Part shown: positions 1 to 37,858 of the stretch, piece by piece
Layout of the letters: each line of letters begins with the position of its first letter
Numbering within the stretch: the first letter of the stretch is position 1
Virus record (IMG/VR): IMGVR_UViG_3300005340_000058
Coordinates: 1-37,858 of that record
Origin: a virus
DNA length: 37,858 nucleotides
Direction: 5' to 3' (one strand)
Notes under the pieces: model-generated
Databases searched by the model: none
What the model was told of the DNA's origin: nothing
The model's input: the letters and a program-made list of their open reading frames with translations, nothing else
Made by a program: the position numbers and the translations under genes

Positions 1-2
1 GT

Positions 3-125
3 GGAATTGTGCTGTACACCGCAAGCCAGCATAACCTTTTGGCTTGCATTCTCTCCTTCGCATCATTCATCATGTTCGTATTCAACACAGCCGCATACCA
101 GCGAAAGATTGGGGAGGATGAGTAA
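3..125 (+). CDS. Small membrane protein, 5'-partial at window edge
   Basis: An open frame enters from the left edge and ends at TAA 123-125, overlapping the next ATG (TAATG). The visible 40 residues contain a hydrophobic stretch (NLLACILSFASFIMFVF) followed by a short charged tail ending KIGEDE, as expected of a single-pass membrane protein. A GTG at 9 could be the true start, giving 38 aa, but any ribosome site lies at or beyond the edge. The stop/start coupling to the following gene supports it being real. Function is unknown; many phages carry such mini membrane proteins in early operons. Confidence 0.5.
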   Translation, partial: GIVLYTASQHNLLACILSFASFIMFVFNTAAYQRKIGEDE

Positions 126-283
126 TGGAAGACAACGAAATCTTCCTCTTCCTGGAGAAGCGTCCGCATTACAGTGAGAAGTATGTTCGCGAAATTGCTC
201 AGAGATGTACAGATGACAATATCCCCTTCTGTCGTGCATGTGGTGACTGGCACTTTCCAAATGAGAGGCATTCTGATGACTGA
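125..283 (+). CDS. Small protein with a CxxC pair (52 aa)
   Basis: ATG 125 follows GGGGAGG (113-119) and overlaps the previous stop; the stop TGA 281-283 overlaps the next start. The protein is acidic at the N terminus and has FCRAC near residues 35-39 followed by GDWHF, so C36, C39 and H43 could form part of a zinc site. I do not recognise the family. The tight translational coupling with both neighbours argues for a genuine early-operon gene. Confidence 0.6.
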   Translation: MEDNEIFLFLEKRPHYSEKYVREIAQRCTDDNIPFCRACGDWHFPNERHSDD

Positions 284-509
284 AGAAGAATTCACAAACA
301 TGCGAGACAACATCGCACGCGGTGAGCGTGAACGAATCAAGCTGAACAGTGAAGAATCCGGTTTCTTCGAATTGGATGACCTCACCATCCGATTCCGCAA
401 TGACTGCATCATCATGTACAACGTAGAGAAGGATTTCTTCTTCACGATCTCCAATCTACGGGAAATCAACAATCTCGCCGAAATGCTGAAAGCGTGGGTA
501 TCTCGATGA
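276..509 (+). CDS. Hypothetical protein (77 aa)
   Basis: The ATG at 276 is preferred over an upstream in-frame ATG at 174 because it gives an ordinary 8-nt overlap with the previous gene instead of a long one. The sequence is soluble and mixed alpha/beta: an acidic N terminus (MTEEEFTNMRDNIARGERE), then alternating hydrophobic strands (LDDLTIRFRNDCIIMYNVEKD) and a C-terminal helix with LREINNLAEMLKAW. The 86-aa neighbour has the same order (helix, strand with FR/HD, then a helix ending LATLLVAWYN), so the two may be diverged duplicates. Function unknown. Confidence 0.65.
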   Translation: MTEEEFTNMRDNIARGERERIKLNSEESGFFELDDLTIRFRNDCIIMYNVEKDFFFTISNLREINNLAEMLKAWVSR

Positions 510-766
510 CCAACGAAGAAATCGCAAAGGCTGTGGAGAACATTCACGCCGGAGGGGCCGAACACACCAATATCGGTGGCGCAGGAGACAGCGAATTCTT
601 TCGACTTGTCATCGAGTCTCATCGAATCTCACTCCATGACGAAAACGTCACCTTCACGTCTGAGATTCAGAATCCACGCGAAGCGCTCGAATTGGCCACC
701 CTCCTGGTAGCTTGGTATAACTACAAGACAGACGACAATGTCATCATCGCATTCGATAGGCGGTAG
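506..766 (+). CDS. Hypothetical protein (86 aa), possible paralogue of the preceding gene
   Basis: Start ATG 506 overlaps the preceding TGA (ATGA). The N terminus (MTNEEIAKAVENIHAGGAEH) and C-terminal helix (NPREALELATLLVAWYN) parallel the previous protein (MTEEEFTNMRDNIARGERE; LREINNLAEMLKAW), and the middle parts share a pattern of acidic residues and short strands. This suggests tandem duplication and divergence, inferred by eye only. Its end overlaps the next gene by 29 nt. No catalytic motif is visible. Confidence 0.6.
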   Translation: MTNEEIAKAVENIHAGGAEHTNIGGAGDSEFFRLVIESHRISLHDENVTFTSEIQNPREALELATLLVAWYNYKTDDNVIIAFDRR

Positions 767-1028
767 TGAAATTACAACTCCCAAACTGGGGCCGTCCCAG
801 CAAATCGCATTCGATGCCATCAGGGACATTGCAAAGGGAATGGTTCCTGGTGAAAGGTTCCCCACATTCAGAGCACTAACTTTCGCTGCGGAAGTCAAGT
901 CTACCGAAACAGTTCACATCGCAATGCAGTGGGCCATTGTGAGTGGAATTGCGGAACGTCGAGAAGACGGCAATCAAAACCGAAAGGTCTATTACGTGAA
1001 GGCGGGAAATGAACAAGCGAGCGCGTGA
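738..1028 (+). CDS. Winged-helix DNA-binding protein, GntR-like (96 aa)
   Basis: Residues about 22-80 follow the winged-helix pattern of GntR-type regulators: a first helix with IRDIAKG, then MVPGERFPTFRAL (compare the family's PG-x-x-LPs-x-R-x-LA), a recognition-helix segment with KSTETVHIAMQWAIVSG and a wing with IAERREDG...VYYV. No effector domain follows, so it is a stand-alone DNA binder. ATG 738 overlaps the previous gene by 29 nt; no later ATG/GTG in frame keeps the domain. It could regulate the early operon or act on a host promoter. Assignment is by pattern only. Confidence 0.5.
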   Translation: MSSSHSIGGSEITTPKLGPSQQIAFDAIRDIAKGMVPGERFPTFRALTFAAEVKSTETVHIAMQWAIVSGIAERREDGNQNRKVYYVKAGNEQASA

Positions 1029-1194
1029 AGGCAGAGCCTGGATTAAAGCCAGGCGCGAGGCCAGGAAAGTCTGGCGAAAGACATTCATCTATCCACGACT
1101 AATGGAATCCAACGAGAAGTTCGTCAAATCGTTTCTCGATTTGGATAACACGCAATACGAAGCCTTCAAGAAGGCGATCGTAGAACCGTTTTAG
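1009..1194 (+). CDS. Small basic helical protein (61 aa)
   Basis: ATG 1009 overlaps the previous gene by 20 nt and follows GGCGGGAAA. The N-terminal half is strongly basic (MNKRAREGRAWIKARREARK), suggestive of nucleic-acid contact, and the C-terminal half is an amphipathic helix with FLDLDNTQYEAFKKAI. No known domain was recognised. The next 150 nt contain no gene but a large RNA-like fold, so this is the last gene before that element. Confidence 0.55.
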   Translation: MNKRAREGRAWIKARREARKVWRKTFIYPRLMESNEKFVKSFLDLDNTQYEAFKKAIVEPF

Positions 1195-1198
1195 TCAA

Positions 1199-1328
1199 GG
1201 ATTCGGGGAGTAGGCATGCGAATCACGTGGTAGCCTTGCGGGCAGCTTGCCCGGCCCCGAAGGGGGTGGGTGAGCTGCGGGCAAGATAGCGCCACGTGAA
1301 TTCGTTTGCCGAGAGGCTCCCCGAATCC
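1199..1328 (+). ncRNA. Candidate structured RNA, about 130 nt, nested long stem
   Basis: The intergenic stretch folds on itself over its whole length. Outer stem: 1199-1210 with 1317-1328, 12 perfect pairs. Next: GGCA 1213-1216 with TGCC 1307-1310. Next: CGAAT + CACGTGG (1219-1230) with CCACGTG + ATTCG (1292-1304), 12 pairs with one bulged A. The interior can fold as CTTGC/GCAAG (1235-1239 with 1281-1285) enclosing a CGGGCA/TGCCCG hairpin (1239-1253) and a CCCC-GAA-GGGG hairpin (1255-1265), or as an alternative 8-bp CTTGCCCG/CGGGCAAG helix. There is no U-tract, so it is not a simple terminator. It ends 6 nt before the ribosome site of the 1347 gene. The pairing is seen directly; function is not known. 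Confidence 0.6.
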
Positions 1329-1346
1329 GTAATTGAAAGGCATCAA

Positions 1347-1523
1347 GTGAAGCGTAGATACTTCCAGTTGGGGCGCAGGCCTTATCAAATCACCCTGTAC
1401 ATCTACAACCACATTACCTTCACATTAGAAATTGGCAGGTTCGAGCTTTCCATAAATTGGTGGTTCAAGGGAGCAAGGCTCAAGAGGAACCCTGAACCCT
1501 GCAAGCCCCGTCAGCACCCCTAG
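1347..1523 (+). CDS. Small basic beta-rich protein (58 aa)
   Basis: GTG 1347 is chosen because GAAAGG (1335-1340) sits 6 nt upstream; the frame extends back to a GTG at 1296, but that would lie inside the folded RNA element. The product is short and basic, with a hydrophobic/aromatic core (YQITLYIYNHITFTLEIGRF, then INWWF) that looks like several beta strands, and a Pro/Lys/Arg-rich tail. Function is not recognised. Its 3' end runs into a C-rich stretch that leads to the helicase gene. Confidence 0.55.
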   Translation: MKRRYFQLGRRPYQITLYIYNHITFTLEIGRFELSINWWFKGARLKRNPEPCKPRQHP

Positions 1524-1540
1524 ACGCCCCTGTAGCGACC

Positions 1541-1581
1541 TCACACCCCAGCCTGGCACCTACCGCCACCCTGGGGTGTGA
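1541..1581 (+). promoter_or_regulatory. Stem-loop in C-rich leader of the helicase gene
   Basis: TCACACCCCAG (1541-1551) pairs perfectly with CTGGGGTGTGA (1571-1581), an 11-bp stem with a 19-nt loop. It lies in a markedly C-rich, G-poor stretch (about 1490-1638) between two genes. No U-tract follows, so an intrinsic terminator is unlikely. A Rho-loading or translation-control role is conceivable but inferred only. Confidence 0.45.
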
Positions 1582-1638
1582 AGCCCTTACACGACCGCCT
1601 AGACCCCTTCCCAGCCCTACACCCAGAAAGGCCCCCCA

Positions 1639-3669
1639 ATGACAATCGACATGGCGCATTTCGAAACGCAATTCCAGTCCAACCAATTGCATCCCGATAT
1701 GGATGACGTCTTGTTCGAAAAGGTCTGTAATCTGCGAGATCGTATCGCTGATCTCACGGAGACAGTTGAATATCTGAAGTCATTTCTCAATCATGACGAT
1801 GATGAATTGGCTGATCTCCAGCGAATGCGTGACAGTCTGAATCAGGTCCTGGATGAGATTCGCAGGCGCACCGCTCGAATTAATGATGGTCAGCGAATCA
1901 TTAAGAACGAGATTCGCCCTATCAGCAATCAGCTCGAAGCGTCTCAGCGTGAATGGGTCCGCCTCATGGCGGAAATCGAAGCTCAGAAGCGTGAGCGTAA
2001 TAACCGCCTCCAGCTTGAAATGCTGACTGCCCGTGCACCCTGGCGCAGTCGAGCATTGAAGCATCAATGGGAGGGTGCAGTACGCCTCACATCTGCTAAG
2101 CGTGCAATTCTCGGCGATTCTCCCGGCCTGGGCAAGACACTGCAATCCATCATGACAGTGGATATGCTGAAGGCTAAGGATGAGGCGCGAAAGATTCTCA
2201 TCTTCTGCCCCAAGCCTGTGCTGGATGGATTTCAGAGGGATTTCGCTAAGTTCTCTCCTGAACAATTCGTCTTCGTTTTGGATCAGGCGGGCAAGGGCGC
2301 AAAATCTAATGTTCTCGATCTGGTCAAGGTTGCGCCTGAGGTAACGGTCCTCACCAATTACGAGGTGTGGCGCAAGGACAAGACAATCATCGATCAGCTG
2401 ATTCACTGCCAATTCGATACCATCATTCTCGATGAGGCACATAATCTCAAGGACAGTCGATCGAGTACCGCAAAAGGCATCAAGCGAATCGTTCAGGCTG
2501 AAAATAAGTGCATGCATTGCGATGCACTCACTTTCGGTTCCACATGCCCCAAATGTGGCGACCAGCCGACAAAGCTTTTCGGTAATCGCTCAGTGAAGAA
2601 TGTGTTCCCGATGACGGGCACGCCAATTCTGAATCGCCCTCAGGATCTTTTTACCATGCTTAACCTGTTGGATTCTGAAGCCTTCCCGACGGAGAATAAG
2701 TTCCTTCAGGACTTTTGCATTCGAAAGTGTGCCGGATGCCACAGGTCTTACAATTGCCTGTGTGAAACTTCTCGCTGGCGCTGGACTTTCGATTCTGGCG
2801 GTGAGGCTCGCTTGCTCAGCCGATTGGGTATGCGATTCACGGCGCGGAATCGTGACAGTGCTGGTGTGGTCATGCCCCCCCAGGAAGTCAAGCATCATTA
2901 CTTTGAACTTGACCCTGAATTGTACCCGAAGCAGACCAAGCTAATTGAAGAGCTGAGGGACAAGGCTCGAATTCAGCTCTCGGAAAGTAAGTCTGTTACT
3001 GAACTCCTTGTCGTGGCCTGGTACACGCGAATGCGTCAGTCGGCTATTTGGCCTGATGCAATCAAGATCAAGGAATTCAACGACGAAGGTGAATACGTTC
3101 GAACCTGGCAGCCTGAAATTGGTGAGTCCATCCTCATGGATGAGGGCGAGAAGCTGATTCGGGATGCTGTCGAATCGGGTAACCGAGTCATCGTATTCTC
3201 GAAGTTCAAAGAGGCGTTGAAGGAAATGGAACGACGTCTCTTGAACGTTAATAGTGACGACGATCCGTTCTGTACTGTCGTACGATATGACAGTGATTTG
3301 AGTGACGCAGACCGATTGATTGCCCAGCATGATTTCGACCTCACGGTAACCGATCCGAAGAAGTCGAAGTTCCAAGTTATGCTGGCCCAGTATGATTCAG
3401 CCAAGGTTGGACTGAATCTTCACGGTGCGCAGGAAGTTGTCTTTCTTGACCGTGAATGGAATCCGGGCATGGAAACTCAGGCGATGGATCGTGTGCGACG
3501 CATCGGATCTGAATTCGATACCATCGTCCACATCCTCCATTGCAAGGGTACGGCCACGGACCTGATTGATGAACTCATCAAGGAGAAAGAAGCCATGCTC
3601 AATGGATTCGAATCCGAGATTGAGGAAATCAATATGCAGGAAAAGCTGAGGAAGTACCTGGGGGAATAG
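1639..3669 (+). CDS. SNF2-family DEAD/DEAH-type helicase/ATPase (676 aa)
   Basis: Superfamily 2 translocase of the SNF2 class. Residues about 20-130 are a charged coiled coil. The ATPase core follows: motif I GDSPGLGKT (about 158-166), motif II DEAH (about 264), motif III region TGTPILNRPQDLF (about 325), and in the second lobe GLNLHGA, DREWNPGMETQAMDRVRRIG (motifs V-VI, about 590-620). Two Cys clusters interrupt lobe 1: CMHCDALTFGSTCPKCG (about 291-307) and CIRKCAGCHRSYNCLC (about 359-374), both probable zinc sites. ATG 1639 has AAAGG upstream. SNF2-like helicases occur in many phage replication modules and remodel protein-DNA or replication intermediates; here it heads the early genes after the C-rich leader. 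Confidence 0.9.
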   Translation: MTIDMAHFETQFQSNQLHPDMDDVLFEKVCNLRDRIADLTETVEYLKSFLNHDDDELADLQRMRDSLNQVLDEIRRRTARINDGQRIIKNEIRPISNQLEASQREWVRLMAEIEAQKRERNNRLQLEMLTARAPWRSRALKHQWEGAVRLTSAKRAILGDSPGLGKTLQSIMTVDMLKAKDEARKILIFCPKPVLDGFQRDFAKFSPEQFVFVLDQAGKGAKSNVLDLVKVAPEVTVLTNYEVWRKDKTIIDQLIHCQFDTIILDEAHNLKDSRSSTAKGIKRIVQAENKCMHCDALTFGSTCPKCGDQPTKLFGNRSVKNVFPMTGTPILNRPQDLFTMLNLLDSEAFPTENKFLQDFCIRKCAGCHRSYNCLCETSRWRWTFDSGGEARLLSRLGMRFTARNRDSAGVVMPPQEVKHHYFELDPELYPKQTKLIEELRDKARIQLSESKSVTELLVVAWYTRMRQSAIWPDAIKIKEFNDEGEYVRTWQPEIGESILMDEGEKLIRDAVESGNRVIVFSKFKEALKEMERRLLNVNSDDDPFCTVVRYDSDLSDADRLIAQHDFDLTVTDPKKSKFQVMLAQYDSAKVGLNLHGAQEVVFLDREWNPGMETQAMDRVRRIGSEFDTIVHILHCKGTATDLIDELIKEKEAMLNGFESEIEEINMQEKLRKYLGE

Positions 3670-3670
3670 G

Positions 3671-3937
3671 ATGCAAATTCGGGTAGAGGAAACACCCCTG
3701 CCAGGGGTTTGGAAGCTCAGTTTCAATCGAGCCCACGTACCTGAATGCATACCTTACCCTGACCGGGAAATGTGGGGATACAATGAAAAGCTTGACGACC
3801 TATTCATCTATCCCTACAACTTCAAAAGGATGGGCCCTTGGAAAGCTGAATTGACGGAGAGCACTAATAAGAGCCGACCTCATAAGCACATCTGGGCATG
3901 GATTACCGTACCGGAGGGATTCAATGTCGAATCATGA
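3671..3937 (+). CDS. Hypothetical protein (88 aa)
   Basis: ATG 3671 begins one base after the helicase stop, with GGGGG 3659-3663 as ribosome site, so the gene is almost certainly co-translated with the helicase. The protein is rich in Trp, Tyr and Pro (GVWKL, MWGYNEKLDDLFIYPYNF, GPWKAEL, HIWAWITVPEG), suggesting a compact beta fold, perhaps a binding module. No catalytic motif or known family was recognised. Confidence 0.65.
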   Translation: MQIRVEETPLPGVWKLSFNRAHVPECIPYPDREMWGYNEKLDDLFIYPYNFKRMGPWKAELTESTNKSRPHKHIWAWITVPEGFNVES

Positions 3938-4001
3938 ACGAGATGACCGCTATCAGTCATACCGACCGAAGCTTTTCGACCACTCAAGGACCCTAAAGTA
4001 A
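3924..4001 (+). CDS. Mini-protein (25 aa)
   Basis: ATG 3924 lies 5 nt after GGAGGG (3913-3918), one of the better ribosome sites in this arm, and overlaps the previous gene by 14 nt. The peptide is MSNHERDDRYQSYRPKLFDH plus five residues: polar, with no membrane segment. The good ribosome site is the main support; a leader-peptide role for the folded region that follows is possible but speculative. Confidence 0.4.
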   Translation: MSNHERDDRYQSYRPKLFDHSRTLK

Positions 4002-4015
4002 AAACTTGGTAAAGT

Positions 4016-4253
4016 GGATAGGATAAATCCCTTATGTCCTATCCATCTTGCCGGTCCATACCGCTATACTGGCATTGCTGCAAGAGGGGTTAGCACCCCA
4101 AATGCAGTTGCAATCCCCGCAATCCCCCGGTCGACTTGCTTTCGACCGGGGGAGAGGGGGTAGAGGCCAGAAGCGGTAATTCCTTAGCCTGCAATTCCGA
4201 TCGCCACCTTCGGAAGGCTGACGGAATTGCCGCTTTCTCTTTTAGGTGGCCAA
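4016..4253 (+). promoter_or_regulatory. Long folded leader with ribosome-site-masking helix (riboswitch-like)
   Basis: No gene fits here; instead there are successive inverted repeats. GGATAGGA 4016-4023 pairs with TCCTATCC 4037-4044. TCTTGC 4046-4051 pairs with GCAAGA 4080-4085. GGGGT 4086-4090 pairs with ACCCC 4095-4099. CCCCCGGTCGA 4124-4134 pairs with TCGACCGGGGG 4142-4152 (11 bp, 7-nt loop). Then come competing partners: AAGCGGTAATTCC 4171-4183 or GCAATTCCG 4191-4199 can each pair with 4222-4235. GCCACCT 4203-4209 is exactly complementary to AGGTGGC 4244-4250, which contains the ribosome site of the 4254 gene. This layout resembles a translational switch. The helices are seen; any ligand or protein partner is unknown. 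Confidence 0.5.
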
Positions 4254-4460
4254 ATGCTTCAGCTTCTATCATGGGGATCGGAAAGACTAGTGGGATCACA
4301 GGACCCGGATTACGATGTGGTTCCGATGCTGGGATCTGAACTTCTGGAATTGACTTGCGTCGACTGTGCCAAATTGGTCGAAACCAATTTGACAGAAGAT
4401 GACGTTGAATACTACAAGGCAATTCATGACAAGTGGCACAATGAAGGGATGCAGCCGTGA
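4254..4460 (+). CDS. Small C2H2-type zinc-binding protein candidate (68 aa)
   Basis: ATG 4254 follows AGGTGG (4244-4249). The C-terminal half has TCVDCAKLVE, then after 22 residues IHDKWHNEG, i.e. C-x2-C ... H-x3-H, the spacing of a small zinc finger. The next gene has a similar C ... C ... H-x3-H layout, so the two look like a tandem pair. The ribosome site can be masked by upstream pairing (see the 4016-4253 leader), so expression may be controlled at translation. DNA, RNA or protein binding are all possible; no specific family recognised. Confidence 0.65.
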   Translation: MLQLLSWGSERLVGSQDPDYDVVPMLGSELLELTCVDCAKLVETNLTEDDVEYYKAIHDKWHNEGMQP

Positions 4461-4630
4461 ATGAAATCACTGTTGAAATCAAGCCCAATGAAGCAACAGG
4501 GCGATTCAATATCGTATGCTCAGATCCTGATTGTTCACCGGGTGAAGCTCTCACTGTTGAGCAAGCAGTAGAGCAAAAACTCTGGCATCTCAATTGGCAT
4601 GCGACAAAGGAAAAGCCGTGGGTATCCTAG
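4457..4630 (+). CDS. Small C2H2-type zinc-binding protein candidate (57 aa)
   Basis: GTG 4457 overlaps the preceding TGA (GTGA), the only good start that keeps the frame. The protein has CSDPDC near residues 21-26 and HLNWH near 44-48, giving C-x4-C ... H-x3-H, parallel to the previous protein. The segment VEQAVEQKLWHLNWHA looks like a finger helix. The gene overlaps the next small membrane-protein gene by 13 nt. Function unknown; the duplicated architecture suggests a shared target. Confidence 0.6.
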   Translation: MNEITVEIKPNEATGRFNIVCSDPDCSPGEALTVEQAVEQKLWHLNWHATKEKPWVS

Positions 4631-4710
4631 ACCTCATTGTCAGCGTTATTCTCTGGACGTTAATCATCTGGGGAATTGTCGCTCTCGTGCGAAAGTTTCA
4701 CAGGCGCTAG
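4618..4710 (+). CDS. Tiny single-pass membrane protein (30 aa)
   Basis: GTG 4618 follows AAAGGAAAA (4606-4614). The product, VGILDLIVSVILWTLIIWGI followed by VALVRKFHRR, is almost entirely one membrane segment with a basic C-terminal tail, a standard positive-inside anchor. It is shorter than most gene finders report, but the ribosome site, the overlap with the previous gene and the clean hydrophobic profile support it. Possible roles include an accessory lysis protein or superinfection-exclusion peptide; none can be assigned. Confidence 0.55.
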   Translation: MGILDLIVSVILWTLIIWGIVALVRKFHRR

Positions 4711-4721
4711 AAAGGAAAGCA

Positions 4722-4922
4722 ATGTACAAGCTCCCCATTCTAGAAGTAACGAAAAAGCGGGCTGTAACCTATGGTCCCGTAACAATCTTCAGGGCCAAAA
4801 AGAATGGATTGCCTTACCTCAAAACCGAAGTTAAATGGTGGCGAGGAATCAATGGCATCATGATTCAAATTCGCGGCACAAGGATTAGCTTCCTGTTTCG
4901 AAGGCGAACCTTGGGCGGCTAG
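4722..4922 (+). CDS. Small basic protein (66 aa)
   Basis: ATG 4722 is chosen for the AAAGGAAA ribosome site 3 nt upstream; the frame extends further back to 4599 but would then overlap two better-supported genes. The protein is basic and beta-rich: YKLPILEVTKKRAVTYGPVT, VKWWRGINGIMIQIRGTRIS, FLFRRR. It resembles the 1347 product in being short, cationic and aromatic, although no clear sequence identity is visible. Possibly nucleic-acid binding; unrecognised. Confidence 0.6.
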   Translation: MYKLPILEVTKKRAVTYGPVTIFRAKKNGLPYLKTEVKWWRGINGIMIQIRGTRISFLFRRRTLGG

Positions 4923-4931
4923 ACTGGGCGC

Positions 4932-5534
4932 ATGAAATGTGTTTCATGCCTTCAGGGTTTCAAATGGGAATGTCGAGACAAGGGTGAATGCAATGAATCC
5001 AGCTTGGTGGTTGGTGGGATCGTTGATGATCCTGGCTTGGCCATTGGGAGCTTGCTGGGGAATCTTGAAGGAGATGTCGGAAATCCAGCTCAAGATTCTC
5101 TACGAGATTCGGGACACGAATCGGACCCTGACCCAGACAAATTTGTCACCTACAAAGACGACTCCTCCCTTCGGGACCAGCAATCCACAGGACGAAAACG
5201 AGCAGCGAAACTCTTCCCTCTAGATTCGGAAGCTAGCTGCGAGTGGAAAATGCAGAAGAATTGTGGTGGCGGGCAATTCCCTATCGTGGGATGCCTGAAC
5301 GGTTTTCAGCAAGCCCGCCATCACGGCCCCGACAAGAACACTCTTAACAATGAGAAGGGTAACGTCCACCGAATTTGTCACACGTGCCACAATCGATGGC
5401 ACACCCTGAATGACCCTGATTATGTGTGGGGGGGATTGCACAATGCGCATGACCCTTGTGAATGCACTATTGTCGATGTTGGCAACAATGAAGTTTTCTG
5501 GTCCGGCCGTAAGGTCGTGAAAGCGAAGGATTAG
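4932..5534 (+). CDS. HNH-like zinc protein with long N-terminal linker (200 aa)
   Basis: The C-terminal half (residues about 103-160) carries C103, C111, C121, ARHHGPDKNTLNN, then HRICHTCHNRWH (C149, C152, H157). This matches a family of HNH-like phage proteins in which a paired-histidine segment is followed by a zinc knuckle; many are nicking or packaging-related nucleases, but activity here is inferred. The N terminus has CVSCLQGFKWECRDKGEC, a second Cys cluster. Residues about 21-97 are low-complexity and are encoded across a separate membrane-protein gene in another frame (4993-5223). ATG 4932 has no strong ribosome site; an internal ATG at 5250 would drop the linker but also C103. The 603-nt frame is uninterrupted, which supports the long form. 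Confidence 0.6.
   Translation: MKCVSCLQGFKWECRDKGECNESSLVVGGIVDDPGLAIGSLLGNLEGDVGNPAQDSLRDSGHESDPDPDKFVTYKDDSSLRDQQSTGRKRAAKLFPLDSEASCEWKMQKNCGGGQFPIVGCLNGFQQARHHGPDKNTLNNEKGNVHRICHTCHNRWHTLNDPDYVWGGLHNAHDPCECTIVDVGNNEVFWSGRKVVKAKD
4993..5223 (+). CDS. Nested membrane-anchored protein (76 aa), overprinted
   Basis: ATG 4993 follows AGGGTG (4981-4986). The product opens with a clear membrane segment (NPAWWLVGSLMILAWPLGAC plus WGIL), continues with an amphipathic helix (KEMSEIQLKILYEIRDTNRT) and ends in a polar Pro/Thr/Asn-rich tail. This arrangement is typical of small phage membrane proteins. It lies wholly inside the 4932-5534 reading frame but in a different frame. Its composition looks more protein-like than the overlapping segment of the long frame, so it may be the ancestral gene here. 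Function unknown. Confidence 0.6.
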   Translation: MNPAWWLVGSLMILAWPLGACWGILKEMSEIQLKILYEIRDTNRTLTQTNLSPTKTTPPFGTSNPQDENEQRNSSL

Positions 5535-5684
5535 ATGAATCCCTTTGACCCCTGCGAAACAGAATGCCACTACGGAACGTGTAGCGGCGAAACACTTTGT
5601 GGTGGATGCTGTCGCTGTATTGGCGGCTGTCTTTACGAATCGATCGACAACGACAAAACCGATAGGGAAGAGGGGTATTACTGA
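5535..5684 (+). CDS. Very Cys-rich mini-protein (49 aa)
   Basis: ATG 5535 directly follows the previous stop, with AAGGA 5527-5531 upstream; its TGA overlaps the next ATG (TGATG). There are nine cysteines in 49 residues: C7, C11, C16, C22, C25, C26, C28, C32 with intervening GG motifs (LCGGCCRCIGGC), followed by an acidic tail. Metal binding, zinc or Fe-S, is likely. No known family recognised. Its small size and strong translational coupling suggest an accessory partner of a neighbouring protein. Confidence 0.6.
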   Translation: MNPFDPCETECHYGTCSGETLCGGCCRCIGGCLYESIDNDKTDREEGYY

Positions 5685-5911
5685 TGCTTGAAACCGATAC
5701 CGAACGTCTCTTGCGAATTGTCGGCAATCATTCCGTGATGCTGCACAATTTGCAGGAACAGATTCACTACCTCATGCAGTCTCATTGCAGAGGTGACAAG
5801 ATTGAAGTCTTCGGAGTTCTTTCCATGTTGAATACATGGGTGAATGACTGCAATGAATTGCATGCAGAGGACGCCAAAAAGCTTGCCCTCAACCGCGCAA
5901 AGCAGGACTAA
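5684..5911 (+). CDS. Helical hypothetical protein (75 aa)
   Basis: Start overlaps the previous stop and the stop overlaps the next start (TAATGA). The sequence is mostly helical, with heptad-like hydrophobics (ERLLRIVGNHSVMLHNLQEQ) and a second helix rich in Ala/Leu/Lys at the C terminus. It has only isolated Cys and His residues and no obvious metal site. Probably a small dimeric helical protein; function unknown. Confidence 0.6.
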   Translation: MLETDTERLLRIVGNHSVMLHNLQEQIHYLMQSHCRGDKIEVFGVLSMLNTWVNDCNELHAEDAKKLALNRAKQD

Positions 5912-6192
5912 TGAGACAAAGCCTCACCATTCAGGATAAAATTCGTGTAGCCTGCTATTGTGCGCAAAAGCAGGCAGGGTGGGTGAATAACCCTAACGGG
6001 CCTGGTATGGTATGCTCTCACTGTGGTCACCACTCTAGCTACTTGGTGATCCGCGAATGCGATTGGTGCGGAAATACATTTCATCTCCCAATGTCTAGCC
6101 GGAGATGGAGACCCCCTCAGGTTTACATCGAGGGGGCCGGTATGTGTAATACCGAGTCTTTCTGTTTCGATTGCGAACCCGAAGAAGACTGA
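5911..6192 (+). CDS. Double zinc-ribbon protein (93 aa)
   Basis: The protein has ACYC (about 15-17), CSHCGHH (about 35-41), CDWCG (about 50-54) and a final SFCFDCEPEED, giving at least two pairs of Cys knuckles and probably two zinc ribbons. The central part (GNTFHLPMSSRRWRPPQ) is basic. Zinc-ribbon mini-proteins in phages often act as transcription or host-takeover factors, but no target can be named. A 63-nt gap separates it from the nuclease gene. Confidence 0.65.
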   Translation: MRQSLTIQDKIRVACYCAQKQAGWVNNPNGPGMVCSHCGHHSSYLVIRECDWCGNTFHLPMSSRRWRPPQVYIEGAGMCNTESFCFDCEPEED

Positions 6193-6255
6193 ATCGAAGG
6201 TGGCACTAAGATTCAGTTTTCGGATTGGCCTCTACAATGGAAAAGGTATCTCCTC

Positions 6256-7239
6256 GTGACGGAGAATTCAATTGCCCGTCGGGTAACCGAAGGGCAAATC
6301 TATCCTCAGCTTGGCGTGAGCAATTCCGAAGCTGCGGACGCTTCGACTTGTATGCGTCGGTGGTGGTGGGCGCATCACCCGGAAGTGCATTTGGCACCTC
6401 GGACATTCGGTCCGGCATTGACCAGGGGACTAGTCGGTCATAAAGCGCTGGAGATTTTCTACACCGATTTGAAGGCAGGCGTTGAGTATGACTCCGCCGC
6501 CCAAGGTGCATTGACCCACGTCCTTGGAGAGTCTGGAAAGGCTCTGCAAATGGGCGACTCGGACAAGCTTGAAAATCTCCTACATCTGAACCAATTGCTC
6601 ACGAAGTATTTCGAATACTATCGTGACGATATCAAGTACTGGGAAATCCTAGACGTCGAATCCTTCCATCTTCTGGAGTGGGAGAACACATTCGACGTCT
6701 ATCTTCCCATGCGCTTGGACTTGGTCATCTATTGCACTGATGGCCAATACAAGGGTGAGACGATTCCAGTTGACCACAAGTTCGTCAATGACTTCTGGCA
6801 CAATTGGAAGTTCAGGCTTAATTCCCAGCTCCCTCTTCAGATAAGGGCGTTGCGCGCCACTCGGTTCGCCGGAAAACCCGAGCCTGTAGTTCGTCGCTCC
6901 ATCGTGAATCAAATCCGTACACGCAAGGTGCAAAGTATCGTCATGCCTGAAACTTTCAGGCGGTCATTTATCGACTATGACGATACCATTGCGAGGCAGG
7001 TTTTTGCGAACCATCTGAAGATCGCAAAGCGCGTGTCGGAATTGAAGCGTTTGCCAGCTCGTGAAGCCTTCCAGGTAACCGAAGCTACATGGGGTTCGGC
7101 GAATTGTCAGTTCTGCAATTTCAAGTCGGTATGCATGACGCAACTCGAAGGCGGTAACGTTGATTCAACGGTTGCAGCTGAATTCGAATCGAGTACGTAC
7201 GGCTATCCCTCCAAACACGAACTCCAGTCTGAGCGCTAG
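6256..7239 (+). CDS. Cas4/RecB-like PD-(D/E)XK nuclease with predicted Fe-S cluster (327 aa)
   Basis: The fold signature is GHKALE (about 61-66, first catalytic motif), RLDLVIY (D near 155) and PVDHKF (the D-x-K pair near 173-175). C32 in TCMRRWWW, together with CQFCNFKSVC (C285, C288, C294), reproduces the one-plus-three cysteine Fe-S pattern of Cas4 and AddB nucleases. The length fits the phage members of this family, which act as 5'-3' DNA exonucleases in recombination. GTG 6256 has AAAAGG 9 nt upstream. The following Sak4-like ATPase, SSB-like and resolvase genes make an exonuclease role in annealing-type recombination likely. Confidence 0.85.
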   Translation: MTENSIARRVTEGQIYPQLGVSNSEAADASTCMRRWWWAHHPEVHLAPRTFGPALTRGLVGHKALEIFYTDLKAGVEYDSAAQGALTHVLGESGKALQMGDSDKLENLLHLNQLLTKYFEYYRDDIKYWEILDVESFHLLEWENTFDVYLPMRLDLVIYCTDGQYKGETIPVDHKFVNDFWHNWKFRLNSQLPLQIRALRATRFAGKPEPVVRRSIVNQIRTRKVQSIVMPETFRRSFIDYDDTIARQVFANHLKIAKRVSELKRLPAREAFQVTEATWGSANCQFCNFKSVCMTQLEGGNVDSTVAAEFESSTYGYPSKHELQSER

Positions 7240-7289
7240 GTTCGTTGGACGAATTGATGGACCACCAATCGATTTGAGAGGGGATTCGG

Positions 7290-8063
7290 GTGGGAACTCC
7301 AGTACGGCTAGAACCTAATGCCGTAAAGTTCATCAAATCTCATAGCATCAAAGCTACTGGGAATGGCGTACCTGCGGCACGAAAACTCCTCATCTTTTCA
7401 CAACCCAAGGTCGGAAAGACCGTATTGGGGGCCAGGCTCGGAAAGCACAATTGGCTTGTGACAGATGAGGACGGATTCACATCCCTTACGAATGATTCTG
7501 TTCGCAAGGTAATTGGCCATTGGGATGGCACCACTTTCGAAAAGTGGGTAGACGTCCGAATGGTTCTTCAAGCTGCGGAAGCTAGGCAGATAATCTGTGA
7601 GTGTGGTGAGCCAGTAGACAATGTCATTCTCGACACTGTCTCCGGAATGGTAGCCGAAACATTGCAACAGATTGCAGCCGGTGCGGGCACTCCCAAAACT
7701 GGGCGCGTAGCTCCTGAATCTGCTGGTCGACCTGACTATATGGTGTCGAAGGATCGAATTCTTCCCGTCATGCAGCAGATTGCGCAGATGAGGAATTGCT
7801 CAGTGACGCTCTTGGCTCACACTAAGGGCGGCACCAAAGATGCTCCAAATATTGTACCTGACATTCATGGGGCTGCATATGAAGTGGTCAACAAGTACAT
7901 TTCGTTGCAAGCGTACATGTTCATTGATGAGGGTACGCGAAAACTTCAAGTCGGAGCAATGGGCAACCAGATCGTAACCGGTTCCCGCTACGACTTCCCC
8001 GCGAACATTGTGACAGATGATGAATTTGTCGCACACGTCGAAAAATGGAAGGAGGCGACTTGA
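7290..8063 (+). CDS. Sak4-like RecA-fold ATPase, single-strand annealing protein (257 aa)
   Basis: Core RecA-type ATPase: Walker A SQPKVGKT (37-44), Walker B NVILDTVS (111-118), and a TLLAHTKGG segment (about 173) at the sensor position. Length and order match phage Sak4/AAA_24 proteins, which promote single-strand annealing with an SSB partner. A small CECGEP motif (103-108) is an uncommon addition. GTG 7290 follows GAGAGGGG (7277-7284). It is flanked by the Fe-S nuclease and an SSB/DUF669-like protein, the classic Sak4 neighbourhood. Confidence 0.85.
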   Translation: MGTPVRLEPNAVKFIKSHSIKATGNGVPAARKLLIFSQPKVGKTVLGARLGKHNWLVTDEDGFTSLTNDSVRKVIGHWDGTTFEKWVDVRMVLQAAEARQIICECGEPVDNVILDTVSGMVAETLQQIAAGAGTPKTGRVAPESAGRPDYMVSKDRILPVMQQIAQMRNCSVTLLAHTKGGTKDAPNIVPDIHGAAYEVVNKYISLQAYMFIDEGTRKLQVGAMGNQIVTGSRYDFPANIVTDDEFVAHVEKWKEAT

Positions 8064-8224
8064 GCGATGAAATGACACCGATGGAGGAAATACTCCAGAG
8101 GGTGTCCAACAATCCTGACATTGCAATTCAGGAAGTCATTCTTGACGAACTGAATAGAATGCATCGAAGGATCATAAAGCTTGAGGGTGAAGTGGCAACC
8201 CTGAAGCGCTCAATCAAGAACTGA
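8060..8224 (+). CDS. Small coiled-coil protein, TTG start (54 aa)
   Basis: GGAAGGAGG (8047-8055), the best ribosome site of the early arm, lies 4 nt before TTG 8060, which overlaps the previous stop (TTGA). An in-frame ATG at 8072 is too far from that site. The protein is one long helix with heptads (ILQRVSNNPDIAIQEVILDE, MHRRIIKLEGEVATLKRSIK), so it probably dimerises. It sits between the Sak4 ATPase and the SSB-like gene and may be an accessory of that complex; function inferred from position only. Confidence 0.65.
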   Translation: MSDEMTPMEEILQRVSNNPDIAIQEVILDELNRMHRRIIKLEGEVATLKRSIKN

Positions 8225-8244
8225 GAGAAAGGTCTCTACCTCAA

Positions 8245-8856
8245 ATGGGTATTCTCGGCAATGCTGGAATCACTCCCAACGAGGTCCCCAAGGACCCGTT
8301 CGGATTCGGCAATGACTATCACCCCGTCAAGCTGGTGAATGTCAAGCCGCGCAAGGACTCCGATCAGGAATACGTTGACATTTCGTCCAGCGGAAAGCAG
8401 TTCGGCGGAATGTTCATCTTCCAGGTTCTGGATGAGCGTTGGTCATTTCTCGGCAAGGGGAATGACAGTCAGGTTCCTGGCCAGCTTGGATTCGGCCAGT
8501 GGTGGGCGCTCCCTTCCCCGGAATGGGCGCGAAGTGCCGTTCCTTTCGACTTCAATTCCCCGGACGGCAAGAAGCTTGTTCACGCTTGGGCAAAGCTTGT
8601 CGATGCTATGGGAATTCCCGCCGATGTTGACGCAGACATTCCCGACGTCATCGGCAAGACCTGCCTGGCCAAGATCTACCCGAAGGAAGACGAAAATGGA
8701 TTCTGGCAGTTCCGTGTAGCCGGATTCAAGCCCATTCCGAAGGACGGTTCACCTGAGGGGTTCAACGAATTCACCAAGGAGGGGACGTCGAATCCCGGCC
8801 CTGAAAGTGGCTTGAGCGCAATGGAGCGAGCGCTCCGGGAAGAAACTGGCGAGTAG
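8245..8856 (+). CDS. SSB/DUF669-like recombination partner (203 aa)
   Basis: The protein begins with short Gly-rich segments (GILGNAGIT, PFGFGNDYHPVKLVNVKPR), continues with beta strands (QEYVDISSSGKQFGGMFIFQ), a helical part (HAWAKLVDAMGIPADVDADI) and an IGKTCLAKIYPKEDENGFWQ strand pair. This order is typical of DUF669-type OB-fold proteins that accompany Sak4 in phage recombination modules. The C-terminal tail is acidic/polar (REETGE), as in SSBs, which use it to recruit partners. GAGAAAGG lies 13 nt upstream of ATG 8245, a long spacing. Identity as a single-strand binder is inferred from pattern and context. Confidence 0.6.
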   Translation: MGILGNAGITPNEVPKDPFGFGNDYHPVKLVNVKPRKDSDQEYVDISSSGKQFGGMFIFQVLDERWSFLGKGNDSQVPGQLGFGQWWALPSPEWARSAVPFDFNSPDGKKLVHAWAKLVDAMGIPADVDADIPDVIGKTCLAKIYPKEDENGFWQFRVAGFKPIPKDGSPEGFNEFTKEGTSNPGPESGLSAMERALREETGE

Positions 8857-8867
8857 TAAGTCTTAAA

Positions 8868-8892
8868 GGGGTGGGGTCCAATCCCCCACCCC
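8868..8892 (+). terminator. GC-rich hairpin between genes, terminator-like without U-tract
   Basis: GGGGTGGGG (8868-8876) pairs with CCCCACCCC (8884-8892) across a 7-nt loop just after the SSB-like gene. No T-run follows, so termination would be weak; it may instead protect the upstream mRNA end or pause polymerase. Confidence 0.4.
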
Positions 8893-8927
8893 CTCAAATG
8901 TAGCATCCCAACACGAAAGGCATTCAA

Positions 8928-9224
8928 GTGACACTCATCACCATCACGTACGAGTCCGAGGCTCCCTACACCGAATCGGACGTTAAGTCGATTCTGGATG
9001 AGGTTAAGAATTCCATCGTCGAAATGGACGGCGATGCGGTTTTCGGGTCGTTCAAGATGACGGCTCACACCGAAACCGAAGCGGCGAACGCCAGGATTGA
9101 GGAAGCGGTAACTTTCCTCAGCAAGTGTGACATCCGAGCGCGAATTGAAATTCGTCCGGTAGGGTCTGGTGAGGCAATCACCATGGATCTGGTCGAAGAC
9201 ATTGACGACGAGGACGAGGACTAG
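8928..9224 (+). CDS. Hypothetical acidic protein (98 aa)
   Basis: GTG 8928 follows GAAAGG (8916-8921). The fold looks like alternating strands and helices (MTLITITYESEAPYTESDVK; IEEAVTFLSKCDIRARIEIR) with a strongly acidic tail DLVEDIDDEDED. The acidic tail resembles the tails used by SSB-type proteins to contact partners, but no domain is recognised. It is the last gene before a strong intrinsic terminator, so it closes the recombination cluster. Confidence 0.6.
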   Translation: MTLITITYESEAPYTESDVKSILDEVKNSIVEMDGDAVFGSFKMTAHTETEAANARIEEAVTFLSKCDIRARIEIRPVGSGEAITMDLVEDIDDEDED

Positions 9225-9235
9225 TAGTGGAATTG

Positions 9236-9283
9236 GCCCCCGGCCCCGCCCTATACGGGATCGGGTTCCGGGGGCTTTCTTCA
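9236..9283 (+). terminator. Intrinsic terminator after the recombination cluster
   Basis: GCCCCCGG (9236-9243) pairs with CCGGGGGC (9268-9275), with further G/C pairing inside the loop (CCC 9249-9251 with GGG 9257-9259), followed by TTTCTTCATTT. It lies 12 nt after the stop of the 98-aa gene and upstream of the helicase gene. Confidence 0.7.
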
Positions 9284-9316
9284 TTTCTGGTAAAACGTTC
9301 AATTGCGGGGAGCGTT

Positions 9317-10438
9317 ATGGCTAGTGTACCAAATATCAAATTCTCCATTCCGGATGAAAGCGGTCAGGAATTCTTTGATACTTTGATGCCGACCGAATCG
9401 GAACCCAATCCGATAGTGAAGAAGGTTTCACCGGAGATTGCAGAAAAGGAAACCGAACTCTCCAAATCACTTCCAAAGCGCCGCTTGCGGAATTTCATGG
9501 AAGTGTACGAATCAACAGAGAAGCTGAATTTCCTCATTCCTGATGTGCTGCCCGATCATGGCATCGTGTTCTTCGGTGGAATTTCAGCCACAGGGAAAAC
9601 GATTCTTGCTATTCAGGTTCTAGTGAATCTGATCATGAATCGCCCTACCATGACTTGGTTTCCGGAAGAAAACCTGCCGCCATTGACGGGCCTCTTCTTG
9701 TCGCTTGAAATGTCTGGGCCTGAAGTCCAGTTGCGAATCAAGCACATGTATCCTCAATTGACCGATGAAGAAATCAAAATTCTCCAAGAGCGCCTTATCA
9801 TCTATTCCGAGCCTGAAGGGCTGAGGCTCTGGGAAGATGACCATGGAGCTGATTTGGTGAAAATGATTGCTAGGTCAAAAGCCAATGTAGTGCTCATTGA
9901 TAGTGCGTCAGTTTCACTCGGTGAGGATTTGACCAATCAGGCTCAGGTCAATAAGTCCCTTGAAGCGCTCGAATCAATTCGAGTCAGAATGAAGGTGTGC
10001 TTTATTGTAGTCGCTCACGTGAGAAAGCCACCAAATGGGGAAAGTACCAATGTGGAGAATGTCTCCATCAATGACCTATTTGGCGGCGTAGCTGTAGCTA
10101 ATCACGCATCGGCTATTTTCCTTCTCTACGAAGACGAAAAGTCTAGGCGCGAGGCTATTAGGAATGGCAATGGTCACGAGGTTGAAAAACTCGTTCACAT
10201 CGTCAATTCGAAGACTCGATTTGGTGCAGCTAATGCAGCCTTCAAAGCGAAGCTTCCTTCGCTCGAAATGACAAAGAAGGGCAGCCCGCTTCAATTCCGG
10301 CGAGATGTGCACGTACTGGCGCCATTGACGACGTCTCAGAAGAAACAAATCTCAGCGCGGTCGGATGGGACAACGATTGCACCAGAACTCAAGGGCCTAG
10401 ACTTCAGTGAATTCCTTGGAGATGAGGATGAAATCTAA
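9317..10438 (+). CDS. RepA/DnaB-like hexameric helicase, AAA_25 type (373 aa)
   Basis: Walker A GGISATGKT (about 87-95), Walker B VVLIDSAS (about 191-198) and IVVAHVRKP (about 231-239) define a RecA-fold helicase close to RSF1010 RepA and phage AAA_25 proteins. About 70 N-terminal residues are charged linker. No primase domain is present. ATG 9317 is chosen for the GGGGAG ribosome site 4 nt upstream; the open frame continues back through the terminator, which would be an unlikely N terminus. It probably unwinds DNA at the fork or assists host DnaB. The last codon overlaps the next ATG (TAATG). Confidence 0.8.
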   Translation: MASVPNIKFSIPDESGQEFFDTLMPTESEPNPIVKKVSPEIAEKETELSKSLPKRRLRNFMEVYESTEKLNFLIPDVLPDHGIVFFGGISATGKTILAIQVLVNLIMNRPTMTWFPEENLPPLTGLFLSLEMSGPEVQLRIKHMYPQLTDEEIKILQERLIIYSEPEGLRLWEDDHGADLVKMIARSKANVVLIDSASVSLGEDLTNQAQVNKSLEALESIRVRMKVCFIVVAHVRKPPNGESTNVENVSINDLFGGVAVANHASAIFLLYEDEKSRREAIRNGNGHEVEKLVHIVNSKTRFGAANAAFKAKLPSLEMTKKGSPLQFRRDVHVLAPLTTSQKKQISARSDGTTIAPELKGLDFSEFLGDEDEI

Positions 10439-10677
10439 TGCCATCGGTCACAGAGGAGGAATGGGAGGATGAAAAAATGGTATGGCTAGCTCCGAAAGAA
10501 ATCCTCGCCATTGTGATGCTGGTCAACGAATGTCAGCGTCATGCTCCAGATGAATTCTCCATCAACTCCGAGCTTCTTAAAAGGCTTGGGGGAGTGAAGA
10601 GAAAGCTTTGGCTAGAAATCGAAGACATGATGCGTCCCGACGAAATCGAAAGGTCCGACATTGATCCTGGCATTTGA
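10438..10677 (+). CDS. Hypothetical helical protein (79 aa)
   Basis: ATG 10438 overlaps the helicase stop; its own end overlaps the resolvase start by 17 nt. The sequence is acidic and helical (TEEEWEDEKMVWLAPKEILA, ELLKRLGGVKRKLWLEIEDM). Its position between helicase and resolvase suggests a partner of one of them, but no family is recognised. The translational coupling makes it likely to be real. Confidence 0.6.
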   Translation: MPSVTEEEWEDEKMVWLAPKEILAIVMLVNECQRHAPDEFSINSELLKRLGGVKRKLWLEIEDMMRPDEIERSDIDPGI

Positions 10678-11161
10678 CCCCGGAGACGTTCGCGTAGGAT
10701 TTGCCATGGCAGCCTATTCGAAAGAACGTCGAAAGCTTGACCTCAAGATCTGCACAATCATCGCAGCGGATCAGCTCTACAGCTATTTGGGGATGGCTGA
10801 AACAATGCTCCCCGAAGAAGGAACTCACACATTCGTTGTTGAGAACTTTCGGAACGATCAGCTCACACGTAATCGTCAGGGCAAGTCAGTGTCCATGTTC
10901 CAGTGGAACGAAATGTTGACAAGCCAGATGATTGGAGCGCTCAAGTATGCAGCGTTCCGCATGAATGACTCGCCAGTCATTCTTCAGGAGCCCGGAGTCG
11001 TTCTGTCAAATGCGAAGCGATGGGCACCGTTCAAATGGCCCAAGGGCCACCTCTCGGATGACAAATCAGCCTATTGTCATTTGGCATTCTATGCAATGAA
11101 TGCAGGGCTGATTGACACTGTCGACGATATCCTCCAGAACGGACAGGAGAAAATGTGGTGA
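10661..11161 (+). CDS. RuvC-like Holliday junction resolvase (166 aa)
   Basis: RNase-H-fold resolvase: strand 1 ILAFDPGDVRVGFA with D6, second acid in FVVENF (E61), and a C-terminal SDDKSAYCHLAFY with D133/D134 and H140, the expected acid set of phage RuvC-like enzymes. Length (about 160) fits. TTG 10661 is selected by GAAAGG 7 nt upstream (10648-10653). It would cleave branched intermediates made by the recombination module or during packaging. The C terminus overlaps the next gene. Confidence 0.8.
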   Translation: MILAFDPGDVRVGFAMAAYSKERRKLDLKICTIIAADQLYSYLGMAETMLPEEGTHTFVVENFRNDQLTRNRQGKSVSMFQWNEMLTSQMIGALKYAAFRMNDSPVILQEPGVVLSNAKRWAPFKWPKGHLSDDKSAYCHLAFYAMNAGLIDTVDDILQNGQEKMW

Positions 11162-11493
11162 AAAGGCGTCTAGTTGGAACGACTGCCGATATAGCCACCA
11201 CTGCACTCACGTGGCCAAATGAAGTACAACTCATCATCTTCGGATTCTTCGAGTACCTTTCAATGGCAAGGTCACAAGATGAATTCAAAGCAGAAGCTGA
11301 AATCCCGGATGATGCGCCATCCATCGTCAAGAACTGTCTGGCTGACAAGCTAGGTAAATGCTACAGGTCAGTCACCAAAGCCTTCGACGGAAATTACATC
11401 CTCTTCGATTGGTATGAGTCGAATGATGGAACCAAGGTGATTTTCTGGCGTATCGAATGGCCCAGACCAAAGGGTTCATTTGAATTCAAGTAG
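11155..11493 (+). CDS. Hypothetical protein (112 aa), last gene of the + strand arm
   Basis: AGGAGA (11145-11150) precedes two adjacent GTG codons at 11155 and 11158; either could start translation. The protein has an N-terminal basic segment (VKRRLVG), a hydrophobic helix (WPNEVQLIIFGFFEYLS) and a C-terminal beta part rich in Trp/Phe (GNYILFDWYESNDGTKVIFW). No recognised domain. It ends 2 nt before a strong bidirectional terminator. Confidence 0.65.
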   Translation: MVKRRLVGTTADIATTALTWPNEVQLIIFGFFEYLSMARSQDEFKAEAEIPDDAPSIVKNCLADKLGKCYRSVTKAFDGNYILFDWYESNDGTKVIFWRIEWPRPKGSFEFK

Positions 11494-11494
11494 C

Positions 11495-11530
11495 AAAAAG
11501 CCCGTCCCTACATTCAGGGACGGGCTTTTT
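11495..11530. terminator. Bidirectional intrinsic terminator between convergent arms
   Basis: AAAAAGCCCGTCCCT (11495-11509) pairs with AGGGACGGGCTTTTT (11516-11530): 15 bp, 6-nt loop, with an A-run on one side and a T-run on the other, so it can stop transcription from both directions. It lies between the last + strand gene (ends 11493) and the last - strand gene (ends 11534). Confidence 0.95.
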
Positions 11531-11533
11531 GCG

Positions 11534-11920
11534 TTATCCAGCCTGTTCAAAAATGTACTCATCTACATCAGGGGCGTCATTTTCTCCATACAATGCAGAG
11601 TATCGGCCATCGTCAGCTTTGAACGCACGCATTTCGTTACGCTCACCTTGACTGAAAAGCCTATCCCTACTCCCTTTGTTGGTGCCCCCCCAAATGCCCC
11701 AAGCATTATGGAGAAGGGCGAATTCTTTGCAGATGTTTCGCACAATACACCCCCCACAGAAATCTTCGGCAGTCTTCCCCTCAAACCCTTCGGCTTCTTT
11801 GAAATTGTTATTGAGTCGCTCATCGGGGAAGAAAATATACGAAGGAACGCCATTACAAGCGGCGCTTCTCTGCCACAAGAATTGCTCAATGTCTGCGCTC
11901 ATGGCTTGATTGTCAACCAT
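11534..11920 (-). CDS. WhiB-family Fe-S transcription regulator (128 aa)
   Basis: The cysteines C22, C55, C58 and C64 (AACNG ... CGGCIVRNIC) and the GIWGG turn (75-79) are the hallmarks of WhiB proteins, [4Fe-4S] regulators restricted to Actinobacteria and their phages. FFPDE after C22 also fits. It lacks the very basic C-terminal AT-hook tail seen in some members, ending instead acidic (DDGRY...DEYIFEQAG). In mycobacteriophage TM4 a WhiB homologue represses host whiB2 and causes superinfection exclusion; a similar role here is inference. An in-frame ATG at 11902 is an alternative start. It is the last gene of the late arm. Confidence 0.9.
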   Translation of the reverse strand: MVDNQAMSADIEQFLWQRSAACNGVPSYIFFPDERLNNNFKEAEGFEGKTAEDFCGGCIVRNICKEFALLHNAWGIWGGTNKGSRDRLFSQGERNEMRAFKADDGRYSALYGENDAPDVDEYIFEQAG

Positions 11921-12037
11921 CGGTCAACCACGGGGCCTTCACGACACCCCCATGAGTAGTACAAAAGGGTTACGATTTTCACTCTAACGGACTAGTTTTG
12001 ATGGGTCGTCAGGTAGTGAAAGGGGGCGCATATAGGA

Positions 12038-12217
12038 CTATCGACCCAACCAGCCGAGCACTAGACCGACGAGAACCGGACACGCAAGACCCGTGATGAC
12101 CAAATGTTTTAGTGAGGCAATTCCACTTTGGATTTCATTCAGCTCTCTCCTTAATTGTCTCAGAACGATTCCAACTTCTCGAATCGTCTTAGGGTCATCT
12201 TCAGGAAAGGTGGTCAT
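12038..12217 (-). CDS. Coiled-coil plus membrane anchor protein, holin candidate (59 aa)
   Basis: Reading the - strand from ATG 12217 gives MTTFPEDDPKTIREVGIVLR, a heptad helix (QLRRELNEIQSGIASLKH) and a C-terminal membrane segment (LVITGLACPVLVGLVLGWLG). This layout, an acidic/helical cytoplasmic part followed by one membrane helix, is that of XhlA-type and other small lysis-associated phage proteins. It starts 3 nt after the transglycosylase stop, and AGGA lies about 12 nt upstream. Since the amidase (34665) needs a membrane release step, this is the best holin candidate in the window; inferred, not proven. Confidence 0.65.
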   Translation of the reverse strand: MTTFPEDDPKTIREVGIVLRQLRRELNEIQSGIASLKHLVITGLACPVLVGLVLGWLGR

Positions 12218-12220
12218 AAT

Positions 12221-12805
12221 TTATTTAGTCCTGTTCAATACGGACATGATATAATCGTACATTGAGGGATATCCGTTTTGAGGTTTCTGACTGTGCATAT
12301 TTTTGTATCCCCAATCACCACCGTACCATGTTGCAGCCGCTCCAGCCATTCCACGGGTCTTCATGTATTGGCCCAATTTGTAGCGTGCAATAGCATCCTG
12401 AATTCCAGGATTCGACATAAATTCGTTGTATGAAACATCACGCCCCAATGCTTCACGGTCCCATCCGCCAGGACCTTCGAAATTGGAGCGTAGGATTTGG
12501 TAAGCTCCTGAGGCGCCGGACGGATTGGTGGCACCGTAGTTGCCTCCACTCTCCTGCCCCTTGATAGCCCTCATGAGACGCCCCAGGTCGCCCGGAACGT
12601 CCCCTGTACCTGCGGTAACACCCCCACCGGCACTAGAGCCCCCGGGCAGTCCAGCGAAGCCCGAGAGGGCCGTCTGAGGCTTCGGTGCCGGAAGTTTCAT
12701 CGGCACATTGTAATTACCGCGAGACCCGATTCGGGATAGTCCCGAAAGCAGGCTATCCAATTCAACCCCACCGACTGTGGGGTTGGAAACAAAATTCACT
12801 GCCAT
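12221..12805 (-). CDS. Virion-associated lytic transglycosylase-like (194 aa)
   Basis: The C-terminal half is an SLT/lysozyme-like domain: LMRAIKGQESGGNY with catalytic E85, then PSGASGAYQILRSNF and AAATWYGGDWGY, matching the conserved E-S-x-G and GxYQ blocks of phage transglycosylases. The first 70 residues are a Gly/Pro-rich linker. ATG 12805 is chosen for GGAAAGGA 7 nt upstream; the frame runs on to 12913, but that would overlap the NlpC/P60 gene and mimic a false signal peptide. With the neighbouring NlpC/P60 and the giant protein it probably belongs to the ejection machinery that cuts the wall during DNA entry. Confidence 0.85.
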   Translation of the reverse strand: MAVNFVSNPTVGGVELDSLLSGLSRIGSRGNYNVPMKLPAPKPQTALSGFAGLPGGSSAGGGVTAGTGDVPGDLGRLMRAIKGQESGGNYGATNPSGASGAYQILRSNFEGPGGWDREALGRDVSYNEFMSNPGIQDAIARYKLGQYMKTRGMAGAAATWYGGDWGYKNMHSQKPQNGYPSMYDYIMSVLNRTK

Positions 12806-12827
12806 CGGTAAATCCTTTCCCGCGGGA

Positions 12828-13655
12828 TCAATACGGTCTAACGACCAACATGGGGGCACCATTGCTATTTGTAAGGTTAGAAGTAATGGTACCAAGCTTC
12901 GGATTCGCCGCATGAACTACCTTGCCGTTGCCGACATAAATTCCAACATGCTCGGGACCGCGTGAACCAGGTCGATAGAAAACCAAATCACCAGGACGAA
13001 TCTGATTGACGGAAACAGTCTTACCGAATTTAGCTTGCTCGTATGTGACACGTGGAACTGAAATACCAAGTTGCCTGTAAATTTGCTGGACCAAGCCAGA
13101 GCAGTCAATTCCCTTGTTGAGGCTATTGCCACCCCACACGTAAGCGACATTTCGCTTACTGGCGTCCATTGCCATTGCGGCAGCCCTAGCACCAACATTG
13201 CCAGCAGTGGCGCCGGGAATATCGGTGCCATTGATTGATACCCCACCAGTGAATCCGTATTGCCCAAGGTCCTGCATTTGGACTGCCTGGCGGTATGTGT
13301 TTTTAGCCTGCTCGGCTAGCAATGCATTTTGGCCACGCTGCCTAGTGGATTGCACTTGGTTGACAAATGACGGTCTAAAATCTGTGAGATCCTGTTGGAC
13401 TTGACCGTATTCATCTAGAGGGATATTGAAGGCTGATTTGCCAGCAACGTCAGTTGCCACTCTATTGGTGACCTCTTGGCGATTTTGCTTGTAGATATTT
13501 TCGCCGCCACCTACACGTTCCAGAACCTTGTCAGACATTGTCTGCCCAGGTGTTTTCTGTCCCTGTTGAACGGTGAATGGTGCGTAATTAAAACCTGTAT
13601 TTTGACGTCTTGGGTTGCTAATTCCCAGGTTCGAAAGAAAGGTGTTGATCGCCAT
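12828..13655 (-). CDS. NlpC/P60 peptidoglycan peptidase, virion-associated (275 aa)
   Basis: The C-terminal domain (about 155-275) has the NlpC/P60 triad context: GIDCSGLVQQIY with catalytic C185, PEHVGIYVGNGK with H236, and VVHA with H248. It cleaves stem-peptide bonds in the wall. The N-terminal 150 residues are Gln/Asn-rich and helical like the internal virion proteins encoded upstream, indicating virion assembly rather than lysis. It starts 3 nt after the giant-protein stop, with AAAAGGG as ribosome site. Confidence 0.9.
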   Translation of the reverse strand: MAINTFLSNLGISNPRRQNTGFNYAPFTVQQGQKTPGQTMSDKVLERVGGGENIYKQNRQEVTNRVATDVAGKSAFNIPLDEYGQVQQDLTDFRPSFVNQVQSTRQRGQNALLAEQAKNTYRQAVQMQDLGQYGFTGGVSINGTDIPGATAGNVGARAAAMAMDASKRNVAYVWGGNSLNKGIDCSGLVQQIYRQLGISVPRVTYEQAKFGKTVSVNQIRPGDLVFYRPGSRGPEHVGIYVGNGKVVHAANPKLGTITSNLTNSNGAPMLVVRPY

Positions 13656-13658
13656 TGG

Positions 13659-16600
13659 TTAGCCCTTTTCACGCTGTTGTCTAATGTAATCCCTAAGATC
13701 GAATTCGGCACTCTTCTGATAGATACCAGACTGAGTAGCTTTCGCGCCAGTCAGCAAATTCAAAAGGTTCAAAAGTTGCTGCTGACTGGAATTGGCGACA
13801 CTGTCGCTAACACCATACGCACCGGTTACACGGCCCGCCTGCGAAAGTCCAGGAACCTGCATTGCCAGATAGGAAGCCTCATTTTCAATTGGTACACCCT
13901 TGCCCAAAGTCGATCCCTGAGCCAATTCCAGAGGTACCCTGGCTAGCGGATTCAGCATGTCAAGTGACGTCTGACCCGGGTGTCCCATCATGGTGAAAAT
14001 ATCCAATGCGGGAGTAGACGGATTCGCCATGAGATAGCTACCGGGGCCACCTGCGATGGGACCAATTCCTCGCTCACGCATCCAGTCGGGGAACAATTGG
14101 TCAGTCGGGAATTGCTCTCCGGGGGGAGCATCAATTCCATTGGCTAGGGCAATTTCTTCCATGAGGCGCGGATAAGCCATCACCTTATTCCCATTCACCA
14201 ATGCGCTCTCAATGGCTAGTGGGATAGCTTTTCGAGTCCACGAGTAGAATGGGAATACACGCTTCATTACGCCTCGCTCAAAGCGAGTCAGATCAAGACC
14301 ATCAGGGTGCCATTTGCGGACACTCGCAGCAGAAGATTCAATGGCCTCAGAGATAGATCCCTTAGATTTCGAGATGCCGTCAATGAATTGCGCAAGTCGA
14401 GGGATGTGATCTCGCACTTCTGAAATCTTGTGTGCCGCAGCCTGGCCACGCCCTCCCAAGGGCCTGAATTTGTCCAGCATTGAGGATGTGTCACTAGTAA
14501 TTTCCTCCAATACGCGTGCGTTGGGTAGAATCCCCTCGCGCATTGCTGCGGTGTAAATCATGTCAGCAGTAAATTTATGACCTGATCGGGAAGTGGCCAC
14601 AATTGCATTACCCGCAGCCGATGTTTTCAATCCAGCTGCGGAGAGAGTTTCAGTCCCAATCATCCCACGAGCCAATGCCTGCTTGAATGCATCAGGACCG
14701 GCAAGATTTTTGAATTCGGCAATGTCTCCGTATCGCCCCTTCTGGGACGACATGACATTCACTGCCTGCTTGTATCGCCTGACATCATTGACCCCGGCGA
14801 ACCAATTGAACATCACATCACCAATAATGTTAGTCCAGTGGTGCGACGGAATATAGATTGTCAGTGAAGCCTTGAGCTTCGAAATGACATGATCCAAATG
14901 CTGAAGAGATTTGGGGGAGGGGGTATTCACTTCCTTCAGAATTTTGACAAATTGCTCCCCCTGTCGCGCACCCTCCTCCGTGAAATAGTAGCCCTTCAAT
15001 CTCGGATGATTGACTCCGTACTTTACATTTCCAGCCTTGCTCAGTGAGGCAAATCTCGATGCAATCTCGTCGAACATGTTCTTCTCGCGTACCGTATGTT
15101 CGACCGCATTTTGCACCCTGTGAAGAAAATCGTACGGACTCTTCACATTCCAGATTTCCCAGCTCTTCAGCCAATCCGCTCCCTTGGAGAAGTCGTGCAC
15201 ATTACCGCTGGCATCCTTGATCTTCTTGCCAGCTTTGAATTGGTAATCAGCTAGACCGAATCGCCTGAGCTGCGCATTCAATTCATGCATGTACAGATGA
15301 GACCGGCTGGCTACAGTCGAATCAGCCATAGCGCCAGCCTTGAGGCCAGTACCACCGAAAAGGTCTTCCATTACCTTAGAGATTTCAGACTGCAATTCAC
15401 CTACGCGACCTGAAGCCATGGAATCCATTTGGGATGCACGGAATGCCTCATGCCACAAATCTTTATCCGTAGGCGGAAACCTTTTCGCCAGATTGTTTAG
15501 CAGAACTCCACGACGTGCCGAAGTGGAAAGTGCTGAAGCCTGATTCCGCAAGAAAATTGGACGCATGTCGGTTACGCCGTAGGCCGCATTAAATCGTCCA
15601 CCCAGCCAATCCTTGACCCTTGCGGCGGGGCCAGCGATTGAACCCAGGGTTTTGGGAGGCGGGAGAGAAGCGGCTTTTGAGATGGCTCGGGTGACACTTT
15701 CAGTGAATTTCTTGTCTACCGGATTGAATTTACCATCCATCTTTCCGCTTCGAGCGAGAAAGACCTCAGTATCCAATCGGGCAGACTTGAATACCCCATC
15801 AATTCCAGTGGGGTCACTAAAAAGCTTAGCGAGGTATTCTTTCGTCACGTTCGATGCAACCGGCCCCGCACCAGATGCAGCCGAAACCTTAGCTCCAGTT
15901 TTCGCGGCTTCGGTCAACATTTCAGCTTTACGGGCTGCCGAAAGAGGCTGCTTGATAATGTTCTGAGCAATGTTCTTCGCAGCCGAAATGCCCTCTTGAA
16001 CAGCAGGCGCAGAAGCTACCGATTCAGCGGCCTTCAAATTCTCAATCTTCTGCAATTGCTCAGGAGTGAGAGATTTAAGCGCTTCCTCATCACCCTTGAG
16101 AATTCGAGTAACCAGCTTCGGATTGTCTGCCAGAGTTTTAGGTCCAACAGCCATGGCGACTTGTGAAAGTCGAAGACCTTCAACACTCTCTGAAATCTTG
16201 GCAGCCGAATACGGGACTACACCCTTAGAAAGGAAATAGTCTTCAATGTGCTGCAAGACTTTCGCTGAAACGTCATAGCGAACTTTAGCCGGAAGGTGAC
16301 TGAATTTCGATGTAAGCTGGTTCCACATTCGAACCTGCTGGGGTCCAGACCATCTAGCATTTGCCCCAGCTCGAATTGCAACCTGAAGAGCCTCACCCGT
16401 ACCAGGGGCTTTAGCCTTACCTAGAATTTGAGGTGCAAATTTGGCGATGACCTCATTGGCAATTTGAGCCTGCTGGGGACGCAATTTGACTTTAGCTGCC
16501 GGAGTGCCAGCGGCTAGGATTTCTTCAGGGCGTGCAGTATTAAGGAGTCGCTCAGATGGAACTACTTTTCGCGCAGCCTGAACATCTTCTGCAATATGCG

Positions 16601-17804
16601 CCTTCAGGGCACCAGATAGCCCAGCCGGATTGTGCTTGATTCCACGAGACTTGACCATTTGGTCTGCACGTTCAAGAAAATTCAACGTGCGTGCGAAATC
16701 AACCTTGCCAGAAGCTCGCAGAATGTCGGCAGCTTTGTATACCCATCCCTTTTCGCCACGAGCAGCCAAGGCTGTAATATCCTTGACCATTTTCGTCTGT
16801 GCGCGCTCTGGAATCTCTAGGCCAGATACCGGAACACTTTCACGCTTACCGACAGATTCAGCAGTCTTGAAACTAAATTCTGGCTTGACTACACTCCCGA
16901 CCGAAGTGAGGTCATTCGCCGTGGCTGTCATTTCAGGCACAGGAGTACCCTTAATCGGTGCTTCACCGAATTTGGACGCTTTGGAGATTTCAGGCGCGAC
17001 TTTCGACCCGGTAAGAATCGGCTTGGTCAATTCGCCGAGCTTAGAAGCTTCCTTAACACCCTCGGTAATTCCACTAGCTGCCTTGCGACCTGTATTCAAT
17101 AGTCCGGCGCCCAAAAGGTTCAATGGGTCACCGGCAATATCTACGGGAATTCCAGCCATCTGGAACTTACGCAGAAACTCAGCCTGTGAATCTTCTCCCT
17201 CAAGATTGTCAGGGATGAGCAATTGGAATAGCGTCTTATCCCAGACGCTTTTATCCTGAGCTTTACTGAGCTTTTCTTTAGCCTTATCCCAATTTTCAGG
17301 CTTCCGTGCATCCGCAGAAGACATTCCAGTCTCTTTGCGAATTGCCACATCTGACATGTGAGTTTTGTCGGTAGGATCTGTCTGCCATTCGTCTGAAATG
17401 TCTACGCCGGGGAGGGTGTCAAGCATTTGTGTAGCACCGCGCAATCCAGCACCGACACCCTTGGGCAATCCGGTAAAGACCCCACCGATGGTCTTGCCAA
17501 TGTCCTCAAGGACTGAATCGTTGTTATCGGATTGATGCCCCGCTAGAGCCTCATCCATGGCATTGGCTACACCGTAAAGAGGCGCCTGCAAAAGGTCGAA
17601 CAATCCACCAATGAAAGTGGACTTGTGTCGATTGTCTTTTTCAGCAGCCTTTTTGGCCGCAGCGTATTCGTTGAGAAATGACTGTGAAGCCTGCCCCCAA
17701 CCTGCGGAAGCATTAATCATTGAAGCAACATTGCGAATGCTCTCACGCTCGGGAGAGCCAGCATTCGCAATAAAGCTCAAATCAAGCGGTGCGAACTTTC
17801 GCAA
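13659..17804 (-). CDS. Giant internal virion protein candidate (1381 aa)
   Basis: This is the largest gene in the window. Composition is Ala/Lys/Ser-rich with long helices, no signal peptide, and no enzyme motif that I recognise. Notable segments are a Gly-rich repeat-like part near residues 70-125, an amphipathic/aromatic stretch (SLTIYIPSHHWTNIIGDVMF) in the C-terminal third and RVFPFYSWTRKAIPLAIESA near residue 1210. Its size, its place before two murein hydrolases and after Gln-rich proteins, and the absence of a tape measure parallel T7 gp15/gp16-type ejection proteins (inference). The start is TTG 17804 with AAAAGGAGG 3 nt upstream, the same signal as other late genes. Confidence 0.75.
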   Translation of the reverse strand: MRKFAPLDLSFIANAGSPERESIRNVASMINASAGWGQASQSFLNEYAAAKKAAEKDNRHKSTFIGGLFDLLQAPLYGVANAMDEALAGHQSDNNDSVLEDIGKTIGGVFTGLPKGVGAGLRGATQMLDTLPGVDISDEWQTDPTDKTHMSDVAIRKETGMSSADARKPENWDKAKEKLSKAQDKSVWDKTLFQLLIPDNLEGEDSQAEFLRKFQMAGIPVDIAGDPLNLLGAGLLNTGRKAASGITEGVKEASKLGELTKPILTGSKVAPEISKASKFGEAPIKGTPVPEMTATANDLTSVGSVVKPEFSFKTAESVGKRESVPVSGLEIPERAQTKMVKDITALAARGEKGWVYKAADILRASGKVDFARTLNFLERADQMVKSRGIKHNPAGLSGALKAHIAEDVQAARKVVPSERLLNTARPEEILAAGTPAAKVKLRPQQAQIANEVIAKFAPQILGKAKAPGTGEALQVAIRAGANARWSGPQQVRMWNQLTSKFSHLPAKVRYDVSAKVLQHIEDYFLSKGVVPYSAAKISESVEGLRLSQVAMAVGPKTLADNPKLVTRILKGDEEALKSLTPEQLQKIENLKAAESVASAPAVQEGISAAKNIAQNIIKQPLSAARKAEMLTEAAKTGAKVSAASGAGPVASNVTKEYLAKLFSDPTGIDGVFKSARLDTEVFLARSGKMDGKFNPVDKKFTESVTRAISKAASLPPPKTLGSIAGPAARVKDWLGGRFNAAYGVTDMRPIFLRNQASALSTSARRGVLLNNLAKRFPPTDKDLWHEAFRASQMDSMASGRVGELQSEISKVMEDLFGGTGLKAGAMADSTVASRSHLYMHELNAQLRRFGLADYQFKAGKKIKDASGNVHDFSKGADWLKSWEIWNVKSPYDFLHRVQNAVEHTVREKNMFDEIASRFASLSKAGNVKYGVNHPRLKGYYFTEEGARQGEQFVKILKEVNTPSPKSLQHLDHVISKLKASLTIYIPSHHWTNIIGDVMFNWFAGVNDVRRYKQAVNVMSSQKGRYGDIAEFKNLAGPDAFKQALARGMIGTETLSAAGLKTSAAGNAIVATSRSGHKFTADMIYTAAMREGILPNARVLEEITSDTSSMLDKFRPLGGRGQAAAHKISEVRDHIPRLAQFIDGISKSKGSISEAIESSAASVRKWHPDGLDLTRFERGVMKRVFPFYSWTRKAIPLAIESALVNGNKVMAYPRLMEEIALANGIDAPPGEQFPTDQLFPDWMRERGIGPIAGGPGSYLMANPSTPALDIFTMMGHPGQTSLDMLNPLARVPLELAQGSTLGKGVPIENEASYLAMQVPGLSQAGRVTGAYGVSDSVANSSQQQLLNLLNLLTGAKATQSGIYQKSAEFDLRDYIRQQREKG

Positions 17805-17814
17805 AAACCTCCTT

Positions 17815-18054
17815 TTAAATCTTAATGATGTTCATTTCAGAGTATTGTGCAAGCGCCAGGAGATCGCCAACCTCAAAATGTCTAGGGTATGGCCCATCAA
17901 TGAAGATGAATTCTCCCCCACGAATGCCACGCATCCTATTGTAGGCGTCGCCGCTATTAGTCCCCAGGTAAAAGTACTCCTTTGGGTTTAGGTGATTCTC
18001 TCTCAGGTGAAATTCATATTGCCTGAGCGTGGGTGCCATAATTGGTGTCTTCAT
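17815..18054 (-). CDS. Hypothetical protein (79 aa)
   Basis: ATG 18054 overlaps the previous stop (ATGA). The protein is compact and aromatic (LRQYEFHLRENHLNPKEYFY, GGEFIFIDGPYPRHFEVGDL), probably a small alpha/beta domain. It lies between two large virion proteins, so a structural or chaperone role is likely. No family recognised. Confidence 0.7.
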   Translation of the reverse strand: MKTPIMAPTLRQYEFHLRENHLNPKEYFYLGTNSGDAYNRMRGIRGGEFIFIDGPYPRHFEVGDLLALAQYSEMNIIKI

Positions 18055-19370
18055 CGCAGCTTTCCGAGATAGGCCAATAGGGCGTTGATGGTGTTATTCA
18101 CATCTGCTGTTCCATATCGACCCGGCTGTGCCTGATTCTCCTTCTCGATTTCACGCCGCAGCAGGTCGACCATGTATTCCTGACCGACGTCACTGTATTT
18201 CGGAGCAACACCCTTAGAGGGGTCGCCCGGCTCCAATTGGAATTTACCGGCAACGACATCCTTATTCGATAGAACATCATTCAACTGTTCCATGAGATTG
18301 GATGCCATGACTGGTGAATTCGGATACTGCTCGGCAAGGAAATTCTGAGCACCGGTCAATCCAGTGGTACCACCAAAGATGCTATTAGAGGCTCCAGAAT
18401 TCTTCCCCTGTGCCTTGGCTGCATCCAACTGGAAATTGGCGAGACTCATAAGGTTCTGGAATTGCTGCTGCTGATCCTTTTCAACTCGTGCGGCATCCTG
18501 CCCCTGCATTTGCTGCAATAGGCTCGAAAGAGCTGCACCCCTCTGCGATTGCAACCCACTCATTTGAGTATTGGCCTGATCCATATAATCGCTCAGCTGG
18601 CGCATAATGTCTTGAGCTGTATTCTCACCAGCCATCCGGGACGTGTTGCCCAAATTTCTAGTGTAATCACTTTGCGCCTGCTGCTGCTGATTTAGCGCAT
18701 TTAGCGCTGATTGCTGGTCCGTCTCCATTTGACCCTGGAAGTAGTTCTGATCTTCCATAGCCTGCTTTGATGCGTCCGGCGCAGCCGCTTGAATTCCGAG
18801 CTGCTGGAGAACTGCATTCTGCTCTTGCTGCTGATTCTGATATCGCTGTTGAAGCTGCTGTTGCGCTCCGTCGTATCGTGCATTGGTTTCCCTGTCTTCG
18901 GCCGCAAATTGCTGCGTCAATTCAGGAAGCTGGGACAGAAAGTCCTGACCCAATGCATTATACATTTGCCGAGCCTCGCCAGAGGATCGGTTGGCATTCT
19001 TGCCTCGCTGATTCATCTGCTGCTGAAGCAGATTCATCATGGGGTCGAATTGTGCACCGACCTGCGATTCGGCAATTCGCTTCAGTTCTTCATAAGGTGT
19101 AGCTGGAGACGAAATCGAATTGTACTGACCCATGATCTGATTAACCAGATTCTGAATTGGGTCAGTAGGTGTAAGATTGCTCTTCTGCTGAGCCTGCTGG
19201 CCAATGTTATTGGCAGCCTTTTCGACATTCTCGGCCTGAAAACCAATGTCAGGGACCAGATTGCTCAGCAGAAGCTGACCACTATCGCCCTTCTTTGTTG
19301 CCTTCTTTTTGGCCTTGTCTAGCTTCTCTTTCTTCCTGTTTTCTTTGTATTCAAATACTGTATCGGCCAA
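18051..19370 (-). CDS. Gln-rich internal virion protein (439 aa)
   Basis: The protein starts with a Lys-rich segment (NRKKEKLDKAKKKATKKGD), followed by about 250 residues of Gln/Asn/Ala-rich helix (e.g. QQQLQQRYQNQQQEQNAVLQ) and a less biased C-terminal domain. Extended Gln-rich helices are common in podovirus internal or ejection proteins, and the position before the giant protein supports that. The start is TTG 19370 with AAGGAGG 3 nt upstream; there is no nearby ATG. Function is inferred from composition and position. Confidence 0.75.
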   Translation of the reverse strand: MADTVFEYKENRKKEKLDKAKKKATKKGDSGQLLLSNLVPDIGFQAENVEKAANNIGQQAQQKSNLTPTDPIQNLVNQIMGQYNSISSPATPYEELKRIAESQVGAQFDPMMNLLQQQMNQRGKNANRSSGEARQMYNALGQDFLSQLPELTQQFAAEDRETNARYDGAQQQLQQRYQNQQQEQNAVLQQLGIQAAAPDASKQAMEDQNYFQGQMETDQQSALNALNQQQQAQSDYTRNLGNTSRMAGENTAQDIMRQLSDYMDQANTQMSGLQSQRGAALSSLLQQMQGQDAARVEKDQQQQFQNLMSLANFQLDAAKAQGKNSGASNSIFGGTTGLTGAQNFLAEQYPNSPVMASNLMEQLNDVLSNKDVVAGKFQLEPGDPSKGVAPKYSDVGQEYMVDLLRREIEKENQAQPGRYGTADVNNTINALLAYLGKLR

Positions 19371-19378
19371 TTGCCTCC

Positions 19379-19804
19379 TTAAATGCCTAGCTGCTGAGCC
19401 CTGCGCCGGATCGCATCCTGCTTTGCGTTGTTTTGCTCTAGGCCCGTCTGGCGCCTAAAATTGGATCGCTGAGTACCCAGATCACCCAATTTGTCACTTT
19501 GGCCAGTTGTCAATGCACGAGTACGCTGATTGAATTGAGTATTGTAATCACCCAATGCTTTGGCGTACACGCCACTGTGCAGAATTCCACGACCAGCAAA
19601 ATCATTCTGCTGGTCTTCTCGATCCTGCTGACCCTGCAAATTGAGGGCTCGCTGACTTTCAGCGTAATCCCTCTGCGTAATGCTGCGCTGACGATTATAT
19701 GTGGCTTCGTATTCAGCTAGGGCTCGATTGAAGTCGGCCAATTGCTGCTGATAAGTGGTGTCACCAGCAAGCCACTTATCCAGTGCGGATTGCTTTTTAG
19801 CCAT
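19379..19804 (-). CDS. Gln/Arg-rich helical virion protein (141 aa)
   Basis: Long helices rich in Gln, Arg and Asp (YNRQRSITQRDYAESQRALN, QGQQDREDQQNDFAGRGI) like the 439-aa neighbour, with a GRGILHSG turn near the middle. AGGAGG lies 7 nt before ATG 19804. Short overlap with the previous gene. Probably part of the internal or tail-lumen assembly; not recognised individually. Confidence 0.7.
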   Translation of the reverse strand: MAKKQSALDKWLAGDTTYQQQLADFNRALAEYEATYNRQRSITQRDYAESQRALNLQGQQDREDQQNDFAGRGILHSGVYAKALGDYNTQFNQRTRALTTGQSDKLGDLGTQRSNFRRQTGLEQNNAKQDAIRRRAQQLGI

Positions 19805-20225
19805 TATTCAGCCTCCTCCGGATTGCAAGGAGTTTGGGATCTGACCACGGGTCCTTCGCATTCACATTTCCCGGAGTACCCCACAATTTGCCCAATGTCG
19901 ACGCCCAGGAAGGGGCCTGAGAGCCTTTCTGCCAGCCCCACGGGATGCCAGGGATGTTCCCCTTCGGGGCCGCCTGAGACTCCGGCAGAGACAGGTTCTG
20001 GACGCTCCATGGCACCCCTGGGCCGCCCTGGCCAGCCCCGAAGTCGGTCTGTCCCTGGAGAGCTTGGTAGGTGTACTTCTGGGACCCTTTTTGCTTTTTG
20101 GCGTTCTGAAGTGCGGTCGAATTAGCGGCACGCAACTTGTCAATTTCAACGTTACGAGCTTCTTCGATTTGATTTCGGCGCTTGTCTTCGGCTGGGTTTT
20201 GTAGGGGTTTGACGTTCAATGCCAT
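19797..20225 (-). CDS. Hypothetical virion-region protein (142 aa)
   Basis: The N-terminal half is a charged helix (EDKRRNQIEEARNVEIDKLR) and the C-terminal half is Gly/Pro/Trp-rich (GQGGPGVPWSVQNLSLPESQ, GIPGIPWGWQKG), an extended segment. Two-part proteins like this are frequent among phage internal or connector proteins. It overlaps the next gene by 8 nt. No family recognised. Confidence 0.65.
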   Translation of the reverse strand: MALNVKPLQNPAEDKRRNQIEEARNVEIDKLRAANSTALQNAKKQKGSQKYTYQALQGQTDFGAGQGGPGVPWSVQNLSLPESQAAPKGNIPGIPWGWQKGSQAPSWASTLGKLWGTPGNVNAKDPWSDPKLLAIRRRLNNG

Positions 20226-20513
20226 TTAGAGGAACACCCCTCCCACGTTACCGGAAAGGACTGACCCATTCATTGGGTTACCAGTCGATTGGCCACGCAT
20301 GCGCCGGAGAATTGCACTCTTCTTGGCTTTCGCTTCATTGTCTCGCTGCGCATACCCCAATGTTCCCTGACCTGATACGGGACCCATATTGGGGAAACTG
20401 CGCCCCCCGCCATAGTACTTGTTACCAGCAGCATAGGAATTGAACTGCTGCATACCTGGCGGGGGGTTCTGCGCTTTTCTGTTACCGAAGAGGTCCACGA
20501 TTGACGTAGCCAT
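20226..20513 (-). CDS. Hypothetical virion-region protein (95 aa)
   Basis: Gly/Asn/Tyr-rich and mostly disordered (QNPPPGMQQFNSYAAGNKYY, GGGRSFPNMG), with a short basic helix (EAKAKKSAILRRMRG). The start overlaps the stop of the nozzle gene by one base. Likely a small structural component; unrecognised. Confidence 0.65.
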   Translation of the reverse strand: MATSIVDLFGNRKAQNPPPGMQQFNSYAAGNKYYGGGRSFPNMGPVSGQGTLGYAQRDNEAKAKKSAILRRMRGQSTGNPMNGSVLSGNVGGVFL

Positions 20514-22210
20514 TAGTTCACCGCCTTAGGAACCAATTGCTTTCCACCGACGAATGCGGTCAGGCTATACAGTCGAGCAGGACCATCAGAAGTATTTCCG
20601 ACGGTCAACATATCCACTTCGAATTGTACCAACCTGAACCGAAGACTCTTAGGAAATCTGATATACCTTCTGGCAAGGCCAGCCCCCACGGGTTGAGACT
20701 GCTCTGTATTCGGGATAGCGAATAGGGGATAGGCCCACGTATTCAAATTGTGCCATTGAATCGTATGAAGCTGTCCCCACGTCACCTTGTAGCTGATGCT
20801 GAACGGATACACAATTCCACGAATTGTGCGACCCGTAATGGTGTCTACCCCCCAATGCATCAGCCTTTTAAATCTATGCGATACACCTACATCGTAGGCT
20901 TTAGTCAACATTTTACAGCTAATGTCAACAGGACTTGGCGTAATATCTCCATCTTCCACGTACGACCCCTCATAGAAATCGTCGAATCGGAAGATTTTCA
21001 CATAGGTCGACCAGTTACCAGATGAACCAACACCACCCGAATCATAGTTCTTTCGGTACGATGAGGGCGCTACGTAGGTATTGTGGCCTAGCTTTGAATC
21101 TACCTGCGTATTGGTTGCATCGAGAAGACTGATGGGACCAAGGCCCTGAATGTTGATATCTGCACTTTCCCAGCGAGTCCAGGCTCTCAATCGTAGATGA
21201 TAGATATACAGTCGATTGTAAAACCTGACAACCAATCTGTCACCGCATTGACGCATCCATAGCGGAAAGAGCCATGAATTGCTGGCAATGCCGGTGTTTT
21301 CGGTGTTATCGTATTCGAATGGCACTTTCACGCTGACACGCGTGAAATCGTAATTCACCATCTCGAAGACTTGATTGTACTTGAGAACGAAGATGCTGTT
21401 TTCATAGGCCACTACACAGCGGGGCCCGTAAACACCTACATCACCATTCACCAGCTGGAGAACGGATTGGGCTGGGCCCTGGTCGTACGACAGTACATAG
21501 GTGGCCGTATCTTTAAACAGCATCAAATTGTCCTGATAGACAATTAGATCCTGAAGTGCATCACCATCGCCTGGATTAATGTCAAAAAAGTTCGACGATG
21601 GGAATGAACCGAAATTCGCAAGGTCACTGAAAAACAGCCTTGAGTCATTCGGTGTACCACGTCGACCGCAAATCCACAGTCTGTCTTTATAGACTGCCGA
21701 ACTGTAGCCGCGTGGAATATTGGTGGTAACGGTCACGAGGCCGGTAGACAGTGTGTATTTGATGCCAGTCGTCAACGTGTCGGTCGTATTGACGTCAGGC
21801 TGGAGAAATACGTCGCCACCATATCGCTGAGCAGTACTGAAGGCGCCATTACCAATGAGAGCCATGGTTCCAGCATTTGGCCCATCAAGGTAATAGATGT
21901 AAGCCCCAGTGGTACCGGTGTGATTCGACCTCAGAATGATGAATCTGATCGATTCATAGGTACCAGTCAGCAGGATGAATTGAAAATCATCCGGGGGAGT
22001 GGCACCACCGATTGTGTTGGTGAATTGTGCAGCAAAAAGAGTGTGCCACGGAGGGCGACTTTTCAGTGAACCGTCAAGGTCAATGTCGAAATTGACACAG
22101 TCTGTCATTTCGTCATCGGCGATTGCTGAAATGTCGGAGTAGCGGTTAATGCCACCAGCGAACGGTCCGATTTTCAGCTCGCGGATTGCTGTACCTGTGT
22201 TGGTGGGCAT
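20513..22210 (-). CDS. Tail nozzle/tubular protein B-like (565 aa)
   Basis: Almost entirely beta-strand, with repeating blade-like units (e.g. GDVFLQPD ... SSAVYKDRLWICG ... LIVYQDNLMLFKDTATYVLS ... CGDRLVVRFYNRLYIYHLR). The sequence opens with IGPFAGGINRYSDISAIADD, a typical opening of podoviral nozzle proteins (few-hundred-residue beta-propellers of the P22 gp10/T7 gp12 type). It directly follows the adaptor region, as expected for the distal short-tail component. Family assignment by pattern; confident that it is a tail-nozzle-type structural protein. Confidence 0.75.
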   Translation of the reverse strand: MPTNTGTAIRELKIGPFAGGINRYSDISAIADDEMTDCVNFDIDLDGSLKSRPPWHTLFAAQFTNTIGGATPPDDFQFILLTGTYESIRFIILRSNHTGTTGAYIYYLDGPNAGTMALIGNGAFSTAQRYGGDVFLQPDVNTTDTLTTGIKYTLSTGLVTVTTNIPRGYSSAVYKDRLWICGRRGTPNDSRLFFSDLANFGSFPSSNFFDINPGDGDALQDLIVYQDNLMLFKDTATYVLSYDQGPAQSVLQLVNGDVGVYGPRCVVAYENSIFVLKYNQVFEMVNYDFTRVSVKVPFEYDNTENTGIASNSWLFPLWMRQCGDRLVVRFYNRLYIYHLRLRAWTRWESADINIQGLGPISLLDATNTQVDSKLGHNTYVAPSSYRKNYDSGGVGSSGNWSTYVKIFRFDDFYEGSYVEDGDITPSPVDISCKMLTKAYDVGVSHRFKRLMHWGVDTITGRTIRGIVYPFSISYKVTWGQLHTIQWHNLNTWAYPLFAIPNTEQSQPVGAGLARRYIRFPKSLRFRLVQFEVDMLTVGNTSDGPARLYSLTAFVGGKQLVPKAVN

Positions 22211-22486
22211 TTACACCCTCTCGTAAGCGGCCTGAAAAACATCAGGCTTACAAGGGTAGAATTCTCCCTGAATTCCCTTGATGATCCAATCATTCCATTC
22301 GAATTGAACCCACGTGTCATGCAGTCGATCATAGACAAAGAAAAGTCCATCAACATCATTGAGCTTCACAAGTCCATTTGCAAAGTCAATCATGTTTTGC
22401 ATTGATGTATTTTCTGTCCACTGAAGAGCCCAAATTTGTACGGGCCTCTTCCTAAAAATAGCCGCCCCAGTATCCGTAATTCCCAT
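22211..22486 (-). CDS. Conserved phage protein of unknown function (91 aa)
   Basis: It ends with YDRLHDTWVQFEWNDWIIKG then IQGEFYPCKPDVFQAAYE, a block seen in many phages of Gram-positive hosts in small proteins of unknown role. ATG 22486 overlaps the end of the adaptor gene; upstream GGAAGACGAG is a modest ribosome site. The frame extends further to 22555 but would then overlap more. Function unknown. Confidence 0.65.
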   Translation of the reverse strand: MGITDTGAAIFRKRPVQIWALQWTENTSMQNMIDFANGLVKLNDVDGLFFVYDRLHDTWVQFEWNDWIIKGIQGEFYPCKPDVFQAAYERV

Positions 22487-23135
22487 AATTCTCGTCTTCC
22501 GGAAGAGTTGTAATGCGAGGATAGTATTCCTGAGCTTCCCATTGCTGACGGTCATTCAGGCGCTGATTATTCGCGTCGAATTTACCTTTAGCAAATGCAG
22601 CTTTCTCTAGATCCTCGTCCAATTCATACGCTCGGGACATACAGAATTCGTAGACCGATGTGTGATAGGAGAGAGGAACCGTGAGCGGGTCAGCTTCAGT
22701 CACAATTGTGGTCGGCTGCTTTGAATAGAAAATCTTCAGCCCGGCAACCTGGTCTGAATTAGGTGCAGGGAACAATGTAACCTTCCCCTGCCACACCATG
22801 AAGATTTCAGGAATGCCGGGACCATATGGACTGGTACCGGGGCTGGCGCCAAAGCCGTCAATGTATTCATTAAATTCTGCAAATGACATATGCTTCACGC
22901 GGAAGCCCTTGTATGTCATGCTCCGCAGAATCCACATGTCAGCTGGCAAATCGTATTCAGCTTGACCAATGAATGTGTCGGTCGTGCCAGAAGTCTGCAA
23001 AAGCTCTTCGTTCTGAACACAGATTTCTAGCTGAGCATCATTGATCCATCGAATAATATCATCTGACGTAACCTGAACCGAAGCTTCATCACCAAATGTA
23101 CGTTGTACGCGATTGATAATGTCTTGGACGTTCAA
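22452..23135 (-). CDS. Head-tail adaptor, tubular protein A-like (227 aa)
   Basis: The N-terminal helix pair (QDIINRVQRTFGDE, VTSDDIIRWINDAQLEIC) followed by strands (AEYDLPADMWILRSMTYKGF, LFPAP) and a helical C terminus is the standard podoviral adaptor layout (T7 gp11/P22 gp4 type). It bridges portal and nozzle. The start is TTG 23135 with GGGGAG about 10 nt upstream, a weak spacing. The C-terminal tail is Tyr/Asn/Gly-rich (ENYGNYGYWGGYF). Immediately downstream is the conserved 91-aa gene, then the nozzle. Confidence 0.8.
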   Translation of the reverse strand: MNVQDIINRVQRTFGDEASVQVTSDDIIRWINDAQLEICVQNEELLQTSGTTDTFIGQAEYDLPADMWILRSMTYKGFRVKHMSFAEFNEYIDGFGASPGTSPYGPGIPEIFMVWQGKVTLFPAPNSDQVAGLKIFYSKQPTTIVTEADPLTVPLSYHTSVYEFCMSRAYELDEDLEKAAFAKGKFDANNQRLNDRQQWEAQEYYPRITTLPEDENYGNYGYWGGYF

Positions 23136-23577
23136 GATCGATCAACTCCCCATTCGCGTTACGAACTCGGTAATAACTCTTCTGGTTGCGAAGTAGGCTT
23201 GCAGCCATTTCATGGTCTTGTTCGCGTTGTTCCTCGGCTTCTTTTGCGCGAGTCAATTCGAGCGCTTTTTCATAATTTTCGATGTAGCTCAGTTTTTGGG
23301 GGGAGTTTCGCTGATCCGCTTCAAAAACTTTCGCCAACAATCGTTCGTCGGCATCTGGTCCAAAGCAGACCGCATAGGGAGCCCGCCCCGGAGGATGTGC
23401 AATGATTCGGAAGGCAAGGTCTTCAGTGCTACGTTCGCTCGGCGGAATCCATTGCAGCTGAAGCGTTGAATCATAGTCCTGAAGAATCTCATTGATTCTC
23501 ACCTGCTTCTGACTAACAAAATGTCCATCAATAGGGAAATAGAAATTCCCATTCAAGAGCTTACTATCAATTGTCAC
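23089..23577 (-). CDS. Hypothetical virion-region protein (162 aa)
   Basis: GTG 23577 overlaps the previous stop (GTGA) and is preferred to the GTG at 23589, which lengthens the overlap. The N terminus is beta-rich (IDSKLLNGNFYFPIDGHFVS), and the middle has a long Glu/Ala-rich helix (LELTRAKEAEEQREQDHEMA). It overlaps the adaptor start by 47 nt. Position between the capsid/decoration gene and the adaptor suggests a head-completion role; unrecognised. Confidence 0.65.
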   Translation of the reverse strand: MTIDSKLLNGNFYFPIDGHFVSQKQVRINEILQDYDSTLQLQWIPPSERSTEDLAFRIIAHPPGRAPYAVCFGPDADERLLAKVFEADQRNSPQKLSYIENYEKALELTRAKEAEEQREQDHEMAASLLRNQKSYYRVRNANGELIDLERPRHYQSRTTYIW

Positions 23578-24155
23578 GGGTTTTCCCACTTGGTTGCAAC
23601 AATGTCAGCCACATAAATACTTCCAGCAGTAGCGGCTGCTGCCCCCGTAATTAGGCGCACGACCGTAGGCGCACCAAGATTTACGCGTGCATGGAATTTA
23701 GCCAAATCGGTGGTACCATTAACGCCGGGCACATTCAAAGTGGGCGTGGCCACGGTGACACCACCGACCTGGAACGCAATGTTGGTGGCTTCCACATTCG
23801 CTACAGTGGTACCGAGAATTGCAATGCTGCATTCAATATCCCATGTACCAGCAGCCAATGCGACAGTCGTTGCAATTGAAGTAGCAGCCGCAGGCGCAGC
23901 CTGCTTACCATTGGCGAAAATAGAAGTGGATCGACCGGCAAGCGGATTGGCAATAGTGATATTCTGGCCATCCGCAATCCGAATCTTGTTGTTCGGGTCT
24001 GTCTGATCCAGCTTGACCGTATTACCGGTGGGGTCAAGCGTCACTGATGAAGGAGCCCCACCACCCCCTGAACCAGTTGTGCGCTGAGCGTATTGCCCAT
24101 CCGCAATCTTGACAAATGAATTCTGAAGCATAGTATTTGTGGACTCGGGTTCAGC
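23574..24155 (-). CDS. Head decoration or spike-like protein (193 aa)
   Basis: After a short N-terminal linker (YAQRTTGSGGGGAPSS) the sequence is a run of beta strands rich in Thr, Val and Ala (TVALAAGTWDIECSIAILGT, TNIAFQVGGVTVATPTLNVP), a jelly-roll-like pattern common in decoration proteins and fibre heads. The start is TTG 24155, selected by AAGGAGG 3 nt upstream; the frame continues to 24230 but that passes through the terminator hairpin. It lies directly downstream of the capsid gene and its terminator. Function inferred. Confidence 0.65.
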   Translation of the reverse strand, partial: AEPESTNTMLQNSFVKIADGQYAQRTTGSGGGGAPSSVTLDPTGNTVKLDQTDPNNKIRIADGQNITIANPLAGRSTSIFANGKQAAPAAATSIATTVALAAGTWDIECSIAILGTTVANVEATNIAFQVGGVTVATPTLNVPGVNGTTDLAKFHARVNLGAPTVVRLITGAAAATAGSIYVADIVATKWENP

Positions 24156-24179
24156 CAATTGCCTCCTTCTGGGTAACGA

Positions 24180-24216
24180 AAAGGGCCGCAGTGAGGGTTT
24201 CTCACTGCGGCCCTTT
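24180..24216 (-). terminator. Strong intrinsic terminator just after the capsid gene
   Basis: AAAGGGCCGCAGTGAG (24180-24195) pairs perfectly with CTCACTGCGGCCCTTT (24201-24216): 16 bp with a 5-nt loop. In the - strand transcript the stem is followed by TTTTCGTT. It starts 28 nt downstream of the capsid stop and 25 nt before the next gene's TTG. It should enrich capsid mRNA over distal virion genes, a well-known arrangement. Confidence 0.9.
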
Positions 24217-24243
24217 AGGCAGCATCCCAACTGCGAGATCAGT

Positions 24244-25431
24244 TTAGCTCTCGGTCACATCGCTTACAAGACCGTGCGAATTGCGCCGGTGAGTACCGAG
24301 CTGGCAGTACTTGTAGAGCGTGGAATCGTACGCGTCGAATCCAATGACACGCTGCCACTTCGAACCATCTCGATCCATGAAGCTCCAGTCGCTTTCGCGG
24401 TAGATCTTCATTTCCTTTTCGTTGACAAAGTACATGCGGTTAGGCTGGCAATCCACATCCGCGATAAGCGGAATTTCACCGTTATCCGTCGTGAATGCAA
24501 GACCCTTAAATCCACCCTCAAAGTCCTTCGTGTCGCAGTATCGACGCTGCTGGACGAGGAGGTTGAAATAGGATCGACGGACGCCGAGAGTGGTGAAAAT
24601 AGCAGTCGTATTTCCACCATTGGTGTAAATGTCGTCGACCATCCGAATCATGAGAGACTCGGAAAGTGCACGGTTGGTTCCACCATTCGCATTGACCACT
24701 GCCTGCCAAAGAGGTTCGACCGTCGGGTCAATGTTAAAGAGCGTGCCCGTATTGGACACAATCTGCTGAAGGCCAATGATTTCACGGTTCAAGTTACCCT
24801 GACGCGTAATGAAGTCAGTGGCAATCACAGCAACCGCGGGACCGTCAATCGTGAAGTTGGTGTTCTTCGTGATTGCGGTAATCTTACGCGTCGAAGCCTT
24901 CTGCGTGGCACCCGTGGCATCGTAAATGTCGATGACCATGCCGACTTCGAGGTACTGCGTATTCGTGGCAGGAATCACGTTACCAGCGTTGGCGCCAGTA
25001 ATCGTAGCCAGGATACCCGCAGAGGTACCGTAAATCTGGCGGTTCATGTCCTTTGCAAGGTCACGCTGAATACCATTGACTTCCTCATCCAGAACGGACG
25101 CGAAAGCCTGGAAGTTCGACTGAGCCAATTCCATGCTCTGGCCCGAAAGTCGAATTGCACCATACTGGTAAGAAAGCGTTACCTGTGCACGGCCATAGCC
25201 CTGATTCTGAGCAGTCGGCAGCTGCTCCATTTCAAGTCGGGCACCAATTCCGTGGTTACGCTTGACGTGCACTGGGAATACAACGTACTTACCGCCAACT
25301 TCAGACGTCACACCTTCCGACGTCTGTTCAATTCGCTTAGAAGTCTTCAACCAGTTCTGGAGCTGCTCACGAATGCGAGGCTCGTAAATTTCCTTAAGGA
25401 TATTGGTTGCAGTGGTGAGCGTAGCTCCCAT
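24244..25431 (-). CDS. Major capsid protein, HK97-fold type (395 aa)
   Basis: The protein begins MGATLTTATNILKEIYEPRI, followed by an N-arm and E-loop-like segment (EVGGKYVVFPVHVKRNHGIG), a spine helix (NFQAFASVLDEEVNGIQRDL), central strands, and a C-terminal region with LIADVDCQPNRMYFVNEKEM that resembles the A-domain/P-loop of HK97-fold capsids. Length is typical and no protease domain is fused. ATG 25431 has AGGAGG 3 nt upstream. Scaffold precedes it and a strong terminator follows. I am sure of the role; the exact family is inferred. Confidence 0.9.
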   Translation of the reverse strand: MGATLTTATNILKEIYEPRIREQLQNWLKTSKRIEQTSEGVTSEVGGKYVVFPVHVKRNHGIGARLEMEQLPTAQNQGYGRAQVTLSYQYGAIRLSGQSMELAQSNFQAFASVLDEEVNGIQRDLAKDMNRQIYGTSAGILATITGANAGNVIPATNTQYLEVGMVIDIYDATGATQKASTRKITAITKNTNFTIDGPAVAVIATDFITRQGNLNREIIGLQQIVSNTGTLFNIDPTVEPLWQAVVNANGGTNRALSESLMIRMVDDIYTNGGNTTAIFTTLGVRRSYFNLLVQQRRYCDTKDFEGGFKGLAFTTDNGEIPLIADVDCQPNRMYFVNEKEMKIYRESDWSFMDRDGSKWQRVIGFDAYDSTLYKYCQLGTHRRNSHGLVSDVTES

Positions 25432-25445
25432 GCGCCTCCTGTTAA

Positions 25446-26228
25446 TTACTGCTGATTGGCATTTGCCCGGAGATATTGCTCAACGAGCTTCCGGGTCTCA
25501 TTGCCAGACAGCTTCGTTGGGTCAATTTGCTGAGAAGGGTAACCCGATCCCCCTTGAGAGCCTCCCATTACATTAGGCGCGAATGGGCGGGGATTGCTCT
25601 GAAGGAGTCCGTTACGCATTTCAGTGAAGGATTGCACGGCCTGCTCGCCGGACATTCCATTCTGCATCATTGCCAGAACGTATCGCTCGTCATAATCGCC
25701 AAACTTTTCCTTGAGGCTACTTAGTTCAGTTTCCAATTCAGCATCATACTTAGCCTGCTCTTTGGCCTGCTGCTCTTCAAGGATGATTTGGTTGACGAGA
25801 TTCAAATTCTGCTGAAGTGTATCGTAACGAGGGTCCTGGGCATTCGCAGCAGGATCGGCTTCGCCTTCCGGAGGCTGCTGTTCATTTCCAGGATTACCAG
25901 TCAGACCATAAGCCTGACCAAGAGCGTTGTAGACTTCCTGCGGATTGTTGTTGATTTGATACAACAGTCGCAGGCCGTTTTCCAATTCCTGAGGATCAAT
26001 TCCATGCTCAACGAAAGGCTTGTACGAATCATAGGCCTGAAGCTGAGAATTTGCACTCTCAATTCGCTGTTGAGCCGCCTGGTCCCACTTCTGGAAATGA
26101 GGTGTGACCATTTGATGAAATTGCTCAGGCAATACGCTCAGAACGTCATTCCAAGCCGGATTCGGCCCTGGAGGTTCAGATCCCGTCGAATCTCCGCCCT
26201 GTACCTGTCCGTCTTCAATTCCGTCCAT
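25446..26228 (-). CDS. Scaffolding protein (260 aa)
   Basis: Acidic, Gln-rich and largely helical, without Cys: an N-terminal disordered part (QVQGGDSTGSEPPGPNPAWN), central helices (VEHGIDPQELENGLRLLYQI, NLVNQIILEEQQAKEQAKYD), a disordered Pro/Gly stretch and a basic C-terminal helix (LSGNETRKLVEQYLRANANQ) as used by scaffolds to bind the capsid. It lies immediately upstream of the capsid gene and downstream of the portal, as expected. ATG 26228 follows GGGGAAAC. Confidence 0.85.
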   Translation of the reverse strand: MDGIEDGQVQGGDSTGSEPPGPNPAWNDVLSVLPEQFHQMVTPHFQKWDQAAQQRIESANSQLQAYDSYKPFVEHGIDPQELENGLRLLYQINNNPQEVYNALGQAYGLTGNPGNEQQPPEGEADPAANAQDPRYDTLQQNLNLVNQIILEEQQAKEQAKYDAELETELSSLKEKFGDYDERYVLAMMQNGMSGEQAVQSFTEMRNGLLQSNPRPFAPNVMGGSQGGSGYPSQQIDPTKLSGNETRKLVEQYLRANANQQ

Positions 26229-26262
26229 GTTTCCCCTTTTCTAGCCCGTACCTAAAACCCGG

Positions 26263-26305
26263 GCCCCGAAAAGCCTATAAGTGAATAAGGTCGGCTTCTC
26301 GGGGC
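26263..26305 (-). terminator. Hairpin before the scaffold gene, terminator-like
   Basis: GCCCCGAAAAGCC (26263-26275) pairs with GGCTTCTCGGGGC (26293-26305), 13 positions with one wobble on the transcribed strand, 17-nt loop. The - strand RNA then reads CCGGGTTTTAGG. It occupies the 125-nt gap between the 26354 gene and the scaffold. An AT-rich patch (TAATTTAAATAT on the - strand, around 26332-26343) just upstream might be a promoter element, but no clear -35 was found. Probably partial termination or RNA processing before the scaffold-capsid unit. Confidence 0.55.
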
Positions 26306-26353
26306 TGTGGGGGGATTAGGCCCTAGACCCATATTTAAATTAGCGGTTTCTTC

Positions 26354-26608
26354 TCAGTCGTGCAAGGGGGTGTATCGAGGACCCCCGTCAATAGACTTAC
26401 GCTTGGCCCGGACGAAACAATCCTTGGCCTGAAGAAGCAAATTCAAACCATGCGTAAGCTGCGGATCGTCAGTCTTGATATTCGTAAGCATCAATTCAGC
26501 CAGATCGTGACAATGCTTACTCACATCATACAATCCAGGAGGCAGGTGGTCATAATGAAACCAAACACCAACTTCCTGAATTGCGGGATGCCTGCCTTCA
26601 AGATTCAC
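26354..26608 (-). CDS. Acb2/Tad1 hairpin-domain-like protein, anti-defence candidate (84 aa)
   Basis: The sequence follows a pattern I know from actinophage proteins assigned to the Acb2/Tad1 hairpin domain: RHPAIQEVGVWFHYDHLPPG, a first helix ending LYDVSKHCHDLAELML, and a second helix with LTHGLNLLLQAKDCFVRAKR. Acb2 and Tad1 sequester cyclic nucleotide signals made by CBASS and Thoeris defences. Here the role is inferred from family pattern; ligand-binding residues cannot be checked by eye. GTG 26608 overlaps the previous stop. The gene lies inside the head operon, between small head genes and the scaffold, an unexpected place for an early anti-defence factor. Confidence 0.5.
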   Translation of the reverse strand: MNLEGRHPAIQEVGVWFHYDHLPPGLYDVSKHCHDLAELMLTNIKTDDPQLTHGLNLLLQAKDCFVRAKRKSIDGGPRYTPLHD

Positions 26609-26847
26609 GGGGTTGCCTTAAAGTTGAGCTTGAACTGATCCTGACCGCCAACAAATGGCGCGTCCTCTGCAACGAAATTCGCATTCGCCAGAACAACCGG
26701 CGCACCCGTGTCATTACGCAGGAATGAAATGTTGGCCTGGCCAGCTCCAGCACCCTTAGCATAAATAGTACCAGGACCAGTCTGACCGGCAGCGTTCTGC
26801 GCAATTACACGAGTGCCGGGAGCGAATACCGGAAGCGGAGTAGACAT
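26605..26847 (-). CDS. Small beta-rich head-region protein (80 aa)
   Basis: ATG 26847 overlaps the previous stop (TAATG). The sequence is beta-rich (PVFAPGTRVIAQNAAGQTGP, GAPVVLANANFVAEDAPFVG), which may be a small SH3- or OB-like barrel typical of head-completion or decoration proteins. No family recognised. It sits in a run of four small genes between portal and scaffold. Confidence 0.65.
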   Translation of the reverse strand: MSTPLPVFAPGTRVIAQNAAGQTGPGTIYAKGAGAGQANISFLRNDTGAPVVLANANFVAEDAPFVGGQDQFKLNFKATP

Positions 26848-27116
26848 TACTTACCCTTCTTCGAATCCGAAAGCTTCTTCATTCGACGCTCAATTGCACC
26901 GAACTTCTTGTCATCCACTCGCTGGTGCGACTTGAGCGAACCCCCGGCAGGATTGCCAGCGCTGCCTACAGGCTTGTTATTCGCTACCGTGGTGCCACTA
27001 GTCTTTACACCAAACTTCTGTTCCACGTAACCCTTCCCTTCCTTTTGCCAACGCTCGGCAATGTCAGGGTGCCGGGCGTACATGAATCGTTTTTGAGCTT
27101 CGCTCTTGAACGGCAT
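26847..27116 (-). CDS. Small basic protein with KSEAQKRFMYARHP motif (89 aa)
   Basis: The opening (MPFKSEAQKRFMYARHPDIA) is a conserved start of small phage proteins of unknown function. The rest is basic and poorly ordered, ending in a Lys-rich helix (FGAIERRMKKLSDSKKGK). Such proteins may bind DNA or the portal, but this is not established. ATG 27116 overlaps the preceding stop by one base (TAATG). Confidence 0.65.
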   Translation of the reverse strand: MPFKSEAQKRFMYARHPDIAERWQKEGKGYVEQKFGVKTSGTTVANNKPVGSAGNPAGGSLKSHQRVDDKKFGAIERRMKKLSDSKKGK

Positions 27117-27385
27117 TACGCCGCCGAAGCGGTCATGTAATTTGCAATGGTCTGCGGGTCCTGAATATTGCGAAGCGCAAACACCATGTCATTGACCGTG
27201 AGCGTATCCAAGCGAGCTACCGTGTAATAGGCGGGATTTGCCGTATTCAAGGCGCCACGAAGTGCGGAAATGCTTCCGTAATTGGATACGGTTGCAAGAA
27301 GGCTTCCAGAACCACCCTGATCAGGAACGGCTCGGAGTGAATTGACGAAATTAACGTCCGGGGGTGAAAGCTGAGTGAATGCCAT
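27116..27385 (-). CDS. Hypothetical head-region protein (89 aa)
   Basis: TAGGAGG lies 5 nt before ATG 27385, directly after the portal stop. Composition is Ala/Asn/Thr-rich and helical (ISALRGALNTANPAYYTVAR, TVNDMVFALRNIQDPQTIAN). Unrecognised; likely structural, given the context. Confidence 0.65.
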   Translation of the reverse strand: MAFTQLSPPDVNFVNSLRAVPDQGGSGSLLATVSNYGSISALRGALNTANPAYYTVARLDTLTVNDMVFALRNIQDPQTIANYMTASAA

Positions 27386-27394
27386 TTCATCCTC

Positions 27395-29632
27395 CTACAT
27401 TGGGGGAGGGGTAGGAATAGGCGGGGGAGGCAATGGGTTGGAACCAGTGGGATTGCCTCCCCCGCCTTGCTGGCCAGCCTCGGGGGAAGGACCGCCCATT
27501 TGAGGGGGTGGGGTCCCCTGGGGCGGTTGCTGACCAGCGGCAATTGCCTGAAGAGCTTCCGGAGGAACCTGACCGGATTCGAATCCACCCGACGTAACTG
27601 AATTCTGTCCAGGGAGCGGCATTGGCGCCCCAGGCATCATTCCAGTTGCCATCATATGCTGATTCACATGCTCTTCAAACAAAGCTCTTGTCTCAGGAGG
27701 TAGTGTCTCATACTCCTGAGATTTTCGGTATGTGTTGTGTACCTGAATATGTACCTGATGATTGTCGAACGAATTCACAGGAACAATCAGGGGTGGCTGA
27801 GTAGGATTACCAGCCATATCTACAAGTGGCTTCTGTGTATTTGGGTCGATCATAGCAGGTTCGCCCGTCATCGGGTCAACACCCTGGAACGTCTGCAAAT
27901 ACTGACTCAATAGATCCTGAGTCACCGCAGCCATTCGAGTGTTTTCACGCTGAGCCTGAGCTGAATCGACCTTCAATTCCTGATAGAGGTTTTGAACTCC
28001 GCCGACCTCCATCAATTCAAGACCCTTCTCCGGGGGAATAAATCCCTGACCCATGAGATCCATCAGAAGAGCTTGTTTGGCAGATTTCGAAGTCGGCAAT
28101 GCAGATCCGGCCTCAACGCGAATGTCAGTGTTGTTTCGGAGGTCACTCCCCTGAAAACTGACGACATTGAATTGCTGGTCCCGCCCTGCAACCTTGACAA
28201 TTCGCGGAGTATCCCAATACTGCTTGACATAGCAGAGGGTTTGATACCCGATCTTTTCGAAACCTTCCTCAATGTTCTGGAAGGTTGCAGAAAGCATTGA
28301 TTCATCCTGCTCCTGCAAAAAGTTAATTGCGGTGGCCGCAGTAACCCCAGAGGGAACTTGACCTTTTGAAACCTGATGCTGACCGGAAATGTCTTCCATG
28401 TCCATCAAGAGTCGGTCAATTTCTTGAAGAACATATGCAGGCAAATTCTGGAGCGGGAATGGCACCGGCTGAGGATAGCCGAGTTTGTAATTGATTACCT
28501 GGCCGGGCTCAGTGGTAATTTTGGCCGCATCAATCGAACCCTGAGCCGCCATAATCTGCGGATGCGCCATTCGGTTCTTTGCTTCAATGATCTGGCCCCG
28601 CGTGCGGTTGTATTCACGCTGTACAGGAATCAGGTCGTTGATGACACTGTCATAATAGAACCGTGCCGTAGGGAGGTGTCCGAATTTAATGAAAGGGTAC
28701 TGCTGATGAATATACGGATTACCTTCTACGAATTGGACGATTTGATCCCCGATGATGGTGTACATTCCACCATTGGGCATGAATTCGACATTTCCCGGCT
28801 TGACCCAGACCTCATAGCACAAGATTGCATTCTTACGAAAATCGCCAGCACCCACAAGCTGAAGAAAGCTATCATTAAGAATGTCATTGGCTTCCATCAC
28901 ATTCGGCTGAGCCTTAATGCCAGGGTAATGCATCTTTACCCATTCAGGACTCTTCGTCTGAATGTGAATGATGTACGGCTGATCTTCAATATCTTCCTGA
29001 AGCATATCAGGAACAAAGAGATGAAACGGTGTCACATTCTCATAGCAGAAATCGCCAGGATTGCCATCTGAGTCAATCTTCGTTGGGTCCCAATACGTCT
29101 TCATGAAACCGTTGCCGGTCGTCAGTGTCCACAATGCAGTTTGACGGAACGTGGCACCGATTTTCTTTTCACGGTAGACGCTATCCCAAATCTGTTCGCC
29201 CGCTAGAGCGGCGGCAGTGTCAGCGTCTTCCGACGTCGCCGGAACAATGGTCGCTGATGGCTTTTGAGCCGTGAGTTTCGAAAGTTCTGTGCGAATGATA
29301 GGGCGAATACGATTGAGAACAGGACGGGCACGATAATAAGGAGCAGGAGGAATGTAAAGGCGCACGCCAGTAGCAGCACTAGAAGCAGAACTGATTGGAA
29401 TGACTGCCACATTTTGCTTTCCAATGTAGAACGCCATATTAATGTACCACTGACGCTCGATCTGCTGTCGAATGGTACGGCATCGCATGTGAGAGGATTT
29501 GGTCCACTCGATTACACGATTCTGAAAATCAGCATCCTTGAGCTTGGCATTTCGCTGCTGCTGCTCGTCACTGCTTGAGCCGGTCTGATCGACACTTCCC
29601 GGCATCATTGATGCATTAGATGGTGTTCCCAT
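27395..29632 (-). CDS. Portal protein (745 aa)
   Basis: A large portal of the podoviral type: N-terminal helices (RTIRQQIERQWYINMAFYIG), a wing/stem region with RARPVLNRIRPIIRTELSKL, PVQREYNRTRGQIIEAKNRM and a crown helix, then a disordered C-terminal tail of about 130 residues rich in Pro, Gly and Gln. Length is close to the P22 portal class. ATG 29632 has AAAAGGAGG 3 nt upstream. It follows terminase and the small Cys-rich genes and precedes scaffold and capsid. Confidence 0.9.
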   Translation of the reverse strand: MGTPSNASMMPGSVDQTGSSSDEQQQRNAKLKDADFQNRVIEWTKSSHMRCRTIRQQIERQWYINMAFYIGKQNVAVIPISSASSAATGVRLYIPPAPYYRARPVLNRIRPIIRTELSKLTAQKPSATIVPATSEDADTAAALAGEQIWDSVYREKKIGATFRQTALWTLTTGNGFMKTYWDPTKIDSDGNPGDFCYENVTPFHLFVPDMLQEDIEDQPYIIHIQTKSPEWVKMHYPGIKAQPNVMEANDILNDSFLQLVGAGDFRKNAILCYEVWVKPGNVEFMPNGGMYTIIGDQIVQFVEGNPYIHQQYPFIKFGHLPTARFYYDSVINDLIPVQREYNRTRGQIIEAKNRMAHPQIMAAQGSIDAAKITTEPGQVINYKLGYPQPVPFPLQNLPAYVLQEIDRLLMDMEDISGQHQVSKGQVPSGVTAATAINFLQEQDESMLSATFQNIEEGFEKIGYQTLCYVKQYWDTPRIVKVAGRDQQFNVVSFQGSDLRNNTDIRVEAGSALPTSKSAKQALLMDLMGQGFIPPEKGLELMEVGGVQNLYQELKVDSAQAQRENTRMAAVTQDLLSQYLQTFQGVDPMTGEPAMIDPNTQKPLVDMAGNPTQPPLIVPVNSFDNHQVHIQVHNTYRKSQEYETLPPETRALFEEHVNQHMMATGMMPGAPMPLPGQNSVTSGGFESGQVPPEALQAIAAGQQPPQGTPPPQMGGPSPEAGQQGGGGNPTGSNPLPPPPIPTPPPM

Positions 29633-29642
29633 TCACCTCCTT

Positions 29643-30008
29643 TTAATTCTTGTTAAAAATGTCGAAATCAGAGAGCGGGTCAGAATCAGGGGACAAGGCG
29701 AGATTGGGGTCAATCCCACGCTCGGCATACGATTCAGCCATTCGCATTGCCATAGATTCGTCGTCCATGGGTACAGATTCCATAACGTGGCCGATGACAT
29801 TGTTTTCAGCTGTTAGTGCAGCATAGGACTGAATGTCATTCGCTGCCGCTAGTTTCGTCATCTTTTCGATCAGATCCAGCTGACTTTCGCTGTGGACTCC
29901 GCTCAATTCCACTGATTTGTGGAGTACCCACGCCATCCCCGCAATCGCTAGCCCCAAGATTACAACGACAATCCCGAAGAAGAACACTAGTAGAGTACCT
30001 GAAAGCAT
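29643..30008 (-). CDS. Single-pass membrane protein (121 aa)
   Basis: ATG 30008 has GAAGAAGGA about 5 nt upstream. Residues 4-30 (GTLLVFFFGIVVVILGLAIA, GMAWVL) are a clear membrane helix; the rest is an acidic soluble domain (MTKLAAANDIQSYAALTAEN, SDPLSDFDIFNKN). It overlaps the 3' end of the zinc protein gene (29836-30297) by 173 nt in another frame. Located directly before the portal; it could be a membrane-associated lysis or assembly factor. Unrecognised. Confidence 0.7.
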   Translation of the reverse strand: MLSGTLLVFFFGIVVVILGLAIAGMAWVLHKSVELSGVHSESQLDLIEKMTKLAAANDIQSYAALTAENNVIGHVMESVPMDDESMAMRMAESYAERGIDPNLALSPDSDPLSDFDIFNKN

Positions 30009-30297
30009 CGAATTCCTTCTTCATTCCACCGGCAACTTTGAGATTGTCTTTGGCTTCACGTCTAGCCAAATTCAAATCTTCAATTGGAACGTACCCGATA
30101 GCTCCAGCCAATTCACGTACGCATTCGGAGCAGAAGTAAACGGCCCCGTACCAATCTAGCTGAAGACCAAAGTCCACAAAGTAACGACCATCGCCCCCAG
30201 AATGGCGGCACACGGCACAATTACCTGGAGCAACATTTGGATTTTCATGAATTGAAAACCGACTTCCTGTCAAATCGATTTCGGGCAGAGTGGTCAC
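29836..30297 (-). CDS. Zinc-binding protein with overprinted C-terminal tail (153 aa)
   Basis: The N-terminal 95 residues look like a real domain: CAVCRHSGGDGRYFVDFG, then YFCSECVRELAGAIGYVP, giving two CxxC knuckles of one zinc site. From about residue 96 (MKKEFDAFRYSTSVLLRDCR) the frame runs through the membrane-protein gene and becomes Ser/Arg/Asp-rich and unstructured. Both reading frames are intact, so this is an out-of-frame overlap of 173 nt. The start overlaps the previous stop. Function unknown. Confidence 0.65.
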   Translation of the reverse strand: MTTLPEIDLTGSRFSIHENPNVAPGNCAVCRHSGGDGRYFVDFGLQLDWYGAVYFCSECVRELAGAIGYVPIEDLNLARREAKDNLKVAGGMKKEFDAFRYSTSVLLRDCRCNLGASDCGDGVGTPQISGIERSPQRKSAGSDRKDDETSGSE

Positions 30298-30749
30298 TCG
30301 TCATCCCCCGAAGCCTGAGAAGGGGCCTGGACGACTTCCTGAGAACCTGAGGTACTGACCTGAACTGCTCGACCGGAGGGGGTCTTGACGCTCTTAGGCT
30401 GGCGTACAGGTGGCTTCCCGAGTGCCTTGTGGGCTGCTGCCATCATCCCGGCTGCCGGGACCTCCGGACCCCCTTGAGGCGAATTCACTGGTTCACCATC
30501 ATCGAAATGCGTTCCGAATGAGACGTCCTCGTAAAGTGATCCGGCGTCAGGTCGACTCCATGCAGGGTGCCGAAAGTCTCGCTTAGCAATCTGAGCATTG
30601 CGACCTTCAATTTCAGCCCTACGATTTTCGATCACTTGGGCTTCCATGACGTCAAGAAAAACGCCATTGGCTGCTGCTCCCAATGTCGGGTTGCTTAGGC
30701 ATTCGGGGACGGTGCTGGCAATCGCAGTGGGTTCCTCTTCGGCAGGCAT
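30294..30749 (-). CDS. Hypothetical head-region protein (151 aa)
   Basis: ATG 30749 follows GGAAGGAAAA about 5 nt upstream; the frame extends to 30782 but lacks a ribosome site there. The N-terminal half has a helix (LDVMEAQVIENRRAEIEGRN) and the C-terminal half is disordered Pro/Ser/Gly-rich (GSQEVVQAPSQASGDDE). It overlaps the Cys-rich gene upstream by 98 nt in a different frame. Probably structural; not recognised. Confidence 0.65.
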   Translation of the reverse strand: MPAEEEPTAIASTVPECLSNPTLGAAANGVFLDVMEAQVIENRRAEIEGRNAQIAKRDFRHPAWSRPDAGSLYEDVSFGTHFDDGEPVNSPQGGPEVPAAGMMAAAHKALGKPPVRQPKSVKTPSGRAVQVSTSGSQEVVQAPSQASGDDE

Positions 30750-30798
30750 CGTGTTTTCCTTCCGTGCAATCATCACAGACAAAACTAGTCAACTTCAA
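30652..30798 (-). CDS. Small Cys-rich protein, TTG start (48 aa)
   Basis: TTG 30798 follows GGAG 6 nt upstream. The protein carries VCDDCTEGKHDACRRGTHCD followed by CQHRP, a Cys/His motif (C-x2-C ... H-x2-C ... H-C-x-C-x-H) that I recognise as recurrent in short actinophage proteins; probably a zinc or Fe-S site. Its C-terminal half overlaps the following gene in another frame. It also overlaps the end of the 56-aa Cys-rich gene, so two metal-binding mini-proteins are translated in tandem after terminase. Confidence 0.6.
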   Translation of the reverse strand: MKLTSFVCDDCTEGKHDACRRGTHCDCQHRPRMPKQPDIGSSSQWRFS

Positions 30799-30955
30799 TT
30801 GATTCTCCGCAATGTGAGCAAGTGACTGGGTCAAAACAAGAACAGTCGTCATGCTCACAACACATTTCGCCACAAGTCCTACAGTAAAAGCGAAGACCTT
30901 TTTCGAGACAATTACAAAACGTCTTCAAATCCTTGGACTCCTGTGGAGTTTCCAT
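30785..30955 (-). CDS. Cys-rich double-knuckle mini-protein (56 aa)
   Basis: ATG 30955 has GAGGAAG immediately upstream and overlaps the end of the terminase gene by 44 nt. There are ten cysteines: FCNC (14, 16), FYCRTCGEMCCEHDDCSC (25, 28, 32, 33, 38, 40) and TCSHCGE (46, 49), consistent with zinc ribbons. It is too short and too overlapped to be reported routinely, but the regular CxxC pattern and ribosome site make it convincing. Function unknown. Confidence 0.65.
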   Translation of the reverse strand: METPQESKDLKTFCNCLEKGLRFYCRTCGEMCCEHDDCSCFDPVTCSHCGESIEVD

Positions 30956-32459
30956 CTTCCTCATTTAGAACAATTTGCCAATTAGTCTTCGGACGGCCCA
31001 ATGCGGCAGGAGTCAAATTAGGATCTACCCAAACCTGCCCAGGCATTCGAGCCGAATCACCTCCAATTTTAGGTAGAACGGAAGCTTGAGGCATTGGCTT
31101 TCTGTCAGCCAATGTAGGCATAAAACTGAAAAAGTACCTGCATTCATCGCAGGCATGGTCATCTTTTTTGTGGATCTGATCATGCGGATTGTTTTGCGAA
31201 GCTTGCTTTTTTGATGCCCAAGTCTTCCAGCGCAATCTTTGGATTTCACGGATCAGGTTAACACAATTGCGAGTGATGTACCAGTTGGGCTTTCCATTTG
31301 CCCCAATAGCTAGATACTGATTTACCTTTGCTACACCAGTCATCACATCGTTATTACCGAGCACAAAACCGATGTTGCGAATAGCGTACTCGGTTTGGAT
31401 GGAAGTTCCGGTGACAGCTTGCTTTTGCGCTAGAGCAGGGTCACAAATGTTGACGTCAGGCACCCGACCATGCTCAGCATTTTTAGCATGAATGACGGCG
31501 GCATGATATTCGATGATCTTCTGTGATTCGTAATGCTCATCGAATGTGATTGCTACGTTGTCTGTATCTACTGCGTGCCAATGAACTGAAGTTGGATTGT
31601 TGAAGCCATGATCCAATGACATGTAATGCTTGTAATTACGACCTACGACTTCTTTGAATTCAATTGGATCGATGATGTGAATTTGTGGATTAAATGACTT
31701 GTAGACCAAGCCGCCCATTTGGACGAACTTACCTTCGCCTCGCGCTTTACGCTCATCATCATCCAGTGAATCAAGGAACTCAGTCACTTCACTTTGGTCG
31801 AGGTAAGGATTTTCGCCCATGTCGACTTCGATGACGTCAATGTTCTTTTGCTGAAGAATGCCCGGCTCGTAAATAGTGTCGAAAATCCATGTCATCCCTT
31901 CAACGGGAGTCATGGTAATCCACATTCGACCCTTACGGTCAATCAGTCGAGCTTTGCATTCGGTGTAGATTGACTCTGGGGGCTCTTCGTCAAAATGGAC
32001 GAAATCTCGCGATGTGCCTGCGAATTTGTCCAAGTCTTGGTCATAGGACATGAGTTCAACGAAGCTGCCGTTTTCAAGGTAGAGAGTTCGTGTAGATGCT
32101 TCGTAAGCGTCTGTCCAAGTTCCTCCGCGAAGCTGGGATGGAGGAATCCATTGCTTGAGCTGAGGTTTGATGATTTTCTCAATACCGTTGAGAAAGTCAA
32201 CAGATACGATTCGCCCAGCGATGGGACGATCTGGAATTCGAATGAAAGGGTGCTTACGGGTGAGCCACCAAATGTCCTCAACAATTCCGCCCGTAGTTTT
32301 TCCACTACGGTTGCCGCCAATGTATAGGCGTGTCCTTTTCTCGCTACTGTGGAACAGTTTTTGTTTTGAATGTGGTCGATAACCGTTAATGTCCGGATAC
32401 GCAGCAACTCGGGAGAGGTTTTCACTCAAATCCTTGAAAACGTCATTGATGCCGACCAT
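30912..32459 (-). CDS. terL: Large terminase subunit, packaging ATPase-nuclease (515 aa)
   Basis: Walker A GGNRSGKT (about 48-55), Walker B with FDEEP (about 156-160) and a SLDHGFNNP-type acidic motif in the C-terminal RNase-H-like nuclease domain (about residue 280) identify the DNA-packaging motor. The start is uncertain: ATG 32459 has only AAAAAG upstream, ATG 32495 has no ribosome site, and a perfect AGAAGGAGG (32484-32492) sits between them followed by CTA ATC. The 56-aa Cys-rich gene overlaps its 3' end. A long hairpin lies just upstream in the transcript. Confidence 0.93.
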   Translation of the reverse strand: MVGINDVFKDLSENLSRVAAYPDINGYRPHSKQKLFHSSEKRTRLYIGGNRSGKTTGGIVEDIWWLTRKHPFIRIPDRPIAGRIVSVDFLNGIEKIIKPQLKQWIPPSQLRGGTWTDAYEASTRTLYLENGSFVELMSYDQDLDKFAGTSRDFVHFDEEPPESIYTECKARLIDRKGRMWITMTPVEGMTWIFDTIYEPGILQQKNIDVIEVDMGENPYLDQSEVTEFLDSLDDDERKARGEGKFVQMGGLVYKSFNPQIHIIDPIEFKEVVGRNYKHYMSLDHGFNNPTSVHWHAVDTDNVAITFDEHYESQKIIEYHAAVIHAKNAEHGRVPDVNICDPALAQKQAVTGTSIQTEYAIRNIGFVLGNNDVMTGVAKVNQYLAIGANGKPNWYITRNCVNLIREIQRLRWKTWASKKQASQNNPHDQIHKKDDHACDECRYFFSFMPTLADRKPMPQASVLPKIGGDSARMPGQVWVDPNLTPAALGRPKTNWQIVLNEEDGNSTGVQGFEDVL

Positions 32460-32503
32460 CTTTTTCTGACGAGGGGGGATTAGCCTCCTTCTCATTCCAG
32501 TTC

Positions 32504-32665
32504 GAAAGTTTTAACTTTGCTTTCATTTGACGGGGGTCCCTCGCTCCATGCTTTCACCTGGCCCGGTTGCGGCCCACCCCCTCCACTCCGTTCCGGGGCC
32601 GGTCCACGCCCTAAACCAGGCTACAGCATTCCGCCCCCCGTCAAATGGCAAAGTCGAAAACTTTC
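32504..32665 (-). ncRNA. Long inverted-repeat RNA element upstream of terminase (about 160 nt)
   Basis: Left arm segments pair in order with right arm segments. GAAAGTTTT 32504-32512 pairs with 32657-32665. ACTTTGC 32514-32520 pairs with GCAAAGT 32648-32654. CATTTGACGGGGG 32524-32536 pairs with CCCCCGTCAAATG 32635-32647. ATGCT 32548-32552 pairs with AGCAT 32625-32629. CCTGG 32557-32561 pairs with CCAGG 32616-32620. That is about 39 pairs around a GC-rich core. No gene was supported here, although the tail-fibre gene ends at 32666. The element sits in the leader of the terminase mRNA, or could equally be a DNA-level site. Confidence 0.6.
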
Positions 32666-33364
32666 TCACACGTCCAAATACCTGTCTGTCCCTACCGGGT
32701 AATTCACTCCGGTCAAATGGAATCGGTTCATGTCTGCCGTTCCACCGAAGCATCGAATGCTGGGCTGGTACAGCGGATCACCATTGTCATTCAAATAGAT
32801 CCTCGCACCCTGCCACGCATTCAAGTTGTTTCCGTTGGTTCCGACGGCGACAGGTTCATGTCCGAGCATCCAGGTTCCGGATCGTGCTGGTCTCAATCCA
32901 GTCGGGAGCGGTTTGAAAACTCCCGGTGAAGTGTTTCGCGCGAGGTTTCCTGAAGTTGGTCCAACAACTCCTCGCCAATAACATCTACCCCGAGCATCGA
33001 GTGCAATTGCGAAAGGGTTAGTGGGGACCGGATTGAGGGTCCATCCTGCGATTGCGAGACAGGTGGTTGGGACGGTGAACCATGGGGAAATTGCGTCATG
33101 TACGGGTCTCCAATACCAACCCCAGTTTACGTCCTTACAAATGAGAACGTAAATAGATTGTGTATCACTCTTGTAGAATCTGTCGCCCAGGTTGTATGAA
33201 CCAGATTGGGGAAGCGTTGTTCCTGAATTAGGTGCTGGCACCCCCGCTAGGGCATCCCAGTTTGGATTGATTTGAACGTCTGGAACATTCATTGGGTCAT
33301 TCGTCGTCAACCCCCTGCCGTCAGTCGGTCGAACCAATCCATAATTAGGCGTGGGGGAATGCAT
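32666..33364 (-). CDS. Tail-fibre-like protein, third of three (232 aa)
   Basis: ATG 33364 overlaps the stop of the previous fibre gene (TGATG). It shares the N-terminal INPNWD motif (about residue 33-38) with the two upstream proteins and continues as Gly/Pro/Asn-rich beta sequence with many aromatic residues (DVNWGWYWRPVHDAISPWFT), typical of receptor-binding domains. This one is the most divergent of the three. It lies next to the terminase leader hairpin. Probably a host-recognition fibre or collar component. Confidence 0.65.
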   Translation of the reverse strand: MHSPTPNYGLVRPTDGRGLTTNDPMNVPDVQINPNWDALAGVPAPNSGTTLPQSGSYNLGDRFYKSDTQSIYVLICKDVNWGWYWRPVHDAISPWFTVPTTCLAIAGWTLNPVPTNPFAIALDARGRCYWRGVVGPTSGNLARNTSPGVFKPLPTGLRPARSGTWMLGHEPVAVGTNGNNLNAWQGARIYLNDNGDPLYQPSIRCFGGTADMNRFHLTGVNYPVGTDRYLDV

Positions 33365-33993
33365 CAATACCACCACCAGATTTGATCGAGTGCAATGAAA
33401 TTCCCTCCACCGGGGCCACCCATGTATTGGACTCGGATGCGACAGAAAGTGTTGGCGACCGGCTTATCTACAGTCACATAGGCTCCAGCGACAATTGCTG
33501 GTGCAGCTGCAATTGCAGTTGGTGTGGGTCCAATCATTGCACCGCCGACGGGGAAAGACGTTCCTGGAATCCCTCCCGCAACGTCATTCGTAATCAGGAA
33601 AGTTGCACCCAAAGTCCAGGCATTCGATGACGCGTCAAAAAGAACTCCACCACGCAATTCGACTTTGCGCATAAGGGGATTCTGGCGCCACTTTAGAATG
33701 TTACCTGGGCGAGTAACTCGTGGGGAAATAATTGGTACCGCAGTCCACGCGGTCCATGCAGCGTCAATGTCATCTGGTTCCCTTCGAGCTGTACCATTCC
33801 ACACTGATGCTCTAGGTCCGGGCGTGCCTAGGAATTCCTGTCCCGCCTCCAATCCACTGAGACTTCCACCATTCACATATGGCGTTAGTTTGGTTTCGAT
33901 ATGATCCCAGTTGTTATTGAGTTGTGTAGCTTCATTGACAGTTGGGTCATTGGGTGCAGGTGGAACAATCTTGGTGAAATTGAAGTATGCCAT
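33364..33993 (-). CDS. Tail-fibre-like protein, second of three (209 aa)
   Basis: ATG 33993 overlaps the previous stop (TAATG). The N terminus (TVNEATQLNNNWDHIETKLT) resembles the shaft-anchor segment of phage fibres, and the C-terminal two-thirds are beta-rich and end in an aromatic strand (GGNFIALDQIWWWY). Similar N-terminal motifs occur in the neighbours, so tandem duplication followed by tip divergence is likely (inference). Receptor recognition at the cell surface is the expected role. Confidence 0.7.
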   Translation of the reverse strand: MAYFNFTKIVPPAPNDPTVNEATQLNNNWDHIETKLTPYVNGGSLSGLEAGQEFLGTPGPRASVWNGTARREPDDIDAAWTAWTAVPIISPRVTRPGNILKWRQNPLMRKVELRGGVLFDASSNAWTLGATFLITNDVAGGIPGTSFPVGGAMIGPTPTAIAAAPAIVAGAYVTVDKPVANTFCRIRVQYMGGPGGGNFIALDQIWWWY

Positions 33994-34658
33994 TACGTCC
34001 CCGTCACTTCTACGCAATAGCTGACGTCAGTGAGTTCGACGCGGTTTTCGATAGACGCTCCCGCGGAAGGTGTATTGCCATAACCGTAGAACAGCAATTC
34101 ACCGTTAGTGTTGAATTGCAATCGAGCGAAAGCATAATTAGCGGCTGTATTGCCAGCATTGGCTGTGAAATAGTGTGCTGCATTAGGGCGCACACCTACG
34201 GGAATTTGATCAGGAGGAATGACAGTTTGAGAGGCACCAAATCCCATTGGGCCCTGCGTGACACTTTGAAAAGCACCAGCCCATTCAACTGTAGAAGTTG
34301 TGCCACCAACTTTAGTGATGACGCGGTAACAAATCCTGAAGTCTGGGAAAGAATTCCAGTCCTCAGTCAAAAGAAATCGCGCATCAACCCAGTCTGATAC
34401 GAATGTCATTGGGTCCTGCCAGAACCCGCCTGCTGACGGAAGCCATGCAATCAGACTATTGGAGTATGGCTTGTAATAGCGTGACGCATTGAGCGCTTCG
34501 GTCACATCAGGATTGGGTGCATTGACGTACTCATATTCAAGTAGGCGCTTAAACTGCTTGTCGCAGATATCCCAGTTGTAATTGAGGTGTTGCTCTACAT
34601 CGACGACTTCGACGTCTACTGGTTTGTAGAGCTTCAGCGTATTGGTATAGGTACCCAT
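33993..34658 (-). CDS. Tail-fibre-like protein, first of three (221 aa)
   Basis: ATG 34658 has GAGGTGA 2 nt upstream. The N-terminal segment (KLYKPVDVEVVDVEQHLNYN, then WDICDKQFKRLLEYE) is the N-x-NWD anchor shared by all three genes; the remainder is beta-rich with many Asn, Thr and Gly and a final strand block (IENRVELTDVSYCVEVTGT). It follows the amidase directly. Probably forms part of the host-recognition apparatus. Confidence 0.7.
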   Translation of the reverse strand: MGTYTNTLKLYKPVDVEVVDVEQHLNYNWDICDKQFKRLLEYEYVNAPNPDVTEALNASRYYKPYSNSLIAWLPSAGGFWQDPMTFVSDWVDARFLLTEDWNSFPDFRICYRVITKVGGTTSTVEWAGAFQSVTQGPMGFGASQTVIPPDQIPVGVRPNAAHYFTANAGNTAANYAFARLQFNTNGELLFYGYGNTPSAGASIENRVELTDVSYCVEVTGT

Positions 34659-34664
34659 TTCACC

Positions 34665-35471
34665 TCACTTCGGCGGAAGCTTCAAAAGTTGACCTGGGGT
34701 AAGAACGATGGTCTCGGTGTTCAGCTTGATGATTTCAGGCCATCGGGAGCCATCGCCCAATTCCTTCTTAGCGATCTGCCAAGGAGTTTCCCCAGCGATT
34801 ACCTTGTGAGTTCGCTGAACAGGCTTCGGCTTACCAGCGGGGCCGTAAGCGATTTCGGCATTAACGCGAGCTCGCATTAGACTCATGTCATACATGTATC
34901 CCTTCTGGAGTTTGGCGTCCCATTTGTAACCAGGGTCCCACTTTTGCGTAGACCATTCGCCATGGCCGATTACAGATTCAGGCTTCCAATTATGGAACGT
35001 GCAAATGGCAGCGCTTACGCGGACAGCTGTATAAAGTTGAGCATCAGACATGACATGCTTGCCAGAATACATGATCTCGAATCCATAGAATCGAGCATTG
35101 CCGTCAGTGTCTTGAACCTTCGGCTTCAGGTTTCCTGTGTAGTCTTCGGAGATGACTTTTTCCAGGACATTTCCATCTCCCAGTCCTGCGTGATTACATC
35201 GTCCCCATCCGCACAATAGGACAGTACCACCGAGATCGATACCTCCATGACACAACGGACCTGGCAACTCCGCATCTCCGGACCAAAGATAAGCGGGCAT
35301 GTCTTTTTGGTCGTCGGAACCAGTGTGGTGCAATGCCACTCCATTGACCGGCCCCCAATTCCCCTTGTGGTTTCGGTTGTGCGTTGCCCAATCGGGATGA
35401 ATCGCCTTGAAGGGGATGTTCCATTCAGTCAGTAGGTCGATGAATTGCTTTGCTGTCATTGGCTGAGCCAT
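34665..35471 (-). CDS. N-acetylmuramoyl-L-alanine amidase with LysM, endolysin (268 aa)
   Basis: The catalytic domain has VALHHTGSDD with H48/H49 as zinc ligand/active-site histidines, RCNHAGLGDG (about 91-100) and VIGHGEWSTQKWDPG (about 168-182), matching amidase_2-type enzymes. Residues about 222-268 (HKVIAGETPWQIAKKELGDG, PGQLLKLPP) form one LysM repeat that binds wall glycans. It therefore cuts the glycan-peptide link at lysis. GGGGGA precedes ATG 35471. It is separated from the likely holin (12038) by about 22 kb. Confidence 0.9.
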   Translation of the reverse strand: MAQPMTAKQFIDLLTEWNIPFKAIHPDWATHNRNHKGNWGPVNGVALHHTGSDDQKDMPAYLWSGDAELPGPLCHGGIDLGGTVLLCGWGRCNHAGLGDGNVLEKVISEDYTGNLKPKVQDTDGNARFYGFEIMYSGKHVMSDAQLYTAVRVSAAICTFHNWKPESVIGHGEWSTQKWDPGYKWDAKLQKGYMYDMSLMRARVNAEIAYGPAGKPKPVQRTHKVIAGETPWQIAKKELGDGSRWPEIIKLNTETIVLTPGQLLKLPPK

Positions 35472-35473
35472 TA

Positions 35474-35743
35474 TTAATCCCCCTTGTGAATTTCAAACGT
35501 CACGGTGTCACCTTGGCGCTCTGCGCCCCGATTGCCCATCTCCATGAGCTTTTGCCAGTTGTGCATTTCAGATTCTGCAAACCACAATTCAATTAGTTCA
35601 GGTGCATTATCTCCCTTACAAAGCGATTCAACAATCTCGGAACCCTTGGGGTGATTCTTGAAAATTTCCTGAAACTTTGGCTTATACAAATCTAGTAGAA
35701 TCTTATTAACGAAGCCAGCCGAGCTTTTGATAGGATTGGTCAT
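35474..35743 (-). CDS. Hypothetical protein (89 aa)
   Basis: ATG 35743 overlaps the previous stop (ATGA). The protein is helical and mixed in charge (INKILLDLYKPKF-type segment, then KGSEIVESLCKGDNAPELIE, MHNWQKLMEMGNRGAERQGD). Unrecognised. It lies between a tail-associated gene and the amidase. Confidence 0.65.
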   Translation of the reverse strand: MTNPIKSSAGFVNKILLDLYKPKFQEIFKNHPKGSEIVESLCKGDNAPELIELWFAESEMHNWQKLMEMGNRGAERQGDTVTFEIHKGD

Positions 35744-36183
35744 GTCGTATTGTCCGTAAAGTTGACGAAGTTTTTCAGCATGTTAATCAGGTTCGTCAAT
35801 GCAACGTTCCCGCCTTTTGAACCTGTGAGGACCAAAGCGGGGACTGTGTCGTTTCCGCTCGGGGCCATTTGCAGGGGGCCCAATTTGGGTGACGTGACAC
35901 CGTCGTGAATGTGGTTGCCAGGGGAAGCCTGATTGCGACCCGTTCCCAAGGAATGGTGTTGTGCTTGCTGACTTGAATCGACGTCTGAATGGTAATGGTC
36001 TTGAGTGCTCGGTTCGGGTGATTGACCAAGGCGCGACCGGTCCTTGTCACCGTGATTGACTTGGCCGAAATCGTCAGGTCTGCCGTCAGGGTAAACGCGC
36101 TTTTCGGTGAATTTCTTCACTGCCAATTTACTTGGCTCTAGGACTCTACCAGTTGTCGGCGCAGGTTGCTTCGGTGTCGTCAT
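35740..36183 (-). CDS. Virion-associated protein with NHIHDG motif (147 aa)
   Basis: GGAGGTGAC lies just before ATG 36183. The protein is His/Gln/Ser-rich, with RNQASPGNHIHDGVTSPKLG near the middle, a motif frequent in trimeric tail-tip or fibre proteins where the histidines bind metal along the axis. The C-terminal helix (GNVALTNLINMLKNFVNFTD) could drive oligomerisation. It lies upstream of the amidase and fibre genes, so a tail-tip role is plausible. Confidence 0.65.
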   Translation of the reverse strand: MTTPKQPAPTTGRVLEPSKLAVKKFTEKRVYPDGRPDDFGQVNHGDKDRSRLGQSPEPSTQDHYHSDVDSSQQAQHHSLGTGRNQASPGNHIHDGVTSPKLGPLQMAPSGNDTVPALVLTGSKGGNVALTNLINMLKNFVNFTDNTT

Positions 36184-36947
36184 GTCACCTCCAGCCCTTC
36201 AATTTCTTTCTGAGGTACCACGATAGTTTGAGTGGGTGGCGCGAAGCGCCCCGGTACGCCCCTCCCCAATTCATTTGGTGATTCACGTGCTGCTAGATTC
36301 ATCATCTCATTTGCAATCTTGTGCAATGTGATGGGATCTCTGACATGCTTCTGCAAAATCTCAATGATGCCAGACATGAGCAGGCGAATATTAAATTGGT
36401 GTTCCTGGTCCGGATTGAACCTACCGGACATTTCATTGAAGAGTTTTACGCTAGCGACATTGCCGTTACGCATACCCTTGATCAAACCCATATGGGCTTC
36501 ATGCTGCGCACCGATGAACATTCGCTCAGCGCGCTCTTGAAGGTAGCGCGAGAAATCGTCATCCAACATCCACGTGGCGAATTCCCTCGTGGAGATGCCA
36601 ATGTCACGCAGCTTCTTTTCGTCTGACCGCTTGTCAACGTAATTAGTCATCACGGCGATGGCGGCCAATTGGCGATCGTTGAGAATGTCTTCCGCGTGGG
36701 GATAATTGATCCCTCGTGCGCGCAATGACTTCTGCACCAGCGGGTCAATCTTGAATTCTTCGATAAGCGGTTGAGCCACATTGAAGCGACGCATCAAATC
36801 GTCGTCACTCGGAGGCTTTCCCCGCGTGGCATGAAATCGCTCGACGAAATGCATCATGTCAAGGAATTCGTTGGTCAGGAATTCTTGGATGGGAGGGATG
36901 GTTTCGTCTTCAACCAATTCAGGGGTCTCGGGGTCGCTCAACGCCAC
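36180..36947 (-). CDS. Small terminase subunit candidate (255 aa)
   Basis: A helical protein with an HTH-like N-terminal part (RGKPPSDDDLMRRFNVAQPL), a central helix bundle (LQERAERMFIGAQHEAHMGL), and a segment KGMRNGNVASVKLFNEMSG (common in TerS-like proteins that describe a target-replication motif), then an oligomerisation helix and disordered tail. Size and location at the head of the late arm suit TerS, although three fibre genes and the amidase separate it from the large subunit. Start: GGGGGGTGA precedes GTG 36947; a GTG at 36959 is also possible. Confidence 0.55.
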   Translation of the reverse strand: MALSDPETPELVEDETIPPIQEFLTNEFLDMMHFVERFHATRGKPPSDDDLMRRFNVAQPLIEEFKIDPLVQKSLRARGINYPHAEDILNDRQLAAIAVMTNYVDKRSDEKKLRDIGISTREFATWMLDDDFSRYLQERAERMFIGAQHEAHMGLIKGMRNGNVASVKLFNEMSGRFNPDQEHQFNIRLLMSGIIEILQKHVRDPITLHKIANEMMNLAARESPNELGRGVPGRFAPPTQTIVVPQKEIEGLEVT

Positions 36948-36959
36948 TTCACCCCCCAC

Positions 36960-37628
36960 TCAAGCCCGTGAAGGGGTCTGCGTGGCCGCCTGAGAGCTTT
37001 GACCCCCTCCTGGGGACTTAAGGTCACACTCCTCATCTGAGGCGCCGAGAGTGGCGCACAGCGCCCCGGGGTCCGGCACATCAATTACATTTCGCTGAAC
37101 GCCATTGTATTGCATTGTGTCGCGCTTCGGCTGGGTAATTGGAATGTCCTGCCAATTGGGGTCCAAGAGATTGACCTCCCTCAATGCGTCCTGCAATTGC
37201 GCTGGCATGAAGAGTGTGATTCCCTCTTCGTAATTCTCAACACTGACGGGATGAACGCACATGTCTCGACAGAAGGCGATCTGTGAATACCAATGCCCTT
37301 CACGCCAGTGTCGAAACAATACGTGGCCAGCTTCCGATGAACCCTTCCGGGCAAGGAAATCGATGTGGCGCGTGCGCACCGTATCGTGTCGCTTTTCGGA
37401 TTGGAAACTTTCGTAAAGCCGCTTGACACTTTTGGGGCTAATTTCAAGTGACTTTGAAATCCAAATCACTAGCTCACGATTCAAGCCAGCGTATGTTCCA
37501 TGCTCAGCGCGAGACAAATACTGCTTACTCAATCCAACAATCTTACCAAGCTTTTCTAGACTGTAGCCTCCCTTCACTCTAGCCCGTGAAACTGGATTGG
37601 AGGTAGCGAGTGCATTATCGATTCCCAA
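36960..37628 (-). CDS. XRE-type HTH protein, late-arm regulator candidate (222 aa)
   Basis: TTG 37628 is chosen for AAAAGGAGG 3 nt upstream; the frame continues to 37733 but would pass over the promoter. Residues about 16-60 (YSLEKLGKIVGLSKQYLSRA, EHGTYAGL) form a Cro/C1-type HTH. A second HTH-like unit follows at about 110-150 (YSQIAFCRDMCVHPVSVENY). The C terminus is Ser/Gln/Thr-rich and disordered. It is the first gene of the late arm and lies next to the palindromic control region, so it may autoregulate it; it might alternatively be a DNA-recognition packaging protein. Confidence 0.7.
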   Translation of the reverse strand: MGIDNALATSNPVSRARVKGGYSLEKLGKIVGLSKQYLSRAEHGTYAGLNRELVIWISKSLEISPKSVKRLYESFQSEKRHDTVRTRHIDFLARKGSSEAGHVLFRHWREGHWYSQIAFCRDMCVHPVSVENYEEGITLFMPAQLQDALREVNLLDPNWQDIPITQPKRDTMQYNGVQRNVIDVPDPGALCATLGASDEECDLKSPGGGQSSQAATQTPSRA

Positions 37629-37662
37629 TCGCCTCCTTTTAGGTGGCCAGTGCGAGGAATGG

Positions 37663-37743
37663 TTGACAATTAGATTGTACGCTGTGAAATGAAAATATGC
37701 CAGTGGTTGACAGTGTGAAAAGCACACACTCACATCGGGTGAG
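37663..37743. promoter_or_regulatory. Divergent promoter/operator region
   Basis: - strand promoter: -35 CTGGCA (37698-37703) and -10 TACAAT (37674-37679), 18-bp spacer, placing the start about 40 nt upstream of the TTG at 37628. + strand elements: two direct repeats TGGTTGACA (37660-37668 and 37704-37712) each contain a consensus -35; the first is 16 bp from TGAAAT (37685-37690). Palindromes GTGTG-CACAC (37713-37727) and CTCAC-GTGAG (37729-37743) lie beyond, as candidate operators. Promoter calls are by eye. Confidence 0.45.
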
Positions 37744-37837
37744 CATAAAGAGGAAACGCGGGTGGATTTTTAGACAACATTCGCGCGGACACGTAAATTG
37801 ATTCCTGTCAGCGCACCAACCGAAAGGCGTGATCCAA

Positions 37838-37858
37838 ATGGGCATCAACGAATTGACC
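37838..37858 (+). CDS. Start of a + strand gene, 3'-truncated by the window
   Basis: ATG 37838 follows GAAAGG (37822-37827) with a 10-nt gap and opens MGINELT before the window ends. It lies downstream of the + strand promoter-like repeats, consistent with a divergent transcription unit. Only seven codons are visible, so no identity is possible. Confidence 0.35.

Follow-up and report, generated by a model that had tools for sequence, protein, structure and literature searches.

A strand-specific hairpin family common to tailed phages and Streptomyces mobile elements: candidate single-strand initiation sites

The main finding of this analysis is that two long imperfect hairpins in the non-coding DNA of a virus belong to one uncatalogued family, new to Rfam, whose other members lie in related tailed phages and, in Streptomyces, on pSAM2-type integrative elements and on linear plasmids. 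The window, by which is meant the whole stretch of DNA that was analysed, is a 37,858-base virus record of IMG/VR, and it carries one copy on each strand, element 1 or H (1199..1328, +) ahead of a helicase gene and element 2 or T (32504..32665, −) ahead of the gene for the large terminase subunit, terL. Both are proposed to be sso/ssi-like single-strand initiation hairpins that would prime synthesis of the complementary strand as folded single-stranded DNA, a reading that stands about evenly balanced between being right and being wrong. Within it, the single-stranded acting form, the priming function, the host factor and the position of the origin are features that we infer.

Element H occupies the space between two small open reading frames, the first of which (1009..1194, +) has a stop codon ending 4 nt 5′ of the hairpin core, while the second (1347..1523, +; 58 amino acids with a GTG start, preceded by GAAAGG) begins 18 nt past it and is followed by a SNF2-type helicase gene (1639..3669, +; Pfam PF00176/PF00271). 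The three helices of the original prediction are confirmed, namely the 12-bp stem P2 (1199-1210/1317-1328), a 4-bp stem (1213-1216/1307-1310) and a bulged 12-bp stem (1219-1230/1292-1304), with the 3′ bulge GAGAGG at 1311-1316. The interior, drawn at that stage as two small hairpins or an 8-bp helix, is actually one further continuous helix that runs to an apical loop near 1260, and the overall shape is that of a single unbranched hairpin. A weak outer stem extends the structure to 1187..1340 and spans the upstream gene's stop codon as well as the ribosome site for the gene that follows.

The folding energy of positions 1190-1340 is -96 kcal/mol, against -53.8 +/- 4.4 for dinucleotide shuffles (z -9.55, with 0 of 200 shuffles as low), and in a GC-corrected scan of the whole window no other fold of the + strand is as extreme as element 1 relative to GC content. 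Could such a structure be an ordinary intrinsic terminator, or a fold that GC-rich sequence adopts by chance? A GC-rich hairpin between genes invites the thought, but there is no T tract in element 1, the absence on which a terminator had already been judged unlikely, and the explanation is refuted by the shuffle z-scores of both elements (-9.6 and -8.0) together with the covariation set out below; the length of 130-200 nt and the conserved internal loops add to this, leaving it hardly credible. The window holds no tRNA, and Rfam 15 gave no match at the gathering threshold in the window or its relatives, a relaxed threshold returning chance matches only.

Several other structures occur in the window. 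Just upstream of the helicase start lies a 38-nt imperfect inverted repeat (74%; 1520-1602), of which the minus strand folds better, and the long gap (3938-4598) from the helicase to the next conserved gene contains a further strong hairpin (4101-4251, +) that is matched by neither of the covariance models, R1 and R2, described below; strong folds stand at comparable places in relatives G001 (537-655) and G012 (39880-39995). A perfect 17-bp inverted repeat, GCAAAAAGCCCGTCCCT/AGGGACGGGCTTTTTGC (11493-11532), near the convergence of two transcription units is likely to be a bidirectional terminator, and a very stable fold at 27401-27550 lies within coding sequence at the 3′ end of a portal-like gene.

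The second element, with its predicted shared core, is equally real: the core CCGGCCCCG...GGGGGTGGG is found in it, both elements have the same anatomy, and element T is a second copy of the family of element 1. On the minus strand it folds with -91.5 kcal/mol (z -8.0), the full hairpin with its P1 lower stem spanning 32504..32665 and the core used in model R1 spanning 32524..32647 (−; 85 bits). The gene upstream (32666..33376, −) has its stop codon 18 nt before this core, and terL (30912..32495, −; PF03237) is directly downstream. The start codon of terL seems to drift among relatives, where ATG, TTG and CTG are seen, and by alignment the start in the window would be ATC, unless an upstream ATG at 32495 that overlaps the ribosome site serves (32480-32495, −).

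From the outside inward the anatomy consists of an outer stem P1, P2, a 3′ bulge, P3, a UA/UAA bulge and P4. The bulge on the 3′ side measures 4-6 nt and usually contains GAGG or GAGNG (GAGGGA, GAGAGG, GAGCGAGGG), the UA or UAA bulge follows P3 (as in GUAGGCUGG and UUACGCU), P4 terminates in CAGG...CCUG, and about half of the phage copies end in the tip GA-C-GNA-G-GA. In 23 of 23 copies under RNA parameters, and in 22 of 23 under DNA parameters, the complement folds less well than the named strand, an asymmetry that fixes the acting strand and that does not separate RNA from single-stranded DNA.

Relatives of the virus, about 50 viral contigs, were gathered through the TerL protein; the helicase protein as a direct query against viral contigs gave no matches. 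At a TerL identity of ~72% or more, all contigs that could be examined upstream have the hairpin either directly 5′ of terL or one small gene further away. Model R1 was made from 11 of these terL-side (T) cores, and its alignment contains two-sided, compensatory changes in 28 of 47 pairs, has 82.8% of its cells paired against 68.1% when shuffled, and reaches a covariation score of 0.444 against 0.194 when shuffled and at most 0.17 when slid. The search for compensatory changes suggested with the original prediction thus came out strongly positive, the phage copies diverging widely in sequence with their pairing kept.

When R1 is applied to whole records, near-complete relatives prove to have another copy, 13-15 kb off and on the other strand, and every such second copy examined lies, like element 1, upstream of a homologue of the helicase at 1639-3669. 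Two opposite-strand copies, one 5′ of the SNF2 helicase gene and one 5′ of terL, are thereby present in all eight of the related ~46-kb phages, with the helicase gene downstream of the H copy by synteny in each and the H site the same in 7 relatives. Gene order is common to all seven fetched genomes, five of which have terminal overlaps of 125-132 bases and are complete circular assemblies; the window is without about 8.5 kb of the H-to-T interval. Concerted evolution of the two copies within a genome was suspected from their tips and is not significant (p 0.17-0.25). R1 found no copies in Arthrobacter phage Casserole, Cellulosimicrobium phage DS1 or MW202795, BLAST of both elements against phage records gave no matches, and motif scans of viral contigs returned one already known copy and three unrelated contigs. 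A complete circular phage genome of 46,429 bp makes up contig 11 of the Streptomyces griseosporeus JCM 4766 assembly (NZ_BNBR01000011.1), where it is perhaps a plasmid prophage or a carried phage; because this related genome sits in that assembly, the host of the virus in the window is probably Streptomyces.

The setting of the phage copies raises the question of whether the hairpin works in messenger RNA. In 16 of 16 copies from 8 genomes the core lies on the coding strand just past a stop codon (with a 2-nt overlap in one copy) and before the ribosome site and start codon of the following gene, and each of the two copies runs sense to its operon in all 8 genomes. So exact a fit is what an mRNA element would be expected to show, and it counts against the single-stranded DNA reading. 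The main rival is accordingly a cis-acting RNA, either a put/nut-like antitermination signal or a processing or stability element of the early helicase and late terminase operons, to which the G-U-rich pairing, the conserved bulges and the allotment of a single copy to each divergent operon, in the manner of nutL/nutR or putL/putR, also lend themselves. The copies stand mid-operon, and neither promoter- nor terminator-like sites are clearly above shuffles; that terminator-like sites are not in excess in these operons counts against this rival. A cis-acting RNA also leaves unexplained the context of the integrative-element copies, which often have a convergent NUDIX gene downstream and unconserved sequence upstream. 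Sister phages with a TerL identity of 68% or less have no element at this place, and where inspected their upstream gene abuts terL, gene order being kept in the element-free lineages. Loss of the region with neighbouring genes unaffected had been named at the outset as evidence against function, and these sister phages show it in part; the abutting genes argue against an essential cis-regulator of terL and not against a replication signal. Taken together, these points make a cis-acting RNA unlikely, albeit worthy of serious consideration.

The wider distribution of the family came to light when R1 gave an unexpected match in the S. griseosporeus chromosome and further matches in 7 other genomes among 150 Streptomyces sampled (E 7e-5 to 4e-3). 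The chromosomal matches examined are copies of a single element, about 205 nt long, whose sequence identity between species exceeds 80% and whose bulges are the same as in the phages. Its apical stem reads GGGCAGG...CCTGCCCG(G/T)TAGTGCC, and CCTGCCCGGTAGTGCC is common to it and the phage copy L004 except for one base. Blastn places the element in 247 of 393 genomes of Streptomyces, where it sits mostly on pSAM2-type integrative elements (AICEs); among 296 genomes sampled from the phylum it occurs only in those already drawn as Streptomyces. Model R2, which is made of chromosomal and plasmid copies only, was run on 437 kb of phage genomes and controls and returned 8 matches at E up to 10, all of them at phage T or H sites; the best has an E of 7.5e-5 and one of the eight is an antisense shadow of a T site, such antisense matches of R1 and R2 being expected of a self-complementary element. 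Since the two independent models each find the other group, the phage and chromosomal groups are homologous. Element 1 of the window is found by neither R1 nor R2, so its assignment to the family rests on its anatomy, which includes a GAGAGGCTCCC bulge like that of copy L040, and on its conserved site. A joint alignment of phage and AICE copies gave no third model, the stems being misaligned by MAFFT.

The genes that accompany the mobile-element copies give the strand its meaning in the proposed reading. Among 20-kb regions around 20 chromosomal copies, 16 contain both a RepSA-like initiator (PF20199 in the query protein) and a TraB-like FtsK/SpoIIIE protein (PF01580), with TraB 2.1-4.2 kb and Rep 5.3-8 kb downstream of the element; the element shares its strand with both in 16 of 16 regions, an agreement that does not amount to 16 independent events given that the AICE copies are related. 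The remaining 4 of the 20 have no Rep or TraB within 10 kb, which counts against a single-stranded DNA signal. Several regions have tRNA genes close to their ends, which fits tRNA-integrated elements, and circular plasmids that encode RepSA also bear copies. In 6 of 6 linear-plasmid records with a copy no more than ~2 kb from an end, the copy points inward, several of these plasmids being near relatives; such copies are thus on the strand with its 5′ end at that telomere; in the end-first transfer model for linear replicons this strand would be the displaced one. We infer that the displaced strand is the one bearing the element in both the RepSA/TraB (16/16) and the linear-plasmid-end (6/6) cases. 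A helicase encoded downstream of one linear-plasmid copy was considered as a relative of the phage helicase and is not similar to it.

The sequence before the outer stem is unrelated among the chromosomal copies, and conservation sets in abruptly with that stem's first base, so that no promoter is shared, and the NUDIX gene just downstream is often on the opposite strand. In many of these copies a further stretch of ~100-125 nt after the hairpin (~110 nt downstream) is 95% conserved between species, with differing genes following. Another candidate is a structured RNA that acts in trans, perhaps as a decoy for some defence or regulatory protein of the host, and that Streptomyces mobile elements of several kinds carry. 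It would account for the recurrence of the fold across phage, integrative-element and linear-plasmid copies, for the strong sequence constraint among AICE copies and for the several conserved purine-rich internal loops. It is nevertheless improbable, given that the AICE copies have no conserved upstream sequence as a possible promoter, that the phage copies lie inside operons and that such an RNA would have no need of two diverged copies per phage genome. More improbable still is a selfish or mobile hairpin repeat of the MITE, REP or attC-like kind, functionless for its carrier, although multiple copies per chromosome with unrelated flanks and the clean presence or absence between phage lineages have that appearance. 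The integrative elements that carry the copies account for their spread among chromosomes, and the phage copies keep the same two sites, rather than varying in position between close relatives, across genomes of 40-80% protein identity and with compensatory change.

The hairpin is formed by one particular strand of non-coding DNA, has conserved unpaired parts but no conserved promoter, and keeps to one strand with respect to a rolling-circle initiator; in these features it resembles a single-strand origin. The fold had been put forward as a functional RNA or a structured DNA site; a functional fold that is no terminator is supported, and the fold is in addition conserved and strand-specific. 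A phage non-coding RNA is less likely than a single-stranded DNA signal, because the family extends to integrative elements and plasmids, the upstream sequence is unconserved and the strand is constant with respect to RepSA and TraB. In the proposed mechanism, the element's strand would be exposed as single-stranded DNA during replication and would fold into an imperfect hairpin of ~130-200 nt, displaying the 3′ bulge with GAGG, the UA/UAA bulge and, in many phage copies, the GA-C-GNA-G-GA tip. A host factor, which may be primase or RNA polymerase, would then recognise the hairpin and prime complementary-strand synthesis. The pSAM2-type elements carry one copy, on the RepSA strand, and the phage has two on opposite strands that point outward from the interval between them, such that forks leaving the H-T interval would each meet one hairpin on the lagging-strand template. 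In 7 of 7 phage genomes the GC skew reaches its minimum within the H-T interval, a pattern that gene direction alone could cause, and if replication does start there both elements are on lagging-strand templates. The phage gene set includes the SNF2 helicase, a PD-(D/E)XK exonuclease, a Sak4-like annealing protein and a DnaB/AAA-type helicase, and no primase domain was recognised among the genes scanned. Tailed double-stranded DNA phages are not known to need an sso/ssi-like site, which counts against the reading. The fuller proposal, that a tailed phage family shares initiation hairpins with pSAM2-type elements and linear plasmids and, lacking its own primase, relies on a priming factor of the host to start lagging strands at its inverted pair, is offered tentatively, its chances falling somewhat short of even.

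If the initiation-hairpin reading is right, the element is a candidate minus origin for the pSAM2-type integrative elements of actinomycetes, present in about two thirds of the Streptomyces genomes sampled; no minus origin like it was matched in Rfam or found in the literature searched. Double-stranded DNA phages of the same hosts would then share the signal, which bears on how lagging strands are primed in these phages. A compact element of 130-200 nt with clear limits and a testable strand rule would make second-strand priming in Streptomyces directly testable, and it would supply a search model for more mobile elements.

How does the family compare with known systems? The lambda nutL/nutR and HK022 putL/putR pairs place one RNA element in each divergent phage operon, and the present elements are like them in having two copies in two divergent operons. 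The HK022 put elements are ~70-nt double stem-loops near promoters, unlike the one long unbranched hairpin seen here, which is also found in plasmids outside operons. In RSF1010 the initiation sites ssiA and ssiB are distributed one per strand. The ssi of phiX174 is a single-stranded DNA site that recruits priming enzymes (PMC5714925). Set against these ssi sites the phage elements are longer and their loops differ, with one per strand as in RSF1010. Closer to the proposed host, Streptomyces rolling-circle plasmids have single-strand origins (sso, 'sti') that are worked by host factors and whose loss leaves single-stranded DNA, with that of pIJ101 experimentally defined, single-stranded DNA accumulating in the case of pIJ702, an sso-free derivative of pIJ101, and second-strand priming in pSN22 reported to be independent of RNA polymerase (PMC4170104). 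Unfiltered searches of complete pIJ101, pSN22 and pJV1 with R1 and R2 gave chance-level short hairpins only, with no sequence or covariance match; this counts against the reading, the sso of pIJ101 at least being experimentally defined, and membership of the pIJ101/pSN22 group is for this reason not claimed. The likeness to those origins would instead be one of kind, in that the element is non-coding, has homologues on the rep strand of pSAM2-type rolling-circle elements and is proposed to act in the conversion of single-stranded to double-stranded DNA, whereas the phage differs from them in carrying two inverted copies within a 46-kb double-stranded DNA genome.

What the first reader, a model, noticed from the sequence alone, without database searches (positions are those of the whole stretch)
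4016..4253. Riboswitch-like leader with alternative helices and ribosome-site masking
Two upstream segments (4171-4183 and 4191-4199) compete for the same partner (4222-4235), and GCCACCT 4203-4209 is exactly complementary to AGGTGGC 4244-4250, which holds the ribosome site of the 4254 gene. Earlier hairpins (4016-4044, 4046-4085, 4086-4099, 4124-4152) could form a sensing domain. Competing helices plus a masked ribosome site are the usual layout of a translational switch. The controlled genes are two tandem small zinc-binding proteins, so a metal, a phage protein or a host metabolite are possible signals (speculation).
Basis: partly seen in the sequence, partly recalled or inferred. Interest (0 to 1): 0.68.

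Follow-up and report, generated by a model that had tools for sequence, protein, structure and literature searches.

The report
Conserved structured RNA in soil phages
The stretch in front of this phage gene is a folded RNA element that related phages keep by compensating mutations; it looks like a small RNA gene whose tip can stick to the start of the next gene, rather than a metabolite-sensing switch.

Summary
The leader is real and far more structured than chance (z -8.7). It is not an isolated riboswitch layout. It is a divergent member of a conserved phage RNA, found at the same place (helicase gene, RNA, small genes, HNH-like gene) in seven other IMG/VR phages. The RNA has three hairpins: H1 (4077-4108), H2 (4113-4161) and H3 (4170-4236), then a U-run (4234-4243). 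It is preceded by a conserved GCTATACT box and ends like an intrinsic terminator. In the seven relatives, 17 of 28 H3 pairs and 10 of 17 H2 pairs show changes on both sides. Models built without the window recover it as their best hit in 37.9 kb. In 6 of 7 relatives the same loop also matches an upstream hairpin loop, which the window lacks. The competing helix is not supported. Best reading: a phage small-RNA gene or attenuating leader acting by loop base-pairing on flanking genes. Function is untested.

The parts
4065..4070 (+). Conserved -10-like box TATACT (context GCTATACT), taken as the RNA's promoter; predicted start about 4077
   Evidence: TATACT in 7 of 8 and TACACT in 1 of 8 family members, directly before H1. 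Against: consensus promoter scan finds none here and the window's -35 region is poor
4077..4108 (+). Hairpin H1 (GCTGCA/TGCAGT, inner GGGGT/ACCCC)
   Evidence: MFE fold; R2 model of relatives matches window 4065-4162, 26.3 bits, E 8e-6
4113..4161 (+). Hairpin H2 (ATCCCC/GGGGGT and TCCCCCGGTCGA/TCGACCGGGGGA)
   Evidence: MFE fold; in relatives 10 of 17 pairs change on both sides
4170..4236 (+). Hairpin H3, long terminator-like stem
   Evidence: MFE fold; R1 model of relatives (17 of 28 pairs with change on both sides) matches window 4158-4246, 17.6 bits, E 0.003
4201..4209 (+). H3 apical loop CGCCACCT region, equivalent of the invariant GGCCAC loop of relatives
   Evidence: GGCCAC in 7 of 7 relatives; unpaired probability 0.86 to 1.0 here
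4234..4243 (+). U-run TTTCTCTTTT after H3, terminator-like (shares 3 bases with the H3 stem)
   Evidence: 8 of 10 T here; 5 to 8 of 9 T in all 7 relatives
4244..4250 (+). AGGTGGC, ribosome site of the 4254 gene, exact complement of the H3 loop
   Evidence: recurring complement in 5 of 8; duplex energy -13.4 kcal/mol
4254..4460 (+). Small CxxC...HxxxH protein gene directly downstream
   Evidence: weak resemblance to a gene downstream in L178, L006 and L177
4016..4044 (+). Inverted repeat GGATAGGA...TCCTATCC upstream of the RNA; possible operator or terminator of the upstream gene, not part of the conserved unit
   Evidence: I2; lies before the TATACT box
4932..5534 (+). HNH-like protein gene that marks the downstream side of the locus in relatives
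   Evidence: 51 to 62% identity in the six relatives aligned and 56% in L190's record (L246); no Pfam or PHROG match
1639..3669 (+). SNF2-type helicase gene that marks the upstream side of the locus
   Evidence: Pfam PF00176 4e-26; PHROG 62

Best explanation
The element is a conserved phage RNA, transcribed from a promoter at about 4065-4070. It folds into three successive hairpins (H1, H2, H3) and ends at a terminator-like U-run at about 4243, giving an RNA of about 167 nt. Its active part is the H3 apical loop. By a short GC-rich duplex the loop captures a complementary site on a flanking phage message. In this phage that site is the ribosome site of the 4254 gene, reached in cis when polymerase reads through the terminator and possibly in trans from separately terminated copies. 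In relatives it is the start of the next gene and/or a hairpin loop just after the upstream gene. The result would be a double lock, termination plus a blocked ribosome site, on the small genes downstream. Shown: structure, covariation, conserved locus, conserved loop, complementarity. Inferred: promoter, termination, binding, direction of the effect.
For: Fold z -8.7 and -8.3. Covariation well above shuffles and slid controls in H3 (17 of 28 pairs, 0 of 500 shuffles) and H2 (10 of 17); RNAalifold finds H3 and H2 unaided. Out-of-sample recognition of the window by both models, in the right order and on the right strand, as top hits. One copy in the expected orientation in 7 of 50 records searched, the 7 used to build the model. 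-10-like box directly before H1 in 8 of 8 and U-rich tail in 8 of 8. Loop GGCCAC invariant in 7 of 7. Complement at the next start in 5 of 8, against 7 of 325 starts: binomial 2.5e-7 if independent, 5e-4 if only three events are counted. Upstream hairpin with loop GUGGCC or GUGGUC 115 to 117 nt before the box in 6 of 7 relatives; a random 8-nt loop would match in 0.3%.
Against: 3 of 8 (L176, L178, L180) have no downstream complement. The window lacks the upstream hairpin. Swapping loops between genomes gives equal pairing (412 of 720 permutations), so there is no genome-specific covariation for the loop contacts. The window's promoter and terminator are not picked by the consensus scan. The -35 conservation in relatives could instead reflect RNA pairing. 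The default-filter search missed the window's H3, and the next R1 hit is only 2.4 bits lower. A scan of gene starts found no recurrent trans target. No expression data.
Confidence: 0.55

Rival explanations
1. A cis-acting leader (attenuator) only: the structure belongs to the mRNA of the downstream small genes, and an unknown signal sets read-through at H3 and ribosome-site access.
For: A ribosome site follows the U-run closely in the family members; loop complement in 5 of 8; the CCU-containing linker before H3 can pair with the AGG after the U-run in several relatives (seen in the folds).
Against: The first downstream gene differs among relatives. H3 is too stable for an obvious antiterminator. 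No known aptamer family at gathering threshold.
Confidence: 0.3
2. A free-standing structured RNA that acts through a protein or by self-assembly (RNA polymerase, ribosome, or kissing-loop multimers as in ornate phage RNAs), with the loop complementarities secondary.
For: Invariant CAAG opposite NACUC internal loop and invariant GGCCAC loop even where no downstream complement exists. Complementary loops GUGGCC and GGCCAC in 6 of 7. The analogous RNA of other relatives carries GGCGCC or a close variant in its loop.
Against: Much smaller than ROOL or GOLLD, no Rfam match, and no direct evidence of a partner.
Confidence: 0.25
3. A put-like antitermination RNA: the nascent hairpins modify RNA polymerase so that it reads through downstream terminators into the replication genes.
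For: Promoter-like box directly followed by hairpins at the head of the HNH, exonuclease, ATPase and primase cluster.
Against: Ends in a terminator-like hairpin itself; single copy per genome; no sequence test against put RNA was made beyond Rfam.
Confidence: 0.1
4. Chance folding of a GC-rich spacer plus an ordinary terminator.
For: Hairpin-rich spacers occur elsewhere in these phages.
Against: Covariation and out-of-sample recognition.
Confidence: 0.03

Closest known systems
Phage-encoded small regulatory RNAs in general (review PMC12197685; only its search listing and abstract start were seen)
   Same: Short intergenic phage RNA with promoter-like start and terminator-like end, possible base-pairing to mRNA starts
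   Different: No sequence or structural family shared; hosts and targets unknown here
GOLLD, ROOL and OLE ornate RNAs (PMC12286853, abstract start and passages read)
   Same: GOLLD and ROOL are phage or prophage RNAs of unknown function; structures known from covariation; kissing loops
   Different: Several times longer (ROOL and GOLLD), multi-pseudoknot, often near tRNA islands; no Rfam match here and no tRNA in the window
Translational riboswitches and autoregulatory leaders (recalled)
   Same: Ribosome site can be masked by upstream RNA
   Different: No conserved switching helix, no known aptamer, variable downstream gene, own terminator-like end
Rfam P15 (RF00627), Pseudomonas sRNA
   Same: Weak model match to 4003-4152, 27.9 bits, E 0.0009
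   Different: Far below its gathering score of 70; the match spans sequence upstream of the conserved unit; probably driven by strong hairpins

Membership tests
Metabolite riboswitch | Match to a known aptamer family | tested here: not met
   No Rfam match at gathering score in the window or nine relative loci except tRNAs; only weak non-riboswitch matches at relaxed threshold
Metabolite riboswitch | Two mutually exclusive conserved helices | tested here: not met
   Alternative helix 8.1 kcal/mol worse, probability 4e-6; not seen in the folds of relatives
Metabolite riboswitch | Ligand-dependent change | not testable with these tools
   Needs probing or a reporter
Ribosome-site-masking RNA | Complementarity to the ribosome site, kept in relatives | tested here: inconclusive
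   5 of 8 have it, 3 of 8 do not
Independent small-RNA gene | Own promoter at the 5' end | tested here: inconclusive
   -10-like box before H1 in 8 of 8, but no consensus promoter in the window
Independent small-RNA gene | Rho-independent terminator at the 3' end | tested here: inconclusive
   Stable stem then U-rich tail in 8 of 8; simple scan does not call it (loop limit of 8)
Independent small-RNA gene | Detected transcript of that size | not testable with these tools
   No RNA data
ROOL/GOLLD/OLE ornate RNAs | Match to the family model | tested here: not met
   No Rfam match
Conserved structured RNA | Compensatory base changes above controls | tested here: met

The most novel reading that the evidence does not exclude
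A ligand-free RNA toggle. One invariant hairpin loop (GGCCAC) chooses between two complementary partners that flank it: a hairpin loop (GUGGCC) at the 3' end of the upstream gene's message, and the ribosome site or start codon (GUGGCY) of the next gene. Transcripts that read through from upstream would carry the first partner and free the ribosome site; transcripts from the internal promoter lack it and stay locked. Promoter choice would thereby be converted into translation control. The window would be a version that has lost the upstream partner.
Probability: 0.12. Interest if true: 0.8.

Novelty: new variant of a known kind. Interest (0 to 1): 0.56.

Why it matters
It adds an uncatalogued, covariation-supported RNA family to a little-studied group of phages with actinobacterial-phage relatives. 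It gives a concrete, two-mutation test of how a single conserved RNA loop could control neighbouring phage genes. Further relatives carry a different structured RNA with its own terminator at the same locus, which suggests that this site is a recurrent home for phage regulatory RNAs.

Tried and rejected
Protein-based searches with the 68-aa gene and the single helicase found no relatives; alignments of helicase and terminase did. The 4254 protein has no convincing relative in the phage collection (best E 0.04). DNA search of the leader in phages gave one 30-base chance hit.

Considered and rejected: IscB-type guide RNA (the HNH-like protein is 200 aa, about 690 bases away, and has no Pfam or PHROG match; the comparison is recalled), known Rfam families, group introns (Rfam only), and Pseudomonas P15 (sub-threshold). 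A genome-wide scan of gene starts carrying GTGGC[CT] in eight family-A records gave 25 of 1290 starts, and in four records of the other kind 3 of 426, with no recurrent gene. That scan used a crude start caller and missed the window's own 4254 start and the start after the RNA in L006.

Pattern scans: of 7 stretches, 5 were known records, 1 was a new member (L190) and 1 (L186) was not matched by the model. Of 9 stretches for the upstream hairpin, 4 were known and 5 were not matched by either model. 2 stretches in genome contigs were not matched. 3 stretches for the other RNA kind were all in records already held. The H1/H2 model found nothing in 18 further records. I tested loop-loop covariation by swapping and it failed. 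A fold scan of 54 loci timed out and was rerun on 18 of them: 8 of 18 had a window with z at or below -5 upstream of the HNH-like gene, against 2 of 18 downstream.

Full report
OBSERVATION. The region between the small gene ending at 3937 and ATG 4254 is noncoding by gene layout and folds far better than shuffles: -129.2 kcal/mol, z -8.72 for 3990-4270, and -91.8 kcal/mol, z -8.3 for 4077-4243. Two points fail. The competing helix (4191-4199 with 4222-4230) costs 8.1 kcal/mol and has probability about 4e-6. Hairpin 4016-4044 lies upstream of what turns out to be the conserved unit.

WHERE IT LIES. The record is an IMG/VR virus contig. Its helicase and terminase are related to those of Arthrobacter, Cellulosimicrobium and Microbacterium phages, and it has a WhiB-like gene, so an actinobacterial host is likely (inference). 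No Rfam family matches at gathering score.

RELATIVES. Helicase and terminase alignments brought in relatives. In seven records the interval between helicase and HNH-like gene holds a similar RNA: L006, L008, L176, L177, L178, L180 and, through a pattern scan, L190 (its HNH-like gene is in L246). They share a GCTATACT-type box, a first hairpin that starts 5 to 11 nt or so after it, GUUGCUUCCC-type linkers, a second hairpin, and a third long hairpin. The third hairpin has an internal loop CAAG opposite NACUC and an apical loop GGCCAC (CAAG, ACUCC and GGCCAC invariant in 7 of 7), and it ends in a U-rich tail (5 to 8 of 9 T in all seven, 8 of 10 in the window).

COVARIATION. On the seven relatives without the window, H3 has 17 of 28 pairs with changes on both sides, 87.8% of cells paired, and 0 of 500 shuffles as good on any measure; slid structures fall to 28 to 50% paired. 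H2 has 10 of 17 pairs with changes on both sides; 0 of 500 shuffles reach it on four of five measures and 7 of 500 on the number of pair types. RNAalifold predicts these helices unaided. The alignments are plain MAFFT; one row (L177) is one column off in part of H3.

THE WINDOW BELONGS TO IT, BUT IS DIVERGENT. A model of H1-H2 built without the window finds 4065-4162 on the + strand as best hit in the whole window, 26.3 bits, E 8e-6, next best 11.2 bits. A model of H3 built without the window finds 4158-4246 as best hit, 17.6 bits, E 0.003, next best 15.2 bits; with default filters it found nothing. The two hits adjoin in the right order. E-values are rough by the tool's own statement.

PROMOTER AND TERMINATOR. 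The box is TATACT in 7 of 8 and TACACT in 1 of 8. In six relatives a TTnC-like hexamer lies 16 nt upstream; the window and L176 do not show it. The consensus scan calls no promoter or + strand terminator here. The upstream hexamer in relatives may also be conserved as RNA pairing (GAGUGAU with GGGGUU). I therefore hold the promoter as likely, not shown.

THE LOOP AND ITS PARTNERS. Within 25 nt after the U-run, GTGGC[CT], the complement of the loop, occurs in 5 of 8 (window, L177, L008, L006, L190), at the ribosome site or start codon of the next gene, and not in L176, L178, L180. Background is 7 of 325 gene starts with a ribosome site, about 2% per 40 nt. If independent, the chance is 2.5e-7; counting only three independent events, 5e-4. 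In 6 of 7 relatives a hairpin just after the upstream gene, 115 to 117 nt before the box, presents GUGGCC (GUGGUC in L006), complementary to the H3 loop. Swapping loops between genomes does not reduce pairing (412 of 720 permutations), so there is no covariation proof of contact. In the window the upstream hairpin is not recognisable; the only exact 7-nt partner near the RNA is the ribosome site of the 4254 gene, with the loop unpaired in the fold and a duplex energy of -13.4 kcal/mol.

MECHANISM. Best supported: a short structured RNA whose H3 loop acts by base-pairing on flanking messages, combined with termination at H3. In the window this would keep the small CxxC...HxxxH genes shut unless polymerase reads through and the loop is released. 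Shown: structure, conservation, locus, complementarity. Inferred: transcription unit, binding, effect. Rivals are a pure cis leader, a protein-binding or self-assembling RNA, and an antitermination RNA.

DISTRIBUTION. With the H3 model, 7 of 50 records matched, exactly the seven used to build it, each once in sense. The H1/H2 model found nothing in 18 further records. A genome contigs pattern scan gave 2 hits that the model does not support. The family as seen here is therefore small: eight phages.

A SECOND RNA AT THE SAME PLACE. Four more distant relatives (L009, L051, L181, L182) carry a different structured RNA between the same genes. It has a -10-like box, GGCGCC or a close variant in an apical loop, a GGTCT...AGCCAAGA frame and then a separate intrinsic terminator.

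LITERATURE. Searches for phage structured RNAs, actinobacteriophage small RNAs, mycobacteriophage noncoding RNA, phage-encoded small RNAs, Jasminevirus and candidate structured RNAs listed no paper that by title or abstract start describes this element. I read the abstract start and passages of PMC12286853 and otherwise only listings. This is not proof of absence from print.

Noticed in passing
L009:8072-8335, L051:10267-10570, L181:265-570, L182:2055-2314 (minus strand): A different structured RNA at the same locus, with GGCGCC or a close variant in an apical loop, a GGTCT...AGCCAAGA frame and a separate intrinsic terminator.
   Followed up: partly
L051:10370-10408 and L181:322-360: An identical 39-nt cap sits on hairpin stems of different sequence in two of those RNAs, which suggests a functional module; among loci held it occurs only in these two records and their overlapping pieces.
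   Followed up: partly
L249:1001-1300 and L183 (G018:4900-7700): Further strongly folded stretches upstream of the HNH-like gene with a GGTCT...CTAGCC frame, possibly a third kind.
   Followed up: no
window 4016-4044: Near-perfect inverted repeat just upstream of the -10-like box; in L178 an inverted repeat CGAGTA...TACTCG with the same 13-nt spacer lies at a similar place. Possible operator (and reading by eye).
   Followed up: no
window 11537-11920 (minus strand): WhiB-like transcription factor gene (Pfam PF02467, 4e-12).
   Followed up: no
window 4932-5534: HNH-like protein (CxxC, HHxxxxK, HRIxHxxHNRWH) highly conserved across the relatives but matching no Pfam or PHROG family.
   Followed up: partly
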